Under the pieces are notes generated by a model, which made no database searches, was not told the origin of the DNA, and worked only from the letters and a program-made list of their open reading frames with translations. A stretch of 64,000 nt of DNA, taken from Serratia surfactantfaciens (GTDB lineage: Bacteria; Pseudomonadota; Gammaproteobacteria; Enterobacterales; Enterobacteriaceae). A program made the position numbers and the translations under genes. Every line of letters begins with the position of its first letter. Positions within the stretch are counted from its first letter, which is position 1. Below are positions 1 through 64,000 of the stretch, piece after piece. Location: assembly GCF_001642805.2 (NCBI RefSeq), contig NZ_CP016948.1, forward strand, positions 3,162,001 to 3,226,000, in the 5' to 3' direction.

Positions 1-2
1 CC

Positions 3-956
3 AAAGACAGCGTCGGCTGGATGATGGATTTCGAACTGGTGACGGTGCGGCCGGACGTTACGCTCGGCGCGGTGCACCGCTTTTTGCGCATGCGCAAAAC
101 CATTCCCGACGCCACCGATAAACTGTTCGTCACCGACCGCAAAAACACCCTGCTGGGCGAGCTGCCGCTCACTGCGGTGCTGTTGAACGACCCGGAGATC
201 CCGGTGCGCGAGGTGATGGACAGCGATCCCGCCACCTTTCAGCCCGAAGACAAGGCCGATGAAGCGGCCGGCGCGTTCGAACGCTACGACTTGATCAGCG
301 CCCCGGTGGTTGACGCCAAGGGCAAACTGATGGGCCGTTTGACCATCGAAGAGATCGTCGACGCCGTCAACGAAGAGAGCGATACCAATCTGCGCCGCAT
401 GGGCGGTTTGAGCCCGGAAGAAGACGTGTTCGCCCCGGTCAGCAAAGCGGTCAAGACCCGCTGGGCGTGGTTGGCGATCAACCTTTGCACCGCGTTCGTC
501 GCCTCGCGAGTGATCGGCCTGTTCGAACACACCATTTCCCAACTGGTGGCGCTGGCGGCGCTGATGCCGATCGTCGCCGGCATCGGCGGCAACACCGGCA
601 ACCAGACCATCACCATGATCGTGCGCGCGCTGGCGCTGCACCAGATCGAAGTCGGCAACATCTCGCGCCTGATGCTCAGAGAGCTGGGGGTGGCCATCAT
701 CAACGGCGTGGTGTGGGGCGGCATCATGGGCGTGATCACCTGGCTGCTGTATGGCGACGCGGCGATGGGAGGCGTGATGACGCTGGCGATGCTGCTCAAT
801 CTGCTGCTGGCGGCGCTGATGGGCGTGGTGATCCCGATGACCATGCTCAAGATGGGCCGCGATCCGGCGGTCGGCTCGAGCGTGCTCATCACCGCGCTGA
901 CCGATACCGGCGGCTTCTTCATCTTCCTTGGCCTCGCCACCCTGTTCTTGCTGTAA
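3..956 (+). CDS. mgtE: Magnesium transporter MgtE, 3' part (cut by window edge)
   Basis: The reading frame is open from the first full codon at position 3, so the gene begins outside the window; about 317 C-terminal residues are visible. They cover the end of the N-terminal cytosolic region and tandem CBS domains (about residues 5-125 of the visible part), then a membrane domain of about five helices. The stretch GIGGNTGNQT in the second visible helix is the family's ion-pore signature, and a late DTGGF motif is also typical. MgtE homodimers let Mg2+ into the cell and are gated by Mg2+ bound to the cytosolic domains. The CBS pair is intact and nothing looks degraded. A strong terminator follows within 10 bases of the stop, so the gene ends its own transcription unit. 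Confidence 0.93.
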   Translation, partial: KDSVGWMMDFELVTVRPDVTLGAVHRFLRMRKTIPDATDKLFVTDRKNTLLGELPLTAVLLNDPEIPVREVMDSDPATFQPEDKADEAAGAFERYDLISAPVVDAKGKLMGRLTIEEIVDAVNEESDTNLRRMGGLSPEEDVFAPVSKAVKTRWAWLAINLCTAFVASRVIGLFEHTISQLVALAALMPIVAGIGGNTGNQTITMIVRALALHQIEVGNISRLMLRELGVAIINGVVWGGIMGVITWLLYGDAAMGGVMTLAMLLNLLLAALMGVVIPMTMLKMGRDPAVGSSVLITALTDTGGFFIFLGLATLFLL

Positions 957-962
957 TACGCT

Positions 963-988
963 AAAAGCCGGCTCCGCGCCGGCTTTTT
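963..988 (+). terminator. Rho-independent terminator of mgtE
   Basis: A ten-base-pair stem (AAAAGCCGGC pairing with GCCGGCTTTT) with a five-base loop ends in a T-run, seven bases after the mgtE stop codon. Confidence 0.9.
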
Positions 989-1142
989 CGCCATTCTGTC
1001 GCCGAGCTTGCGTTAACGCAGTAAAGTCGGCCTTCCCGGTAGGTTTTCCTCGCGCGCTGTACTACCCTTTGCCAATAAATCGCCTTAATTCATCCATGTG
1101 ATGAATCAATTACTGACAGAGGCCCCACCGGTAGGGATGTCT

Positions 1143-4100
1143 ATGGATATCAGCGCACCGAGCTATTTCGGCACACACAAAGGCACCATGCTGACGCATT
1201 CCCTGCTGGTGGCGCTGGCGACGTTTCTGCTCGCCTTGCTGAGCCTGTCGCTGTCCAGCGAAGCGCATCATTTTACGCCGCTGTGGTTCCCAACCGCCGC
1301 CGCCATCGCGGTGCTGTACCGGCATCCTCCCCGCCATTGGGGCCTGCCGCTGCTGGCCAGCGGTCTGGGCATCGTACTGGCCAGCTTCGCGCTGCTTGGC
1401 ATCAGTATCCTGCCCGTCAAACTGGCCGCCATCAATCTGTTGGAGGCGGCGGTTTGCGCCCAGTTGCTGCGCCGCTCGCTGCCGGCGAGCGATCCGCTGA
1501 GCGATCTGAGCAGTTGGCTGCGCTTCGTGGTGTGCGCAGTGATTTTTACCCCGCTGTTCAGCGCATTGCTGGCCACCGTTGCGGCACCGGCGCCAGATCA
1601 GCCATTTTGGCAGCCTTTCGGCACCTGGTTCATTTCCGAGGCGATCGGCGTACTGTCGCTGGCGCCGCTCGGTCTCAGCTATCACCGCCGCACGCTGGCG
1701 ACGTTAAACCTCTACCCGCTATTGCTGACGCTGATGCTCACGCTGGTCTTCAGCTATCTGGCGTTAATCTACCTGCCGTTCCCGTTTACCTTCGTCATCC
1801 TGCCCCTGCTGTGGGCGGCCATCGCCCTGCCGCGCTTCGAGGCGTTTACCGTCTGCTTTTGCACTATTTTGCTGATCACCGTGATGATTTCTCTGGGGCT
1901 GGCGCATTTTCAGACCGCCAATAGCCGCCTTGGCGATCTCGGTCTCTATCTGCCGATGCTGCTGATCCTGGTGCCGGCGCATGCGATGGCGATGGTGATG
2001 CACACCTTCCGGGTGGAGAAACAGCACATCGTCGAGAGCGAAAGCCGCTTTCGCAGCGCGCTGGAGTATTCCGCCATCGGCATGGCGCTGGTGTCGCCGG
2101 AGGGGAAATGGCTGCAGGTCAATCAGGCGCTGTGCAAACTGCTCGGCTACACGCCCGAACGACTGCATCGCCTGACGTTCCAGGCGATCACCCATCCGGA
2201 CGACCTCAACGCCGATCTGAGCCAGTTGCACGATCTGCTCGACGGCCATATCAGCAGCTATACCATGGAGAAACGTTATATCCGCAGCGACGGTCAGACC
2301 GTTTGGGCGCTGCTGGCGGTATCGCTGGTGCGCGACGCCGAGGGCCAGCCGCTGTACTTCATCTCCCAGGTGGAAGACATCAGCGGCCTCAAACGCAGCG
2401 AGGCGGAGAACAACCGGCTGGTGGAGCGCATTACGCTGGCCAACCAGGTGGGCGGCGTCGGCATCTGGGAATGGGTGATGAACCAGGAAAACTTCACCTG
2501 GGATCAGCGCATGTTCGAACTCTACGATCTCAGCCCTGACCAAGCGCCGACGCTGGCGCTGTGGCGCACCCTGCTGGTGCCGGAGGATCGCGATCGCACC
2601 GACCGTGAACTGGCCGAGATCCTGGCGCAGCCGCGGCCGTTCGTCATGGAATTTCGCATCATCACGCGCAGCGGCAAACTGCGCCATATTCGTGGTCAGG
2701 GCAACGTGATCCTCGACGACCAGGGCCGCCCGCTGCGCCTGATCGGCACCAATATCGACATGACCGAACTCAAGAGCCTCGCCGAGGCGCTGCACGAAGA
2801 GAAAGAGCGGCTGCACATTACCCTCGACGCCATCGGCGAAGGGGTGATCTCCACCGACAGCCACCAGCGCATCACCTTTATGAACCCGGTGGCTGAGCAG
2901 ATGTGCGGCTGGCCGCTCGACCTGGCGATCGGCATGCCCGTCGCTGGCGTGGTGCGCCTGACCAACGGCAAAGAAGGCCCGGAAATCGAAAACCTCACGC
3001 AATATCCGCGCCAGTGGCCGGCGGATTACGCACTGGTGCTGCACAGCCGCGACGGACGTTATTTCGACGTGCAGCAGTCGGCCTCACCGCTCAAAACCCT
3101 CGACGGCGAAACCATGGGCGCGGTCATGGTGCTGCAGGACGTCACCGCTTCGCGCGAACTGATGAAAAAGCTCAGCTACAGCGCCTCGCACGACGCGCTG
3201 ACCGGCCTGCCGAACCGCACCCGCTTCGAGAAACAGCTGAAGGCAGCGATCGTCGCCGGCGGGGAACCGTCGTCGTCGCATTCGCTGGTGTTCCTCGATC
3301 TGGATCGGTTCAAGGCGGTGAACGACACCGCCGGCCACGCGGCGGGCGATGCCTTGCTGCGGGATATCGCCCAGCTGATGCGGCACCAACTGCGCGGCAG
3401 CGACTGCCTGGCGCGTTTGGGCGGCGACGAGTTTGGTCTGATCTTGTTCGACTGCCGGCTGGAGCAGGCCAAATCGCTGATGCAGCAGGTGGTCAACCAA
3501 ATCAGCCAGCACCCGTTCTATTGGGAAGGGAAGATTTATCGCGTCGGCGCCAGCGCTGGCATCACCCGCATCGACGGCGACGCCAAAAGCAGCGAACTGT
3601 TGGCGCAGGCCGATATCGCCTGCTATACCGCCAAACACCACGGGCGCGGCCAGGTTTATCTGTACGAAACGCGACAAAAACAGCTGCTGGAGCGGCAACA
3701 TGAGTTGCTGAACCCGCAGGAGGTGCAGGCGATCGTCAGCGAGGGGCAGTTGCGGCTGTTGACCCGCGCGGTCGCACCGCCGGCGACGCCGCTGTCGGCC
3801 GCGTTCCACCAGGTGAAGCTGCAGGTGATGGCGCCGGACGATCGGCCGTTGCCGCACGAGGCGTTCATCGCCGCCGCGCAGCTGTATGGCCTGATGCCGG
3901 ACATCGACCGCTGGACGGTCGCACAGCTGCTGGTGAAGCACGCTGACGACATCAAACGCAAAGGGCTGTCGCTCGCGCTGCCGCTGGCCACCGACAGCCT
4001 GCTGAGCGCCGACTTCCAGCACTACCTGACGGAAACGGTGCGCGCTTCGTCGCTGCCGCCGCAGGCGCTGCTGTTTAGCGTCGATGAGGCCGTGGTGCTG

Positions 4101-4469
4101 GAACACGCCGCGCAGTGCCGGGCGTTTCTCCGTGGCCTGCAGCAGCTGGGCTGCCGGCTGATCGTCAACGGTTTCGGGCATAACATCAATGCCTTCGATG
4201 AGCTGAGCGATCAGAAGATCGACATCATTCGCATCGATGAACGCTTTATCACCAACGTGCACTGCAACCAGATGGATGAGCTGATGGTGTCGATGCTCAA
4301 CGGCGCGGCGCATCGGATCAAGGCGCAAACGCTCGCCGGGCCGGCGCATCAGCCGGTAACGCTGCAGGCGCTGCGTGACGTCGGCGTCGATCTGGCTGAC
4401 GGCGACCTGGTGGCGCTGGAGCAGCCGCTGACGGTGTTGCTCAGCGACGGCTACTTCGGCATCCGCTAA
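1143..4469 (+). CDS. dgcE: Diguanylate cyclase DgcE (MASE1-PAS-GGDEF with degenerate EAL)
   Basis: This makes cyclic di-GMP from GTP at the inner membrane; the E. coli counterpart (YegE) feeds the curli and biofilm switch. Order of parts: an N-terminal MASE1 sensor of about eight membrane helices (residues 1-300), three PAS/PAC regions (about 300-670), an intact GGDEF domain (LARLGGDEFG, about residue 765) and a C-terminal EAL-derived domain lacking the EAL signature, so phosphodiesterase activity is not expected. Sequence similarity to E. coli DgcE runs through the whole length. I chose the ATG at 1143 because AGGGA lies five bases upstream and the resulting 1108 residues match the 1105 of E. 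coli; in-frame starts at 1098 (GTG), 1101 and 1137 lack a comparable ribosome site. In E. coli the gene is also close to alkA and yegD, as here. Confidence 0.9.
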   Translation: MDISAPSYFGTHKGTMLTHSLLVALATFLLALLSLSLSSEAHHFTPLWFPTAAAIAVLYRHPPRHWGLPLLASGLGIVLASFALLGISILPVKLAAINLLEAAVCAQLLRRSLPASDPLSDLSSWLRFVVCAVIFTPLFSALLATVAAPAPDQPFWQPFGTWFISEAIGVLSLAPLGLSYHRRTLATLNLYPLLLTLMLTLVFSYLALIYLPFPFTFVILPLLWAAIALPRFEAFTVCFCTILLITVMISLGLAHFQTANSRLGDLGLYLPMLLILVPAHAMAMVMHTFRVEKQHIVESESRFRSALEYSAIGMALVSPEGKWLQVNQALCKLLGYTPERLHRLTFQAITHPDDLNADLSQLHDLLDGHISSYTMEKRYIRSDGQTVWALLAVSLVRDAEGQPLYFISQVEDISGLKRSEAENNRLVERITLANQVGGVGIWEWVMNQENFTWDQRMFELYDLSPDQAPTLALWRTLLVPEDRDRTDRELAEILAQPRPFVMEFRIITRSGKLRHIRGQGNVILDDQGRPLRLIGTNIDMTELKSLAEALHEEKERLHITLDAIGEGVISTDSHQRITFMNPVAEQMCGWPLDLAIGMPVAGVVRLTNGKEGPEIENLTQYPRQWPADYALVLHSRDGRYFDVQQSASPLKTLDGETMGAVMVLQDVTASRELMKKLSYSASHDALTGLPNRTRFEKQLKAAIVAGGEPSSSHSLVFLDLDRFKAVNDTAGHAAGDALLRDIAQLMRHQLRGSDCLARLGGDEFGLILFDCRLEQAKSLMQQVVNQISQHPFYWEGKIYRVGASAGITRIDGDAKSSELLAQADIACYTAKHHGRGQVYLYETRQKQLLERQHELLNPQEVQAIVSEGQLRLLTRAVAPPATPLSAAFHQVKLQVMAPDDRPLPHEAFIAAAQLYGLMPDIDRWTVAQLLVKHADDIKRKGLSLALPLATDSLLSADFQHYLTETVRASSLPPQALLFSVDEAVVLEHAAQCRAFLRGLQQLGCRLIVNGFGHNINAFDELSDQKIDIIRIDERFITNVHCNQMDELMVSMLNGAAHRIKAQTLAGPAHQPVTLQALRDVGVDLADGDLVALEQPLTVLLSDGYFGIR

Positions 4470-4642
4470 CCCGTTCCCCTCTTCCACCGCCGTCTCGCGC
4501 TTCACATTCTGTTAACCGATACGAGATTAGTGATATAAATAACACCTTAAGCTTAAACGATTAAGTAAGATGAAACGCCCATGCGGACATCGGCGTATTC
4601 GTTGATTTACCTCGACATGTGATGGCTCAGAGACAAGGGACT

Positions 4643-4996
4643 ATGGAAAAGAAATGGTTTTCCGCCAGGGAACTGATGGGTAAGGCGGGGTTGCCCTCAA
4701 CCCCGCAAGGGGTCAATCTGATGGCCCGGCGCGAAGGCTGGGTCAGTCGCCGCCGCAGCGGCGTACAGGGCAAAGCGCTGGAATACCATATCGACAGCCT
4801 GCCGTTCAGCGCGCGCAGCCTGTCGGCCTTGCGCGAAGCCGACCATCCGGACTACGACGTCAAACGCCAGGATCCGGTGCGGGTCTGGATCGAGTATTAC
4901 TACCACCTGACGCCGGCCGAGCGGGAAAAGCTGCTGGCGTTCCTGATGCGTGAAGGCATGAGCCGCCTGCTGCAACTGATCGACGCCCCTCGCTAG
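4643..4996 (+). CDS. Mu-type HTH DNA-binding protein, small
   Basis: A 117-residue soluble protein whose first 65 residues resemble the winged-helix DNA-binding domain at the N-terminus of phage Mu transposase and Mu repressor (WFSARELMG, then GLPSTPQGVN and the RR-rich wing). The remainder is a short region with no family I recognise, ending in a Leu/Arg-rich helix. The ATG at 4643 follows AAGGGA by two bases and is preferred to the GTG at 4619 and ATG at 4622. It probably acts as a transcriptional regulator; its target is unknown. It sits between dgcE and the alkA-type gene, where E. coli has no such gene, so it may be a domesticated phage regulator. No other Mu genes are nearby. Confidence 0.75.
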   Translation: MEKKWFSARELMGKAGLPSTPQGVNLMARREGWVSRRRSGVQGKALEYHIDSLPFSARSLSALREADHPDYDVKRQDPVRVWIEYYYHLTPAEREKLLAFLMREGMSRLLQLIDAPR

Positions 4997-5004
4997 CCCC
5001 GCCT

Positions 5005-6465
5005 TCAGCGCTCCCCTTCCGGCGCCCATGCGTCGTTGTGCCACAGATGCAGCGTGGCGTAAGAACGCCACGGGCGCCAGCGTTCGGCGTAACGTTCAAT
5101 CTGGCGCGGCGTCATGCCGGGGAAACGCTGTTTGATCAGGTAGTCACCGGCCAGGAACACGTCAGGCCACGACCAGGCGCGCATCGCGATATAGCTGGCG
5201 GTCCAGCCGCCGATGCCCGGCAACGCGGTCAACGCCTTGATGCCCTGTTCAATATCCAGCACGTTATCGAGCTGCAACCGCCCTTCGCCCAACGCCCGAG
5301 CGATCTCGATCAGCGCCGCCGCACGCTTTAACTGTACGCCGAGCGGACGCAGCGCTTCGGGCTGCAGCTGCGCCACCCGTTCGGCGGAAGGGAAGACATG
5401 GGTGATGCCCTCATGCGGCGTGTCCAGGGCTTCTCCCCAACGCTCGGCCATTCGTCCGGCGAAGGTCGCCGCCATTTTCACGCTGACCAATTGTCCCAGC
5501 ACCGCACGCACCGCCTGCTCGAAACTGTTCACGCAGCCCGGCAGACGCAGCCCCGGCGCATCGGCCGCCAGCGAGCCCAGCGCCTCATTGATGCGGTCCG
5601 GCGCGGCGTCCAGGTCGAACAGCAAGCGCACGCGGCGCAGCACCTCCGTCGTCACCAAACTGAGCGCCGGCGCGATCTCGACCCTGACCCGGTTGCGTTC
5701 TTCTTCCGGCTGCACGCTGACCCAACCGCGGTGTTCCGTGCCGCCCTGGCTGACGGCGATCGAGCGCAGATAGCGGCGCCCTGCTACTCGTTCCACGCCC
5801 TGCACGGCGCGCGCCTGCAAGAAGTTCAGCATGCGATCCCAATCATAGGGCGGCCGATAACCCAGGTGAAACACCAGCCCGCTGGCGGCGGCCCGTTCAC
5901 CGCGCGCGCCGCCGCTGCGCAGCGCCGACGGAATCAGGCGATAGCGCGCCTTGAACAGCTCATTGAAACGCCGCAGGCTGCCGAAACCGGCGGCGAACGC
6001 CACTTCGCTGAGCGGCAGGTCGGTATCCGCCAACAGGCGTTTGGCCTGCAGCAGCCGGTGCGACTGGGCGTAATCGATCGGCGAAGCGCCAAACTGTTCG
6101 GCGAAGATGCGCCGCAGGTGGCGATCGGAAATACCCAGCCGCGCCGCCAGCGCTTCGCAACTGTGCTCGGACAAATAGCCCTGCTCGATGAGCTGTACCG
6201 CCACCTGCGCATAACGGTTGCCCAGATCGATCAGCGCCAGGCCGGGCGCCAGCTCTGGCCGGCATTTAAGGCAGGGGCGAAACCCCGCCAGCTCGGCCGC
6301 GGCCGCGCTCGGATAAAAGGTGCAGTTTTCCCTCTTCGGTGTGCGGGCGCTGCACACCGGGCGGCAATAAATGCCGGTGGAGGAAACGCCGACAAAAAAG
6401 CGGCCGTCGAATTTTCGGTCACGCGCGCGCAGCGCGTCGTACAACGCTTGCTGTTGAGTATTCAT
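5005..6465 (-). CDS. alkA: DNA-3-methyladenine glycosylase 2 fused to Ada-type sensor and AraC HTH
   Basis: A base-excision repair enzyme with extra sensor and regulator parts, 486 residues from the ATG at 6465. Residues 1-80 form an Ada-type zinc and methyl-phosphotriester domain (YCRPVC then CLKCRPEL supply four cysteines). Residues 85-180 are an AraC-type double HTH. The rest is an AlkA glycosylase: an N-terminal AlkA domain and a helix-hairpin-helix/GPD motif (LPGIGGWTASYIAMR) followed by FLAGDYLIKQ, whose Asp matches the catalytic Asp238 of E. coli AlkA. E. coli AlkA is only 282 residues and has no Ada part, so this protein may both sense methylation and remove methylated bases. In-frame upstream starts at 6498 and beyond exist; none has a convincing ribosome site. 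It is convergent with the small Mu-type HTH gene, nine bases away. Confidence 0.9.
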   Translation of the reverse strand: MNTQQQALYDALRARDRKFDGRFFVGVSSTGIYCRPVCSARTPKRENCTFYPSAAAAELAGFRPCLKCRPELAPGLALIDLGNRYAQVAVQLIEQGYLSEHSCEALAARLGISDRHLRRIFAEQFGASPIDYAQSHRLLQAKRLLADTDLPLSEVAFAAGFGSLRRFNELFKARYRLIPSALRSGGARGERAAASGLVFHLGYRPPYDWDRMLNFLQARAVQGVERVAGRRYLRSIAVSQGGTEHRGWVSVQPEEERNRVRVEIAPALSLVTTEVLRRVRLLFDLDAAPDRINEALGSLAADAPGLRLPGCVNSFEQAVRAVLGQLVSVKMAATFAGRMAERWGEALDTPHEGITHVFPSAERVAQLQPEALRPLGVQLKRAAALIEIARALGEGRLQLDNVLDIEQGIKALTALPGIGGWTASYIAMRAWSWPDVFLAGDYLIKQRFPGMTPRQIERYAERWRPWRSYATLHLWHNDAWAPEGER

Positions 6466-6659
6466 GGCAACGCTCGGGTTCGGTTTTTTCTGCATTATGG
6501 GACTCGGCTGACGCGCTGACGTGCGGAATTCGGACATTAAGTTAAGCATGCCGCCGCCGCGCCCGCTAAATTTTTCGACACTCGCGCATCGGCGCATTGC
6601 CCGCCGGCCCCGTCTCGGGTAAAGTCGCCCCCCTTCATTGGCATGGGGACTAAAAAGAG

Positions 6660-8012
6660 ATGTTTATTGGATTCGATTACGGGACGGCCAACTGTTCCGT
6701 TGCAGTGATGCGCGACCACGGCCCCGAGCTGCTGACGCTGGAGAACAACGCGCCGTATCTGCCTTCGATGCTGTGCGCACCGACCCGCGAAGCGGTGAGC
6801 GAATGCCTGCACCGCCATTGGCAGGTGCCGACCGGCAGCGAAGAAAACCAGCAGCTGCTGCGCCGCGCCATCAGTTACAACCGCGAAGAAGACATTCCGG
6901 TCGGCAGCGACAGCGTGCTGTTCGGCCTGCAGGCGCTGGCGCACTACATGGAAGATCCGGAAGAGGTGTACTTCGTGCGCTCGCCGAAGTCCTTCCTCGG
7001 CGCCAACGGCCTGAAGCCGCAGCAGATCGCACTGTTCGAAGATCTGGTGTGCGCCATGATGTTCCACATCAAACGCCAGGCGGAAAACGTGCTGCAAACC
7101 GGCATCGATCAGGCGGTGATCGGCCGGCCGATCAACTTCCAGGGCATCGGCGGCGAAGAGGCCAACCGGCAGGCGCAGGGCATTTTGCAGCGCGCCGCCG
7201 AACGCGCCGGTTTCAAGGAGATTGAATTCCAGTTCGAGCCGGTGGCGGCGGGATTGGACTTCGAAGCGACGCTGAGCGAAGAGCAAACCGTGCTGGTGGT
7301 GGACATCGGCGGCGGCACCACCGACTGCTCGGTGCTGCTGATGGGGCCACAGTGGCGCGACCGCGCCGATCGCCAACAAAGCCTGCTGGGCCACAGCGGC
7401 TGCCGGGTCGGCGGTAACGATCTGGACATCATGCTGGCCTTCAAACAGCTGATGCCGCTGTTTGGCCTCGGCGGCGAAACCGGGAAAGGCATCGCCTTGC
7501 CGGCGCTGCCTTACTGGAACGCGGTGGCGACCAACGACGTGCCGGCGCAAAACGACTTCTACAGCGCCGCCAACGGCCGTGTGCTGCGCGATCTGATCCT
7601 CGACGCGGCGGAGCCGGAAAAGGTCAAACGCCTGCTGAAAGTGTACCAGCAGCGCCTGAGCTACCGACTGGTGCGTGCGGCCGAAGAGAGTAAGATAGCG
7701 TTGTCCGGCCAAACGGCCATCAGCGCGCCGCTCGGCTTCGTGCAGGCCGATCTGGCGGAAAGCATCAGCCAGGATCAGCTCGCCGACGCCATCTCGCAGC
7801 CGTTGATGCGCATTCAAGAGCAGGTCAGCGCCGCGTTGGCCAGCAGCCAGACCGCGCCGCAGGTGATCTACCTGACCGGCGGCAGCGCGCGTTCGCCGCT
7901 ACTGCGCGCCGCGCTGCAACAGCAGCTGCCGGGCATTCCGATCGTCGGCGGCAACGACTTCGGCTCGGTCACCGCCGGGCTGGCACGCTGGGCGCAAACG
8001 CTGTTCCGTTGA
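6660..8012 (+). CDS. yegD: Hsp70-like chaperone YegD
   Basis: A 450-residue member of the Hsp70/actin ATPase superfamily that consists of the nucleotide-binding part and lacks the usual substrate-binding domain and C-terminal lid. Seen motifs: the phosphate-1 loop near the N-terminus (IGFDYGTANCSVA), the phosphate-2 loop VVDIGGGTTDCSVLL at about residue 215, and the adenosine motif YLTGGSARSPLLR near residue 400. Size and motifs match E. coli YegD, whose cellular role is poorly defined. It is transcribed away from the alkA-type gene, with about 195 bases between their starts, which must hold both promoters. A GC-rich hairpin follows the stop. Confidence 0.9.
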   Translation: MFIGFDYGTANCSVAVMRDHGPELLTLENNAPYLPSMLCAPTREAVSECLHRHWQVPTGSEENQQLLRRAISYNREEDIPVGSDSVLFGLQALAHYMEDPEEVYFVRSPKSFLGANGLKPQQIALFEDLVCAMMFHIKRQAENVLQTGIDQAVIGRPINFQGIGGEEANRQAQGILQRAAERAGFKEIEFQFEPVAAGLDFEATLSEEQTVLVVDIGGGTTDCSVLLMGPQWRDRADRQQSLLGHSGCRVGGNDLDIMLAFKQLMPLFGLGGETGKGIALPALPYWNAVATNDVPAQNDFYSAANGRVLRDLILDAAEPEKVKRLLKVYQQRLSYRLVRAAEESKIALSGQTAISAPLGFVQADLAESISQDQLADAISQPLMRIQEQVSAALASSQTAPQVIYLTGGSARSPLLRAALQQQLPGIPIVGGNDFGSVTAGLARWAQTLFR

Positions 8013-8019
8013 CAGCCCA

Positions 8020-8041
8020 AGGGCGCGGCTCGCCGCGCCCT
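8020..8041 (+). terminator. GC-rich hairpin after yegD
   Basis: A ten-base-pair stem (AGGGCGCGGC with GCCGCGCCCT) and two-base loop begin eight bases after the yegD stop. There is no real T-run after it, so termination may be partial and the acetyltransferase gene may receive some read-through. Confidence 0.5.
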
Positions 8042-8063
8042 CGTTCATTGGAGGCTATGCATC

Positions 8064-8630
8064 ATGTCACCCCTTCTTACCCTCGACAGCGCCAGACTGC
8101 GGCTGCGCCCCTGGCGCGACGACGACCTGCCGGCCTTCGCCGCGCTGAATGCCGATCAGCAGGTGATGCGCTATTTCCCGGCGACGATGACGGCCGAGGA
8201 AAGCCGCGCGCAGGCCGAGCGCATCCGCGCCGCCATGCAACAACAGGGCTGGGGGCTATGGGCGGTGGAAGTGAAAGGCGGCGCATCCTTTATCGGGTTT
8301 GTCGGCCTGGCGGTGCCGGGCGACGATCTGCCTTGCTCCCCCTGCGTGGAGATCGGCTGGCGGTTGGCGGCGGCCCACTGGGGCAACGGCTACGCCGCTG
8401 AAGCGGCGCGCGCCGCGCTGGAGTGCGCCTTCGGCACGCTGCACCTGCCGGAAGTGGTATCCTTCACCGCCGAAGATAACCAGCCGTCGCGCCGGGTGAT
8501 GACGCGCATCGGCATGCAGTTCGACGGCGAAACCTTCCTGCACCCGCGCCTGCCGGCGGGCCATCCGCTACAGAAGCATGTTTTATACCGGCTAAGCCGG
8601 CAAACATGGCGCGCACGCCACGGCGATTAA
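8064..8630 (+). CDS. GNAT N-acetyltransferase, RimJ/RimL-like
   Basis: A 188-residue acetyl-CoA-dependent N-acetyltransferase of the RimJ/RimL branch (Acetyltransf_3 type). It opens with the typical ARLRLRPWRDDDL segment and has the core strand EIGWRLAAAHWGNGYAAEAA, which contains the Q/R-x-x-G-x-G/A-like acetyl-CoA loop, at about residues 95-115. The acceptor cannot be told from the sequence; family members modify ribosomal proteins, amino-acid derivatives or small molecules. The ATG at 8064 is preferred to that at 8057 because GGAGG lies nine bases upstream. The last four bases overlap the end of the convergent flavoprotein gene. Confidence 0.85.
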   Translation: MSPLLTLDSARLRLRPWRDDDLPAFAALNADQQVMRYFPATMTAEESRAQAERIRAAMQQQGWGLWAVEVKGGASFIGFVGLAVPGDDLPCSPCVEIGWRLAAAHWGNGYAAEAARAALECAFGTLHLPEVVSFTAEDNQPSRRVMTRIGMQFDGETFLHPRLPAGHPLQKHVLYRLSRQTWRARHGD

Positions 8631-9244
8631 TACAGCGTATCCTTCAGCCGCTGCGGCAACGCACTGTCATACTCCTCGCCGTCGAAGCGCGTTTGGCTGA
8701 CCGCGGCCAAAATATGGCCGGGGCTGGGCAACGCCGAACGTTCGAGGCGGCTGCCCTCTTCCCATAATCCTGAACGCAGGATCGCCCGACTGCACTGGAA
8801 AAATACCGCTTCGACACGAATACGCAGCACCGAACGCGGCAGCTGGTTGCGGTAGGCAAAGCGCTGCAGCACCGCCGGCGCGACCACAATCTCCGCCCGC
8901 CCGTTAATCCGCAGCGTTTCGCCGATGCCGGGGATCAGCAGCAGCAGCGCCACCCGATTGTCGTGCAGGATATTGCGCAGGCTATCGATGCGGTTATTGC
9001 CGCGCCGGTCAGGCAGCAGCAGGGTTTTCTCGTCTTCGATATGAATAAAACCGGCCGGATCGCCGCGCGGGGAGACATCCATGCCGTCCGGCCCAACCGT
9101 CGAGAGGGCGGCAAACGGCGCCGCCTCGATAAATGGACGGTACGCCGGGTGGATATAGCTGACTTCTTTAAAAACCGAGGGCGCGCCGGGTTTGCCGTAC
9201 AGCTGTTCCAGCGTCGCGAGGTCGTTGATGGTATCACCAGTCAT
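8627..9244 (-). CDS. Pyridoxamine 5'-phosphate oxidase-like FMN-binding protein
   Basis: A 205-residue split-barrel flavin-binding protein of the PPOX family, resembling the MSMEG_1061-type branch. Typical segments are AAPFAALSTVGPDGMDVSPRGD (about residues 47-68), LLPDRRGNNRIDSLRNI (about 84-100) and ETLRINGRAEI (about 118-128). Members bind FMN or F420 and act on small redox substrates; the substrate here is unknown. The ATG at 9244 follows AGGAAA, which supports it over a start further upstream. It lies 68 bases downstream of the aldo/keto reductase gene on the same strand and may be co-transcribed with it. Confidence 0.85.
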   Translation of the reverse strand: MTGDTINDLATLEQLYGKPGAPSVFKEVSYIHPAYRPFIEAAPFAALSTVGPDGMDVSPRGDPAGFIHIEDEKTLLLPDRRGNNRIDSLRNILHDNRVALLLLIPGIGETLRINGRAEIVVAPAVLQRFAYRNQLPRSVLRIRVEAVFFQCSRAILRSGLWEEGSRLERSALPSPGHILAAVSQTRFDGEEYDSALPQRLKDTLY

Positions 9245-9312
9245 TGCGGTTTCCTGAATGGGCCATGTTGACCCATTCAGCATAGAGCAAAATCGCCGCC
9301 GGGTAATGCGCC

Positions 9313-10266
9313 TTACCAGGCGCTGGCGAGGTTCAGCACCTGGATATCCTCCGCATCCAGCGTCAGGCGAGTGGCGCTGACCAATTCATCCAGCTGTTGC
9401 AGCGAGGTCGCGCTGACGATCGGCGCGGTGACGCTTGGGCGCGCGATCAGCCAGGCCAACGAGACCTGCGCCGGCGAGGTGCCATGTTTGCTCGCCACCT
9501 GATCCAGCGCCGCCAGAATGCGGAAACCACGCGGGTTAAGGTAGCGCTCGACAATGCGATCGCCGCGCTGGCTTTTACCTTCGTCCTCTTTACTGCGGTA
9601 TTTGCCGGTCAGGAAGCCGCTGGCCAGCGCAAAGAAGTTGATCACCCCCAGCCCGTGGCGCTGCGCCACGCCCTCCAGCTCGGCCTCATAGCCTTCGCGC
9701 GCATACAGGTTATATTCCGGCTGCAGGGTTTCATAACGTGCCAGCCCGTGGCTTTCGCTCACCCGCAGCGCTTCTTCCAGACGATCCGCCTGATAGTTGG
9801 AAGCGCCGATCGCCCGCACCTTACCGGCCTTGATCAGCGCATCGAACGCCGCCAGCGTCTCTTCCAGCGGCGTATCGCGGTCATCGTCGTGCGATTGGTA
9901 AAGGTCGATATAATCGGTTTGCAGACGGCGCAGCGAGTCTTCCACCGCCTGCCGAATATAGCGCGGCGACAGCCCCTGCTTACCCTCACCCATCGGTTTG
10001 CCCACCTTGGTGGCGATGATCACCTGGTCGCGCTTGCCGCTCTTCTTCAACCATTCGCCGATGACGGTTTCCGATTCACCGCCCCGATTGCCCGGCGCCC
10101 AGCTGGAATAGACGTCGGCGGTATCGATAAAGTTAAGCTGATTTTCCACCAGCGCATCCAACAGGCTGAAAGAGGTCGCCTGATCCGCCGTCCAGCCGAA
10201 CACGTTGCCGCCGAAGGTCAACGCCGGCACCTGAATGCCCGAACGGCCCAGTTGTTTCTTGCTCAT
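9313..10266 (-). CDS. Aldo/keto reductase
   Basis: A 317-residue NADPH-dependent oxidoreductase with a TIM-barrel fold. The catalytic tetrad of the family can be placed: Asp and Tyr in DTADVYSSW (about residues 48-53), Lys in IIATKVGKP (about 86) and His in YQSHDDD (about 125). The N-terminal LGRSGIQVPALTFGGNVFG is the usual opening. It resembles the general stress/YghZ-like reductases that act on aldehydes; the true substrate is not evident. The start at 10266 has GGAG eight bases upstream. It is transcribed divergently from mdtA across a 273-base gap. Confidence 0.9.
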   Translation of the reverse strand: MSKKQLGRSGIQVPALTFGGNVFGWTADQATSFSLLDALVENQLNFIDTADVYSSWAPGNRGGESETVIGEWLKKSGKRDQVIIATKVGKPMGEGKQGLSPRYIRQAVEDSLRRLQTDYIDLYQSHDDDRDTPLEETLAAFDALIKAGKVRAIGASNYQADRLEEALRVSESHGLARYETLQPEYNLYAREGYEAELEGVAQRHGLGVINFFALASGFLTGKYRSKEDEGKSQRGDRIVERYLNPRGFRILAALDQVASKHGTSPAQVSLAWLIARPSVTAPIVSATSLQQLDELVSATRLTLDAEDIQVLNLASAW

Positions 10267-10539
10267 GATAGAGGCTCCATGGAGTTGAATGATTTACTGG
10301 TTAATTATTAGCTTTAAAAATAAAAAGCCGTTAAAACTCATTGGCTATAAGCAAAAACCCAACGCTTATAAACATAGCAGGCGACAATCGTTAACTTATT
10401 CGGAAAATGCTGACGGTTCCTCCTTATTTCCTTCATTTTTATGCCGCTTTGACTAGCTAAACTAGTATTCTGTAAGGAGTGTCATTTTTGTGGCAATGCG
10501 TGCGCACACGCTTGTCCTCTGGAGAGAATTTTCGCCGCC

Positions 10540-11781
10540 ATGAAAGCAAAACCCCAACGTCGTTCCCTGATGCTGCGCCTGCTGGTTGCCGCCATCGCGG
10601 TCATCGCTGCCGTACTGATTTGGCGCCACTTCAACGCCGCACCGCCGGCGGCTGAAACGCCGACGGCCGCTCACCATGCCGGTGGCGCCAAAGGAGCGGC
10701 TGCCGGTGGCAAACGGCGCGGCAATCTGTCGCCGGTTCAGGTGGCCACGGCCACTCAGCAATCGGTGCCGAGCTATCTGATCGGGCTGGGCACTGTTACC
10801 GCCGCCAACACCGTTACCGTCACCAGTCGGGTCGACGGCCAATTGATGGCCCTGCACTTCACCGAAGGGCAGCAGGTGAAGGCCGGCGATCTGCTGGCGG
10901 AGATCGATCCCCGTCCGTTCCAGGTGCAGCTGACGCAGGCCCAGGGGCAGTTGGCGAAAGACCAGGCGACGCTGGCCAACGCCCGGCGCGATCTGGCGCG
11001 CTATCAGCAACTGGTGAAAACCAACCTGGTTTCCCGCCAGGAACTGGATACCCAGGTCTCGCTGGTGCAGCAGACCGAAGGATCGATCAAGGCCGATCAG
11101 GGCGCGGTGGACAGCGCGCAGCTGCAGCTGACCTACAGCAAAATCATCGCCCCAATCTCCGGCCGCGTAGGCCTCAAGCAGGTCGATATGGGCAACTACA
11201 TCACCAGCGGTTCTACGGCCATCGTGGTGATCACGCAGACGCATCCGATCGAGGTGGTGTTCACCCTGCCGGAAAGCAACATCAGCGACATCATGAAAGC
11301 GCAGAAAGCCGGGCCGGTCAGCGTCGAGGCCTGGGGACGCACCAACAAGACCCTGCTGGCGCAGGGCAACCTGCTGAGTCTGGATAACCAGATAGACACC
11401 ACCACCGGCACCATCAAGCTAAAGGCGCAGTACGCCAACCAGGACGATGCGCTGTTCCCCAACCAGTTCGTCAATGCGCGGCTGAAGGTCGCCACGCTGC
11501 AAAACGCCATCGTGGTGCCGACCGCCGCCGTGCAGATGGGCAACGAAGGCAACTTCGTCTGGACGATGGACGACGAGAATAAAGTCAGCAAACGCCTGGT
11601 CACCGTCGGCATTGAAGACAGCCAAAACGTGGTGATCGCCAGCGGCCTGAACGCCGGGCAGCGCGTGGTAACCGACGGCATCGATCAACTGACGGAGGGG
11701 ATGAAGGTTGAGGTGGTGACGCCGCAAACCAAAGCGGCCGACGGCAGCGCCGCGCCGCACGCCAAGCGGGAGAAAGCCTGA
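10540..11781 (+). CDS. mdtA: Multidrug efflux membrane-fusion protein MdtA
   Basis: The periplasmic adaptor of the MdtABC-TolC tripartite pump, 413 residues. An N-terminal membrane anchor or uncleaved signal lies at residues 8-28 ([19 protein letters not shown]), followed by a Gly/Lys-rich linker, the lipoyl half-motifs and alpha-helical hairpin ([21 protein letters not shown], in the 130-150 region), and a C-terminal beta-barrel. In E. coli, MdtA joins the MdtB/MdtC heteromultimer to TolC to expel novobiocin and bile salts. The stop shares one base with the mdtB start (TGATG), so translation is coupled. I looked for a BaeR box in the 273-base upstream gap and saw only weak partial matches. 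Confidence 0.95.
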
Positions 11782-14700
11782 TGCAGGTGATGACGCCGAA
11801 CCCCGGCGGCGGCCCGTCCCGCCTGTTTATTCTGCGCCCGGTCGCCACCACGCTGCTGATGGTGGCGATCCTGCTGGCGGGGATTATCGGCTACCGCGCG
11901 CTGCCGGTGTCCGCCCTGCCGGAAGTGGACTACCCGACCATTCAGGTGGTGACGCTGTACCCCGGCGCCAGCCCGGACGTGGTGACCTCCGCCATCACCG
12001 CGCCGTTGGAGCGCCAGTTCGGCCAGATGTCCGGCCTCAAGCAGATGCTGTCGCAAAACTCCGGCGGCGCCTCGGTGATCACCCTGCAGTTCCAACTGGC
12101 GCTGTCGCTGGATATCGCCGAGCAGGAAGTGCAGGCGGCAATCAACTCCGCCACCAACCTGCTGCCGACCGATTTGCCCTACCCGCCAATCTACAGCAAG
12201 GTTAACCCCGCCGATCCGCCGATCCTGACGCTGGCCGTCACCTCTACCGCCCTGCCGATGACGCAGGTGGAAGACATGGTGGAAACCCGCGTGGCGCAGA
12301 AAATCTCCCAGGTGACCGGCGTCGGCCTGGTCACCCTTTCCGGCGGCCAGCGCCCGGCGGTGCGCGTAAAACTCAATGCGCCGGCGATGGCGGCCAACGG
12401 GCTCGACAGCGAAACCGTGCGCACCGCCATCACGGCCGCCAACGTCAACTCCGCCAAAGGCAGCCTGGACGGCCCGACCCGTTCGGTTACCCTGTCCGCC
12501 AACGATCAGATGAAGTCCGCCGATGAGTACCGGCGGCTAATCGTCGCCTATAAAAACGGCGCGCCGATCCGCCTGCAGGACATCGCCACCGTCGAGCAAG
12601 GGGCGGAAAACACCCGGCTCGCGGCCTGGGCTAACAAGCAGCCGGCGATCGTGCTGAACATCCAACGCCAACCCGGCGTCAACGTCATCACCACCGCCGA
12701 CAGCATCCGCGAGATGCTGCCGACGCTGATTAAAAGCCTGCCCAAGTCGGTCGACGTCAAGGTGTTGACCGACCGCACCACCACCATTCGCGCCTCGGTC
12801 AGCGACGTGCAGTTCGAGCTGCTGCTGGCGATCGCACTGGTGGTGATGGTGATCTATGTGTTCCTGCGCAACGTGCCGGCGACCATTATCCCCAGCGTGG
12901 CGGTACCGCTGTCTCTGGTTGGCACCTTCGCCGCCATGTACTTCCTCGGCTTCTCGATCAACAACCTGACGCTGATGGCGCTGACCATCGCCACCGGCTT
13001 CGTGGTGGACGACGCCATCGTGGTGATCGAGAACATCTCGCGCTACATCGAGAAAGGCGAAAAACCGCTCGACGCCGCGCTGAAGGGAGCCGGCGAAATC
13101 GGCTTCACCATCATCTCGCTGACCTTCTCGCTGGTGGCGGTGCTGATCCCGCTGCTGTTCATGGGCGACATCGTTGGCCGCCTGTTCCGTGAGTTCGCCG
13201 TGACGCTGGCGGTGGCGATTCTGATCTCCGCCGTGGTGTCGCTGACGCTGACGCCGATGATGTGCGCCCGCCTGTTGAACCATGAGTCGCTGCGTAAGCA
13301 AAACCGTTTCTCCGCCGCCTCAGAACGCTTCTTCGAGCGCGTGATCGCCGGCTACGGCCGCTGGCTGAAAGTGGTGCTCGCCCACCAGTGGCTGACGCTG
13401 TGCGTAGCGTTGAGCACCCTGGCCGTCACCGTGCTGCTCTACCTGTTCATTCCCAAAGGCTTCTTCCCGATTCAGGACAACGGCCTGATCCAGGGCACGC
13501 TGGAAGCGCCGCAGTCGGTGTCGTTCAGCAAAATGGCGGTGCTGCAACAACAGGTCGCCGCCCAGGTGTTGGAGGATCCGGCGGTGGAGAGCCTGACCTC
13601 GTTTATCGGCGTCGACGGCACCAACGCCGCGCTCAACAGCGGCCGGCTTCAGATCAACCTGAAACCGCTGAGCGAACGCAGCGACAGCCTGCAAACCATC
13701 ATCGATCGAATGCAAGAAAAAGCGGCGGCGCTGCCCGGCCTGAAACTCTATCTGCAGCCGGTGCAGGATCTGACCATCGATACCCAGGTCAGCCGCACGC
13801 AGTACCAGTTCACCCTGCAGGCGATGTCCCTCGAGCAACTCAGCCAATGGGTGCCGCAACTGGTCGATGAACTGCGGCAAACCCCCGAACTGCAGGACGT
13901 CAGCAGCGACTGGCAGGATCAAGGGCTGGAAGCTTACATCAACGTCGATCGCGACTCGGCTTCGCGCCTCGGCATCCAGATGAGCGACGTGGACAGCGCG
14001 CTGTACAACGCCTTCGGCCAGCGCCTGATCTCCACCATCTACACCCAGGCCAACCAGTATCGCGTGGTGCTGGAACATGACGTGCAGGCGACGCCAGGGC
14101 TGGCGGCGCTGAACGATATCCGTCTCACCAGCAGCAGCGGCGCCGTGGTGCCGCTCAATACCATCGCCAAAATCGAGCAGCGCAACGGGCCGCTGGCGAT
14201 CAATCACCTCGATCAGTTCCCGGCGACCACCGTCTCCTTCAACGTGGCGGAGGGCTACTCGTTGGAAGAAGCGGTCAACGCCATCACCCAGGTCGAGAAA
14301 ACGCTGGCGATGCCGAAAGACATCACCACCAAGTTCCAGGGGGCTACCCTGGCCTTCCAGGCCGCGCTCGGCAGCACGCTGTGGTTGATCCTGGCGGCGG
14401 TGGTAGCGATGTATATCGTGCTCGGCGTGCTGTATGAAAGCTTCATTCATCCGGTCACCATTCTCTCCACCCTGCCGACCGCCGGGGTCGGCGCGCTGCT
14501 GGCGCTGATGCTGGCGGGCAGCGAGCTGGACGTGATCGCCATCATCGGCATCATCCTGCTGATCGGCATCGTGAAGAAAAACGCCATCATGATGATCGAC
14601 TTCGCCCTGGCCGCCGAACGCGAGCAGGGTATGAAGCCCTATGACGCCATCTATCAGGCCTGCCTGCTGCGCTTCCGGCCGATTCTGATGACCACGCTGG

Positions 14701-14900
14701 CCGCCCTGCTCGGCGCGCTGCCGCTGATGCTCAGCACCGGCGTCGGCGCGGAGCTGCGCCGGCCGCTCGGCATCTGTATGGTCGGCGGCCTGATCATGAG
14801 CCAGATCCTGACGCTGTTCACCACCCCGGTGATCTACCTGCTGTTCGATAAACTGGCGCGCAATACCCACGCCAAAGAAGAAGCGCGGGAGACACCGTGA
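11781..14900 (+). CDS. mdtB: RND efflux pump subunit MdtB
   Basis: A 1039-residue inner-membrane RND proton antiporter subunit with 12 predicted helices and two large periplasmic loops. The proton-relay pair Asp-Asp is in the fourth helix ([15 protein letters not shown], about residue 410). The second half repeats the fold, with [12 protein letters not shown] near helix 9 and [14 protein letters not shown] near helix 10. With MdtC it forms the asymmetric trimer reported for E. coli MdtB2C. Its first base is the last base of the mdtA stop, and it ends four bases into mdtC. Confidence 0.95.
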
Positions 14901-17900
14901 AATTCTTCTCGCTGTTTATCTTCCGGCCGGTGGCCACCACCCTGTTGACGCTGGCGATCGCGCTGGCCGGCGCGCTGGGCTTCAGCCTGCTGCCCGTCGC
15001 GCCGCTGCCGCAGGTGGATTACCCGGTGATCTCCGTCACCGCCACCCTGCCGGGCGCCGATCCGGAAACCATGGCGACCTCGGTCGCCACCCCGCTGGAG
15101 CGTGCGCTCAGCCGCATCGCCGGGGTCAACGAAATGACCTCGATGAGCTCGCTCGGCAGCACCCGGGTGATCCTGCAGTTCGATCTCAGCCGCGACATCA
15201 ACGGCGCCGCGCGCGACGTGCAGGCGGCGATCAACGCCGCGCAAAGCCTGCTGCCTTCCGGCATGCCGAGCCGCCCCACCTATCGGCAGATGAACCCGTC
15301 GGACGCGCCGATCATGATCCTGACGCTCACTTCCGACACCTACAGCCAGGGCCAGCTTTACGACTTTGCCTCCACCCAGCTGGCGCAGAAGATCGCCCAG
15401 ACCGAGGGCGTCGGCGACGTCACCGTCGGCGGCAGTTCGCTGCCGGCGGTGCGGGTGGAGCTGAATCCTTCCGCGCTGTTTAACCAGGGCGTGTCGCTGG
15501 ACAGCGTGCGCCAGGCTATCAGCAACGCTAACCTGCGCACGCCGCTCGGCTCGACCGAAAGCCAGGACAAGCGCTGGCAGATCCAGAGCAACGATCAGAT
15601 CAAAAAGGCCGAAGGCTACAAGCCGCTGATCGTGCATTACAACAACGGTTCCGCCGTCCGGCTGAGCGACGTCGCCAACGTCATCGATTCGGTGCAGGAC
15701 GTGCGCAACGCCGGGATGACCAACGCCCAACCGGCGATCCTGCTGGTGGTCAGCCGTTCGCCGGACGCCAACATCATCGCCACCGTCGATCGCATCCGCG
15801 CCGAGCTGCCCGACCTGCAGGCCAGCATTCCTGCCTCGATCAAACTGAACATCGCGCAGGATCGCTCGCCGACCATTCGCGCTTCGCTGGCGGAAGTGGA
15901 GCAGTCGCTGGTCATCGCCATCGCGCTGGTGATCCTGGTGGTGTTCGCCTTCCTGCGTTCCGGCCGCGCTACGCTGATCCCCGCCGTCGCCGTGCCGGTG
16001 TCGCTGATCGGCACCTTCGCCGCCATGTACCTGTGCGGTTTCAGCCTCAACAACCTGTCGCTGATGGCGCTGACCATCGCCACCGGCTTTGTGGTGGACG
16101 ACGCCATCGTGGTGCTGGAAAACATTTCCCGCCACGTGGAGGCCGGCATCAAACCGCTGCAGGCGGCGCTGCAGGGGATACGCGAGGTCGGCTTTACCGT
16201 GCTTTCGATGAGCATGTCGCTGGTAGCAGTGTTCATTCCTCTGCTGCTGATGGAGGGGCTGCCGGGGCGTTTGTTCCGCGAGTTCGCCGTCACCCTGTCG
16301 GTGTCGATCGGGCTGTCGCTGATCATCTCGCTGACGCTGACGCCGATGATGTGCGCCTACCTGCTGCGCCCGCAGCCTGAACGCGCGCAGCAGCGCGTGC
16401 GCGGCTTCGGCAAGCTGTTGATGAAACTGCAGCAGGGCTACGGCCGCTCGCTGCACTGGGTGCTCGACCACGCTCGCTGGGTGCTGGCGATCCTGCTGGC
16501 GACGGTGGCGCTCAACGTCTGGCTGTACATCAGCATCCCGAAAACGTTCTTCCCGGAGCAGGATACCGGCCGTCTGATGGGCTCCATTCAGGCCGATCAG
16601 AGTATCTCGTTCCAGGCGATGCGCCAAAAACTGCAGGACTTTATGACCATCGTGCGCGACGATCCGGCGGTGGATAACGTCACCGGCTTCACCGGCGGTT
16701 CGCGCACCAACAGCGGTTCGATGTTCATCGCGCTTAAACCGCTGTCCGAACGCAAAGAGAGCGCGCAGCAGGTGATCGCCCGCCTGCGCGCCAAGCTGGC
16801 GAAAGAGCCCGGCGCCAGCCTGTTCCTGATGGCGGTGCAGGATATCCGCGTCGGCGGCCGGCAGGCCAACGCCAGCTATCAGTACACGCTGCTGTCGGAC
16901 GATTTGAGCGCCCTGCGCACCTGGGAGCCGAAAATCCGCACCGCGCTGGCCGCCCTGCCGGAGCTGGCGGACGTCAACTCGGATCAGCAGGATAAAGGCT
17001 CGGAGATGGATCTGATTTACGACCGCGACACCATGTCCCGCCTCGGCATTTCGGTGTCGGACGCCAACAACCTGTTGAACAACGCCTTCGGCCAGCGGCA
17101 GATCTCCACCATCTATCAACCGCTCAACCAATACAAGGTGGTGATGGAAGTGGCGCCGCCCTACACCCAGGACGTGAGTTCGCTGGACAAAATGTTCATC
17201 ATCAACAGCGAAGGCAAGGCGATACCGCTCTCCTACTTCGCGCACTGGCAGCCGGCCAACACGCCGCTGGCGGTCAACCACCAGGGGCTGTCCGCCGCCT
17301 CCACCATCTCGTTCAACCTGCCGCTCGGCGCCAGCCTGGGCGACGCCACCGACGCCGTCACCCGCGCCATGACCCAGCTCGGCGTGCCGCCCACGGTGCG
17401 CGGCGCCTTCGCCGGCACCGCCCAGGTGTTCCAGGACACCCTGAAATCGCAGGTGATCCTGATCCTGGCGGCGATCGCCACGGTGTATATCGTGCTCGGC
17501 GTGCTGTACGAGAGCTATATCCACCCGCTGACCATCCTCTCCACGCTGCCTTCCGCGGGCGTGGGGGCGCTGCTGGCGCTCGAACTGTTCAGCGCGCCGT
17601 TCAGCCTGATCGCGCTGATCGGCATCATGCTGCTGATCGGCATCGTGAAGAAAAACGCCATCATGATGGTCGACTTCGCGCTCGAGGCGCAGCGCAACGG
17701 CGGCATCAGCGCCCGCGAGGCGATTTTCCAGGCCAGCCTGCTGCGTTTCCGGCCGATCATGATGACGACGCTGGCGGCGTTGTTCGGCGCGCTGCCGCTG
17801 GTGCTGGCCAGCGGTGACGGCGCGGAGCTGCGCCAGCCGCTCGGCATCACCATCGCCGGCGGCCTGGTGATGAGCCAGCTGCTGACGCTGTACACCACGC

Positions 17901-17977
17901 CGGTGGTCTATCTTTACTTTGACCGGCTGCAGGCGAAGTTCCGCCGTAACAAGCAACTGGCCCCGCTGCCGCACTAA
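14897..17977 (+). CDS. mdtC: RND efflux pump subunit MdtC (GTG start)
   Basis: A 1026-residue RND transporter that partners MdtB. It has the same layout: the N-terminal [17 protein letters not shown] helix, the Asp-Asp relay in [16 protein letters not shown] (about residue 405) and [17 protein letters not shown] in the second half. The start is GTG at 14897, overlapping the mdtB stop as GTGA, so the two subunits are translationally coupled, which suits a fixed stoichiometry. Both halves retain the charged residues needed for proton transfer, so the subunit appears intact. A 1098-residue open frame on the opposite strand here is an artefact of GC-rich codon use. Confidence 0.95.
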
Positions 17978-17987
17978 TGGCCGACCG

Positions 17988-19418
17988 ATGCTGATGAAAC
18001 ACACCGCCACGGTACGCTGGCAACTCTGGATAGTGGCGTTCGGCTTCTTTATGCAGACGCTGGATACCACTATCGTCAACACCGCCCTGCCCTCGATGGC
18101 CGCCAGCCTGGGGGAGAACCCGCTGCGCATGCAGTCGGTGATCGTCTCCTATGTGCTGACGGTGGCGGTGACGCTGCCGGCCAGCGGCTGGCTGGCGGAC
18201 AAGGTCGGCGTACAGCGGGTGTTTTTCAGCGCCATCGTGCTGTTTACCCTCGGCTCCATCCTCTGCGCCCGCTCGGAAACCCTGAACGAACTGATCGCCT
18301 CGCGCGTGATTCAGGGCGTCGGCGGCGCAATGATGGTGCCGGTCGGCCGCCTGACGGTGATGAAGATCGTACCGCGCGAGCAGTACATGGCGGCGATGAC
18401 CTTCGTGACGCTGCCGGGCCAGATCGGCCCGCTGATGGGGCCGGCGCTGGGCGGCTTTCTGGTGCAGTACGCCAGCTGGCACTGGATTTTCCTGATCAAT
18501 ATTCCGGTAGGCATCGTGGGCGCCATCGCCACGCTGCTGCTGATGCCCAACTACCAAATGCAAACCCGGCGTTTCGACCTCAGCGGCTTTATCCTGCTGG
18601 CGATCGGCATGGCGTCGCTGACGCTGGCGCTCGATGGCCACAAGGGCATGGGGCTGTCCGGCGCCGCCATCGCCGGCCTGGTGGCTCTGGGCGCAGCGGC
18701 GCTGTTGGGGTATGTTTGGCATGCCTACGGCAATAGCCGCGCCCTGTTCTCGCTGCGGCTGCTGCGCACCCCGACCTACAAGATCGGGTTGCTGGCCAGC
18801 CTGTTGGGGCGCATCGGCAGCGGCATGCTGCCGTTCATGACGCCGCTGTTCCTGCAGGTGGGCATGGGCTTCACGCCGTTCCACGCCGGGCTGATGATGA
18901 TCCCGATGATCATCGGCAGCATGGGCATGAAGCGCATCGTGGTGCAGGTGGTCAACCGCTTCGGCTATCGCAACGTGCTGGTGGCGGCCACGCTGCTGCT
19001 GGCGCTGGTCAGCCTGAGTTTCCTGCTGGCGGCGATGCTCGGCTGGCTGTGGCTGCTGCCGGTGGTGCTGTTCTTCCAGGGGATGGTCAACTCGCTGCGC
19101 TTCTCGGCGATGAACACCCTGACGCTGAAAGACTTGCCGGACCGGCTGGCCAGCAGCGGCAACAGCCTGTTGTCGATGGTCATGCAACTGTCGATGAGCC
19201 TTGGCGTCAGCGTCGCCGGCATCTTGATCGGCAGCTTCGCCCATCACCAGGTGGTGGCCGACAGCCCGGCCATCCACAGCGCATTTATCTACAGCTACTG
19301 CTGTATGGCATTGATTATCGCCCTGCCCGCGCTGGCCTTCGCGCGCGTGCCGGCCGATAGCGCGCCCAACCGCACGCTGACCAAAGAGCCGGGTACCGGC
19401 TCAACGAGGTTGCAATGA
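17988..19418 (+). CDS. mdtD: MFS transporter MdtD
   Basis: A 476-residue major-facilitator transporter of the DHA2 (14-helix) family, matching E. coli MdtD closely: [20 protein letters not shown] at the start, the loop GWLADKVGV after helix 2, and [17 protein letters not shown] after helix 4. It lies in the mdtABC operon but is not needed for MdtABC function in E. coli, where its own role is unclear (iron-citrate export has been proposed). The start is ATG at 17988, ten bases after mdtC; ATG at 17994 is an alternative, and neither has a strong ribosome site, which suggests coupling. It ends in an ATGA overlap with baeS. Confidence 0.92.
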
Positions 19419-20797
19419 AGATAGGCATTACCGGGAAACTGTTCCTGGCCATTTTCGCTACCTGCATGCTGGTGTTGATCACCATGCATTGGGGGGTGCG
19501 CGTCAGCTTTGAACGCGGCTTTATCGATTACATCAAGCACAGCAACGAGCAGCGCATCAACATGCTGAGCGAAGCGCTGGAGGAGCAGTACAGCCGCCAC
19601 GGCAACTGGATATTCCTGCGCAACAACGATCAGGTTATCTACCAGATCATGCGTTCGTTCGAACAGAACAGCGACAGCAGCCACAACCTGCCGCCCAAGG
19701 GCTGGCGCACCCAGTTTTGGGTGGTGGACAGCCAGTTCAACCGGCTGGTGGGCCACTCCGGGCCGGTGCCGAAAGAGGGGCCGCGCCACCCGATCCGCTA
19801 TAACAACACCATCGTCGGCTGGGTGATCACTACCCCGGTCGAACGCCTGACGCGCAACACCGATATCAACTTCGATCGCCAGCAGCGGCGCACCAGCTGG
19901 ATTATCGTCGCGCTCTCCACCTTGCTGGCGGCGGCGGTGACCTGGCTGCTGTCGCGCGGCATGCTGGCGCCGGTCAAGCGCCTGGTGGCGGGCACTCATC
20001 GCCTGGCGGCAGGCGACTTCACCACCCGCGTGACGGTCAGCAGCCAGGATGAGCTGGGCAGGCTGGCGCACGACTTCAATCAGTTAGCCACCTCACTGGA
20101 GAAAAATGAGCAGATGCGCCGCGCCTTTATGGCCGACGTGTCGCATGAGCTGCGCACGCCGCTGGCGGTGCTGCGCGGCGAGCTGGAGGCGCTGCAGGAC
20201 GGCGTGCGCCAGCCGACGCCGGCGTCACTCAGCTCGCTGCAGGCCGAGGTGTCCACCCTGACCAAACTGGTCGATGACCTGCACCAGCTTTCGCTTTCCG
20301 ATCTCGGCGCGTTGGCCTATCGCAAGTCGTCGGTAGACTGCGTGCATCTGCTGCAGGTTGCCGTCGCCGCCTTCCGCGAACGCTTCCGCGCCAAAGGGCT
20401 GGAAATCGTCACGCATCTGCCGCCCCAGGCGCCGCTGTTCGGCGATCCCGATCGCCTGAACCAGTTGTTCAATAACCTGCTGGAAAACAGCCTGCGCTAC
20501 ACCGACGCCGGCGGCCGGTTGGAAATCAGCGCCGAGCTACAGCCGGGGCGGCTCTTCCTCTACTGGCAGGACAGCGCGCCGGGCATCAGCGATCAGCAAC
20601 TGACGCGCATTTTCGAACGTTTCTACCGGGCGGAAGGCTCACGCAACCGCGCCAGCGGCGGTTCCGGCTTGGGTCTGGCGATCTGCCACAACATTGTGGA
20701 GGCGCACGATGGAAAAATCCGCGCCGAGCATTCGCCTTTAGGCGGCGTGCGCATTACAGTAGAATTTGCTACCCCGATAAAAAATAAGGCGCCCTGA
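19415..20797 (+). CDS. baeS: Envelope-stress sensor histidine kinase BaeS
   Basis: A 460-residue sensor kinase (E. coli 467). It has an N-terminal helix (residues 5-25), a periplasmic sensor of about 130 residues, a second helix ([19 protein letters not shown], about 165-183), a HAMP linker, then DHp and ATPase domains. The phospho-acceptor His is in DVSHELRTP (about residue 244); the N-box is [12 protein letters not shown] and the G-box GSGLGLAI. It senses envelope damage and indole, flavonoid or metal stress in E. coli and phosphorylates BaeR, which induces mdtABCD and spy. It overlaps mdtD by four bases and baeR by one, so pump and regulator are one transcription unit. Confidence 0.95.
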
Positions 20798-21513
20798 TGG
20801 ACATTCAGAATCAACCTATGCAGATCATGATTGTTGAAGATGAGCCCAAGCTGGGTCAGTTGCTGGTGGATTATCTGCAGGCGGCGGGTTACGCCACCCG
20901 CTGGCTGACCAACGGCAGTGAGGTGGTGCCGACCGTGCATCAACATCCGCCGGCGCTGATTTTACTCGATCTGATGCTGCCGGGCGCCGACGGCCTGACG
21001 GTATGCCGCGAGCTGCGCCGCTTCAGCGACGTGCCGATCGTGATGGTGACGGCGAAAATCGAAGAGATCGACCGCCTGCTGGGGCTGGAGATCGGCGCCG
21101 ACGATTACATCTGCAAACCCTACAGCCCGCGCGAGGTAGTGGCGCGGGTGAAAACCATCCTGCGCCGCAGCTATCGGCCGCAGGATAATGCGCGGGAAGA
21201 TGATCTGCTGCACATCGATGAACCGCGTTTCCAGGCCAGTTATCAGGGGCAGCTGCTGGATCTGACGCCGGCGGAGTTCCGCCTGCTGAAAACCCTGGCC
21301 AGCCAACCGGGCAACGTGTTTTCGCGCGAACAGCTGCTGAACAACCTGTATGACGACTATCGGGTAGTCACCGACCGCACCATCGACAGCCACATCAAAA
21401 ATCTGCGGCGCAAGCTGGAGCTGATCGACGGGGAGAAATCCTTTATCCGCTCGGTATACGGCGTGGGCTACCGCTGGGAAGCCGACCCTTGCCGGCTGGT
21501 GAATGGGGTTTAG
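20797..21513 (+). CDS. baeR: Response regulator BaeR
   Basis: A 238-residue OmpR-family regulator. The receiver domain has the acidic pair in VEDEPKLGQ and the phospho-acceptor Asp in [14 protein letters not shown] (about residue 56), with the conserved Lys in CKPYSPREV. The C-terminal winged helix ([20 protein letters not shown] and the [14 protein letters not shown] recognition helix) binds DNA. It is the partner of BaeS and activator of the operon it belongs to, which allows positive feedback. It is the last gene of the operon and converges on vapC with eight bases between stops; no terminator is visible in that gap. Confidence 0.95.
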
Positions 21514-21520
21514 GGGGAAA

Positions 21521-21910
21521 TCAGCGCGTCCAGTCCTCAACAGCCAATCCGGGCACCATGGCGAATGCGCGATCGTTGGTCACCAGCGTCGCGCCACGGC
21601 TCTGCGCATGAGCGGCGATCAGTTGATCCATCGCGCCCATGATTTTCCCCTTTCTCTCCATGTTTGCCCGCATTTCACCGTAACAGCGGGCAGCCTCGCT
21701 ATCCCATGCATAGACCGTTACCGCGGCAATAAAGGCCTCGACCATGCTTTGCAACGCCTTGTTCCGCCGTTTAGCCACACCGTAAAGCAGTTCCGCCTCC
21801 GTGACGCTGGAAATACATACGGCAGAAGGCGGGAGCTTTTCCATGACGTTAAGCACCTGCGGATGCTGCCGAAACAAGTGGCTGACGGTGTTGGTATCAA
21901 ACATGTACAT
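21521..21910 (-). CDS. vapC: VapC-family PIN-domain toxin
   Basis: A 129-residue PIN-domain ribonuclease. Acidic residues expected to bind Mg2+ are present: Asp in MFDTNTVSH (residue 5), Glu in TEAELLYG (about 40), Asp in AMDQLIAAHA (about 94) and Asp in LVTNDRAF (about 112). Enterobacterial VapC toxins cleave initiator tRNA; that specificity is assumed here. It starts three bases after the vapB stop, so the pair forms an antitoxin-first operon. ATG at 21904 is an alternative start. The module lies between baeR and yegP, which are adjacent in E. coli, so it was probably acquired by insertion. Confidence 0.9.
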   Translation of the reverse strand: MYMFDTNTVSHLFRQHPQVLNVMEKLPPSAVCISSVTEAELLYGVAKRRNKALQSMVEAFIAAVTVYAWDSEAARCYGEMRANMERKGKIMGAMDQLIAAHAQSRGATLVTNDRAFAMVPGLAVEDWTR

Positions 21911-21913
21911 CGC

Positions 21914-22177
21914 CTATTCGTCCTCTGAGAATGGATCGCGGTCTGCAACCCCTTGCTGACGATCTTCCGCGCCAAGAAACTCTTGCGGCACAGGCGTTTG
22001 GGCGATAATGCTCAGCAGCGGCGCCCAGCTGTCCGGCTTTGCTGGATATTTGGATAAAATCACGTTGCCCTCCCGATCGCGACGGATATAGACACGATCC
22101 GTATCAAATTCAAACTCCACCGGTAACCTCACCGCCTGATTTCTGCCGTTTTTAAACAGCTTTGCGATTCTTTCCAT
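21914..22177 (-). CDS. vapB: VapB-family antitoxin (AbrB/SpoVT-type)
   Basis: An 87-residue antitoxin. Residues 1-45 form a swapped-hairpin AbrB-like DNA-binding domain (AKLFKNGRNQAVRLPVEF, then an RDREGNVILSK turn) as in VagC/VapB proteins. The C-terminal half, rich in Pro and acidic residues and ending in DPFSEDE, should wrap the toxin's active site. The start at 22177 has GGAGGTG upstream, clearly better than the in-frame ATG at 22207. The VapBC complex normally represses its own promoter, which must lie in the gap to the right. Confidence 0.88.
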   Translation of the reverse strand: MERIAKLFKNGRNQAVRLPVEFEFDTDRVYIRRDREGNVILSKYPAKPDSWAPLLSIIAQTPVPQEFLGAEDRQQGVADRDPFSEDE

Positions 22178-22262
22178 CTCGACACCTCCACAGCTGGCAT
22201 AGGCCAAAGCATATGCCTGTAGCGTGTCGATGCCAAGATGTATCGCTCATTTTTCATCCACA

Positions 22263-22430
22263 TTGACGAAACGGCCAAACACTAACGCACAATTTCACGG
22301 GTTGAAACCCTGTTCCCCTCGTTATGCGGTGCACTGCGCAATCACCGCGCCTTTCCTTAGCTTCCCGTGCGGCGGCGGGCTCACCGAATGAAAACTCCGC
22401 GCCGGCGCAAAAAAATTGCGCATTTTTTCG
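22263..22430 (+). ncRNA. Possible small RNA in the vapB-yegP gap
   Basis: The gap between vapB and yegP has no credible gene, yet on the plus strand it holds a small hairpin (GGGTTGAAACCC, 22299-22310), a second hairpin (GCGGTG pairing with CACCGC, 22326-22348) and a terminator-like stem with T-run (22405-22429). A TTGACG hexamer at 22263-22268 could be a -35 element, but no convincing -10 follows, so the 5' end is a guess. I do not recognise a known RNA family. The order of hairpins followed by an intrinsic terminator is the usual shape of a trans-acting RNA. Confidence 0.35.
22405..22429 (+). terminator. Orphan intrinsic terminator upstream of yegP
   Basis: GCGCAA and TTGCGC form a six-base-pair stem followed by ATTTTTTC. 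The nearest plus-strand gene upstream, baeR, ends almost 900 bases earlier with the minus-strand vapBC pair in between, so this terminator must serve an unannotated plus-strand transcript or block read-through. Confidence 0.6.
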
Positions 22431-22515
22431 ACTAAGCTGCGGTGAGGTTTAGCCGCCGATTTTCAAGCGATTGGCTACACTTACATCACGAATCGGAACC
22501 TACAGGAGAAGAACC

Positions 22516-22854
22516 ATGGCAATCGGTCATTACGAGCTGAAAAAAGCAAAGAACGGACAGTACCACTTCAACCTGAAAGCCAGTAACGGCGAGATCATTC
22601 TGGCCAGCGAGATGTACGCCAGCAAAGCGTCAGCGGAGAACGGCATCGCCTCGGTGCAGACCAATTCGCCGCACGAAGCGCAGTTTGAACTGAAGCACAG
22701 CACCAGCAATCAACCCTATTTTGTGCTGAAGGCCAAGAACCATCAGGTGATCGGCGTCAGCGAAATGTACAGCTCCGAAAGCGCGGCCAAAAACGGTATC
22801 CAGTCGGTGATAAAAAACGGCCCGACCACCGATATCCGCGATTTGAGCGCCTGA
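22516..22854 (+). CDS. yegP: YegP, DUF1508 family
   Basis: A 112-residue protein made of two copies of the roughly 50-residue DUF1508 (UPF0339) unit: residues 5-50 with FNLKASNGEIILASEMYASK and residues 58-103 with FVLKAKNHQVIGVSEMYSSE. Each repeat predicts a short beta-beta-beta-alpha fold. E. coli YegP is 110 residues; its function is unknown. The ATG at 22516 follows AGGAGA at 22504-22509, much better than the upstream in-frame start at 22471. A TACACT -10-like hexamer lies in the upstream gap near 22475, consistent with its own promoter. Confidence 0.88.
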   Translation: MAIGHYELKKAKNGQYHFNLKASNGEIILASEMYASKASAENGIASVQTNSPHEAQFELKHSTSNQPYFVLKAKNHQVIGVSEMYSSESAAKNGIQSVIKNGPTTDIRDLSA

Positions 22855-22900
22855 TCCCTCCGTTTCGCCCGCGCGGTGGCCGCCATCGCGCGTTTTCCGT

Positions 22901-22914
22901 TTGACCGGGATCAA
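22901..22914 (+). promoter_or_regulatory. FNR-like palindrome upstream of trhP
   Basis: TTGACCGGGATCAA matches the FNR consensus TTGATNNNNATCAA at nine of ten fixed positions. It is centred near -69.5 from the start predicted by the TACAAT -10 at 22965-22970. That is close to, but not exactly at, the usual class I spacing. Confidence 0.35.
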
Positions 22915-23033
22915 TCTCCCCTGAATAAATCCGGTTAACTGCTGATTTTTTGCCGCGCCGCCGCTACAATTCCCCGCTTTTACTGCGCCATCAGGTGGCG
23001 CGGTACTGACCTGAAATCAGACCGAGACACACT

Positions 23034-24386
23034 ATGTTTACACCGGAACTTCTCTCCCCTGCCGGAACGCTGAAAAACATGCGTTACGCCTTCGCCTACG
23101 GCGCCGATGCGGTTTACGCCGGCCAGCCGCGCTACAGCCTGCGGGTGCGCAACAACGAATTCAACCACGAGAATCTGGCGCAGGGCATCAACGAAGCGCA
23201 CGCGCTGGGCAAAAAATTCTATGTAGTGGTCAACATCGCCCCGCACAACGCCAAGTTGAAAACCTTCCTGCGCGATCTGAAGCCGGTTATCGATATGGGC
23301 CCGGATGCGCTGATCATGTCCGATCCCGGCCTTATCATGATGGTGCGCGAAGCCTTCCCGCAGATGGACATCCACCTGTCGGTTCAGGCCAACGCCGTTA
23401 ACTGGGCGACGGTGAAATTCTGGAAACAAATGGGCCTGACCCGCGTGATCCTGTCGCGCGAACTGTCGCTGGAGGAGATCGCCGAAATCCGCGCCGAAGT
23501 ACCTGATATGGAGCTGGAGATCTTCGTCCACGGCGCGCTGTGCATGGCCTATTCCGGCCGCTGCCTGCTGTCCGGCTACATCAACAAGCGCGATCCCAAC
23601 CAGGGCACCTGCACCAACGCCTGCCGCTGGCAATACAAGGCGGAAGAAGGCAAAGAGGACGACACCGGCAATATCGTGCACCTGCACGAGCCGATCCCGG
23701 TACAAACCGTTGAGCCGACGCTGGGCATCGGCGCGCCGACCGATAAGGTGTTCATGCTGTCTGAAGCGCAAAAGCCAGGCGAATATATGAGCGCCTTTGA
23801 GGACGAACACGGCACCTACATCATGAACTCCAAGGATCTGCGCGCCATCCAGCACGTGGAGCGTCTAACGCAGCTCGGCGTGCACTCGCTGAAGATTGAA
23901 GGCCGCACCAAGTCCTTCTACTACTGCGCGCGCACCGCCCAGGTCTACCGCCGCGCCATCGACGACGCCGCCGCCGGCAAGCCGTTCGATCCGACCCTGC
24001 TCACCACGCTGGAAGGCCTGGCGCACCGCGGTTACACCGAGGGCTTCCTGCGCCGCCATGTACACGAAGCGCAGCAGAACTACGAATACGGCTCCTCGCT
24101 CTCCGAGCGTCAGCAGTTCGTCGGCGAGTTCACCGGCGTGCGCCGCGAAGGGTGGGCGGAAGTCGACGTGAAGAATAAGTTCTCGCTCGGCGACAGCGTC
24201 GAGATGATGACGCCGGGCGGCAACGTGCTGTTTACGCTCGAAAGCATGCAAAATAAGAAAGGTGAGCCGATTGAAGTGGCGCCGGGCAACGGCCATATCG
24301 TTTATTTGCCGATCCCGCAGGATATCGATCTCAATTATGCTTTGCTGATCCGCAATTTGGCGGAAGAAAATAGCGCCCAGGCATAA
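23034..24386 (+). CDS. trhP: tRNA hydroxylation protein TrhP (U32 peptidase family, YegQ)
   Basis: A 450-residue member of the U32 peptidase family. In E. coli, TrhP (YegQ) is needed for prephenate-dependent 5-hydroxylation of wobble uridine 34 in tRNA, in parallel with the O2-dependent TrhO. The family fold is a TIM-like barrel (LLSPAGTLKNMRYAFAYGAD at the start) with a Cys-rich segment at about residues 165-205 (ALCMAYSGRCLLSGY and GTCTNACRW), which gives the conserved cysteines thought to hold an Fe-S cluster. C-terminal residues 350-450 form the small beta domain. A good -10 (TACAAT, 22965-22970) lies upstream, and a terminator follows the stop. Confidence 0.92.
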   Translation: MFTPELLSPAGTLKNMRYAFAYGADAVYAGQPRYSLRVRNNEFNHENLAQGINEAHALGKKFYVVVNIAPHNAKLKTFLRDLKPVIDMGPDALIMSDPGLIMMVREAFPQMDIHLSVQANAVNWATVKFWKQMGLTRVILSRELSLEEIAEIRAEVPDMELEIFVHGALCMAYSGRCLLSGYINKRDPNQGTCTNACRWQYKAEEGKEDDTGNIVHLHEPIPVQTVEPTLGIGAPTDKVFMLSEAQKPGEYMSAFEDEHGTYIMNSKDLRAIQHVERLTQLGVHSLKIEGRTKSFYYCARTAQVYRRAIDDAAAGKPFDPTLLTTLEGLAHRGYTEGFLRRHVHEAQQNYEYGSSLSERQQFVGEFTGVRREGWAEVDVKNKFSLGDSVEMMTPGGNVLFTLESMQNKKGEPIEVAPGNGHIVYLPIPQDIDLNYALLIRNLAEENSAQA

Positions 24387-24390
24387 AATG

Positions 24391-24417
24391 AATCGCCACC
24401 ATACGGTGGCGATTTTT
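24391..24417 (+). terminator. Rho-independent terminator of trhP
   Basis: AATCGCCACC and GGTGGCGATT form a ten-base-pair stem with a four-base loop, ending in TTTTT, four bases after the trhP stop. Confidence 0.9.
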
Positions 24418-24425
24418 AGCAAATA

Positions 24426-24441
24426 TTAGAATTAGATCACA
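24426..24441 (+). promoter_or_regulatory. CRP site and -10 of cyaR
   Basis: TTAGA-N6-TCACA is a CRP half-palindrome with a perfect right half. Its centre (24433.5) is 41.5 bases upstream of the start predicted from the TACTAT -10 at 24463-24468, the exact class II activation distance. E. coli cyaR is likewise cAMP-CRP dependent. Confidence 0.65.
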
Positions 24442-24474
24442 TCAATATGCTCGCAGCTTGGTTACTATCACGCT

Positions 24475-24563
24475 GCTTAAAACGAACAACGAAAATATTT
24501 GCATAGCAATACTAGGAACCACCTCCTTAGCCGGCCCAATCTCCCTTGGGCTGGCTTTTTCTT
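24475..24563 (+). ncRNA. cyaR: CyaR small regulatory RNA
   Basis: The core GGAACCACCTCCTTAGCC at 24515-24532 and the loop AATCTCCC match the E. coli CyaR (RyeE) Hfq-dependent RNA, and the gene lies directly after trhP (yegQ) as in E. coli. The 3' end is a terminator with AGCCGGCCCAA pairing to TTGGGCTGGCT and a T-rich tail. CyaR blocks translation of ompX, luxS, nadE and yqaE mRNAs in E. coli by pairing with the CCACCUCC seed, which is unchanged here. The 5' third differs from E. coli. The 5' end given is inferred from the -10 element; the 3' end is from the terminator. No coding frame overlaps it. Confidence 0.85.
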
Positions 24564-24853
24564 TGTGGGGCCACTCTATTTTCACCACAGCACCTATTTT
24601 CATTATCTTTTCCCGTTATCCATTTTAATAAGAATAATAACGTCACATCGATATATAAATAACGCTATAGCGATTAATCCCGCCTTCATTAAAATTTTTC
24701 TTGTTGCCCGGTAAAATTCAGATAAATTCGCACCGCTTTCATATTCACGGCGATGCGGGAAATAAGCGGAATTAGCTGAATATTCTGATGGCCTGACGGC
24801 GTCGGCTGGTTTATCTTGGGACCTTCTTGGTTTTCCGCCGGAGGATATCGGCA
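24564..24853. other. AT-rich gap between cyaR and yegS
   Basis: This 290-base stretch is visibly richer in A and T than its surroundings and has no credible gene. It contains a ten-base palindrome CGCTATAGCG near 24663. E. coli has ogrK and yegR in this interval, so it is a known site of gene turnover. The yegS promoter should lie within it. Confidence 0.5.
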
Positions 24854-25759
24854 ATGGCTCACCCCCCACATGCAACAGCCCTGCTTATTATCAACGGCAA
24901 GGGTGCCGGCAACGAAGAATTGCGCCAGGCGGTCAAACGGCTGCGCGCAGAACAGGTGACGCTGCACGTACGCGTCACCTGGGAGCACGGCGACGCCGCG
25001 CGCTACGTCTCGGAGGCCGCTCAGCTTGGCGTCGATACCGTCGTCGCCGGCGGCGGTGACGGCACCATCAACGAGGTGGCCGCCGCACTGGTGCAGTTGC
25101 CGACGCACGGCCGACCCGTGCTGGGCATTCTGCCGCTCGGCACCGCCAACGACTTCGCCATGGCCTGCAATATTCCCCCTTCGCCGGAACAGGCGCTGCA
25201 ACTGGCGATCAAGGGCCGCTCGGTGCCTATCGATCTGGCCAGGGTCAACGGCGAACGCTACTTCATCAACATGGCCACTGGCGGCTTCGGCACCCGCATC
25301 ACCACCGAAACGCCGGAGAAGCTGAAGGCGGCACTGGGCGGCGTTTCCTACTTCGTCCACGGCTTACTGCGCATGGATACGCTGCAGGCCGATCGCTGTG
25401 AAATCCGCGGGCCGGACTTCCGCTGGGCCGGTGAAGCGCTGGTGATCGGCATCGGCAACGGTAAGCAGGCCGGCGGCGGTCAGGAACTGTGCCCCACTGC
25501 GCTGATCAACGACGGCCTGCTGCAGCTGCGTCTGCTGATCGCCGATGAACTGCTGCCGGCGCTGGTCGCCGCCCTGTTCAACGACGAAGAAAGCAACAGC
25601 ATCCTCAGCGCGGCGCTGCCTTGGCTGGAGATCGACGCGCCGCATGAAATCACCTTCAACCTTGACGGCGAGCCGCTCAAAGGCCGCCATTTCCGCATCG
25701 AAGTGTTGCCGCAGGCCATCGAATGCCGCCTGCCGCCTAACTGCGCCCTGCTGGGCTGA
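24854..25759 (+). CDS. yegS: Lipid kinase YegS
   Basis: A 301-residue soluble member of the diacylglycerol kinase catalytic family (E. coli YegS 299). The nucleotide-binding signature [16 protein letters not shown] is at about residues 65-80, and PLGTANDFA follows at about 93-101. E. coli YegS phosphorylates phosphatidylglycerol in vitro with Mg2+ or Mn2+; its physiological role is unclear. The ATG at 24854 follows GGAGG by nine bases and is preferred to the in-frame start at 24827. The gene stands alone between cyaR and fbaB. Confidence 0.92.
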
Positions 25760-26031
25760 TTCTGTCGGGCGCAGCCGCTGCGCCCGATCGCCCTGCAGAA
25801 CACCGAGTGGTTCGAGATCGAATAATCAACCGCTTGGCAAGCCGGGGGCGATCGTCCCCGCGTATTTGGCCGCGCAAATGGCATTTCTTCTCAATCGCAT
25901 CTATTGTTTGTCCTTGCCGGAGCAAGTTCGGTAGCATCGCTTTACAGCTTCAATCACCGCTTTTTTACTGCGCCGGTGGTCAAAAACCCATGCATTGCCG
26001 GTGTATGAAGAAGCTTAATCGGGAGTGAATC

Positions 26032-27081
26032 ATGACTGATATTGTGCAGTTGCTAGGAAAGGAAGCGGAAGATCTGCTGCAACACCGCTGTACCACTATC
26101 CCCGCCGAGAATCTCTACCTGCCGGGCGCCGACTTCGTCGACCGCGTAATGATCGATAACAACCGCCCGAACACGGTGTTGCGTTCGATGCAAACCCTGT
26201 TCAACCACGGCCGCCTGGCCGGCACCGGCTACCTGTCTATCCTGCCGGTCGACCAGGGCATCGAGCACTCTGCCGCCGCGTCGTTCGCCGCCAACCCGCT
26301 GTATTTCGATCCGAAGAATATCGTCGAGCTGGCGATTGAAGCCGGCTGTAACTGCGTCGCCTCCACCTACGGCGTGCTGGCGTCGGTATCGCGCCGCTAC
26401 GCGCACAAGATCCCGTTCCTGGTCAAAATCAACCACAACGAAACGCTGAGCTACCCGACCCAGTACGACCAGACCCTGTACGCCAGCGTCGAGCAGGCGT
26501 TCAACATGGGTGCGGTGGCGGTCGGCGCCACCATTTACTTCGGCTCCGAGCAGTCGCGCCGCCAGATCGAAGAGATCTCTATCGCCTTTGAGCGCGCGCA
26601 TGAGCTGGGCATGGTCACGGTGCTGTGGGCCTATCTGCGTAATCCGGCGTTCAACAAGGACGGCGTGGACTACCACTCCAGCGCCGATCTGACCGGCCAG
26701 GCCAACCACATCGCCGCCACCATCGGCGCCGACATCGTCAAACAGAAAATGGCGGAAAACAACGGCGGCTACCGCGCGGTGAAATTCGGCTATACCGATG
26801 ACCGCGTCTACGACAAGCTGACCACCGATCACCCGATCGATCTGGTGCGCTACCAACTGGCCAACTGCTACATGGGCCGCGCTGGGCTGATCAACTCCGG
26901 CGGCGCCGCCGGTGAGAACGATCTGCAGGAATCGGTGCGCACCGCGGTGATCAACAAACGCGCCGGCGGCATGGGCCTGATCCTGGGGCGCAAGGCGTTC
27001 AAGAAATCGATGAAAGACGGCGTAGCACTGATCAACGCCGTGCAAGACGCCTACCTGGACAAGAAGGTCACCATCGCCTGA
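26032..27081 (+). CDS. fbaB: Class I fructose-bisphosphate aldolase FbaB
   Basis: A 349-residue DhnA-type class I aldolase that splits fructose 1,6-bisphosphate into dihydroxyacetone phosphate and glyceraldehyde 3-phosphate through a Schiff-base lysine; E. coli FbaB (350 residues) serves gluconeogenic growth. The barrel motifs [14 protein letters not shown] (about residue 65) and [13 protein letters not shown] (about 130) are conserved, and the Schiff-base Lys is expected in the later VKFGYTDDR strand region (about 245). The start has a GGGAGTG ribosome site a few bases upstream. The gene stands alone and ends in a strong terminator. Confidence 0.93.
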
Positions 27082-27101
27082 TGTGACAGACCACCTGTCC
27101 C

Positions 27102-27126
27102 AAAGCCCGGCTCGCCGGGCTTTTTT
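27102..27126 (+). terminator. Rho-independent terminator of fbaB
   Basis: AAAGCCCGGC and GCCGGGCTTT form a ten-base-pair stem with a two-base loop followed by six T residues, 20 bases after the fbaB stop. Confidence 0.92.
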
Positions 27127-27166
27127 GTGCCCGTCCCCCACTTTTCAAGCCGCATACCTTCTCTTT

Positions 27167-27225
27167 CTTTCACTTTAAACTTTCAAAATAAAATATTTAT
27201 CTTTCAAATTGTGATCTATTTAAAA
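27167..27225 (+). promoter_or_regulatory. srl operon control region: CTTTCA repeats and CRP-like site
   Basis: CTTTCA occurs at 27167, CTTTCAAA at 27180 and CTTTCAAA at 27201; the last two are 21 bases apart, on one face of the helix. DeoR-family repressors often bind direct CTTTC-type repeats, so these are candidate SrlR operators. TGTGA at 27210-27214 with a weak right half (TAAAA) is a possible CRP site, which fits the cAMP dependence of E. coli srl. Confidence 0.4.
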
Positions 27226-27232
27226 CAAATAG

Positions 27233-27865
<633 letters not shown>

Positions 27866-27880
27866 TTCGTGGAGTGCAGC

Positions 27881-28861
27881 ATGAGTGCTTATATCCGTAT
27901 TGAAAAAGGCGCCAGCGGCTGGGGCGGCCCCCTGGAACTGCCGATCGAACCCGGCAAGAAAGTGGTGTACATCACCGCCGGTACCCGGCCTTCCATCGTC
28001 GATCGCCTCAGCGAATTGACCGGCTGGCCGGCCGTCGACGGTTTCAAAGAGGGCGAGCCGCCGGCGGACGAAATCGGCGTGGCGGTGATCGACTGCGGCG
28101 GCACCCTGCGCTGCGGCCTGTACCCGAAACGCCGCATTCCGACGGTCAACATCCACGCCACCGGCCAGTCCGGCCCGCTGGCGCAGTTTATCCTCGAAGA
28201 CATCTATGTCTCCGGCGTGCGCGACCACAACATCAGCCGAATCGAAACGGCGGAAACCCCGCCCGCCGCCGCCGTGGCTGCGCCGCCCAAAGCGCGCGAC
28301 TACGACACCAGCAAGAAGATCACCGAGCAAAGCGACGGGCTGCTGGCGAAGGTCGGCATGGGCATGGGCTCGGTGGTGGCGGTGTTCTTCCAGGCCGGGC
28401 GCGACACCATCGACACCGTGCTGAAGACCATTCTGCCGTTTATGGCGTTCGTCTCGGCGCTGATCGGCATCATCATGGCCTCCGGCCTCGGGGACTTTAT
28501 CGCTCACGGCCTGACGCCGCTGGCCAACAGCCCGATCGGGCTGGTGACGCTGGCGCTGATCTGCTCGTTCCCGCTGCTGTCGCCGTTCCTCGGCCCCGGC
28601 GCGGTCATCGCCCAGGTGATCGGCGTGCTGGTCGGGGTGCAGATCGGCCTCGGCCATATTCCGCCGCAGCTGGCGCTGCCCGCGCTGTTCGCCATCAACG
28701 CGCAGGCCGCCTGCGACTTCATTCCGGTCGGCCTGTCGCTGGCGGAAGCCAAACAGGACACCGTGCGGGTCGGCGTGCCGTCGGTGCTGGTCGGCCGCTT
28801 CCTGACCGGCGCCCCGACGGTGTTGATCGCCTGGGCCGCCTCGGCCTTCATTTATCAATAG
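27881..28861 (+). CDS. srlE: Sorbitol PTS EIIB/EIIC subunit SrlE
   Basis: A 326-residue subunit. Residues 1-150 form the EIIB domain, with the phospho-accepting Cys in [13 protein letters not shown] (about residue 72). Residues 160-326 form the EIIC1 membrane part with helices such as [20 protein letters not shown] and [21 protein letters not shown]. coli SrlE is 319 residues; the extra length is an Ala/Pro-rich linker near residue 130. The start at 27881 follows GGAG; GTG at 27869 is in frame but less likely. It takes phosphate from SrlB and passes it to the sorbitol bound by SrlA/SrlE. Confidence 0.95.
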
Positions 28862-28883
28862 TGTGATTTTCAGGGAGACGTTC

Positions 28884-29246
28884 ATGCACACCATTTTTCA
28901 TACCACCATCACGCAAATCGGCGGCTGCGCCCGCGAGGCGTTGCTGGACAATATGCTGATCACCTTTCGTGAAGGCGCGCCGGCGGACATCGAAGAGTTC
29001 TGCTTTATCCACCGCCACGGCGCGACCGCCGGCGAACTGCAGGTGGGCGGCGTGATGGAGCTGGCGCAGCGGCGCTACGCCATTACCGCCGTCGGCAGCG
29101 TCGCCACGCAGAATCTGCGCGAGCTGGGCCATATCACCGTACGCTTCGACGGCGAAGCCGAAGCCGAATTCCCTGGCTCGATCCACGTATCCGGCCCGAC
29201 GCCGACCGATATCCCGTTGGGCAGCACGCTGTCATTTATCGCATAA
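28884..29246 (+). CDS. srlB: Sorbitol PTS EIIA subunit SrlB
   Basis: A 120-residue cytosolic EIIA component of the glucitol family. The phospho-accepting His lies in FCFIHRHG (about residue 43, first of the two), which receives phosphate from HPr. The later LGHITVRFDGEAEAEFPGS segment matches E. coli SrlB (123 residues). The ATG at 28884 follows GGGAGA; the upstream in-frame GTG at 28863 overlaps the end of srlE and has no ribosome site. It lies in the middle of the operon, 22 bases after srlE and ten before srlD. Confidence 0.94.
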   Translation: MHTIFHTTITQIGGCAREALLDNMLITFREGAPADIEEFCFIHRHGATAGELQVGGVMELAQRRYAITAVGSVATQNLRELGHITVRFDGEAEAEFPGSIHVSGPTPTDIPLGSTLSFIA

Positions 29247-29256
29247 GGAGTAGACC

Positions 29257-30036
29257 ATGTCTGAAGTAGCTGTAGTGATTGGCGGCGGCCAAACGTTAGG
29301 TGCATTTTTGAGCCACGGGCTGGCGCAGGCCGGTTATCGGGTGGCGGTGGCCGATCTGAACGCCGACAACGCCAATCGGGTGGCGCAGCAGATCAACGAA
29401 GAGTACGGCTCAGGCAGCGCCTGCGGTTTTCAGGCCGACGCCACCGACGAGCAGAGCGTGATCGCGCTGGCGGCGGCGGTTGACCGGGCGTTCGGCCAGG
29501 CTAATCTGCTGGTGTACAGCGCCGGCATCGCCAAGGCGGCGCCGATCACCGATTTCCCGCTGGGCGACTTCGATCGCTCGCTGCAGGTGAACCTGGTGGG
29601 CTATTTCCTCTGCGCCCGCGAGTTCTCGCGGCTGATGATCCGCGACGGCATCGCCGGGCGCATCATTCAGATCAATTCTAAATCCGGCAAGGTCGGCAGC
29701 AAGCACAACTCTGGCTACAGCGCCGCCAAGTTCGGCGGCGTGGGGCTGACGCAGTCGCTGGCGCTCGATCTGGCGGAGTACGGCATCACCGTGCATTCGC
29801 TAATGCTCGGCAACCTGCTGAAATCGCCGATGTTCCAGTCGCTGCTGCCACAGTACGCGCAAAAATTGGGCATCGCGCCGGATCAGGTGGAGCAGTACTA
29901 CATCGACAAGGTGCCGCTGAAACGCGGCTGCGACTACCAGGACGTGCTGAACACCCTGCTGTTCTACGCCAGCGATAAGGCCTCTTACTGCACCGGCCAA
30001 TCGATCAACATCACCGGCGGCCAGGTGATGTTCTGA
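29257..30036 (+). CDS. srlD: Sorbitol-6-phosphate 2-dehydrogenase SrlD
   Basis: A 259-residue short-chain dehydrogenase that oxidises sorbitol 6-phosphate to fructose 6-phosphate with NAD+. The nucleotide loop is VIGGGQTLGAFLSHGLA (residues 7-23); the catalytic Ser is in INSKSGKVGSKHNSG, and Tyr and Lys in GYSAAKFG (about residues 153-160). It matches E. coli SrlD in length. The start follows AAGGAG. A GC-rich hairpin after the stop may reduce transcription into the regulatory genes downstream. Confidence 0.95.
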   Translation: MSEVAVVIGGGQTLGAFLSHGLAQAGYRVAVADLNADNANRVAQQINEEYGSGSACGFQADATDEQSVIALAAAVDRAFGQANLLVYSAGIAKAAPITDFPLGDFDRSLQVNLVGYFLCAREFSRLMIRDGIAGRIIQINSKSGKVGSKHNSGYSAAKFGGVGLTQSLALDLAEYGITVHSLMLGNLLKSPMFQSLLPQYAQKLGIAPDQVEQYYIDKVPLKRGCDYQDVLNTLLFYASDKASYCTGQSINITGGQVMF

Positions 30037-30047
30037 CGCCAATCGAC

Positions 30048-30068
30048 GCCCCCTTCAGCAGAGGGGGC
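30048..30068 (+). terminator. Intra-operon hairpin between srlD and srlM
   Basis: GCCCCCT pairs with GGGGGC across the 45-base gap, with no T-run after it. It could protect the 3' end of the srlAEBD message or attenuate expression of srlM, srlR and gutQ. Confidence 0.45.
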
Positions 30069-30081
30069 TAAGGAGAACTCC

Positions 30082-30438
30082 ATGACACAAGCTCTGATCG
30101 CCTTCGCGCTGCTGGCCTGGCTGCTGCAAATCGCCTTCGGCTGGTGGCAACTGCAGCGCTTCAACCGCGCCTTCGACGGCCTGTGCCGGCTGGGCGTCGT
30201 CGGCGTCGGCCGTTCCGGTGGCCGTTTTCGCCCGCGAGTGGTGCTGGCGCTGGCCTTCGACGCCGACCGGCGGGTATGCGGCAGCCTGTTGCTGCGCGGC
30301 CTGACCGTTTTCGCCCGGCCCCGCCCGTTGCCTCGATTGCACGGTTTGCATCAGCAGGATTTACGCCCGGATGTGATCTTCCCCGAGGATCGCGCATGCC
30401 AGTCTGCACTATCGTTAGCGATTGAACCCAAATCGTGA
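30082..30438 (+). CDS. srlM: Transcriptional activator GutM (SrlM)
   Basis: A 118-residue protein close to E. coli GutM (119 residues), reported to activate the sorbitol operon. The N-terminal helix (ALIAFALLAWLLQIAFGWW, residues 4-22) looks membrane-embedded, followed by the conserved LQRFNRAFDGLCRLG and a Gly/Arg-rich loop (GRSGGRFRPRVV). There is no obvious HTH, so how it works is not clear from the sequence. The start follows AAGGAGA. It lies between the transport/catabolic genes and the repressor srlR, so both regulators belong to the operon they control. Confidence 0.9.
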   Translation: MTQALIAFALLAWLLQIAFGWWQLQRFNRAFDGLCRLGVVGVGRSGGRFRPRVVLALAFDADRRVCGSLLLRGLTVFARPRPLPRLHGLHQQDLRPDVIFPEDRACQSALSLAIEPKS

Positions 30439-30475
30439 TATTTTCACATTAAAAGACATTACCTTTCATAGTGAA
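30435..30475 (+). promoter_or_regulatory. Palindromes upstream of srlR
   Basis: Two inverted repeats lie before srlR: GTGA-tattt-TCAC at 30435-30447, which overlaps the srlM stop and has a spacer one base too short for CRP, and TTCA-tag-TGAA at 30465-30475. The second includes the CTTTCA hexamer also seen before srlA, so it may be an SrlR autoregulatory site. Confidence 0.35.
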
Positions 30476-30521
30476 TTATTCAGCGAGAGGAAATGCCCAA
30501 CTCTTGTGAACGGGAATCGCG

Positions 30522-31295
30522 ATGAAACCAAAGCAGCGGCAGGCCGCTATCCTTGAATATCTGCAGCAGCATGGCAAAACGGCAGTGGACGCCCTGGCCG
30601 AGCATTTCTCCACCACCGGCACCACCATCCGCAAGGATCTCACCCTGCTGGAAGAAGAAGGCGAGGTGATCCGCACCTACGGCGGCGTGGTGCTCAGCCG
30701 CGACGACGGCGATCAGCCGATCGACCGCAAAACCCATATCAACACCGAGAAAAAACGCCAGATCGCCAGCGCCGCCGTGGCGCTGATCGCCGACGGCGAC
30801 TCGCTGATCTTCGACGCCGGCAGCACGGTGCTGCAGATGGTGCCGCACCTGGCGCAGTTCAATAACATCACGGTAATGACCAACAGCCTGACCATCGTCA
30901 ACGCGCTGGTGGAGCTGGACAACGATCAGACTATCCTGATGCCCGGCGGCACCTACCGCAAGAAGTCGGCCTCGTTCCACGGCAGCCTGGCGGAATCGGC
31001 GTTTCAGCAATTCAGCTTCGACAAGCTGTTTATCGGCGCGGACGGCGTCGATCTCAACGCCGGCGTCACCACCTTCAACGAAGTGCACAACGTCAGCAAG
31101 GCGATGTGCGAAGCCGCCAGCCGCATTATTCTGTTGGTAGACTCCTCGAAATTCGGCCGCAAGAGCCCGAACGTGGTGTGCGAACTCAGCGCCGTCGACA
31201 CGCTGATCACCGACAGAGACATCAACCCCGATTACCTCGCCGCCCTGCAGGCGAAAGGCATCAATATCTTTCTGGTAGGAGACCCCGATGAGTAA
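30522..31295 (+). CDS. srlR: Sorbitol operon repressor SrlR (DeoR family)
   Basis: A 257-residue DeoR-family repressor (GutR). The N-terminal HTH is [20 protein letters not shown] through [19 protein letters not shown] (residues 3-45). The C-terminal effector domain of the ribose-5-phosphate-isomerase fold contains [11 protein letters not shown] and [12 protein letters not shown]. It should respond to sorbitol or its phosphate and repress srlAEBD. Ribosome site AACGGGA is weak. Its last eight bases overlap gutQ, giving coupled translation. Confidence 0.93.
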
Positions 31296-32259
31296 CGCCA
31301 ACGCCCTGCTCGCCTTCGCCCGCGAAACGCTGGAGATCGAGCTGACCGAAGCGCAGCGCCTGCTGGCGCGCCTCGACGACAACTTCGTCTGCGCCTGCGA
31401 GCTGCTGCTGAACTGCCGTGGCAAAGCGGTGATTTCCGGCATCGGCAAGTCCGGCCATATCGGCAAGAAGATCGCCGCGTCGCTGGCCAGCACCGGCACG
31501 CCGTCGTTCTTCGTGCACCCGGCGGAAGCGCTGCACGGCGATCTCGGCATGATCGGCGCCGACGACGTGGTGGTGTTCATCTCCTACTCCGGCCGCGCCA
31601 AAGAGCTGGACCTGATCCTGCCGCTGCTGGCGGAGAACGGCATTCCGGTGATCGCCATCACCGGCGGCAAAGAGTCTCCTCTGGCGCAGGCCGCGGCCTG
31701 CGTACTGGATATCGGCGTCGAGCGCGAAGCCTGCCCGATGGGGCTGGCGCCGACCTCCAGCGCGGTCAACACTCTGATGATGGGCGACGCCCTGGCGATG
31801 GCGCTGATGCGCCATCGCGGTTTCAACGCGGAAGACTTCGCCCGTTCGCACCCGGGCGGCAGCCTGGGGGCGCGCCTGCTGAACCGCGTGCATCACCTGA
31901 TGCGCACCGGCGATCGCCTGCCGCGCGTGAGCGAAAGCGCCAACGTGATGGAAGCGATGCTGGAACTGAGCCGCACCGGGCTCGGGTTAGTGGCGGTCTG
32001 CGACACGCAGCAACGGGTGGTGGGGGTGTTTACCGACGGCGACCTGCGCCGCTGGCTGGTGAAAGGCAATAGCCTGCAGGATCCGCTCAGCCCGGCGATC
32101 ACCCGCCCCGGCTATCGGCTGCCGGAGCAGTGGCGTGCCGGCGAAGCGCTGGAAGCGCTGCACGAACAGCACATCAGCGCAGCCCCGGTGGTCGATATGG
32201 ACGGCGTACTGGTGGGGGCGCTCAACCTGCACGATCTGCATCAGGCCGGCATCGGCTGA
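31288..32259 (+). CDS. gutQ: D-arabinose 5-phosphate isomerase GutQ
   Basis: A 323-residue sugar-phosphate isomerase converting ribulose 5-phosphate to arabinose 5-phosphate, the first step towards KDO of lipopolysaccharide; it duplicates KdsD. Residues 35-170 form the SIS domain ([20 protein letters not shown] and [12 protein letters not shown]), and tandem CBS domains fill residues 205-323. In E. coli it is also the last gene of the srl operon. A ten-base-pair hairpin follows eight bases after the stop. Confidence 0.94.
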
Positions 32260-32266
32260 TCGGTGC

Positions 32267-32292
32267 TGGGGGCGCCTGCAGCGGCGCCCCCA
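32267..32292. terminator. Hairpin between gutQ and ivy
   Basis: TGGGGGCGCC and GGCGCCCCCA form a ten-base-pair stem with a six-base loop in the 39-base gap between two convergent genes. There is no T-run on either side, so it may act as a weak two-way terminator. Confidence 0.5.
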
Positions 32293-32298
32293 GCCAGA

Positions 32299-32757
32299 TT
32301 ATTTCCAGTCAGGATTGTTCTCGAACTGCTGCTTCAGCAGTGCCTTCATATCTTCATCCGGCTTGCCGAGCCACTGATACTTGGCGTACTTCTTCGGGTG
32401 ATCGACGGCTTCCGGCCGGTCCGCCACCTCGACCCGCACGCCCCAGGCCTGGGATTTATCCGCGCTGAACGCTACGATTAAAAAGTTGTTGCCGCAGTCG
32501 TGCGGTTTGCACAGGTTGCCAACCAGATACTCTTTGCCCTTCCAGTTCAGATTCTGCGCCGGCGTAGAGGTGCCGACGCCCTTGCGTGCCCAGCCCGGCA
32601 TCCGCGCCTGGCCTTTCACCATATTTTGCCAGCTGGCCTGATACCCCGGCTGCTGAATCAAATCCGATGTGGTGACGATCTGCTGGGCCAAGCTGCCCGC
32701 GCTGAAGCTAAGCAGTACGCCGAAGAGGGCGCAACGCAGCGTCTGGTGTCCCGTCAT
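32299..32757 (-). CDS. ivy: Periplasmic lysozyme inhibitor Ivy
   Basis: A 152-residue secreted protein. A signal peptide (ALFGVLLSFSAGSLAQ, cleavage near residue 24) leads into the Ivy domain. The diagnostic loop CKPHDC (about residues 83-88), which in E. coli Ivy enters the lysozyme active site through its His and is closed by a disulfide, is intact. It protects peptidoglycan against C-type lysozyme and may act on bacterial lytic transglycosylases. The gene is single; its start follows GGGAGAAG. Confidence 0.93.
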   Translation of the reverse strand: MTGHQTLRCALFGVLLSFSAGSLAQQIVTTSDLIQQPGYQASWQNMVKGQARMPGWARKGVGTSTPAQNLNWKGKEYLVGNLCKPHDCGNNFLIVAFSADKSQAWGVRVEVADRPEAVDHPKKYAKYQWLGKPDEDMKALLKQQFENNPDWK

Positions 32758-32841
32758 AGTGCTTCTCCCTAGGTTAAATCAGGTTTCGCCCGTAAAACCG
32801 GGCCTGAACTAGTCAGACCACGGTTGCGGCAAAAAGTTGAC

Positions 32842-33642
32842 TCACCACCAGGCGTGGAAATGATGCACCGGCCCGATGCCGTGCCCCACTTCCAGCGTAT
32901 CCGCCTGTTGCAGCGCTTTTTGCAGGTAGTCCTTGGCGGCGGCTACCGTCGCCGCCCAGTCGGCATGGCGCGGGCGCAGCGCCGCCAGCGCGGCCGAGAG
33001 CGTGCAACCGGTGCCGTGGGTGTGGCGGGTGGCGACGCGCGGCGCGGTAAAGCGCTGCTCGCCTTCTGCGGTAAACAGCCAGTCCGGGCTCTCGCTTTCG
33101 CTCAGGTGGCCGCCCTTCATCAACACCGCCTGGCAGCCCATCGCCAGCAGCGCCCGCCCCTGTTCGCGCATCTGCGCTTCATCTTCCGCCGGCGCGCACG
33201 CCAGCAGCGCCGCCGCTTCCGGCAGATTCGGCGTAATGATCGACACCAGTGGCAACAGCTCGCTGCGAATCGAGGCCACCGCCTCTGGCGCCAGCAACGG
33301 ATCGCCGCTTTTCGCCAGCATCACGGTATCCAGCACCACGAACTCCGGCCGATAATGGCGCAGGCGTTCGGCCACCGCCTGCACGATGTCGGCGTTGGCC
33401 AGCATGCCGATCTTGACGCTGTCGATGCGCACGTCGCTGAACACCGAGTCCAGCTGCGCGGCGACGAACGCCGGATCGATGTAATACACCGACTGCACGC
33501 CGCGGGTATTCTGCGCCACCAGCGCGGTGATCACCGAAGTGCCGTAGGCGCCAAGCGCCGAGAAAGCTTTCAGATCGGCCTGAATACCGGCGCCGCCGCT
33601 GGGATCGGTGCCGGCGATGGTCAGCGCGTTGATACGATTCAT
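32842..33642 (-). CDS. thiD: Hydroxymethylpyrimidine/phosphomethylpyrimidine kinase ThiD
   Basis: A 266-residue ribokinase-fold enzyme that phosphorylates HMP to HMP-P and then HMP-PP for thiamin assembly. The opening NALTIAGTDPSGGAGIQADL (residues 4-23), VLDTVMLAKSG (about 105) and the anion hole GTGCTLSAALAA (about 210) are the family signatures; the length equals E. coli ThiD. The start shares a base with the thiM stop (TGATG) and has GAGGATCT as ribosome site inside thiM. The in-frame start at 33798 would lie deep within thiM and is rejected. It is under the thiM riboswitch. Confidence 0.95.
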   Translation of the reverse strand: MNRINALTIAGTDPSGGAGIQADLKAFSALGAYGTSVITALVAQNTRGVQSVYYIDPAFVAAQLDSVFSDVRIDSVKIGMLANADIVQAVAERLRHYRPEFVVLDTVMLAKSGDPLLAPEAVASIRSELLPLVSIITPNLPEAAALLACAPAEDEAQMREQGRALLAMGCQAVLMKGGHLSESESPDWLFTAEGEQRFTAPRVATRHTHGTGCTLSAALAALRPRHADWAATVAAAKDYLQKALQQADTLEVGHGIGPVHHFHAWW

Positions 33643-34433
33643 CACAGATCCTCCCCGCGCAGTTGATACAACGCGTCGAGGAACGCCGGTGTAAAGCTGC
33701 CCGGCCCGGCGGCCTGTTTGGCTGCGAGGCCGCCGCAATGGGACATCGCCCGGCAGGCGGTCGCCACGTTGTCCAGGCGATCGCCCGGCAGCGCGCAAAA
33801 CGCCGCCACCACCGCCGACAGCGCGCAGCCGGTGCCCACCACCCGCGTCATCAGCGGGGAGCCGCCTTCGATCGCCCAGTCGCGCTGGCCGTCGGTGACG
33901 TAATCCACCACGCCGGTGACCGCCACCACCGCGCCGCTGCGCAGCGCCAGCTCACGCGCGGCGGGCAGTGCCGCCAGCGAATCGTCACCGCTGTCCACGC
34001 CGCGGCCGCTGGCCAGCAACCCGCTGAGCGCCATGATTTCCGAGGCATTGCCGCGTATCGCCGCCGGTTGCTCGTCCAGCAGCTGTTTAGCGAAGGCGGT
34101 GCGGTAGGAGAGCGCGCCGACCGCCACCGGATCCAGCGTCCAGGGCTTGCCGGCCTGATTGGCGGCGGCCACCGCCGCCCGCATCGATTCGGCGCGCAGC
34201 GCGTTGAGGGTGCCGACGTTGATCAGCAGGCCGTCGGCCAGCGCGCTGAACTGCGCCGCTTCTTGCGGCTCCACCACCATCGCCGGGGAGGCACCGAGCG
34301 CCAGCAACACGTTGGCGGTCAGCGATTGCACCACTTCGTTGGTCAGGCAGTGGATCAGCGGAGGCCGCTGTTGGAATTGGGTTAGACAGGCCGCGGCGCG
34401 AGCGCCGGGTAGTGCATCAGGTCGAGCGATCAT
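33642..34433 (-). CDS. thiM: Hydroxyethylthiazole kinase ThiM
   Basis: A 263-residue kinase of the thiazole-salvage pathway that phosphorylates 4-methyl-5-(2-hydroxyethyl)thiazole. Family features: [20 protein letters not shown] (residues 28-47), [11 protein letters not shown] (about 98) and [15 protein letters not shown] (about 190-205). It is the first gene of thiMD and is preceded by a TPP riboswitch whose expression hairpin runs up to its ribosome site GGGAGGAA. Confidence 0.95.
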
Positions 34434-34439
34434 ATTCCT

Positions 34440-34474
34440 CCCAACCGGCGTTCAAGAAGGCGGCGCCGGTTGGG
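34440..34474 (-). promoter_or_regulatory. Expression-platform hairpin of the thiM riboswitch
   Basis: CCCAACCGGCG and CGCCGGTTGGG form an 11-base-pair stem just upstream of thiM. On the minus strand the 3' arm ends in the GGG of the GGGAGGAA ribosome site, so the stem can hide it. This indicates control of translation start, as in E. coli thiM. Confidence 0.8.
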
Positions 34475-34479
34475 CGGCC

Positions 34480-34560
34480 GTGACTTCCCTACGCTGGCAT
34501 TATCCAGATCAGGTAATACGGGTATTTCTCAGCCTTCACCAGGAAGGGCACCCCGAGTCA
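34480..34560 (-). promoter_or_regulatory. TPP riboswitch (THI element)
   Basis: Read on the minus strand, the segment has the conserved parts in order: GGGGTGCCC, CTGAGA, ACCTGATCTGGATAATGCC and AGCGTAGGGAAGT. This is the thiamin-pyrophosphate aptamer. TPP binding should shut off thiMD when thiamin is plentiful. Confidence 0.95.
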
Positions 34561-34885
34561 TGAAAATCAATAGGTTGTGATCAACGCTGCGTTAATCCCT
34601 GAGCGGGATCATGCCAGCGGCGGCGCGGACAAACAAGCGATTAAATTGGCCGAGCGCCTGGCGGAGCAGACGCTGGGCAGAATGTGGCAGAAGCGGCCCG
34701 CCGTCGGCCTGCGGCCCGAAAACATCAAGTTTACTGATAATAAAAAAACTGACCGATGCCGTCATTGAGGCGGGAAAACACGCTCACTCCTTATCAAACC
34801 GGAGCGAAAACGTGACCTGATGCAAGCGACGCAAGCACGGGCTAGACACAACTCATCAATTCTCATTACTATAGCCACACATTTT
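34561..34885. other. Gap between thiM riboswitch and AraC-family gene
   Basis: The 325 bases must hold the promoters of thiMD and of the AraC-type gene. A 63-codon frame at 34577-34768 with GC-biased third positions looks protein-like (about 45 codons without stop after IPERDHASGG) but has no ribosome site and no family I can name. It may be a remnant of a lost gene. Confidence 0.4.
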
Positions 34886-35740
34886 ATGAGTCATGATGCT
34901 ATGCCAGAAATCACTGAATCCATCTTCGTCAATTCAGATCTGCTTAATGAACATTTTGACCCCGACGCCATCGATACGCCCATCGTGTCGATCTACGCCA
35001 CTTTCTCAGATGAGAAAGAACATTCGTTACGTTCAAGAATGCATTCGCATGCCAAAGGCCAGCTGGTCTACGTCAAATCGGGCGCCGCTATCGTCATGCT
35101 GGAAGCGCGCATTTGCTCCGTGTTGCCGCATCAGTTGCTTTGGATCCCCGGCGGCGTTGCCCACAATGTGATCCTGCGCGACAACGTCGATTTTCGCGCC
35201 GTCTATCTCGACCAACAGCGCTTCGCTCCGCTGTCGAAAAACGTCGAGGTCTTTACCCTCACTCCGCTGCTGGAAGAGGTTATCGAAACCATGTGCCGTT
35301 CCCCTTTCCACACCGACTGGATGGCGGGAACCGAGTTCCATCTGCAATCTCTGCTCATCGACAAAATCCGCGTCGCCGCCCATTCCCCCGCCTGGCCGGC
35401 CTTGCCGAACGATGCCCGGGTGCGCAATTACCTGCAGTGTTACCATTTGAAAGGTGAAATGGTGCCGCGATTGAATGAGCTGGCGTCCCATTGCGGCGCT
35501 TCCGAGCGCACCATCCATCGTCTGTTCGTTCAGGGAACCGGCATGTGTTATCAGCAGTGGCGCCAGCAGGTGCGTTTGAAACTGGCCCTGGAGTTGCTGA
35601 CCACCGATAAACCGATCACCGAGATCGCTCACTATCTCGAGTTCTCCACCACCAGCGCCTTCATCTCCTTTTTCAAACACCACCGGGACGTGACGCCGAA
35701 AAAATACCGCGACCAATTGCACAAGCCCAACACGCGCTGA
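34886..35740 (+). CDS. AraC-family transcriptional regulator with cupin sensor
   Basis: A 284-residue regulator. Residues 35-130 resemble the cupin sensor of AraC proteins (RMHSHAKGQLVYVKSG and LLWIPGGVAHNV), and residues 175-275 contain two HTH motifs (LNELASHCGASERTIHRLF and ITEIAHYLEFSTTSAFISFF). It resembles the regulators found next to MFS or AzlCD exporters, such as NimR. The start is uncertain: ATG at 34886 or 34901; neither has a clear ribosome site, and the frame is open back to 34820. It converges on azlD with six bases between stops, and is a likely controller of the neighbouring cluster. Confidence 0.85.
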   Translation: MSHDAMPEITESIFVNSDLLNEHFDPDAIDTPIVSIYATFSDEKEHSLRSRMHSHAKGQLVYVKSGAAIVMLEARICSVLPHQLLWIPGGVAHNVILRDNVDFRAVYLDQQRFAPLSKNVEVFTLTPLLEEVIETMCRSPFHTDWMAGTEFHLQSLLIDKIRVAAHSPAWPALPNDARVRNYLQCYHLKGEMVPRLNELASHCGASERTIHRLFVQGTGMCYQQWRQQVRLKLALELLTTDKPITEIAHYLEFSTTSAFISFFKHHRDVTPKKYRDQLHKPNTR

Positions 35741-35746
35741 GCGTTG

Positions 35747-36067
35747 TCAGCCAAGCCCGCGAATCAGCCAAAACGCCGCCATCCCGAGCAACAGCATCAA
35801 GGTGGCGTTGCGCGTTTTCCACATCACCAGCGTCGCCACGATCGCCGCGCACAGTTTCGGCGCGCCTTCGGCCGACAGCGCCGAGGGTGAAGCGATCAGG
35901 GCCGGCACGATCAGAGACACGATGGCCGTGGCCGGGATCAGTTTCAACCATTCGCCCACCCGCTCGGGAAACGGCACACGATCGTTGAGCCACAAAAAGG
36001 AATAACGCAGTAAAAACGTGCCCAGCGTGCTGATGGCCAGCACCCATAGAATCGTCGTCTCGCTCAT
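35747..36067 (-). CDS. AzlD-family branched-chain amino-acid exporter subunit
   Basis: A 106-residue membrane protein with about three to four helices, including LLRYSFLWL (residues 20-28) and LMLLLGMAAFWLIRGLG at the C-terminus. AzlD proteins are the small partner of AzlC; in E. coli the equivalents YgaH/YgaZ export L-valine. It overlaps the azlC-type gene by four bases (ATGA) and is the last gene of the minus-strand cluster. The substrate here may be a different small acid or amino-acid analogue. Confidence 0.87.
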   Translation of the reverse strand: MSETTILWVLAISTLGTFLLRYSFLWLNDRVPFPERVGEWLKLIPATAIVSLIVPALIASPSALSAEGAPKLCAAIVATLVMWKTRNATLMLLLGMAAFWLIRGLG

Positions 36068-36774
36068 GACGGCTCCTCGCTGCGTTGAGGCCCTCTGCCC
36101 TTGTGATACAAACCGCCGGCCAAGACGCCCGCGGCCATCGAAAACAAGAACCCCAGGTTATAGGGCCATCCGCAGGTAAAGGCGGAAACCAGCCCGGCAA
36201 CCGCGGCCGCCACCACGATGGGGGCGTTTTTCAACATTGGCACCAGGAGCGAGATAAAGCACAGGGTGATGGCGAACTCCAGATGCCAGGCGGCGGGAAT
36301 TAACGGACCGGCGAGGATCCCCGCCGCCGTCCCCGTTTGCCACACCAGCCACATCGGCAGCGCCGTGCCGAAGTAATACAGCGTTTTTTCTTTCGCGCTC
36401 AGCGGCTGGGCCTGGCAGCGCAAAAACGTCAGCGCGTAAGTCTGGTCGATCAATACCTGCGCCGCCGCCAGCTTGGTCAGCGGGCTGAACTGGAGCCTGA
36501 GCTGAGACAGCCCGGCGCTGTAGATGGCATAGCGAAAATTGATCGCAATGTGCGTGACGATCACCACCAACGGTGCGGCGCCGGCCGTCATCAGCGTGGC
36601 AGCGGCAATTTGCGAAGCCCCGGACATTAACAACAACGACGACAGTTGAGCCACCCAGGGCGTCATTCCCGCCTGAATGGCGCTGACGCCGGTCAGGACG
36701 GCGAAGGGCAGCAAACCCAGCAACAGAGGCATGGCGTCTTTACTGCCCTGAACAAAGAAAGGCATCGGCTTCAT
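36064..36774 (-). CDS. AzlC-family exporter large subunit
   Basis: A 236-residue membrane protein with about seven helices. The AzlC signature regions are visible: MPLLLGLLPFAVLTGVSAIQAG (about residues 14-35), LLLMSGASQIAAATLM (about 46-61) and the LIDQTYALTF segment (about 108-117). AzlC with AzlD forms a branched-chain amino-acid exporter (LIV-E family). The start at 36774 has GAGAAG upstream. It follows the enolase-like gene by 66 bases that include a strong hairpin, so it could be co-transcribed at a lower level. Confidence 0.9.
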   Translation of the reverse strand: MKPMPFFVQGSKDAMPLLLGLLPFAVLTGVSAIQAGMTPWVAQLSSLLLMSGASQIAAATLMTAGAAPLVVIVTHIAINFRYAIYSAGLSQLRLQFSPLTKLAAAQVLIDQTYALTFLRCQAQPLSAKEKTLYYFGTALPMWLVWQTGTAAGILAGPLIPAAWHLEFAITLCFISLLVPMLKNAPIVVAAAVAGLVSAFTCGWPYNLGFLFSMAAGVLAGGLYHKGRGPQRSEEPS

Positions 36775-36793
36775 GGTAGGCTTCTCGTGGATC

Positions 36794-36822
36794 CCCCTTG
36801 CCCACGGTAACGGGGCAAGGGG
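36794..36822 (-). repeat. Inverted repeat between enolase-like gene and azlC-type gene
   Basis: CCCCTTGCCC and GGGCAAGGGG form a ten-base-pair stem with a nine-base loop. No T-run follows on the minus strand, so it may stabilise or attenuate the message rather than end it. Confidence 0.5.
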
Positions 36823-36840
36823 TAAAAAGCGCGGGCGGGT

Positions 36841-38094
36841 TCAGACGGCCTGCGCATCGGCGATCGCATCCTGCAACCGCAGCAGCTGATTGTATTTGCC
36901 CATCGCCTCGGTGCGCGCCAGCGAACCGAACTTCACCTTGGTGGCGTTCAGCGCCACCGCCAAATCGGCAATGCTGGTGTCTTCGGTTTCACCGGATCGC
37001 CGTGAGAACACGACGCCGTATCCGGCTGCCTTGGCTGACGCCACCAGGCTCATGGTTTCGCTCAGCGTGCCGACCTGATTCGGTTTCACCAAAATGGAGT
37101 TGGCCATCTTCAGGGCGATGCCCTGTTCAAAACGCGCCAGATTAGTCGTGAACAGATCGTCGCCCACCAGCTCGATTTGGCCACCCAGCCGCCGCGTCAG
37201 CGCAATCCAGCCCTCGAAGTCGTCCTCCCCCAGCGGATCTTCCATCAGCACGATCGGATAGCGCTCGCAGAGCGACGCCAGGTAATCAATAAAGGCCGTG
37301 GTCGTCAGCGTCCGCCCTTCCGCCGCCAGGTGATAGCGGCCATCTTTAAAGAACATCTCGGCCGCGATGTCCATGCTCAAGCCGACGTCCACGCCCGGCT
37401 CATAGCCCGCTTTGCCGATGGCTTCCAGCAACAGCGCCAGCCCCTGCTCATTGGAGCTCAGCGGCGGCAGAAATCCCCCCGTGCCGGAAACGCCGGTGCC
37501 GATCCCGCGCGCCATCAGCAGGGCTTTCAGCGCCATATGCACGTTTTTACCCACCTGCAGCGCCGCTTCAAGATGCGCCGCATTCAGCGCGATCACCTGA
37601 TAATCCTGAAAATCGCAGTTGCCGTCGCCATGCATGCCGCCGGACAACATCGAGAAAATGGGCTGCGGCATGGATTTCGCCTGCCCGCGGCTGACGTAAT
37701 CGCACAGCGACTGATTGCTGTGCACTGCCGCCGCATTCGCCACCGCCAGCGACACGCCGAGGATCGCATTGGCCCCCAGCCGGCTTTTGTTGGCGGTGCC
37801 GTCCAACGCTATCAGCATGCGGTCTATCTCGTCTTGCGCATAGGGCGACATGCCGCGCAGCCGCGGCTTAATCACGGTGTGCACGATGTCTATCGCCCGC
37901 AAAACGCCCTGCCCGCTGAAGCGCCGCGGATCGTTATCACGCACCTCGATCGCCTCATGCTTGCCCTTGGAACACCCCGTTGGAATGATGCTGCGGCCAC
38001 GCTTGCCGCTGTCCAGCACCACTTCGACCTCCAGCGTAATGTCCGCGCGTGAGTCAAACACTTCACGCGCGCGTATGTCCATAATGGTCGGCAT
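36841..38094 (-). CDS. Enolase paralogue with altered active site
   Basis: A 417-residue enolase-fold protein, similar along its length to housekeeping enolase (432 residues in E. coli). Mg2+ ligands survive: Asp242 (SMDIAAE), Glu285 (LMEDPL) and Asp312 (VGDDLF); so do the catalytic Lys337 (VKPNQVG), Lys388 and His155. However, the catalytic Glu of GDEGG is Thr205 (SGTGGF), the His of SHRSGE is Arg365 (SRRSGE), and the Glu of DIQEF is Asp164 (DFQDY). These residues are needed for 2-phosphoglycerate dehydration, so this is probably not a glycolytic enolase but an enzyme acting on another substrate. Residue matches are from my manual alignment. It starts one base after the UGSC-like gene ends, with AAGGAATC as ribosome site. 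Confidence 0.88.
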   Translation of the reverse strand: MPTIMDIRAREVFDSRADITLEVEVVLDSGKRGRSIIPTGCSKGKHEAIEVRDNDPRRFSGQGVLRAIDIVHTVIKPRLRGMSPYAQDEIDRMLIALDGTANKSRLGANAILGVSLAVANAAAVHSNQSLCDYVSRGQAKSMPQPIFSMLSGGMHGDGNCDFQDYQVIALNAAHLEAALQVGKNVHMALKALLMARGIGTGVSGTGGFLPPLSSNEQGLALLLEAIGKAGYEPGVDVGLSMDIAAEMFFKDGRYHLAAEGRTLTTTAFIDYLASLCERYPIVLMEDPLGEDDFEGWIALTRRLGGQIELVGDDLFTTNLARFEQGIALKMANSILVKPNQVGTLSETMSLVASAKAAGYGVVFSRRSGETEDTSIADLAVALNATKVKFGSLARTEAMGKYNQLLRLQDAIADAQAV

Positions 38095-38095
38095 G

Positions 38096-39799
38096 CTAGT
38101 GATTCCTTAAGTTTGCTGGCGCGGCCCGGAAGTCTTCAAGGGTGCGCGCAAGTTGCCCGCCGGGCAGCGTCAACGGCGTGAGCACCGCATCGCAATAGAG
38201 GCCCCAGCTCGCCAGAATGGCGGAATGCCCGCCCCGCCCCCCCGCGACCACCAGATCGATATCCTGGGCGCTGCGCGTCGCCGGCATGGGATCGCGGCCG
38301 GCAAACTGCGCCGGCCTCACGGGCACCAGACCTTTGCCCTGCACGGCGCCAAGCGGGTTATGGATATGTGCGTGCAGATATTCCCGCAGCGCGCTCTTGC
38401 TCCAGCCCGCGTTATGCAGCATCTGGGCGTGATCGGGCGTCAGGACAATCAAAATCCGTCCCGGAATGTACGCATTCATGCGCCCCAGGTGGGTGGCGCT
38501 GTCGACAATCACGTCGAGCAGGCTGCCCGCCGTTTGGCTCAGAAAATCAACCACGTCGGTCGGCGGTTCCGCCTTCATCAGATACACGCTGGTGGCTTCA
38601 GGCCCGAATCGTTCTTCGTTCAAGGTCGGCCAGGGGCTGTTGACCAGGCTTTCCGCAAAACAGTAAGTAAACTCGACCGGCGAGCCGAGGCAGCCCAGAT
38701 CCGCCTTGCCCGGGTAGGCGCGGCACACGTTGAGGATGGTCAGGTTAACCGCACGGCCAATGGTGGCGTTGGCCCGGAACCCCGGCCCCATACAGCCCTG
38801 GCCGGAACTGATCCCCAGTTCAGCGGCGATCGGCCCGCTGACCAACACCAGATTGCCGCCGTTGTACGAGGTGGTGATGGATTGCTGGAAGTTGAATGCG
38901 GGATCGGCCATCGCGCGCAGCGTCGCCGTCACGATAGGTAAGAATGCGGGTTTGCAGCCGGCCAGGATGCTGTTGATGACCACATCGCGCACCCGAATGT
39001 CTTTGCCCGAGGGGCCCGCTTCCGGGATCAGCACGGTATCCAGCGGTTCGGGGCAGTAGGCCAGCATGGCGGCAAAACGCGCCGGCGTCGGCGGGATCAC
39101 CGGCAAACCGTCACCGATAGACTGGCGTTCATACTCCGCCATCAGCGCGTCCAGGCCGTGGTAAGGCATCATGTCCGCCCCGGAATGGCCTCGGTCAAGA
39201 TCCATTTTCGGATGAAGCGCCGCGGCGGCAGGCCTATCGCCGGCGCCGGTGAGCGCCTCCAGAACGTAAGCGCGCCGGGCGTCAACCTGCCGGCGAATAT
39301 CGCTGACGGAGCTTGCCTGATAGATGTCGAGACGGCAAATGCACAGCTGCCCCGCTCGATAATGGGCCACGTGCTCGGCCAGATTGTCGCCGGGGGGCGA
39401 GGCGATCAATAACGTGGCGACGCCCCTTTTCTCCAACTCGATGGCGAGGATGGTGGTCATCACCGAAGTGCCCATGTCCGCTAACGCCACAACGGCGGCC
39501 TGCACCCCTGTTTGCGCCAACTGGTCAGCCAACACGCGGATCTGTGCCGTCATCGTGCCACGCACGGACTGACGAACATGTTCGATGTGATGAATGCCGA
39601 GTTCATTCAAGATCGTTTCAAGACGGGTGAATATTTCGCGGTAATGACAGAAGTCCAGCTTGGTATTGTCAAAAAACAGGACTTTGCCATCCCGTAATGC
39701 CTGCAGACTGGGGCGCGGCGCCAACTGTAATTCGTAAAAATGGTTCTCTCCACGCGGATCGAAAATAGCTTCGGCCAACTCATTGTTCATCATTATCAT
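38096..39799 (-). CDS. UGSC-like two-domain protein of unknown function
   Basis: A 567-residue soluble protein. Residues 35-165 resemble the UGSC-like fold, a thiol/selenol-associated family: ALADMGTSVMTT followed by IELEKRGVATLLI corresponds to the UGSC core, with Met-Gly-Thr-Ser (109-112) replacing Sec/Cys-Gly-Ser-Cys. So the redox residues are missing. Residues 215-567 form a second domain that opens with SIGDGLPVIPPTPARFAAML and has Gly- and Cys-containing loops (SSGQGCMGPGF, ADLGCLGSP) and a late GGRGGHSA; similar regions occur attached to UGSC domains, but I know no activity for them. The ATG at 39799 has AGGGTGA upstream. It is the first gene of the right-to-left unit ending in azlD and is tightly coupled to the enolase-like gene. 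Confidence 0.7.
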   Translation of the reverse strand: MIMMNNELAEAIFDPRGENHFYELQLAPRPSLQALRDGKVLFFDNTKLDFCHYREIFTRLETILNELGIHHIEHVRQSVRGTMTAQIRVLADQLAQTGVQAAVVALADMGTSVMTTILAIELEKRGVATLLIASPPGDNLAEHVAHYRAGQLCICRLDIYQASSVSDIRRQVDARRAYVLEALTGAGDRPAAAALHPKMDLDRGHSGADMMPYHGLDALMAEYERQSIGDGLPVIPPTPARFAAMLAYCPEPLDTVLIPEAGPSGKDIRVRDVVINSILAGCKPAFLPIVTATLRAMADPAFNFQQSITTSYNGGNLVLVSGPIAAELGISSGQGCMGPGFRANATIGRAVNLTILNVCRAYPGKADLGCLGSPVEFTYCFAESLVNSPWPTLNEERFGPEATSVYLMKAEPPTDVVDFLSQTAGSLLDVIVDSATHLGRMNAYIPGRILIVLTPDHAQMLHNAGWSKSALREYLHAHIHNPLGAVQGKGLVPVRPAQFAGRDPMPATRSAQDIDLVVAGGRGGHSAILASWGLYCDAVLTPLTLPGGQLARTLEDFRAAPANLRNH

Positions 39800-39993
39800 T
39801 GTTCACCCTGAGGTTTTCGGGATGAAAATAGTAGCAAGCCGTCTAAATGACGAAATATAAGAAATACGCCAGTTAATTGCCAAAGTCCGCCAAGCTAAGA
39901 CCGCCTGCCGCGCTTTCACCTTTTCATCGGCGGGCATTTGCTTTACTCTGGGGCGGCGTATTTCCGCCCGCCGCGCGTTTTGGACAGACTACC

Positions 39994-40320
39994 ATGCATC
40001 GACTCTACACCTACCTTTGCGCTATCCATGCGCTGCCGTCACCGGTGAAAACGGTCAAGACCACGGAAACCCTCGAGCGTTTCCCCGAGGGGGAAAACAT
40101 GATCGAAGAACGCGAGATCCTTTACACCTTTAATAATGGCGTGCAGGTTTTATATAAAATGGAATCCGATACCTTCCAGTCGGATGATATTTGCCGGGAA
40201 TGCTGGATAAGTTATGACGTGGTGCATGATGGCGGATACGCCATCTCGCCGCAGAAAAAGCAGTTTTATAACCGCTGCCAGGAAAGTTTCTGGCTGAAAA
40301 TGCAGGCTGACCGCGATTGA
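39994..40320 (+). CDS. Small conserved-looking protein of unknown function
   Basis: A 108-residue soluble protein on the plus strand, inside the otherwise minus-strand cluster. I do not recognise its family. It has no signal peptide or membrane helix; visible features are CRECW (about residue 70) and a late FYNRCQESFW segment. The ATG at 39994 is preferred because the upstream frame back to 39877 is not protein-like, but the ribosome site is weak. The second half is less GC-rich than neighbouring genes. It is divergent from the UGSC-like gene and convergent with the aconitase-X small subunit. Confidence 0.6.
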   Translation: MHRLYTYLCAIHALPSPVKTVKTTETLERFPEGENMIEEREILYTFNNGVQVLYKMESDTFQSDDICRECWISYDVVHDGGYAISPQKKQFYNRCQESFWLKMQADRD

Positions 40321-40329
40321 AAATATAAC

Positions 40330-40357
40330 AGCGCCAGCCATTCTCCAACCGGCGCTT
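40330..40357 (+). terminator. Possible terminator after the small unknown gene
   Basis: AGCGCC and GGCGCT pair across 15 bases, followed by TTATT, ten bases after the stop of the preceding gene and before the end of the convergent aconitase-X small-subunit gene. Confidence 0.35.
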
Positions 40358-40371
40358 TATTGATCCGTTGG

Positions 40372-40770
40372 CTAACCCGCCTCGATGGCGATATCTTCAC
40401 CGTCGATCGCCACCCGTTGACCGTGCTTGAACAGCGCCAAGACGTCCTCGTCGAAGCGGTCAAAAATGGGGATGTCTATCGCCATCGCCGACTCAAACAG
40501 AATCGGATCTGCGTGATTGCAAATAATTGCCGCCGGGGCGTTGCCCTGCTGAAACGCCTCGTAAATTAAAAACGGCGCCATGGTTCCCCCTTTGCCGCCC
40601 GGGCACACCAGCGCCTTGCCCGCCAGCGACTCGCCATAGCGCGGATGATGCGGGATCAGCAGCGCCCCGGTCTGAGGATCAAAGTCGCCGATAAACGAAA
40701 ACGCCTGTTCGACGAGAAACACCTCGGCAACCACCCAACCAGGGTTCAGCGGTCTGGCCTGTAATTTCAT
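40372..40770 (-). CDS. Aconitase-X swivel (small) subunit, DUF126 family
   Basis: A 132-residue protein of the DUF126 family, the swivelling small part of aconitase X enzymes. Visible features: the opening Arg-Pro-Leu-Asn-Pro-Gly segment, HHPRYGESLAGKALVCPGGKGG (about residues 40-61), whose Ser and Pro-Gly-Gly-Lys-Gly loop are characteristic, and ICNHADPILFESAMAIDIP (about 83-101). It should pair with the large subunit just upstream, with which it overlaps by four bases (ATGA). In other bacteria AcnX proteins dehydrate cis- or trans-3-hydroxy-L-proline, and in archaea mevalonate 5-phosphate. Confidence 0.85.
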   Translation of the reverse strand: MKLQARPLNPGWVVAEVFLVEQAFSFIGDFDPQTGALLIPHHPRYGESLAGKALVCPGGKGGTMAPFLIYEAFQQGNAPAAIICNHADPILFESAMAIDIPIFDRFDEDVLALFKHGQRVAIDGEDIAIEAG

Positions 40771-42083
40771 GCGGTCACCTGCGGTGTGAGAGGGGTGGAG
40801 TCAAGCAATGACCGGATGCAGCATTCGATGTCCGCAACGCCTACGGAGAGGCGTTTCTGGTTCAGCTGCGAGATGTAATGAGCGGCTTTCATCGACGACG
40901 TCATAACGGCGTTCACCTGCGCGGGTATAGGAGAGTCGGGAATGGTAGACATGCAGGCGCTGACCATGACACCGCCCGCACGCTCAATGGCCGCCACATA
41001 GCCCATTTCCCTGGCGAGCTGATATTGCTGATGCGCCAAGCCAATCCACAAATGTTTATGGCGCGGGATCTGCCGCCCGGCCAGTAGCTTAGCGAGTAAA
41101 CGGATCTCCTGAATGCTGAGGTGCGGGCACCCCAGCACCACCATATCGGTCGCCGCCACCTCCCGCTGCGCCGTCACGCCGGCCAGTGGCGACAACAGGG
41201 GCCCCCCCGCCCCGCTCTGCGGCGCATAAAGCGCCAGCGAGCGCCGCAGGATCTCGCGATCGACCGAGATCTTTTTCACCGGGCGGCGCCCGCCTAGCGC
41301 TTCTTTCAGCGTGCCGGCTTCCGGCGTGACCCCGAGAACATGACAGACCCCCACGGCCCCCGTGACCGTCAGCGGGATCATGATCTGCTTGAGAAAGTCC
41401 ATGCCAAGTTCACGATCGATGCCGTCGATCACGATATTGTGCGATTTGGCCTGCGCCCCCAGGTAATAGCCGATCGCGCTGAGCTCGGTTTTTGAGAGCC
41501 GATTCGCATCGAGGCCGTCAAACGTGACCGATACCTCCGCCAGCCGGTTGCTCTCCAGGAACAAACCATAATAAGGCGAACGCCCCGTAATGGCCGCCGC
41601 CAGCGTAAGCAGCGCCCCGTCTCGATTGCAGCGCGCACCGATCGTCGAATTCACCAATACCTGGCCACCGGAACCGATCCAGGAGACGTAGTCGCCTTTT
41701 TTCGGCAGGCTGCCCACCATCGCCGGGTAGCAGGTGTAGGTTTGGTTAAAGCCCTTCTCCGCGAACAGGGCCGCCCGGCGTTTCACATCGGGCAGTTTCG
41801 TCTGCGCATACTGCGTATCGATACCCATCGCTGGCCAGGCGCTGGGGCAAAGCGCCGACATGTGGGGATGCAAGGTGGTCATGACCGGCAGTGTCTCCAC
41901 CCCCTCCGTCAGCGTTTCCAGCAGCCCCAAGGGTATATTGGGAATAACGTGTGCGCTGGCGATATTGACCAGCTTCGGCGCGCCAAAAGCGTTCGAGAAA
42001 TTGACGAGCACCTGCATGCACTTTTGCGCGCCTGGCCCGGCCGCGCCGGCAAGATATGCCCGATCCGTTTCGGTGAGTTGCAT
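40767..42083 (-). CDS. Aconitase-X catalytic (large) subunit, DUF521 family
   Basis: A 438-residue homologue of the AcnX catalytic subunit. Conserved features: SAHV (residues 43-46), TCYP (Cys118), the NSTIGARCNRDG strand (about 145-156), GCPHLSIQEI (Cys319) and SACMSTIP (Cys387). The three cysteines are in the places expected to bind the Fe-S cluster of AcnX. The usual AWSESSAV loop is VSWIGSGGQV here (about 133-142), so the active-site pocket differs from characterised hydroxyproline dehydratases. The start at 42083 has AAGGAATC upstream. The neighbours contain no proline catabolism genes, so the substrate is an open question. Confidence 0.85.
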   Translation of the reverse strand: MQLTETDRAYLAGAAGPGAQKCMQVLVNFSNAFGAPKLVNIASAHVIPNIPLGLLETLTEGVETLPVMTTLHPHMSALCPSAWPAMGIDTQYAQTKLPDVKRRAALFAEKGFNQTYTCYPAMVGSLPKKGDYVSWIGSGGQVLVNSTIGARCNRDGALLTLAAAITGRSPYYGLFLESNRLAEVSVTFDGLDANRLSKTELSAIGYYLGAQAKSHNIVIDGIDRELGMDFLKQIMIPLTVTGAVGVCHVLGVTPEAGTLKEALGGRRPVKKISVDREILRRSLALYAPQSGAGGPLLSPLAGVTAQREVAATDMVVLGCPHLSIQEIRLLAKLLAGRQIPRHKHLWIGLAHQQYQLAREMGYVAAIERAGGVMVSACMSTIPDSPIPAQVNAVMTSSMKAAHYISQLNQKRLSVGVADIECCIRSLLDSTPLTPQVTA

Positions 42084-42261
42084 AAGTCACTGATTCCTTG
42101 GAAGGAGCCCCAGAGCGGCCCCTGCAATATTGAGCGTGACGAAAAATTAACACCACAAACAGAATGGAAATATCAATAATCAGAAGATTAATAACAATAA
42201 GCGGCCAACTTGCGCCACGGCGATGCGCTATAGTTGGAAGCACAAACCACCGGGAGATGCC

Positions 42262-42687
42262 ATGCAGATAAGACCTTACCAAGAGGCCGATCGCCCCTTC
42301 TTGCGCACGCTATACCTGGCATCGCGCAAGGCGGCGTTCGGTTGGCGCGATACCTCAAACTACCAGTTGGAAGATTTCGACAGCGCGACGCTGGGCGAAG
42401 CGATTTGGGTGGCGGAAGACGGCGGCACGCTGCTGGGATTCGTCTCCGTCTACCGCGAAGACAACTTCATTCATAACCTGTATGTCGATCCCCATCAGCC
42501 GCCGCGCGGCGTCGGCAGTGCGTTGCTGCAGGCGGCACAAGCTACCTTCACCGCCACCGGCTCGCTGAAATGCCTGGTGAAAAATGAAAAGGCGCTGGCG
42601 TTCTACCGCAAGCACGGCTGGCGCGTCATCTCTACCGGCAACGACGGCGAAGAAGATTATTACCTGATGCATTCGCCGGTTCGTTAG
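42262..42687 (+). CDS. GNAT N-acetyltransferase
   Basis: A 141-residue acetyl-CoA-dependent acetyltransferase. The pattern IRPYQEADRPFLRTLY opens the fold, and VDPHQPPRGVGSALLQAAQ (about residues 74-92) is the acetyl-CoA-binding loop and helix; CLVKNEKALAFYRKHGWRV (about 107-125) is the typical C-terminal segment. The substrate is not evident. The start at 42262 follows GGGAGA, so the in-frame start at 42223 is rejected. It is divergent from the aconitase-X genes. Confidence 0.85.
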   Translation: MQIRPYQEADRPFLRTLYLASRKAAFGWRDTSNYQLEDFDSATLGEAIWVAEDGGTLLGFVSVYREDNFIHNLYVDPHQPPRGVGSALLQAAQATFTATGSLKCLVKNEKALAFYRKHGWRVISTGNDGEEDYYLMHSPVR

Positions 42688-42788
42688 CGCCGCATGTCCT
42701 GTCACAGAATCCATTAACGATAATGGATTTCATTACCATTTAGGCATACCCTTCTTTGCTTCTCTCGATGAACTTTGCAAGGAAGGTT

Positions 42789-43469
42789 ATGCAACATCAA
42801 ACGGATACTCGCTTCCCCGATGCTGCGGCGGCAGACTACGATCGCCGTATTCTGACCCTGGTGCCCGGCTATCAGTTTGCCCAGGCGCTGCTGACGGCGA
42901 CGCTCGTGCAGACGCTGCCGAATGACGCCACATTGTTGTTGGCCGGTTGCGGCACCGGCAGCGAACTGGAGGCGCTGGCCGCCGCCAACGTAAGCTGGCG
43001 TTTCAGCGCCGTGGAACCCTCCGCCGGCATGCTGGCGGCCGCACGCGCCAAGGCCGAAGCCGCAGGTTACACACAGCGGGTGAGCTTCCAGCCAACCCTG
43101 CTGCAACAAGCGCCGCAAACTCGCCACGACGCGGCGGTGTGCTCATTGGTGCTGCACTTTATCGCCGACGATGGCGCAAAACTGGATTTCCTGCGGCAGT
43201 TGGCACAGCGTCTCTCCCCCGCCGCACCGCTGCTGCTGTTCGACTATCAACCGGAGGGCCTGCCCGCCAGCCACTACCAACACTGGCTGCAAAGCACCGG
43301 GCATTCGGCGGCGCAGGCGCAGGAAACGATCGAACGCATCCGCCGTAACTGGCACCCGATGACGGCGGCGCGTAGCCGTCTCCTCCTGGCGGAAAGCGGC
43401 TTCACCGCGCCTCAGGCGTTGTGCGGTGCGCTGGGGTTCCAGCTTTCACTGCTCCACCGCCGCAGCTGA
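42789..43469 (+). CDS. Class I SAM-dependent methyltransferase
   Basis: A 226-residue soluble methyltransferase. Motif I is LLLAGCGTGSELEALAAA (about residues 48-65), an acidic residue follows in FSAVEPSAGMLAAARAKAE (about 73-91), and motif post-I/II is VCSLVLHFIADDG (about 118-130). The acceptor is unknown. I chose ATG at 42789 with AAGGAAGG upstream over the in-frame starts at 42756 and 42768. Its final 24 bases overlap the end of the convergent MFS gene. Confidence 0.85.
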   Translation: MQHQTDTRFPDAAAADYDRRILTLVPGYQFAQALLTATLVQTLPNDATLLLAGCGTGSELEALAAANVSWRFSAVEPSAGMLAAARAKAEAAGYTQRVSFQPTLLQQAPQTRHDAAVCSLVLHFIADDGAKLDFLRQLAQRLSPAAPLLLFDYQPEGLPASHYQHWLQSTGHSAAQAQETIERIRRNWHPMTAARSRLLLAESGFTAPQALCGALGFQLSLLHRRS

Positions 43470-44675
43470 GCCCGGCATCCGGCGCAGCGTCAGCCACCAA
43501 AACAGCAACGCGCTCAGGCTGACGCCAGCACCCAGCCAGCAGACGCCGCGCCAGCCCGCCCAGGCGTACATATGGGTGCCGGCAAAGGCGCCCAGCCCGC
43601 TGCCGACGGCGTAAAACAACATGTAGCAGCCCACCAGGCGGCTGTGCGACTGAGGGTGGGCGCTGAAGATCATGCTCTGGTTCAGTACGTGGATCGCCTG
43701 CCCCGCCAGATCCAACAACACAATGCCCGCCACCAGCCAAGCCAGGCCGCTGCCGAGCAAACCGAGCGGCAGCCAGGCCAGCGTCAACAGCAGCAGACAC
43801 ACGCCGCTGGCCGCCTGCCCCAGCCCGCGATCCGCCAGATGCCCGGCGCGCACCGCCGCCAGCGCCCCCACCGCGCCGACCAGGCCGAACGCCCCCACCG
43901 CCGCATGCGTGAAGTTGAACGGCGCCTGGCTCAGCGGCAACACCAGCGAACTCCAAAAGAGGCTGAAGGCGCCGAACATCAGCAGCGCCAGCATGCCGCG
44001 AATTTGCAGCGTGCGATCATGCCGCAACAGGGTCAGCATTGAACACAGCAAGGCGGGATAACTCAGCGTGCTGGGAGAGGTGCGCGGCGCAGGCAGCAAT
44101 CGCGACAGGATCGGCAGCAGCACCAGCGTCACCCCAGCGGAAAAGAAGTACACCGTGCGCCAGCCGCCGACGTCCGCCAGCGCGCCGGACAGGGTGCGCG
44201 CCAGCAGCAGCCCCAACACCACGCCACCCTGCGCTGCACCGACCACCCGTCCGCGCTCCTGCGGCGCAGCCAGTGCGGCGGCGAAAGCGATCAGTCCCTG
44301 CGTCATGGCGGTGCCCAGTAACCCCACCAGCAACATGCCCGCCAGCAGCCAAGGCGCGCCGTGCGCCCACCCCACCAGCAGCAGCGCGCCGATCAGCCCC
44401 AGCTGTTGCCCCGCCAGCAGCCGATGCCGGTTCAGCCGATCCCCCAACGGCACCACCAACAGTAGCGCCAGCGCACAGCCCAGTTGGGTCACGGTGATCA
44501 CCATACCGACCGCCGCCAGACTGATGGAAAAATCACGGGCGATGGCGTCCAGCAGCGGCTGCGCATAGTAAACGTTGGCCACGCTAAAGGCGCTGGCGGC
44601 GGCCAACAGCAGCACCAGGGAGGCCGGCAGGCGCCCCAGCGCCGCACAAGGAGGATCCAGCAGTTTGTCGCTCAT
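43446..44675 (-). CDS. MFS transporter, drug-exporter type
   Basis: A 409-residue, 12-helix major-facilitator protein. The opening helices contain FSVANVYYAQPLLDAIA (about residues 32-48), the helix 2-3 loop has PLGDRLNRHR, and the motif-C-like helix 5 includes GAAQGGVVLGLLLARTLSG. Such YnfM/AraJ-like members expel drugs or sugars. A divergent HxlR-type gene 94 bases away is the likely regulator. ATG at 44675 follows GAGGTG. It converges with the methyltransferase, overlapping by 24 bases. Confidence 0.87.
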   Translation of the reverse strand: MSDKLLDPPCAALGRLPASLVLLLAAASAFSVANVYYAQPLLDAIARDFSISLAAVGMVITVTQLGCALALLLVVPLGDRLNRHRLLAGQQLGLIGALLLVGWAHGAPWLLAGMLLVGLLGTAMTQGLIAFAAALAAPQERGRVVGAAQGGVVLGLLLARTLSGALADVGGWRTVYFFSAGVTLVLLPILSRLLPAPRTSPSTLSYPALLCSMLTLLRHDRTLQIRGMLALLMFGAFSLFWSSLVLPLSQAPFNFTHAAVGAFGLVGAVGALAAVRAGHLADRGLGQAASGVCLLLLTLAWLPLGLLGSGLAWLVAGIVLLDLAGQAIHVLNQSMIFSAHPQSHSRLVGCYMLFYAVGSGLGAFAGTHMYAWAGWRGVCWLGAGVSLSALLFWWLTLRRMPGSAAAVEQ

Positions 44676-44689
44676 GCACACCTCAGACT

Positions 44690-44737
44690 GGTTTCATTAT
44701 TAAACCCAATGAACTTTAGGCGTGGAGGTTTTATAAT
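44690..44737. promoter_or_regulatory. Divergent MFS/HxlR control region
   Basis: An inverted repeat GGTTT-cattatt-AAACC lies at 44690-44706, close to the MFS start, and a perfect TATAAT -10 for the plus-strand HxlR gene lies at 44732-44737. The repeat is a candidate site for the HxlR-type regulator. Confidence 0.4.
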
Positions 44738-44769
44738 GCAACCAGAATGTGCAGCTGGAGATAACCGCC

Positions 44770-45210
44770 GTGAAACGTAAAAGCCTGGAAGACGCGCCCT
44801 GCCCGGTGGCGCGCACGCTGGATGTGATTGGCGACTGGTGGTCGCTGCTGATCGTGCGCGACGCCTTCGACGGCGTCACCCGTTTCAGCGAGTTTCAAAA
44901 AGGGCTGGGGATGGCGAAGAATATCCTTGCCACCCGGCTGCGCGCCCTGGTGACGCACGGCGTGCTGGAGATCGTGCCCGCCGCGGACGGTAGCGCCTAT
45001 CAGGAATATGTGCTGACCGAGAAAGGCCGCGCGCTGTTTCCGGTGATCGTCGGCCTGCGCCAGTGGGGGGAGGATCATCTGTTCGCCGAGGGAGAACCGC
45101 ATTCGACGCTGGTGGAAAGCGACAGCGGCCGCCCCGTACCGCGCCTGACGCCGATCGGCAGCGCCGGGCAGACGCTGACCCCGCTCAATACCCGGGTGGT
45201 GAAGGTATGA
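44770..45210 (+). CDS. HxlR-family regulator (GTG start)
   Basis: A 146-residue winged-helix regulator. The HxlR pattern is clear: CPVARTLDVIGDWWSLLIVRD (residues 10-30), FSEFQKGLGMAKNILATRLRALV (about 40-62), then a wing with Gly-Ser and YVLTEKGRALFPVI (about 84-97). HxlR proteins often respond to aldehydes, quinones or oxidants, in some cases through the N-terminal Cys. The start is GTG at 44770, nine bases after GGAG; the ORF extends back to 44749 without a ribosome site. It is divergent from the MFS exporter it probably controls. Confidence 0.87.
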   Translation: MKRKSLEDAPCPVARTLDVIGDWWSLLIVRDAFDGVTRFSEFQKGLGMAKNILATRLRALVTHGVLEIVPAADGSAYQEYVLTEKGRALFPVIVGLRQWGEDHLFAEGEPHSTLVESDSGRPVPRLTPIGSAGQTLTPLNTRVVKV

Positions 45211-45315
45211 AGGGTCTTAATAAGGCCTGCGTTACCTTGCGCTATTGCATCTATTCTCGAACAGCTTCCGCAATCCCCTGCGGGTAATGTATAGTCCGCG
45301 TTTTACGGAGATCCC

Positions 45316-46185
45316 ATGCTGACTAACTCATCCATTCGTCTGAACAAATACATTAGCGAGAGCGGCATCTGCTCACGCCGCGACGCCGATCGATACATCG
45401 AACAGGGCAACGTTTTCATCAACGGTAAACGCGCCACCGTTGGCGCTCAGGTATTTGCCGGCGATGTCGTGAAGGTTAACGGCCAGCTGATCGAACCGCG
45501 TAATGAAGAAGATCTGGTGCTGATTGCGCTGAACAAACCGGTCGGTATCGTCACCACCACCGAAGACGGCGAACGCGACAACATCGCCGACTTCGTCAAC
45601 CACAGCAAACGTATCTTCCCGATCGGCCGTTTGGACAAGGATTCGCAGGGGCTGATCTTTCTGACCAACCACGGTGACCTGGTCAACAAGATCCTGCGCG
45701 CCGGCAACAATCACGAGAAAGAGTATCTGGTGACGGTCAACAAGCCGGTGACCGACGAGTTTATTCGCGGCATGGGCGCCGGCGTGCCGATGCTGGGCAC
45801 GGTGACCAAAAAGTGCAAGGTGAAGAAAGAGGCGCCTTTCGTGTTCCGCATCACGCTGGTGCAAGGGCTGAACCGCCAGATCCGCCGCATGTGCGAACAC
45901 TTCGGCTACGAGGTCACCAAGCTGGAACGCACGCGCATCATGAACGTCAGCCTGAAAGGGTTGCCGCTGGGCGAGTGGCGCGATCTGACCGATGACGAGC
46001 TGATTGAGCTGTTCAAGCTGATCGAGGGCTCTTCGTCCGAGGCCAAGCCGGCGAAGAAAGCCCCGGCCAAATCCGCCCCGGCGAAAAAGCCGAGCGCCGG
46101 TGGGCCAAAAGGCGCCGACAAAGCCGCTGTGCCGGCCGGCCGCAAACGCTTTACCCAACCAGGGCGCAAGAAAAAAGGGCGTTAA
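45316..46185 (+). CDS. rluF: 23S rRNA pseudouridine(2604) synthase RluF
   Basis: A 289-residue RsuA-family pseudouridine synthase (E. coli RluF 290). An S4 RNA-binding domain covers residues 5-65 ([21 protein letters not shown]). The catalytic Asp lies in [17 protein letters not shown] (about residue 108). The core continues through [20 protein letters not shown]. The C-terminal 45 residues are a Lys/Ala/Pro-rich tail seen in RluF, likely for RNA contact. It modifies U2604 and, in E. coli, also U2605 and tRNA-Tyr U35. It is a single gene with a short upstream gap. Confidence 0.95.
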
Positions 46186-46275
46186 TCCCCCGCTCGCTCT
46201 CGCCAAGCCCACCCACCATGGCGCGGGCTTTTGCATCATAAAAGTCCGTCGCAAGCCGCCACTGAGCTCTCACCA

Positions 46276-46302
46276 TAAAAAAGGCCCGCATCAAGCGGGC
46301 CT
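46276..46302 (-). terminator. Rho-independent terminator of the autotransporter gene
   Basis: On the minus strand, AGGCCCGC and GCGGGCCT pair around a five-base loop and are followed by a run of T, about 30 bases after the autotransporter stop. Confidence 0.85.
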
Positions 46303-46331
46303 GTAAGTACCAGAGAAGTCTAGAGGAAAAA

Positions 46332-49300
46332 TCAGAACGACCAGCGCAAATTGGCGTTGACCGAATTGACGCGGGTATCTGCGCCAAATTGCCCCTGATA
46401 GCCGACATCCAGCGTCGCGGCGCGCGACAGCTTCACGCTCACGCCGATATCGCCCACCATCACGTTGTCATCCACGGCCTGGCCCTGCGTGACGAACGCG
46501 TCGCTGCCGGCAAACGCCATGCGCGATGAGGTGTTCTTATCGCCGTAGGCATGCTGCCAGCCGAGCGAGCCGTAAAGGCTGACGTTCTTCGGCAGTTCGG
46601 TCACGCCGCGCACCCCGAGCGTGGAGTAGAAGGTGTTCATCGTTTCATTGCGCACGCTCAGCGCCGCCGCGCCGCCCGACTCCTGGAAGCTGTCGGTATG
46701 CAGGCGGATGTAGCTCAGATTGATGAACGGTTCGATGTTCATCTCAGGCTGGCCGAAACGGTAACCCGCTTCGGTGAACGCCAGCAATGAGTTGGCGTCG
46801 TAATCCGACTTCAGCCGATCCGAGAAGCCGCTGAAATCGACGTTGCGCTTACCTTCAATCTTGTGCCAGGTGTAACCCAGCGCGCCGCGCAGCGAGAACG
46901 CATCCTGCTGCCCTGCCGCATACAGGCCGAGGTGGTAGTTCTCGGTATCGGCCTTGGAACGGCGGCTGTCGACGTCATAATCGCCGCGGCTGTAGCCGAA
47001 GTAGCCGCCGATGCGTACGTTATGATCGGTCAGCTTGCGATCCGCCCCCAACAGGAAGCCGGTGGTATTACCGTCCAGCTTGCCCACGTTGCCGTTGCCG
47101 CTGTTTCTGCCCCAGGAGCTGAAGGTCTGCCCCCAGACGCCGCTGTTTTGCGCCGGCGCCGGTTGCACCAGCGACATCGCCAACGGCGGCACCGGCAGGC
47201 TGTCGTTGTCGAACAGGCGCAGCATGCGCTGGTTCAGCACGTTGAACAGCTGGGTGCTGCCGGCGATCAGGTTAGACTGCATCGACGGATAGACTTCGCC
47301 GGACAGCTGATTGAACGCCTCGCGCGCTTCCGGCGCGCTCAGCAGCAGCAGCGAGTTATACAGCGCCAGCGAAGGGCCGCTCTGCGTCAGCGTTGAGAGC
47401 GCACCGGCGGTATTCCATTGGTTGCCGCTCTCGGCCACCGTTTGGAAAATGCCCGGTTTGCCGCTGCCCGGATTCTCACCGCCTGGGTTTTCACCCCCCG
47501 GATTCTCGCCCCCCGGATTTTCACCGCCTGGGTTTTCCCCGCCCGGATTCTCGCCCCCTGGATTCTCACCGCCTGGGTTTTCCCCACCCGGATTCTCGCC
47601 GCCTGGATTTTCACCGCCCGTATCTTTCTGCGCGATGGTCAGATCGACGGCGTTGGCACTGTGGTTCAACGCCACATCGAGGAAAGCAGACTTGGAGACC
47701 GCCGCCGCGAACTGGCCATCAATGCCGCCGTCCGAGGTCAGAATGCGGTAGCTTTGGCCGGTTTTATAGCTGGTTTGCGGATCCAGCGCCGTAACCTGCA
47801 CCTTGGCCCGATCGCTGATGGTGGTTTTGCCCGCCACCAGCAGCTGGTCACTGCGGCCGTCGCCGGCGATATCGACGTCGTAGAAGGATTCGCCGATAAA
47901 GTTCAGGTAGCGTTTCAGCGTCAGCGTGCCGATATTGCCGTCGCCGGGCGAGATATGGCCGCCGGACTGGATCTCGGTCTGGCCCAACGTGCCGTTGCCG
48001 CCCAGCGTGCCGCCGGCCTTGATCGAGGCGGCGCTGCTGTAGCCCTGCCCGTTATTGACGTCGGAGCCCGCCGTCGCGTTGAGGATCAGTGTGCCGCCGT
48101 TCTCGGCACCGAGAGTTTGGATCTCGAAGATATCGTCTTCTTTCTGGGTATTGATGTCGCTGGCGATGATGAGCTTGCCGCCGCGCGCGGTGACGTTGGC
48201 CTGCAACTCAGTGAGATCGCCGTTCAGCGTGGTGTGCCCGGCGGTGTTGATCACCTCGCCTTCGCCGCTCATCTTGTTGCTGAAAACGTAATTGCCGTCG
48301 GTATGGTTAAAGTACACATAGCTGCGGAACAATCCGCCCCGCAGGGCGATCGCCGTCTGGGCATCGATGGCTCCAGCAGCGCCCGCCGCGCCGAGCGTCG
48401 GCTCGGTCAATCCGGTGCCGGTATCCATGTTGCCGCGGCTGCCGATAATCAGCGCGCCGCGGTTCGAGCCGGAGCCGGTCTTGCCCAGCACCACTTCGTT
48501 GGCGCCGGCGGAGAATGTCCCGCCGTCCATGACCGCCAACACGCCGTTGCCGTAATCGCCGACGTTGACGCTGCTGCCGCTGGTAAAGCGCGAGCCGCTG
48601 CCGGCGACCACCAGCTCGGCGGTTTTACGCGCGCCGGAGACGCCCGCCACCTGAATATTACCGACGTTGACCACGCCGCCGTTCAGCACATCCAGATCGC
48701 CGTAAAGCGTGAGCGCGCGGCCAACGTTCCACTGGGAATTGGCCCCCGTGACCGTGGCTTTCGGGCTCAGCGTATCGGTCTCGTTCGGCCCGCTGCCATT
48801 ACCGATGCGCGCGTCAAAGGCGGTGTTCAGCACCGCGCCGTCTTCAATCGCCAGCGTGGATCGCGCCCCTAAGTCGGTGCCGACGCTGAGAAAATTGCTG
48901 GTGACGCGGGAACCCGCGCCGGTGGCGATCAGGTGGCTGTCATAGCCACGCGTGGTACCGACCACGATCTCTTTTGCGCTGGCCAGCGCGCCGTCTTCAA
49001 CCCGCAAGGTGCCCCGCCCCAGATTCAGGCCGCCGCGCAGTACGAACTGATCGTTCACCGCGTTCAGCTCGGCGTTCGGCCCGCGGACCGTGACCAGGCT
49101 GTCATGAATTTGGCCGTTGAACATCCGGCCGATATTGATGTTATAGGCGCTGATCTTGCCATTATCGATCAGCAGGTTGCCGCTTTGATTACGGCCGACG
49201 TAAACGTCCCCGGTGTAGGCCAATGATTCGGTAATGCGTGAGTCGCCGTCAAAAATGGCATCGTCTGCACGAGCGAGATCGGCGGGCGCCAGCATCAACA

Positions 49301-49379
49301 ACGGCGCGGAAAATAGAGCGAGGTAAAGTTTGGAAAGCGGCGTTTTAACCGCTAAAGGGTGCGATGTCTTGTCATTCAC
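46332..49379 (-). CDS. Type V autotransporter with GGENP repeats
   Basis: A 1015-residue outer-membrane autotransporter. A signal sequence (LYLALFSAPLLMLAPADLARA, cleavage near residue 38) is followed by a Gly/Asn-rich beta-helical passenger of about 545 residues whose repeating motif resembles GxLxVxDGG (for example LAVMDGGTFSAG). A pectin-lyase-like autochaperone region with GGTLGGNGTLG and GGHISPGDGNIGTL (about 460-495) follows. Ten GGENP repeats fill residues 587-636, then comes a 12-strand beta-barrel from about residue 730 that ends in NANLRWSF with the terminal aromatic residue for BAM recognition. I see no protease triad, so an adhesin or biofilm role is likely. The ligand is unknown. 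Confidence 0.92.
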   Translation of the reverse strand: MNDKTSHPLAVKTPLSKLYLALFSAPLLMLAPADLARADDAIFDGDSRITESLAYTGDVYVGRNQSGNLLIDNGKISAYNINIGRMFNGQIHDSLVTVRGPNAELNAVNDQFVLRGGLNLGRGTLRVEDGALASAKEIVVGTTRGYDSHLIATGAGSRVTSNFLSVGTDLGARSTLAIEDGAVLNTAFDARIGNGSGPNETDTLSPKATVTGANSQWNVGRALTLYGDLDVLNGGVVNVGNIQVAGVSGARKTAELVVAGSGSRFTSGSSVNVGDYGNGVLAVMDGGTFSAGANEVVLGKTGSGSNRGALIIGSRGNMDTGTGLTEPTLGAAGAAGAIDAQTAIALRGGLFRSYVYFNHTDGNYVFSNKMSGEGEVINTAGHTTLNGDLTELQANVTARGGKLIIASDINTQKEDDIFEIQTLGAENGGTLILNATAGSDVNNGQGYSSAASIKAGGTLGGNGTLGQTEIQSGGHISPGDGNIGTLTLKRYLNFIGESFYDVDIAGDGRSDQLLVAGKTTISDRAKVQVTALDPQTSYKTGQSYRILTSDGGIDGQFAAAVSKSAFLDVALNHSANAVDLTIAQKDTGGENPGGENPGGENPGGENPGGENPGGENPGGENPGGENPGGENPGGENPGSGKPGIFQTVAESGNQWNTAGALSTLTQSGPSLALYNSLLLLSAPEAREAFNQLSGEVYPSMQSNLIAGSTQLFNVLNQRMLRLFDNDSLPVPPLAMSLVQPAPAQNSGVWGQTFSSWGRNSGNGNVGKLDGNTTGFLLGADRKLTDHNVRIGGYFGYSRGDYDVDSRRSKADTENYHLGLYAAGQQDAFSLRGALGYTWHKIEGKRNVDFSGFSDRLKSDYDANSLLAFTEAGYRFGQPEMNIEPFINLSYIRLHTDSFQESGGAAALSVRNETMNTFYSTLGVRGVTELPKNVSLYGSLGWQHAYGDKNTSSRMAFAGSDAFVTQGQAVDDNVMVGDIGVSVKLSRAATLDVGYQGQFGADTRVNSVNANLRWSF
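47471..47620 (-). repeat. Ten tandem 15-base repeats in the autotransporter gene
   Basis: Ten units of the type GATTCTCACCGCCTG vary only at synonymous positions, so the protein repeat (Gly-Gly-Glu-Asn-Pro) is kept identical. Units 15 bases long keep the frame, so copy number can change without a frameshift. Confidence 0.95.
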
Positions 49380-49574
49380 GGGCTATCTCCGTACTCATTA
49401 GCGTGATGTCGCGGAATTTATTGTTATCGAGAAACTCAATGCGCTAGAGGAGGTATGAGGCGTTATTCCGCGCACGCCGGTTTATTGATCGTCGAAGCAA
49501 AAGCTTATTGCCCCCCGGCGCTGGCGCTCCGACGATGGAAAACCAAGAAGCGGTAATACCGCCCCCAAAGCGAA

Positions 49575-49889
49575 TTATTTATGCGTGACGACCGGCGTAC
49601 AGGTCGGCGCGCTCAGCGATGGCGAGGAACCTAAAATTCCCGGCATCATCAACGACGAGCAATCGAAAATTCGGCCCTTTTCCGTGGTGGCGCGATATGA
49701 AAGTTTTTGCCCGCCCAGCGCATCCGGCTGCGCGCCATTGACGTTGGTCACGGTAATTTCGTCCGATGAGCCGAGGCCCAACATTTTGGCGGTTTCCGCC
49801 TGCAGCAGCGGAATGGCCTGATCGGTTTTCAGGGTGGAACAACCGGCTAGCATCATCGTAACGGTTAAAGCGATAAGTGGTTTTTTCAT
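49575..49889 (-). CDS. Small lipoprotein
   Basis: A 104-residue predicted lipoprotein. The signal ends in the lipobox LAGC with the lipidated Cys at residue 17. The mature part has no family I recognise; it has two later Cys (FDCSS at about 77 and APTCTP at about 97) that could form a disulfide. No sorting Asp follows the lipidated Cys (Ser is at +2), so outer-membrane placement is expected. The gene lies between the autotransporter and the two-component genes and starts 175 bases from the divergent regulator gene. Confidence 0.75.
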   Translation of the reverse strand: MKKPLIALTVTMMLAGCSTLKTDQAIPLLQAETAKMLGLGSSDEITVTNVNGAQPDALGGQKLSYRATTEKGRIFDCSSLMMPGILGSSPSLSAPTCTPVVTHK

Positions 49890-49983
49890 AAATTATCCTT
49901 TATAACCAATCAGTTGAATTTATTGATTGGCTTTATGTTTTCTCTTATCCAAATCCTCGAATAATATATTTCCCTTTCCTAAA

Positions 49984-50013
49984 CGAAAAAACCCTCCTAA
50001 AGTAGGGAGGGTT
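49984..50013 (-). terminator. Intrinsic terminator upstream of the lipoprotein gene
   Basis: AACCCTCC and GGAGGGTT form an eight-base-pair stem with an eight-base loop; on the minus strand it is followed by TTTTTTCG. It lies upstream of the lipoprotein gene and within the leader of the divergent regulator gene, so it either ends an unseen antisense transcript or attenuates the lipoprotein message. Confidence 0.65.
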
Positions 50014-50064
50014 GATAATAATTCATCAGACCTATCTGATATTTGAAGGCGAAAGGAGAATCCT

Positions 50065-50697
50065 TTGGGGCAGGATTATGCGTTGGTCGTTGATGACCAT
50101 CCATTGGTAGCAAGCGGCATCGCTAATTTTCTCAGCACGCATTGCCGATTCAAACAGGCGCATGTGGTGACCAATGAGGAAAATTGCTACCGTCATATTA
50201 GGGAAAATGGCCCACCGCGTTTACTGGTGATCGATTTCTGGCTCTCTTCCGCTACGGCGTTGAAATTACTTAAGGAAGTCAAACAGCTTTATCCCCAGGT
50301 GCGAATACTGGTGGTGAGCGGCGACGAGAATAACGATATCTGGCAGAAAGTGCATAATGCCGGCGGGCACGGATTTATATTAAAAAACGAGCCACCTGAA
50401 TTATTCGCCAAGGCAGTTTTTGCGCTAAATGACAATCAGGAGTGGTTCCCCGAAGAGAATGAAACCATCGCTAAAAAAAACCACGATCATTTAAATAAAT
50501 TCAATTTAACACCACGGCAAATTGACGTGTTAAATATGATGCTGCGCGGCCTGCCAAATAAAAGGATCGCAGCGCAGCTGTCTATTTCCGAGCCGACCGT
50601 CAAAGAGCATATCAGCAATATCTTGAAAAAGATCGGCGTCAACAGCCGGGTGGAAGCCATCACGCTGTTGCACGGCAAGCGGGAGCCGTCGTCATGA
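50065..50697 (+). CDS. LuxR/NarL-family response regulator (TTG start)
   Basis: A 210-residue regulator. The receiver domain has Asp-Asp in LVVDDHPLV (residues 8-9) and the phospho-acceptor Asp in LLVIDFWLSS (about residue 54), with Lys in FILKNEP (about 105). The C-terminal LuxR HTH is LTPRQIDVLNMMLRGLPNKRIAAQL to TVKEHISNILKKIGV (about 147-190). The only credible start is TTG at 50065, with AAGGAGA upstream; there is no in-frame ATG before the receiver. It overlaps the kinase gene by four bases, so the two form an operon. The target genes are unknown, but the lipoprotein and autotransporter are next to it. Confidence 0.88.
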   Translation: MGQDYALVVDDHPLVASGIANFLSTHCRFKQAHVVTNEENCYRHIRENGPPRLLVIDFWLSSATALKLLKEVKQLYPQVRILVVSGDENNDIWQKVHNAGGHGFILKNEPPELFAKAVFALNDNQEWFPEENETIAKKNHDHLNKFNLTPRQIDVLNMMLRGLPNKRIAAQLSISEPTVKEHISNILKKIGVNSRVEAITLLHGKREPSS

Positions 50698-52475
50698 GGT
50701 TTTTCCAGAATTTACAAAATGATGGCATTTCGTCGCGCGCGCAGATCCGCCTGCTGGATAACACCTTCATGCGGTTGGTGTTCAGCTTTACCGCCGTGCC
50801 TTTCGTCGGCATCCCTTTCGCCATCTGGATTTATTTGCTGGGCGATGAGCTCGGCCCAACCATTACCTGGATCATCGTTTACCTGCTATGCGCCGTGGCG
50901 ATCCGAATAGGGTACCGCCGCTATCAGCGCGAGGCTAAAGAAAATGATGAAGACACCGTGCTGCGCCGCTGGCTGCCGCGCATTAATAAGGTGGCCTTTA
51001 TTCACGGGCTGGGGATCTCCTCACTCTATTTAATTACCCCACAGACCCATAACTTTGACTTTTTTCTGCTGCTCAATATCAGCATCGCCGCGATCGTCGC
51101 CGCCAACGCCACGCACCTGACGCCGGTCATCAGCACCTTTACCCGCTTTTTCTTCGCTTCCTGGGGGCTGCTGAACATCGGCATCATCTGGCGGCTGGAA
51201 GACGTGATGTTCATCGTGCTGATGCTGAACTTGCTATACGGCTTCGCCATTTACCGCCACGCGTTAACCTCGCATGCGTTCTTTATTCAGCAGGCGCTGC
51301 TCGAAGAACAAAGCTCGCGCCTGGCGGAGCAGTTCCGCCAGGCCAAAGAAGAGGCGGAACAGGCGCTGCTGGATAAGAACCAGTTCCTGACCACCGCCAG
51401 CCACGACCTGCGCCAGCCGGTGCACGCCATGGGTTTTCTGATCGAAGCCATCATCCACAAAAACCGCGACGACAGCCTGACGCCACAGCTGCTGGATCTG
51501 CAGCAGAGCGTGCGTTCGGTGCATTTGATGTTCAATTCGCTGCTCGATCTCAGCAAGATCGAATCCGGCAACGTGCGCACCGCCGCCACCCATGTGGATA
51601 TCGGCGCCCTGCTCGACTCGGTGATCACCCTGTTCCGCGAAGAGGCCAACAGCCGCACCCTGGCGCTGCGCACCTGGCGGCCCAAACGGCGCATCAGCGT
51701 GATGGGCGACCCGCTGCTGGTGCGGCAATCGCTGATCAACCTGATCCAAAACGCCCTGCGCTACACGCAACGGGGCGGCGTGCTGATCGCCATCCGCCCG
51801 CGCGGCGCCGAGTGCCTGGTGGAAGTGTGGGACACCGGCGTGGGCATTGCCGACGAAGAGAAAAGCAAAATCTTCTCCCCTTACTACCGCCCCGAGCTGG
51901 CGTGGAAGATAGACAGCGCCGGCCACGGGCTGGGGCTGGCGGTGGTGGCGCGCTGCGCCAAGCTGATGAAGGTGAAGTACGGCATGCACTCCGTCGAAGG
52001 CAAAGGCTCGCGCTTCTGGATGCGCTTCACGCAATACAGCGGCGAAGATAAAGCGCCGGAAACCGCCGCCGCCTACGACAACACCGCCACGCCTACCCGC
52101 TATGCGCCGCTGCGAGGCGCCTGCCTGGTGGTGGACGACGATCCCTTGGTGACCTCCGCCTGGGAGAGTCTGATGAGCACCTGGGGCATCACCGTGCGCT
52201 GCGCGGCCTCCGCTGAGGAAGCCTTCGCCATCGTCGACGGCGGCTTCACGCCGTTCGCCGTGCTGTGCGACCAGCGCCTGCGCTCCGGCGAGAGCGGCTT
52301 CGACATCCTGCAGGCGCTGTTCGAACGCCTGCCGGACGTAAGCGGTGCGATGGTCAGCGGCGAGTTCAACTCGCAGATATTGCAAGAGGCCGAGCAGGAA
52401 GGCTATCTGGTGCTGCGTAAGCCGCTGGAGCCGGCCAGGCTGCATGCGCTGCTGACGCAGTGGGGGGCCGGCTAG
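50694..52475 (+). CDS. Hybrid sensor histidine kinase
   Basis: A 593-residue membrane kinase. About six helices fill residues 25-200, followed by a coiled-coil-like linker, then the DHp domain with His in TTASHDLRQPVHAMGF (about residue 240), an ATPase domain (LINLIQNALRYT, DTGVGIAD, HGLGLAVV) and a C-terminal receiver whose acceptor Asp is in AVLCDQRLRSGESG (about residue 525). The HDLRQP H-box is characteristic of the hybrid kinases found with LuxR-type regulators. No periplasmic sensor of notable size is visible, so it may sense a membrane or intracellular signal. It is coupled to the response regulator upstream. Confidence 0.9.
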   Translation: MRFFQNLQNDGISSRAQIRLLDNTFMRLVFSFTAVPFVGIPFAIWIYLLGDELGPTITWIIVYLLCAVAIRIGYRRYQREAKENDEDTVLRRWLPRINKVAFIHGLGISSLYLITPQTHNFDFFLLLNISIAAIVAANATHLTPVISTFTRFFFASWGLLNIGIIWRLEDVMFIVLMLNLLYGFAIYRHALTSHAFFIQQALLEEQSSRLAEQFRQAKEEAEQALLDKNQFLTTASHDLRQPVHAMGFLIEAIIHKNRDDSLTPQLLDLQQSVRSVHLMFNSLLDLSKIESGNVRTAATHVDIGALLDSVITLFREEANSRTLALRTWRPKRRISVMGDPLLVRQSLINLIQNALRYTQRGGVLIAIRPRGAECLVEVWDTGVGIADEEKSKIFSPYYRPELAWKIDSAGHGLGLAVVARCAKLMKVKYGMHSVEGKGSRFWMRFTQYSGEDKAPETAAAYDNTATPTRYAPLRGACLVVDDDPLVTSAWESLMSTWGITVRCAASAEEAFAIVDGGFTPFAVLCDQRLRSGESGFDILQALFERLPDVSGAMVSGEFNSQILQEAEQEGYLVLRKPLEPARLHALLTQWGAG

Positions 52476-52489
52476 CGCGATGCGGTACC

Positions 52490-53323
52490 TTAGCGGGCAA
52501 GATGGCGCAGCAGGCTTTCAAGGTTGCGCTCCCCCTCCGGGGTTTGCGCCCCGGCCTTCAGCCCGCCGCGAATCAACTGTTCCGCAGCCGGGCGGGCAAA
52601 CAATCCCGCCCAGGCGTCGTGCTCGCGATAAAAACCAGCCTGCAAATCCGGTGCGGGCATCGCCTGTTTGGCCGCTGCAATCACGCCCTCAGGCAGTGCC
52701 GCGATATTGCGCGCTAGCCGATCGACGAAATCATCCAGCTCGGCGGCAGGCAAGGCGCGGTTAATCCAGCCATACCGCTCTGCGGTAGCGGCATCGATAA
52801 GGTCGGCGCCCAGGATCACTTCCAGAGCGCGGCCGCGAGTCATTCGGCTCGTCAGATACTGCGTCGCGCCACCGCCGGGCGTAATGCCCATCAAGGCTTC
52901 GCACTGGGCCAGCCCCGCCAGCTCTTGTGCGGCGAAAGCCATATCGGCCGCCGCAACAAACTCGGCCCCGCCGCCGCGCGCCAGCCCGCTCAACTTAACG
53001 AGAGTGACCTGCGGCTGGCTGCGAAGCAGTTCGCCAAACGCCTGGAACGGATTTAGCCCCTCCGGCGCGTTGCTCGCCAGTTCGTCGAAAGCGTGCGGCT
53101 CATCGATCAAGGTCATGTCGACGTGAGCGATGAAAAACGCTGGGTTCGCGCTCTGGAACACCAACACGCGCGTATCCGGATCGTCACGCACCGCCAGCAA
53201 TAAACGGCTGATTTCCGACATCAGCGCCACATCAAGCACGTTTACCGGCGGGTTATCGATAGCGATGGTCATCACGCCGTGCGCATGAGACAGCCTGAGT
53301 TTGCTGAAATCTGTATCTGTCAT
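52490..53323 (-). CDS. Enoyl-CoA hydratase/isomerase family protein
   Basis: A 277-residue crotonase-fold enzyme. The CoA-binding region starts with NPPVNVLDVALMSEI (residues 19-33); the oxyanion hole is in LARGGGAEFVAAADMAFA, with Glu in the GGGAE position (about 120), and the second acidic residue is in QCEALMGITPGGGATQYLT. Both glutamates used by enoyl-CoA hydratases are therefore present. The substrate is unknown. The divergent HxlR-type regulator 123 bases away suggests control by a xenobiotic or reactive compound. The start at 53323 has AAAGGACATTGAG upstream. Confidence 0.88.
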   Translation of the reverse strand: MTDTDFSKLRLSHAHGVMTIAIDNPPVNVLDVALMSEISRLLLAVRDDPDTRVLVFQSANPAFFIAHVDMTLIDEPHAFDELASNAPEGLNPFQAFGELLRSQPQVTLVKLSGLARGGGAEFVAAADMAFAAQELAGLAQCEALMGITPGGGATQYLTSRMTRGRALEVILGADLIDAATAERYGWINRALPAAELDDFVDRLARNIAALPEGVIAAAKQAMPAPDLQAGFYREHDAWAGLFARPAAEQLIRGGLKAGAQTPEGERNLESLLRHLAR

Positions 53324-53380
53324 CTCAATGTCCTTTTACCTGGGGGGATAAGTGCGGGTTTTTCGCGCCATGTGTCGAAT

Positions 53381-53397
53381 GGTATACTTTGCATACC
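53381..53397. promoter_or_regulatory. Palindrome in the divergent crotonase/HxlR promoter
   Basis: GGTATAC-TTT-GCATACC is a near-perfect inverted repeat with six of seven bases paired, between the divergent starts. TATACT within it resembles a -10 element, so a bound regulator would block transcription. It is a candidate HxlR operator. Confidence 0.5.
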
Positions 53398-53446
53398 TGG
53401 CGTCAATTACGCACCTTAAGCATCCCAGGGATGCAGGAGGATACCG

Positions 53447-53809
53447 ATGGAAAAGAACGACCTTGTTTACCGCGCTGACTGCCCAAGCCGCATAGTGCTC
53501 GATCAGATTGCCGATAAATGGTCCATGATGGTGCTGGAAGTGCTGCGCGAGCCGCAGCGCTTCAACGCCATCAAGCGCCGTTTGGACGGCGTCACGCAAC
53601 GCGTGCTGACCCAGACGCTGCGCAAGCTGGAACGCAACGGTATGGTGCATCGCAAAGTGTTGGATGGGCGGGTGCTTGGCGTTGAGTATTCGCTGACGCC
53701 GCTTGGCAAATCCCTGCAGGGGCCGTTCTCGATACTGTTCGACTGGACGTTGGGGAATATCGAGGCGATTCAGGAGTGCCAGCGCAAGTATGATGAGCAG
53801 GACGAGTGA
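53447..53809 (+). CDS. HxlR-family regulator
   Basis: A 120-residue winged-helix regulator of the HxlR family. A single Cys at residue 12 (RADCPSRIVLD) is in the place used as a redox or electrophile sensor in YodB/HypR-like members. The HTH is FNAIKRRLDGVTQRVLTQTLRKLERNG (about 38-64) and the wing is LGVEYSLTPLGKSL (about 77-90). It is divergent from the crotonase-family gene and the likely controller of it. The start at 53447 follows GGAGGA. Confidence 0.9.
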   Translation: MEKNDLVYRADCPSRIVLDQIADKWSMMVLEVLREPQRFNAIKRRLDGVTQRVLTQTLRKLERNGMVHRKVLDGRVLGVEYSLTPLGKSLQGPFSILFDWTLGNIEAIQECQRKYDEQDE

Positions 53810-54006
53810 TGCGGTCCCCCATAGATAGGTTCAGAGAGATCGAGCATGGCCCGTTCTTTTTAACGTAACCGATGGTCCCTACTTTCTTCATGCCCCCTGG
53901 CGCTATCAATCATACCAAGGTCTGAACATAGGCCATATTTAGACCACAAACGATGTTCGGCTTTACTTATGGTTGGCATCAAGCAGAAAATATTTGGTCA
54001 TATAAA
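53810..54006. other. Gap between HxlR gene and guaA terminator
   Basis: This stretch is less GC-rich than its neighbours. I see no credible gene. Short minus-strand frames exist near 53820-53910 but lack a ribosome site and any recognisable family. Confidence 0.4.
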
Positions 54007-54035
54007 GAAAAACCCTCTGTAAAAACAGAGGGTTT
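54007..54035 (-). terminator. Rho-independent terminator of guaBA
   Basis: On the minus strand AAACCCTCTGT and ACAGAGGGTTT form an 11-base-pair stem around a four-base loop, followed by TTTC, about 45 bases after the guaA stop. Confidence 0.9.
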
Positions 54036-54078
54036 CAGTCACGTCGGCCTAGTTACGAACAGGCTGTGAAGGGATTAA

Positions 54079-55656
54079 TCATTCCCACTCAATCGTCGCC
54101 GGCGGCTTGCCGCTGATGTCGTACACCACGCGGGAGATGCCGTTTACTTCGTTGATGATGCGGTTGGAGACGCGGCCGAGGAAGTCATACGGCAGGTGCG
54201 CCCAATGCGCGGTCATGAAGTCGATGGTTTCTACCGCACGCAGGGAAACGACCCAGTCGTATTTGCGGCCGTCGCCCATCACGCCGACCGAACGCACCGG
54301 CAGGAACACGGTGAACGCCTGGCTGACTTTGTTGTACAGGTCGGCTTTGTGCAGCTCTTCGATGAAGATGGCGTCTGCGCGGCGCAGCAGATCGCAGTAC
54401 TCTTTCTTCACTTCGCCCAGCACGCGCACACCCAGACCCGGGCCCGGGAACGGGTGACGGAACAGCATGTCGTACGGCAGGCCCAGCTCCAGGCCGATCT
54501 TGCGCACTTCGTCTTTGAACAGCTCTTTCAGCGGCTCGACCAGGCCCAGCTTCATCTCTTTCGGCAGGCCGCCCACGTTGTGGTGCGATTTGATCACGTG
54601 CGCTTTGCCGGTGGCGGAAGCGGCGGATTCGATCACGTCCGGGTAGATGGTGCCCTGTGCCAGCCATTTCACCTGCTCTTGCTTGCAGGCTTCTTCGTCG
54701 AACACTTCAACGAACACGCGGCCGATGATTTTACGCTTGGCTTCCGGCTCGTCCACGCCCGCCAGCGCGGTCAGGAAGCGGTTTTCCGCCTCGACGTGCA
54801 CGATGTTCAGGCCGAAGTGGTCACCGAACATTTCCATTACCTGCTTGGCTTCGTTCAGGCGCAGCAAGCCGTTGTCGACGAACACGCAGGTCAGGCGTTT
54901 GCCGATGGCGCGGTGCAGCAGCATCGCGGTCACGGAGGAGTCAACGCCGCCGGACAGGCCGAGGATCACGTGGTCTTCACCCACCTGCTCGCGGATGCGC
55001 TCGACCGCATCTTCGATGATGGTGGCCGGGGTCCACAGGGCTTCACACTGGCAGATGTCCAGTACGAAACGCTCCAGCATGCGCTGGCCCTGACGAGTGT
55101 GGGTCACTTCCGGGTGGAACTGCACGCCGTAGAAGCGTTTTTCTTCGTTGGCCATAATGGCGAACGGGCAGGTGTCGGTGCTGGCGATGGTCACGAAGTC
55201 GGACGGGATCGCTGTCACTTTGTCGCCGTGGCTCATCCACACGTCCAGCAGCGGTTTGCCGGCCGGGCTGATGGCGTCTTCGATGTCGCGCAGCAGCGCG
55301 CTCTCTTTGACGATTTCCACCTGCGCGTAGCCGAACTCGCGTTCGTTGGAGCCCTGCACATGGCCACCCAGCTGCATCGCCATGGTCTGCATGCCGTAGC
55401 ACACGCCCAGCACCGGCACGCCGGCGTTGAACACGTAGTCCGGGGCGCGCGGGCTGCCGGCTTCGGTGGTGCTTTCCGGGCCGCCGGACAGGATGATGCC
55501 GCTTGGGTTGAATTCGCGGATCTGCTCTTCGCTAACGTCCCAGGCCCACAGTTCGCAGTAAACGCCGATTTCGCGCACACGGCGGGCGACCAGTTGGGTG
55601 TATTGCGAACCGAAGTCCAGTATGAGGATGCGATGCTTATGGATATTTTGTGTCAT
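54079..55656 (-). CDS. guaA: GMP synthase GuaA
   Basis: A 525-residue glutamine-hydrolysing GMP synthase, equal in length to that of E. coli. The N-terminal class I glutamine amidotransferase (residues 1-200) has the nucleophile Cys in [10 protein letters not shown] (about 86) and the His-Glu pair in [10 protein letters not shown] (about 180). The ATP-pyrophosphatase P-loop is [14 protein letters not shown] (about 230-243), and the C-terminal dimerisation domain ends in TIEWE. It turns XMP into GMP. The start MTQNIHKH at 55656 is chosen over 55677 by match to the family. It follows guaB on the same strand with 101 bases between. Confidence 0.97.
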
Positions 55657-55757
55657 TGAGGCGAATTCCAGCAACAAGAGAAAAAGAGCGAAAATGTGTG
55701 TTTCGGGATGGGGCTTGGCGCCCCACCCCGGCCTCTCACTCAGGAGAGGTTAAGGCA

Positions 55758-57221
55758 TTAGCCCATGCGGTAGTTCGGTGACTCTTTGGTGATGGTCACG
55801 TCATGCACGTGGCTTTCCTGAATGCCGGCGCCGCTGATGCGCACGAACTCCGCCTTGGTGCGCAGATCGTCGATGGTGGCGCAGCCGGTCAGGCCCATGC
55901 AGGAGCGCAGGCCGCCCATCTGCTGGTGCACGATGGCTTTCAGCATGCCTTTATAGGCCACGCGGCCTTCGATACCTTCCGGCACCAGTTTGTCGGCGGC
56001 GTTATCGGTCTGGAAGTAACGGTCGGAAGAGCCTTTGGACATCGCGCCCAGCGAGCCCATGCCGCGGTAAGATTTGAACGAGCGGCCCTGATACAGCTCG
56101 ATTTCGCCCGGGGACTCTTCGGTACCCGCCAGCATGGAGCCGACCATCACGCAGGATGCGCCCGCGGCGATCGCTTTGGCGATGTCGCCGGAGAAGCGGA
56201 TGCCGCCGTCGGCGATAACCGGGATGCCGGTGCCTTCCAGCGCTTCCACCGCGTCGGCGATGGCGGTGATCTGCGGCACGCCCACGCCGGTCACGATACG
56301 GGTAGTACAGATAGAGCCAGGGCCGATACCGACTTTCACCGCGCTCACACCGGCTTCAGCCAGCGCTTTGGCGCCCGCTGCGGTCGCGACGTTGCCGCCG
56401 ACGATCTGCAGATCCGGGTATTTGGCGCGGGTTTCGCGAATGCGCTGCAACACGCCTTCGGAGTGGCCGTGCGAGGAGTCGATCAGCAGAACGTCAACGC
56501 CCGCTGCCACCAGCGCGTCAACGCGCTCTTCGTTGCCGGCGCCGGCGCCAACCGCCGCGCCTACGCGCAGACGGCCGTGCTCGTCTTTACAGGCGTTCGG
56601 CTTACGTTCCGCTTTCTGGAAGTCTTTAACGGTGATCATGCCCAGCAGGTGGAAGCTGTCGTCCACCACCAGCGCTTTCTCTACGCGCTTTTCGTGCATC
56701 TTCTGCAGCACCACGTCGCGTGCTTCACCTTCTTTCACGGTGACCAAGCGATCTTTCGGCGTCATGACTGCGGTGACCGGCTGGGTCAGATCGGTCACGA
56801 AACGCACGTCGCGGCCGGTGATGATGCCGACCAGCTCGTTGTCTTCGGTAACGACCGGGTAACCGGCGAAGCCGTTGCGCGCGGTCAGCTCTTTCACTTC
56901 CTGCAGCGTGGTGGTCGGGGTAACGGTCTGCGGGTCGGTGACTACGCCGCTTTCATGTTTCTTCACGCGGCTGACTTCTTCAGCCTGACGCTCGATGGAC
57001 ATGTTTTTGTGGATGAAGCCCAGGCCGCCTTCCTGCGCCAGCGCGATGGCCAGGCCGGATTCGGTAACGGTATCCATGGCTGCGGACAGCATAGGGATGT
57101 TCAGGCGGATGGTTTTGGTCAGTTGGGTGCCGAGCTCTGCAGTGTTAGGCAGAACCGTGGAGTGGGCTGGAACCAGGAGGACGTCGTCAAACGTCAGAGC
57201 TTCTTTAGCGATACGTAGCAT
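55758..57221 (-). CDS. guaB: IMP dehydrogenase GuaB
   Basis: A 487-residue enzyme oxidising IMP to XMP with NAD+, the first committed GMP step. The catalytic barrel begins at [13 protein letters not shown], is interrupted by a CBS pair (about residues 90-205), and continues with the catalytic loop [17 protein letters not shown], whose Cys (about 305) attacks IMP, and the flap around [11 protein letters not shown]. The start MLRIAKEA at 57221 matches E. coli; the frame upstream to 57275 overlaps the promoter. GGTGAG is upstream. It is first in guaBA and divergent from xseA. Confidence 0.97.
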
Positions 57222-57273
57222 GGGCAATATCTCACCAGGGTGGGCTGTGAAAAAGATAAAATATTGCCGCGGC

Positions 57274-57299
57274 ATTATACAGAGCGGAATCGGTTGCCT
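57274..57299 (-). promoter_or_regulatory. guaB promoter with PurR box
   Basis: On the minus strand, a perfect TATAAT lies at 57279-57274 and is followed by a GC-rich GCCGCGG discriminator, a feature of stringently controlled promoters. Between -35 and -10, at 57284-57299, AGGCAACCGATTCCGC matches the PurR consensus ANGCAANCGNTTNCNT at 11 of 12 fixed bases. Confidence 0.8.
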
Positions 57300-57391
57300 C
57301 CAGCACTTTCTTACAAAAAGTCTTGATTACCTTTTTCAGCCATGTAGTATCGACCAATTAAGTGATTGTTTTGAAATTTGATCTGGGTCAC

Positions 57392-58768
57392 ATGACGCTA
57401 CCTGTTTCGCCTTCCATTTTTACCGTAAGCCGCCTCAATCAGACGGTTCGCCAACTGCTGGAAATGGAAATGGGGCAGATTTGGCTCTCCGCCGAGATCT
57501 CCAACCTCTCCCAGCCCGCCTCCGGCCACTGGTATTTCACGCTGAAAGACGACCGCGCCCAGGTGCGCTGCGCGATGTTCCGCAACAGCAACCGCCGCGT
57601 CACCTTCCGGCCGCAAAACGGCCAACAGGTATTGGTGCGCGCCAGCATCACGCTGTATGAACCGCGCGGCGACTATCAGCTGATCGCCGAGAGCATGCAG
57701 CCCGCCGGCGACGGCCTGCTGCAGCAACAGTTCGAGCAGCTGAAACAGCGCCTGAGCGCCGAAGGGCTGTTCGATCAGCAGTTCAAGCAGCCGCTGCCCG
57801 CCCCGGCCAAACGCGTCGGGGTGATCACCTCAGCCAGCGGCGCGGCGCTGCACGATATTCTGCAGGTATTGCAGCGGCGCGATCCGTCGCTGCCGATCGT
57901 CATCTATCCCACCTCGGTGCAGGGCGCGGAAGCGCCGATGCAGATCGTGCGCGCCATCGAGACCGCCAACCGCCGCGACGAATGCGACGTGCTGATCGTC
58001 GGCCGCGGCGGCGGTTCGCTGGAGGATCTGTGGAGCTTCAACGACGAACGCGTGGCGCGGGCGATCTTCGCCAGCCGTATTCCGATCGTCAGCGCCGTCG
58101 GCCATGAAACCGACGTCACCATCGCCGACTTCGTTGCCGACCTGCGCGCGCCGACCCCATCCGCCGCCGCCGAACTGGTCAGCCGCAATCAGCTCGAGCT
58201 GTTGCGCCAGCTGCAGTCGCAGCAGCAGCGGCTGGAGATGGCGATGGATTACTACCTGGCGCAGCGCCAGCAGCAGTTCACCCGCATTCACCACCGTTTA
58301 CAGCAGCAGCATCCGCATCTGCGCCTGGCGCGCCAGCAGACGCTGCTGTTCAAGCTGCAGCGCCGGATGGAAGACGGCATGCAGCAACAGCTGCGCCTGG
58401 CCGCCCGCCGCAGCGAGCGCGCCCAGCAGCGGTTGGCGCAGGTGCAGCCGCAGGGCCGCATTCACCGCTACCAACAGCGCGTGCAGCAGCAGGAATACCG
58501 TCTGCAGCAGGCGATGGAGCGGCAGCTCAACGCCTACCGCCAGCGCTTCGGCGTGGCCTGCAGCCAGCTGGAGACCGTCAGCCCGCTGGCGACGCTGGCG
58601 CGCGGCTACAGCGTGACGCAAACCCCGCGCGGCGAGCTGCTGAAAACCACCAAACAGGCGCAGGTCGGCGAACTGCTGAAAACCCGTCTGCAGGATGGCT
58701 GGGTGGAAAGCGAGGTGAAAACCATTACCGTCGCCAAAAAGCCGCGCAAGAAACGCGCGGCCGAATAG
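57392..58768 (+). CDS. xseA: Exodeoxyribonuclease VII large subunit XseA
   Basis: A 458-residue large subunit of exonuclease VII, which degrades single-stranded DNA to oligonucleotides with several copies of XseB. The N-terminal OB-fold (residues 8-105, [20 protein letters not shown]) is followed by the catalytic region with [18 protein letters not shown] (about 140) and [20 protein letters not shown] (about 210), then a long Gln/Arg-rich coiled coil (about 280-400) and the C-terminal barrel. ATG at 57392 is chosen by match to the family; an in-frame start at 57362 is possible. It is divergent from guaB as in E. coli. Confidence 0.96.
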
Positions 58769-58771
58769 CCC

Positions 58772-61138
58772 CTACTCCAGCGTAAAGCGCTCGCCCGGTT
58801 CGCCGTTCACCCACAGCGCGCGCGTTTCGCCTTCCGGCAGGCTGAGCGTCAGCGTGCGCCAGGCCGGGCGAAAACGCCCTTCCGTCGCGATATCCAGCAT
58901 GATGCGCTGATTGTCGCAGCGCATTTCCCAGCGCAGCCACAGCGCATCGCCCTGCCGCCAACCTTCGCTTTCGCCGTCGTCCTCAAACAACAGCCCGCTG
59001 CTCACGCCGCAACCCTTGAGCGGAAACAGCCGCAGCTCGCGCCGATCGTCGGCGGCCACGTCCACATGCGCCAGCCGCTGCGACAACGGCAGCGCCGCCC
59101 CGGCGCGCACCAGCAGCGGCAACCGCTCCAGCGGCGCCGCCAGCGTCACCGTCTGGCCACCGCCGAACCACTGGCAGCTGTAGAAGCAGTACCAGCCTTC
59201 GCCGTTGTCCGGCAGATATACCGAACGCCGGCGCTGCCCCGGCTCCACCACGCTGGCCACCAGCAGATCGCGGCCGATCAGGAAATCGTCGTTCTCGCCA
59301 AAGGTGCGCGCATCCTGTTCGTGGTCGAGGAAGGTCGGGCGCAGCATCGGCTCGTCGTCGGCGCAGGCCTGCCACAACAGGGTGTAGAAATACGGCAACA
59401 GCCGGTAACGCAGGTTGATCGCCTCACGCACCGCCGGGGTGGCGCTCGGGTACATCCAGGGCTCGTTGACCGTGGCGTCGTCGTTCCAGGAATGAATGGT
59501 GAAACGCGGATGCATCACGCCATTTTGCACCCAGCGCACCAGCAGCTCCGCGTCCGGCTTGTCGCCGGAGAAGCCGCCGACGTCGTGGCCGAGGTTATAC
59601 AACCCGGACAGGCTCATACCCAGCCCCATGCGGATGTTGTAGCGCAGCGTCTGCCAGCTGGTGCGGTTGTCGCCGCTCCAGGTCTGCACATAGCGCTGCA
59701 TGCCGGCGCAGCCGGAGCGCGAGATCAGGTACGGCCGCTTCTGCGGCGCGAAACGCTGCTGGGCCTCCATCGAGGCGCGCATCATCAGCAGCGGCATCAC
59801 CGGGCGAATGTGCTTGATGGCGATCGGCCGCCCGAAGCCATGGCAGCGCGCTTCGCCGTCCCACACTTCGTACTCGTTGTTGTCGTTCCAGGTCGAGTCA
59901 ATGCCCATCTCCAGCAGCTGCTGCGTGACGCCCTGCTGCCACCAGCGCACCGCCGCCGGGTTGGTGAAGTCGAGGTGCGATCCTTCGTCATCCCAGAAGC
60001 TGGAGCGCTCGGGCGCGTCGCTTTGCGAGTCGCGGATAAACAGCCCCTGCGCCGCCACCTCCCGGTACTGCGGGTGATCCTGCAGCAGGCACGGTTTGAT
60101 GTTGGCCGCCAGCCTGAGGCCGGCGTCGTGAAACGCCTGGCTGAGCAGCTTGGGCTGCGGCACCTTGTCGTAGTTCCAGTTGAACACGTAGCGCTTGTGG
60201 TTAATCGAGGTGTAGCCGGACGACAGCTGGAAGGAGTCGCAGGGAATGGCGTGTTGACGGCACAGCGCGATGAACTGCTGCAGCTGTTGCTGGGCGTCCG
60301 GCGCGTCGGTGTAGTGCATGGTCGAGCCGCTGTAGCCCAGGCTCCACTTCGGCCCGAAGTGGGTGCGGCCGGTCAGGCGCACGAAGGCCTTGGTGACGTC
60401 CAGTACCTGCGGCCCGAGGAACAGGTAGTAATCCAGATCGCCCGCTTCGGCCTGATAGCGACGATAGGCCGCGTGGTAGTTGTCGATCTCGTTGCCCAGA
60501 TCCAGCCAGCAGCTGCTCAGGTTATCGTAGAACAGGCCGAAGCTCGCCTCCGGCCCGCGGGTGATGGTGAACGGAATGTGTTTGTACAGCGGATCGGTGC
60601 TGGCGGCGTTGTAACCCATGGCGTCCAGGTTGCGCATCTCGAAGCGGCGGCCGGTGCGCTCCAGATCGCCGGCTTTCTCCCCCAGGCCGTAATAGCGCTC
60701 ATCGGCGAAACGCCGCTGGTAGTGCGCCACACCGTCGCCGTGCGCATTGAGCAGGTAGGCGCTGGTCGGCCGATCCGCCGCCAGCGGCCGCCATTCGCCG
60801 GCGGCGTTGCAATACTCCCAGGCCAGCCACAGCGGCTGATGCACCGTCACGCGCAGCAGCGGCGTGCTGACCACCAGCCGATCGCCTGCCTGGCGCAGCT
60901 GATAGCCCGGCAGGCTGAAACCGGCGACGCTGAGCCGTTCGCGCCCCTCCCAGGGCACATCCTCCTGCGGCGCGATGCTCCAGGTGCGATCCAGCGCCAG
61001 CTCACCGTCGCGTTTGATCAGCACGCGGAACAGATCTTTTTCCAGCACGTACAGACAGAAGCGGTGGCGTTCATCGACCAGCAGCTCAATATGCTCGGCA
61101 TGCTGCGCCACCAACGTCCAGTTTTTCAACGTTTTCAT
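58772..61138 (-). CDS. Glycoside hydrolase family 31 alpha-glycosidase
   Basis: A 788-residue GH31 enzyme. After an N-terminal beta-sandwich domain (residues 1-250, with RYYGLGEKAGDLERTG) comes the barrel. The nucleophile Asp is D419 in GIDSTWNDNNEYE and the acid/base Asp is D490 in TWSGDNRTSW; both are present. C-terminal beta domains carry the typical LLVRAGAALPL segment. No signal peptide is seen, so it acts in the cytosol on an imported alpha-glycoside. The WNDNNE signature places it with alpha-glucosidase-like rather than sulfoquinovosidase-like members, but the sugar is not certain. It lies 11 bases after the transporter gene stop on the same strand, which makes an operon. Confidence 0.9.
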   Translation of the reverse strand: MKTLKNWTLVAQHAEHIELLVDERHRFCLYVLEKDLFRVLIKRDGELALDRTWSIAPQEDVPWEGRERLSVAGFSLPGYQLRQAGDRLVVSTPLLRVTVHQPLWLAWEYCNAAGEWRPLAADRPTSAYLLNAHGDGVAHYQRRFADERYYGLGEKAGDLERTGRRFEMRNLDAMGYNAASTDPLYKHIPFTITRGPEASFGLFYDNLSSCWLDLGNEIDNYHAAYRRYQAEAGDLDYYLFLGPQVLDVTKAFVRLTGRTHFGPKWSLGYSGSTMHYTDAPDAQQQLQQFIALCRQHAIPCDSFQLSSGYTSINHKRYVFNWNYDKVPQPKLLSQAFHDAGLRLAANIKPCLLQDHPQYREVAAQGLFIRDSQSDAPERSSFWDDEGSHLDFTNPAAVRWWQQGVTQQLLEMGIDSTWNDNNEYEVWDGEARCHGFGRPIAIKHIRPVMPLLMMRASMEAQQRFAPQKRPYLISRSGCAGMQRYVQTWSGDNRTSWQTLRYNIRMGLGMSLSGLYNLGHDVGGFSGDKPDAELLVRWVQNGVMHPRFTIHSWNDDATVNEPWMYPSATPAVREAINLRYRLLPYFYTLLWQACADDEPMLRPTFLDHEQDARTFGENDDFLIGRDLLVASVVEPGQRRRSVYLPDNGEGWYCFYSCQWFGGGQTVTLAAPLERLPLLVRAGAALPLSQRLAHVDVAADDRRELRLFPLKGCGVSSGLLFEDDGESEGWRQGDALWLRWEMRCDNQRIMLDIATEGRFRPAWRTLTLSLPEGETRALWVNGEPGERFTLE

Positions 61139-61149
61139 AAGTATTCCAC

Positions 61150-62460
61150 TTAGCTGTGTGAAGGGGTTTTGTTACCGCCGCGCTCGGCGATCAGGGCAAT
61201 CAGGAACACAGCGCCGATCAGATCGAAGAAGCCCATGGCGATGAACAGCGGGTTGAAGCCGATGGTGTCGGACACCGCGCCGATCAGCAGCGTGAACAGG
61301 AAGCTGGCGATCCAGGCGCTGGAGCCGCGCATGCCGTTGACCGTCGCCATCTGGTTTTTATCGAACGACTCCACCACCAGTGCGCTGAGCATGCAGGAGA
61401 TCACCTGATGGCCGAAGCCGCCGATCGAGATCAGCGCGATCGCCACATAGGGATCCTGGGTGATCGCCACGAACGCCAGCGACACCATCAGGAAGGCGCC
61501 GGTCACCGAGCTGGCGACCACCGAGTTGACGCGGCTGCAGCCGAACCACTTGCGGTACAGGGTGGTGAGATAACCGCTGGCGACGCTGCCGATGTCCGCC
61601 GCCAGGAACGGCAGCCAGGCGAACATCGCGATCTGTTTCAGATCCATGCCGCGTTCGGTAGCCAGGTACAGCGGCACCCAGAAGCTGAACACCGCCCAGG
61701 CCGGCTCGGCGAGAAAGGCCGGGATGGCGATGCCGTAGAATTTCTTGTTCTTGCACAGGCTGGCCAACGAGGTGAGGAACGGCAGCTTCGGCAGCACCGG
61801 TTCGTTGTCTTCCCGGATCAGATCCAGCTCTTGCTGGCTGAGGTTCGGGTGCTGCTGCGGCGAGTGGTAGAACAGCCACCACAGCACCACCCAGATCAGC
61901 GCCAGCCCGCCGGAGAACAGGAACGCCCCCTGCCAGCCGAAGGAGACATGAGCGATGACGATGATCGGCGGCGCCAGCATGGCGCCGATGGAGAAGCCGA
62001 CGCCCGCCCAGCCGGCGGCGATCGGCCGCTCCTTCTTCGGGAACCAGTCGGAGATCGCCTTGGCGTTGGCCGGGGTGGCCGCCGCCTCCGCGCCGCCCAT
62101 GAAGAAACGCAGAATGGCCAGTTGCAGCCAGCTGCCGGCGCCGGCGTGCAGCATGCATACCACCGCCCAAATGCCGGCGCAGATCAAAAAGCCCATCTTC
62201 AGGCCGATCACGTCGATCAGCCAGCCGCAGATCGGCTGAAACACCGTGTAGGCCAGCTGGAACGAGGCCACCACCCAGGCGTATTGCTCGGTGCTCATGT
62301 TCAGACTGGTTTTCAGCTCCGGCGCCAGAATGCCCAGCGAGTTGCGGGTGATGTAGTTGACCGTGACGCCCAGCAAGAACAGCGCCAGCATCCACCAGCG
62401 CAGCGATTTGAACTTGCGCCGGCCGCTCTGCACGACCGCCTGATTGATCTCCACACTCAT
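61150..62460 (-). CDS. ExuT-like anion:cation symporter (MFS, ACS family)
   Basis: A 436-residue, 12-helix transporter close in pattern to the hexuronate transporter ExuT: VNYITRNSLGILAPEL in helix 1, AISDWFPKKERPIAAG after helix 4, and FLAEPAWAVFSFWVPLYL in helix 7. ACS members import acidic sugars such as glucuronate or galactonate with H+ or Na+. Its coupling to a GH31 gene suggests import of an acidic alpha-linked disaccharide or glycoside, which would be unusual; this is inference. The start at 62460 has GGGGAGAGAATCG upstream. It is divergent from the LacI-type gene. Confidence 0.9.
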   Translation of the reverse strand: MSVEINQAVVQSGRRKFKSLRWWMLALFLLGVTVNYITRNSLGILAPELKTSLNMSTEQYAWVVASFQLAYTVFQPICGWLIDVIGLKMGFLICAGIWAVVCMLHAGAGSWLQLAILRFFMGGAEAAATPANAKAISDWFPKKERPIAAGWAGVGFSIGAMLAPPIIVIAHVSFGWQGAFLFSGGLALIWVVLWWLFYHSPQQHPNLSQQELDLIREDNEPVLPKLPFLTSLASLCKNKKFYGIAIPAFLAEPAWAVFSFWVPLYLATERGMDLKQIAMFAWLPFLAADIGSVASGYLTTLYRKWFGCSRVNSVVASSVTGAFLMVSLAFVAITQDPYVAIALISIGGFGHQVISCMLSALVVESFDKNQMATVNGMRGSSAWIASFLFTLLIGAVSDTIGFNPLFIAMGFFDLIGAVFLIALIAERGGNKTPSHS

Positions 62461-62818
62461 CGATTCTCTCCCCGCGGCCGCCGGTTACGACGACGCGCGT
62501 TTCGGTAGGTACGTTGCGCTATCAAAAAAGGAGCGGTGAAAACGGGTCGGCGCCGTATCGTCGGCCGACGGACAGTCACAACCCCATGATTTATTTTTTG
62601 TTTTCTTTTTTGCACACCGTTAAAATTGGACTGACAGGTCGCCAAAATTGGTGTACCAATGCAGACTACTCAGCGATAGCGCACAGCGAAACGGGGTTTT
62701 TTGCAAAGATTTTCACAGGCGGGTGAAAAAATAGTCATAATGGCCGGCAAAGCCGGTCAAGATGCTGAAAAGCCGCAGTGAAAATATTCTCACGGATGAA
62801 TTTGAAGGAGATCACAAA
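62461..62818. promoter_or_regulatory. Divergent control region with GTGAAAA operators
   Basis: The 358-base gap holds promoters for the transporter-GH31 operon and the LacI gene. GTGAAAAT-ATTCTCAC at 62778-62793 is a LacI-style palindrome without spacer (seven of eight paired). TTTTCAC-N6-GTGAAAA at 62710-62729 is a perfect inverted repeat, and one more GTGAAAA lies at 62535. The first is 25 bases before the LacI start, which fits autorepression. Confidence 0.5.
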
Positions 62819-63889
62819 ATGAACGGAAAGCTGAAAATCCAGGAGATCGCCCGCCAAACCGGGCTGTCGATCAGCACCGTTTCCCGCGTGCTGGCGGGCA
62901 AGGCCAACACCAGCGCCGAGGCGCGCCGCAAGGTGCTGGACTGTGCGCAGCAAAACGGCATTCTGCAGGGCATTTCCAGCGGCCGGCTGATGCTGAACAA
63001 CGTGATGGTGTTCGCGCCGCAGCGCGCGTTCGACGTGCGCACCGATATCTTCTATTACAAGGTCATTCAGGGCATCGCCGCCGCGCTGATGCAGCACGAG
63101 GTGCGCATCCGCTACTGCGGGCTGGAAGAGCAGCACAGCGACGGCGCGCTGTTTCTGGAAAAGATGAGCGATCCGCATACCGAAGCGGCGCTGCTCATCG
63201 GCATCGACGACGAGCATATCCACACTCTGGCCGCCGACCTGCACAAGCCGTGCGTGTTGATTAACTGCAGCGATCGGCAGATGCGGCTGGACAGCGTTTC
63301 GCCGGATCATCAGCTGATCGGCGACTACTCCGCCAGCTACCTGTTCCAACAGGGGCACAGCCACATCCTCAATCTGCAGTGCCTGCGCCGCCACACCATG
63401 GAGCTGCGGCTGGCGGGCATCCGCCAGGCCTACGATCGGCATCACCTGCCGTTCGACGATGGCCGCCATCTGGTGACCACCTCCGGCTTCGGCAGCGAAG
63501 AGGCCGAGCAGGCGCTGACCACCTATCTGAACCGCGCCCCGCTGCCGACGGCGATCCTGGCCGGCGGCGACTACATGGCGGTCGGGGCGGTCAAGGCGCT
63601 CAATAAACTGGGGCTGAGCGTGCCGGGCGACGTCTCGGTGATGAGCACCGACGGCTTCAACCTGGCGGAAATCCACGACGTGCCGCTGACCTCGGTGCAG
63701 GTGCCGCGCGATGAGCTGGGCTACGAGGCGATCCAGCTGCTGCAGCGGCGCATGCTGCGCCCCGACGCGCCGCCGTGCAATCTGCTGCTGCACGGCCGGC
63801 TGGCGGTGCGCGCCTCAGTGCGGCGCGTCAGCCCGCACAAGAGCGCGCCGGCGGTGAGCACGCATAACCACAGGCTTTATGACGAGTAG
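62819..63889 (+). CDS. LacI-family transcriptional regulator
   Basis: A 356-residue regulator. The N-terminal HTH and hinge are LKIQEIARQTGLSISTVSRVLAGKANTSAEARRKVLD (residues 5-41); a periplasmic-binding-type effector domain follows, with AALLIGIDDEHIHTLA and PTAILAGGDYMAVGAVKALN. The hinge lacks the common Pro and is followed by an unusual NGILQGISSG segment. It should respond to a sugar related to the neighbouring glycosidase. The ATG at 62819 follows AAGGAG by eight bases; the upstream in-frame start at 62762 overlaps the operator region. Confidence 0.92.
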   Translation: MNGKLKIQEIARQTGLSISTVSRVLAGKANTSAEARRKVLDCAQQNGILQGISSGRLMLNNVMVFAPQRAFDVRTDIFYYKVIQGIAAALMQHEVRIRYCGLEEQHSDGALFLEKMSDPHTEAALLIGIDDEHIHTLAADLHKPCVLINCSDRQMRLDSVSPDHQLIGDYSASYLFQQGHSHILNLQCLRRHTMELRLAGIRQAYDRHHLPFDDGRHLVTTSGFGSEEAEQALTTYLNRAPLPTAILAGGDYMAVGAVKALNKLGLSVPGDVSVMSTDGFNLAEIHDVPLTSVQVPRDELGYEAIQLLQRRMLRPDAPPCNLLLHGRLAVRASVRRVSPHKSAPAVSTHNHRLYDE

Positions 63890-63951
63890 ACTACACTTAG
63901 GCTCAGTGCATTCATTCGATGAGGTAAAATTTTTGCCTAAGGAGAGCCACT

Positions 63952-64000
63952 ATGTCAGCCCAGCGCATGCGTTCCGTCATTCCTCCCTACATGCTGCGCC
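63952..64000 (+). CDS. Start of a probable protealysin-type M4 metalloprotease (cut by window edge)
   Basis: Only 16 codons are inside the window. They start at ATG 63952, which has AAGGAGAG seven bases before, and include SVIPPYML. That matches the short PPL-type propeptide motif of protealysin-like thermolysin-family proteases, which are typical of Serratia. No signal peptide is seen at the start, which also fits that family. The catalytic domain is outside the window, so identity is provisional. Confidence 0.55.
   Translation, partial: MSAQRMRSVIPPYMLR

What the first reader, a model, noticed from the sequence alone, without database searches (positions are those of the whole stretch)
35747..42083. 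Unusual cluster: aconitase X, UGSC-like protein, enolase paralogue and AzlCD exporter
Minus-strand genes in order are AcnX large, AcnX small, a UGSC-like protein, an enolase paralogue, AzlC and AzlD; a convergent AraC-type regulator lies at the end. The coupling is tight (ATGA overlaps in AcnX and AzlCD, one-base gap between the UGSC-like and enolase-like genes). Dehydratase-type enzymes plus an exporter suggest a pathway that makes or detoxifies a small hydroxy or amino acid, not a known housekeeping route. I know no described pathway with this set. Family assignments are established knowledge; the joint function is inference.
Basis: partly seen in the sequence, partly recalled or inferred. 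Interest (0 to 1): 0.8.

Follow-up and report, generated by a model that had tools for sequence, protein, structure and literature searches.

The report
Mobile cassette of repurposed metabolic enzymes
A compact block of eight genes that moves between Serratia, Vibrio and other bacteria carries enzymes that look like familiar metabolic enzymes but have lost key working parts, next to an amino-acid-type exporter, so it probably makes an unknown small molecule.

Summary
The cluster is real: AcnX large and small, a UGSC-like protein, an enolase paralogue, AzlC and AzlD, with a convergent AraC regulator just outside the given range. The same eight-gene order occurs in S. marcescens MSU97, a Vibrio europaeus plasmid and Vibrio sp. 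Isolate32. In three of seven fetched Serratia relatives the site is empty: a 7.57-kb accessory insertion. It is rare: 3 of 30 Serratia genomes, the window's included. Catalytic residues are replaced: enolase E168D/D210G/E211T/H373R in 20 of 20 clade members, AcnX Glu to Gly in 15 of 15 nearest proteins, AcnX catalytic Ser to Gly, UGSC motif to MGTS. Enolase metal ligands and AcnX cluster cysteines are kept. All eight genes are under purifying selection (dN/dS 0.09-0.17). Best reading: a horizontally moving specialised-metabolite cassette of redirected enzymes plus an exporter. The product is unknown; none of my ten paper searches found a pathway with this set.

The parts
40767..42083 (-). AcnX large subunit (438 aa), divergent subclass: three Fe-S cysteines (C118, C319, C377) kept, catalytic Glu replaced by Gly (G137)
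   Evidence: Pfam PF04412 299.7 bits; residue counts; alignment to 7CNR and 7CNP-type chains
40372..40770 (-). AcnX small (swivel) subunit (132 aa); the catalytic Ser of TkAcnX (S62) is Gly here (KGGT)
   Evidence: Pfam PF01989 88.8 bits; alignment to 7CNR_B; same in L004, L006 and L007
40330..40356 (-). terminator-like hairpin downstream of AcnX-small (11-bp stem, then GTTATATTTT)
   Evidence: consensus scan (13 sites found in the region, mean 8.3 in shuffles); fold -18.0 kcal/mol, z -1.77. Weak on its own; the exact stem was not found in L004, L006, L007, L115 or L116
   Evidence: tblastn; dN/dS 0.139 against L115; no Pfam or NCBIfam match at E 0.01
39854..39883 (-). sigma-70-like promoter candidate upstream of the UGSC-like gene (TTGGCA-18-TATATT, 10 of 12)
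   Evidence: consensus scan; 4 sites found in the region, mean 3.1 in shuffles
38096..39799 (-). UGSC-like fusion protein (567 aa): Rossmann-like N-terminal UGSC-like domain with MGTS in place of [C/U]GSC, plus a C-terminal domain of unknown function with invariant D230, C282, N344, R349, E383, H457
   Evidence: Pfam PF24696 24.5 bits; alignments; AlphaFold2 pLDDT 93.8, pTM 0.92
36841..38094 (-). enolase paralogue (417 aa) with altered active site: E168D, D210G, E211T, H373R (yeast numbering, recalled); metal ligands and Lys bases kept
   Evidence: NCBIfam TIGR01060 491.5 bits, cut-off 300; residue counts; monophyly
36064..36774 (-). AzlC-type exporter subunit (236 aa)
   Evidence: Pfam PF03591 105.5 bits
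35747..36067 (-). AzlD-type exporter subunit (106 aa), ATGA overlap with azlC
   Evidence: Pfam PF05437 77.9 bits
34820..35740 (+). AraC-family regulator with cupin-like sensor domain, convergent
   Evidence: Pfam PF12833 and PF02311; present in L004, L006, L007
34653..42219 (.). whole accessory cassette (about 7.57 kb) between the thiM side and a GNAT gene
   Evidence: flanks adjoin with 15 and 17 bp between the matches in L112 and L113 (edges 34652/34651 and 42220), and with 35 bp in L118 (edges 34564 and 42225)

Best explanation
It is a horizontally moving specialised-metabolism cassette that makes and exports a small carboxylate, probably an amino acid or amino-acid analogue, and is switched by its own AraC-type regulator. 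Likely mechanism: the enolase paralogue binds a phosphorylated C3-type substrate (2-phosphoglycerate, PEP or a relative), uses the retained Mg2+ site and Lys345/Lys396 to form the enolate, but, lacking E168/E211/H373, does not expel the 3-hydroxyl as enolase does; it more likely catalyses a different reaction of that enolate (addition, isomerisation or release of another group). The AcnX heterodimer keeps its Fe-S cluster cysteines and substrate Lys/Tyr/Ser but lacks the catalytic Ser and Glu, so it would act as a Fe-S Lewis-acid lyase or isomerase with altered chemistry. The UGSC-like fusion lacks the redox motif and would act as a non-redox enzyme, its C-terminal domain (C282, H457, E383, R349) carrying the active site. 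AzlCD exports the product. Shown: the cassette, its recurrence, its insertion site, its residue replacements and purifying selection. Inferred: substrate, reactions, product, direction of flow, export role.
For: Identical eight-gene order in four genomes from two orders (window; MSU97 L006; V. europaeus plasmid L004; Vibrio Isolate32 L007); a third Serratia, L116, matches the cassette by DNA apart from an internal deletion. UGSC and enolase hits have the same longest-contig length in seven further cases, e.g. Zooshikella 73525, Celerinatantimonas 275023, Xenorhabdus japonica 139069; gene order there was not seen. Pairwise distances of UGSC and enolase correlate, r = 0.947 over 28 pairs of 8 taxa (no null computed, shared ancestry alone would give a high value). 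AcnX also lies near a UGSC-like fusion in a Chloroflexi contig (L014) and a Sporomusa plasmid (L005). Insertion empty in 3 of 7 fetched relatives. Rare: 3 of 30 Serratia, own included; in the order (394 genomes) and in the class by the enolase at E 1e-140 (369 genomes) only the window's own genome matched, in Vibrio (227 genomes) only the centre genome G788. Active-site replacement fixed in 20 of 20 enolase-clade proteins (the window's own included), while 99 of 99 other enolases keep D210 and E211. AcnX Glu to Gly in 15 of 15 nearest proteins (window included) and 50 of 50 sister proteins. dN/dS 0.088-0.166 for all eight genes, so the odd enzymes are maintained. AzlCD of B. subtilis exports 4-azaleucine, histidine and asparagine (PMC11005379, passages read).
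Against: No product, substrate or transcript is known. The exporter could remove a by-product of catabolism. No aminotransferase, ligase or kinase is in the cassette, so an amino-acid product would need a precursor amino acid or an outside aminotransferase. UGSC-like fusions at 44-48% identity sit in other contexts: in L008, L012 and L005 they are followed by a FAD oxidoreductase (PF12831), in L013 by a TctC receptor; no AcnX was found in L008-L013, none in genomes G789 and G790 and only sub-cut-off matches in G791. So the UGSC-AcnX link is not universal. In Sporomusa (L005) the AcnX large subunit keeps the canonical Glu (WNESS) and its small subunit keeps a Ser, so that AcnX is not of the same subclass. 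In more distant AcnX the Glu is also Gly in 4 of 49 and Asp in 2, and E145A of the A. pernix enzyme kept 76% activity, so loss of the Glu alone need not mean new chemistry.
Confidence: 0.45

Rival explanations
1. A catabolic or detoxifying cassette: an environmental hydroxy- or amino-acid-type compound is broken down by the three enzymes and AzlCD expels a toxic intermediate or by-product; the AraC regulator senses the compound.
For: Relatives of the UGSC-like protein lie in loci that look catabolic, with TRAP or TTT transporters, CoA transferases, SDRs or thioredoxin/thioredoxin reductase. Type I AcnX is tied to hydroxyproline metabolism (PMC5144071 abstract start; PMC8184944 passages).
Against: No importer, dehydrogenase or CoA enzyme among the eight genes; the redox motif of the thioredoxin-linked relatives is absent here; the only transporter is of an exporter family.
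Confidence: 0.28
2. The enzyme-like proteins are no longer catalysts: they are pseudoenzymes that bind metabolites and regulate, or moonlight.
For: Canonical catalytic residues are replaced in the enolase and AcnX and the redox motif in the UGSC-like protein.
Against: Metal ligands (D246, E295, D320) and both Lys bases of enolase (20 of 20) and the three Fe-S cysteines of AcnX (15 of 15) are invariant, which a pure scaffold would not need; replacements are clade-wide and specific rather than decayed; dN/dS is as low as 0.088.
Confidence: 0.12
3. The enolase paralogue is a self-protection copy that replaces housekeeping enolase while the cassette makes an enolase inhibitor such as a phosphonate of the SF-2312 type.
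For: Enolase-inhibiting natural phosphonates exist (SF-2312; PMC13302981, passages read).
Against: A replacement must catalyse glycolysis, but E168, E211 and H373 are all replaced (20 of 20); no PEP mutase is among the cassette genes.
Confidence: 0.03
4. The genes are a chance neighbourhood without joint function.
For: The acnX genes and the ugsc-eno-azlCD genes are probably separate transcripts, with an opposite-strand gene between them.
Against: Eight genes in the same order and orientation in four genomes of two orders, moving as a unit into a site that is empty in relatives.
Confidence: 0.04

Closest known systems
Enolase / phosphopyruvate hydratase (TIGR01060, PF00113/PF03952)
   Same: Sequence family, Mg2+ ligands, Lys345/Lys396, S39, H159, R374/S375; scores 491.5 against a cut-off of 300, and NCBI names the relatives phosphopyruvate hydratase
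   Different: E168D, D210G, E211T, H373R in 20 of 20 clade members; monophyletic, support 0.999
[quoted passage not shown] A. tumefaciens AtAcnX)
   Same: Domain homology; 182.4 bits to NF051439
   Different: Two subunits, cut-off of 700 not met, E292 replaced by Gly, catalytic Ser70 by Gly, C510 by Ser
AcnX type IIb, phosphomevalonate dehydratase (T. kodakarensis and A. pernix)
   Same: Large and small subunits; three Cys for the cluster; K361 and Y365 equivalents kept
   Different: E129, S62 and the phosphate-contact residue N79 are not kept. Watanabe et al. 2021 (section 14 read) say types IIc-IIf lack the landmark residues of both known functions; whether this one is among them was not tested
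UGSC family (seleno)protein (PF24696, NF041046)
   Same: N-terminal domain homology; many close homologues carry PF24696 in precomputed annotation
   Different: Fused to a second domain; MGTS instead of [C/U]GSC; below both cut-offs for this protein. A UGSC protein fused to an 'Unknown_1' domain was noted in 2008 (PMC2398784, passages read); identity with this second domain was not tested
AzlCD amino-acid exporter of B. subtilis
   Same: Both subunits with overlapping genes; Pfam cut-offs met
   Different: 47.4 bits against the TIGR00346 azlC equivalog cut-off of 332.35; substrate unknown

Membership tests
Enolase (phosphopyruvate hydratase) | Family model above curated cut-off | tested here: met
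   TIGR01060 491.5 bits against 300
Enolase (phosphopyruvate hydratase) | Mg2+ ligands D246/E295/D320 and Lys345/Lys396 (numbering and roles recalled) | tested here: met
   20 of 20 clade members keep them
Enolase (phosphopyruvate hydratase) | Catalytic E168, E211, H373 (roles recalled) | tested here: not met
   D, T, R in 20 of 20; of 99 other enolases 99 keep E211, 97 keep E168, 97 keep H373
AcnX superfamily | Pfam AcnX and swivel domains above cut-off | tested here: met
   299.7 against 31.5 and 88.8 against 27 bits
[quoted passage not shown]
   182.4 against 700 bits
[quoted passage not shown]
   both Gly here
AcnX phosphomevalonate dehydratase | Three Fe-S cysteines | tested here: met
   C118, C319, C377; 15 of 15 nearest proteins
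AcnX phosphomevalonate dehydratase | Glu129, Ser62 and phosphate-contact Asn79 | tested here: not met
   G137, G62 of the small subunit, W83; mapping by sequence alignment, approximate for N79 and the gapped loop around residue 48. E145A of the A. pernix enzyme kept 76% activity (PMC10040528, passages), so Glu loss alone need not abolish dehydration
UGSC family (seleno)protein | Curated cut-offs | tested here: not met
   Pfam 24.5 against 25 (narrowly); NCBIfam 18.2 against 125
UGSC family (seleno)protein | [U/C]GSC redox motif | tested here: not met
   MGTS here; of the 120 listed homologues 115 matched the search pattern and none of these has U/C-G-S-C there; 5 did not match the pattern
AzlCD exporter | AzlC and AzlD domains, adjacent genes | tested here: met
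AzlCD exporter | Amino-acid export activity | not testable with these tools
   needs a transport assay

The most novel reading that the evidence does not exclude
A previously undescribed pathway in which three redirected enzymes, an enolase without its hydroxyl-expelling residues, an AcnX without its Ser and Glu, and a UGSC-like fusion without its redox centre, together turn a glycolytic phosphocarboxylate or an amino acid into a new exported antimetabolite; the cassette moves between enterobacteria and vibrios, in part on plasmids.
Probability: 0.25. Interest if true: 0.85.

Novelty: new variant of a known kind. Interest (0 to 1): 0.62.

Why it matters
Databases call one of these genes phosphopyruvate hydratase and another aconitase X, so the cassette is easily overlooked as a biosynthetic cluster. 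If it works as proposed it adds a new reaction to the enolase family proper (not the wider enolase superfamily), a first role for an AcnX subclass without the known catalytic residues, and a role for UGSC-like fusion proteins, whose relatives are numerous in public data (1004 with E <= 0.001 among the 8000 candidates scored) and whose function I found nowhere described. All three become testable with one small cassette.

Tried and rejected

Rejected: chance neighbourhood (recurrence); resistance enolase (catalytic residues replaced); one single operon (opposite-strand gene, terminator-like hairpin).

Rows dropped or chosen: the deep alignment used 44 of the 120 listed proteins and 42 of the 80 loci; of 51 locus stretches checked, nine (L019, eight) had stops or frame breaks and were left out. 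In one search dN/dS of AraC against L004 (0.733) was set aside as an alignment artefact, and several Vibrio dS values are saturated or undefined. Enolase and AcnX proteins of 380 aa or less were left out of the residue counts, and the enolase comparison set is the best hits to the query, not a random sample. The seven Serratia regions were chosen by me (two of them because they carry the cassette). L006, L088, L094 and L115 appear to be one genome (contig length 157241) and were counted once; L007 and L124 likewise.
Full report
What is there. Six minus-strand genes lie at 35747-42083 as described, with ATGA overlaps in acnX and azlCD and one base between the UGSC-like gene and eno. Pfam confirms AcnX large and small, enolase, AzlC and AzlD, and the AraC regulator at 34820-35740; UGSC is a near miss at 24.5 bits against 25. 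One gene was missed: a 108-aa ORF on the + strand at 39994-40320, without a Pfam or NCBIfam family, present at the same spot in L004, L006 and L007. The gap around it has a terminator-like hairpin after acnX-small (40356-40330) and a promoter-like site before UGSC (39883-39854). The region has 13 terminator-like sites against 8.3 in shuffles and 4 promoter-like sites against 3.1, so two transcripts is a suggestion.

Where it comes from. The window lies in a single 5.1-Mb contig. A same-genus genome (G403) holds the UGSC gene on a contig of 157241 bases, the contig length of the Serratia marcescens MSU97 record, so the genus is very probably Serratia. I fetched seven relatives. In three (L112, L113, L118) the DNA left and right of the cassette adjoins with 15, 17 and 35 bp between the matches. 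In L114 and L117 the site holds another insert of about 4.1 kb; in L115 and L116 it holds the cassette and an insert of about 4.2 kb. The ORFs of that insert in L114 and L115 look like a TetR regulator, an HlyD-type protein and a FUSC-type transporter (names by my reading, no family search); those of L116 and L117 were not read. So the cassette is a 7.57-kb accessory unit at a variable site. No matching end repeats were apparent. GC is 59% against 61% around it.

How widespread. The same eight genes in the same order and orientation occur in MSU97 (L006), the 336-kb plasmid of Vibrio europaeus (L004) and Vibrio sp. Isolate32 (L007); AcnX, UGSC and enolase are about 92% and 68-75% identical to the window's. 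A third Serratia (L116) carries the cassette with an internal deletion across the UGSC/eno junction. UGSC and enolase hits have the same longest-contig length for Vibrio sp. 10N.222.49.A3, V. parahaemolyticus, Zooshikella, Celerinatantimonas, Xenorhabdus japonica and two unnamed contigs; enolase and AcnX hits do for a Cedecea davisae plasmid. For those the gene order was not seen. Hits are also named from Salmonella enterica, Hafnia paralvei and Serratia nevei. Sampled frequency: 3 of 30 Serratia including the window's own. In 394 Enterobacterales and, by the enolase at E 1e-140, in 369 genomes of the class, only the window's own genome matched; in 227 genomes around the Vibrio genome G788 only G788 itself. 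In the phylum sample 35 of 398 genomes have some AcnX at E 1e-20, but apart from the window's own none exceeds 36% identity.

The enolase paralogue. It passes the NCBIfam enolase cut-off. All 20 members of its clade (the window's own protein included) carry D for E168, G for D210, T for E211 and R for H373 (yeast numbering, recalled), while D246, E295, D320, K345, K396, S39, H159, R374 and S375 are invariant. Of 99 other enolases, 99 keep D210 and E211, 97 keep E168 and 97 keep H373. The clade is monophyletic in an LG tree (support 0.999); one metagenomic protein, P0141, is its sister and has three of the four changes. The comparison set consists of the best hits to the query and is not a random sample of enolases. 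The two other enolases of the genome keep the canonical residue at all 13 sites looked at. Roles of these residues are general knowledge: K345 takes the C2 proton, and E168, E211 and H373 help expel the C3 hydroxyl. So proton abstraction and phosphate binding look intact, but normal dehydration does not.

The AcnX. The three cluster cysteines are kept (C118, C319, C377), as are the equivalents of Tk Lys361, Tyr365 and Ser130. Glu129 of TkAcnX (Glu292 of AtAcnX) is Gly in the 15 nearest proteins (10 at 62% identity or more including the window, 5 at 52-55%) and in 50 of 50 of a 41-50% identical sister group; in 49 more distant AcnX it is Glu in 43, Gly in 4 and Asp in 2. The gene neighbourhoods of the sister group were not seen. 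Ser62 of the Tk small subunit, superposed on the catalytic Ser70 of AtAcnX (PMC8184944), is Gly here and in L004, L006 and L007. Against over-reading: E145A of the A. pernix enzyme kept 76% activity, so loss of Glu alone need not abolish dehydration.

The UGSC-like protein. Stand-alone UGSC-type proteins from four plasmids show CGSC; here it is MGTS, and of the 115 homologues that matched the search pattern (of 120) none has [U/C]GSC. In four of five plasmid loci viewed, such a gene sits beside a homologue of our C-terminal domain (not so annotated in 74), and in three of the five a thioredoxin reductase gene is near (not in 70 or 74), which fits a redox enzyme. The fused branch here lacks that motif. 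Fused relatives at 44-48% identity have other neighbours, among them a FAD oxidoreductase in L005, L008 and L012. Residues invariant over 87 sequences in the C-terminal domain include D230, C282, N344, R349, E383 and H457. The AlphaFold2 model is good (pLDDT 93.8), but no PDB match falls below E 0.001.

Selection. Between the window and L115 (MSU97) all eight genes have dN/dS of 0.088-0.166, the small ORF included (0.139). So the proteins are maintained, whatever they do.

Mechanism and verdict. Two enzymes of families that use neither NAD, ATP nor CoA (AcnX, enolase; family knowledge) and one of unknown cofactor need, each with altered catalytic residues, next to an amino-acid-type exporter and a dedicated regulator, moving as a rare unit: I think production and export of a small metabolite is most likely (0.45), catabolism or detoxification next (0.28). 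Which compound is unknown. Literature: Watanabe et al. 2021 (PMC8184944; passages and section 14 read), Komeyama et al. 2023 (PMC10040528; passages), two selenoproteome papers (PMC2398784 and PMC13188914; passages), AzlCD work (PMC11005379; passages) and a phosphonate review (PMC13302981; passages). In what I saw of them none describes this set. The library is open-access only, so most subscription papers were not covered.

Noticed in passing
39994-40320; L086 7995-8345; L091 8001-8351: The small ORF of the cassette has a relative of 80-90% identity on 54 of 58 matching plasmid records (Klebsiella, Escherichia, Enterobacter and others); in the two viewed it lies near blaSFO-1, perhaps brought along from a Serratia chromosome (guess).
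   Followed up: partly
L114 6459-10568; L115 13319-17427: The same insertion site in other Serratia carries a TetR, HlyD-like and FUSC-like efflux set (names by reading), alone or next to the cassette: a variable hotspot between thiM and a GNAT gene.
   Followed up: partly
L116 near 6805: One Serratia genome has the cassette with an internal deletion of about 0.78 kb across the UGSC-like/eno junction, a natural loss.
   Followed up: no
G000:C1:137867-139117 (L003) and G000:C1:1840904-1842133 (L002): The genome has two further enolases, both with the canonical residues at the sites looked at and both about 45% identical to the cassette one; why there are two is unexplained.
   Followed up: no
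L005, L008, L012: The related UGSC-like fusion in Sporomusa and Acidobacteriota is followed by a FAD oxidoreductase (PF12831), which suggests a second, different system around this protein family.
   Followed up: partly
34653-34790: Between the insertion point and the AraC gene lies a stretch that reads like a scrap of an unrelated coding sequence; not searched.
   Followed up: no
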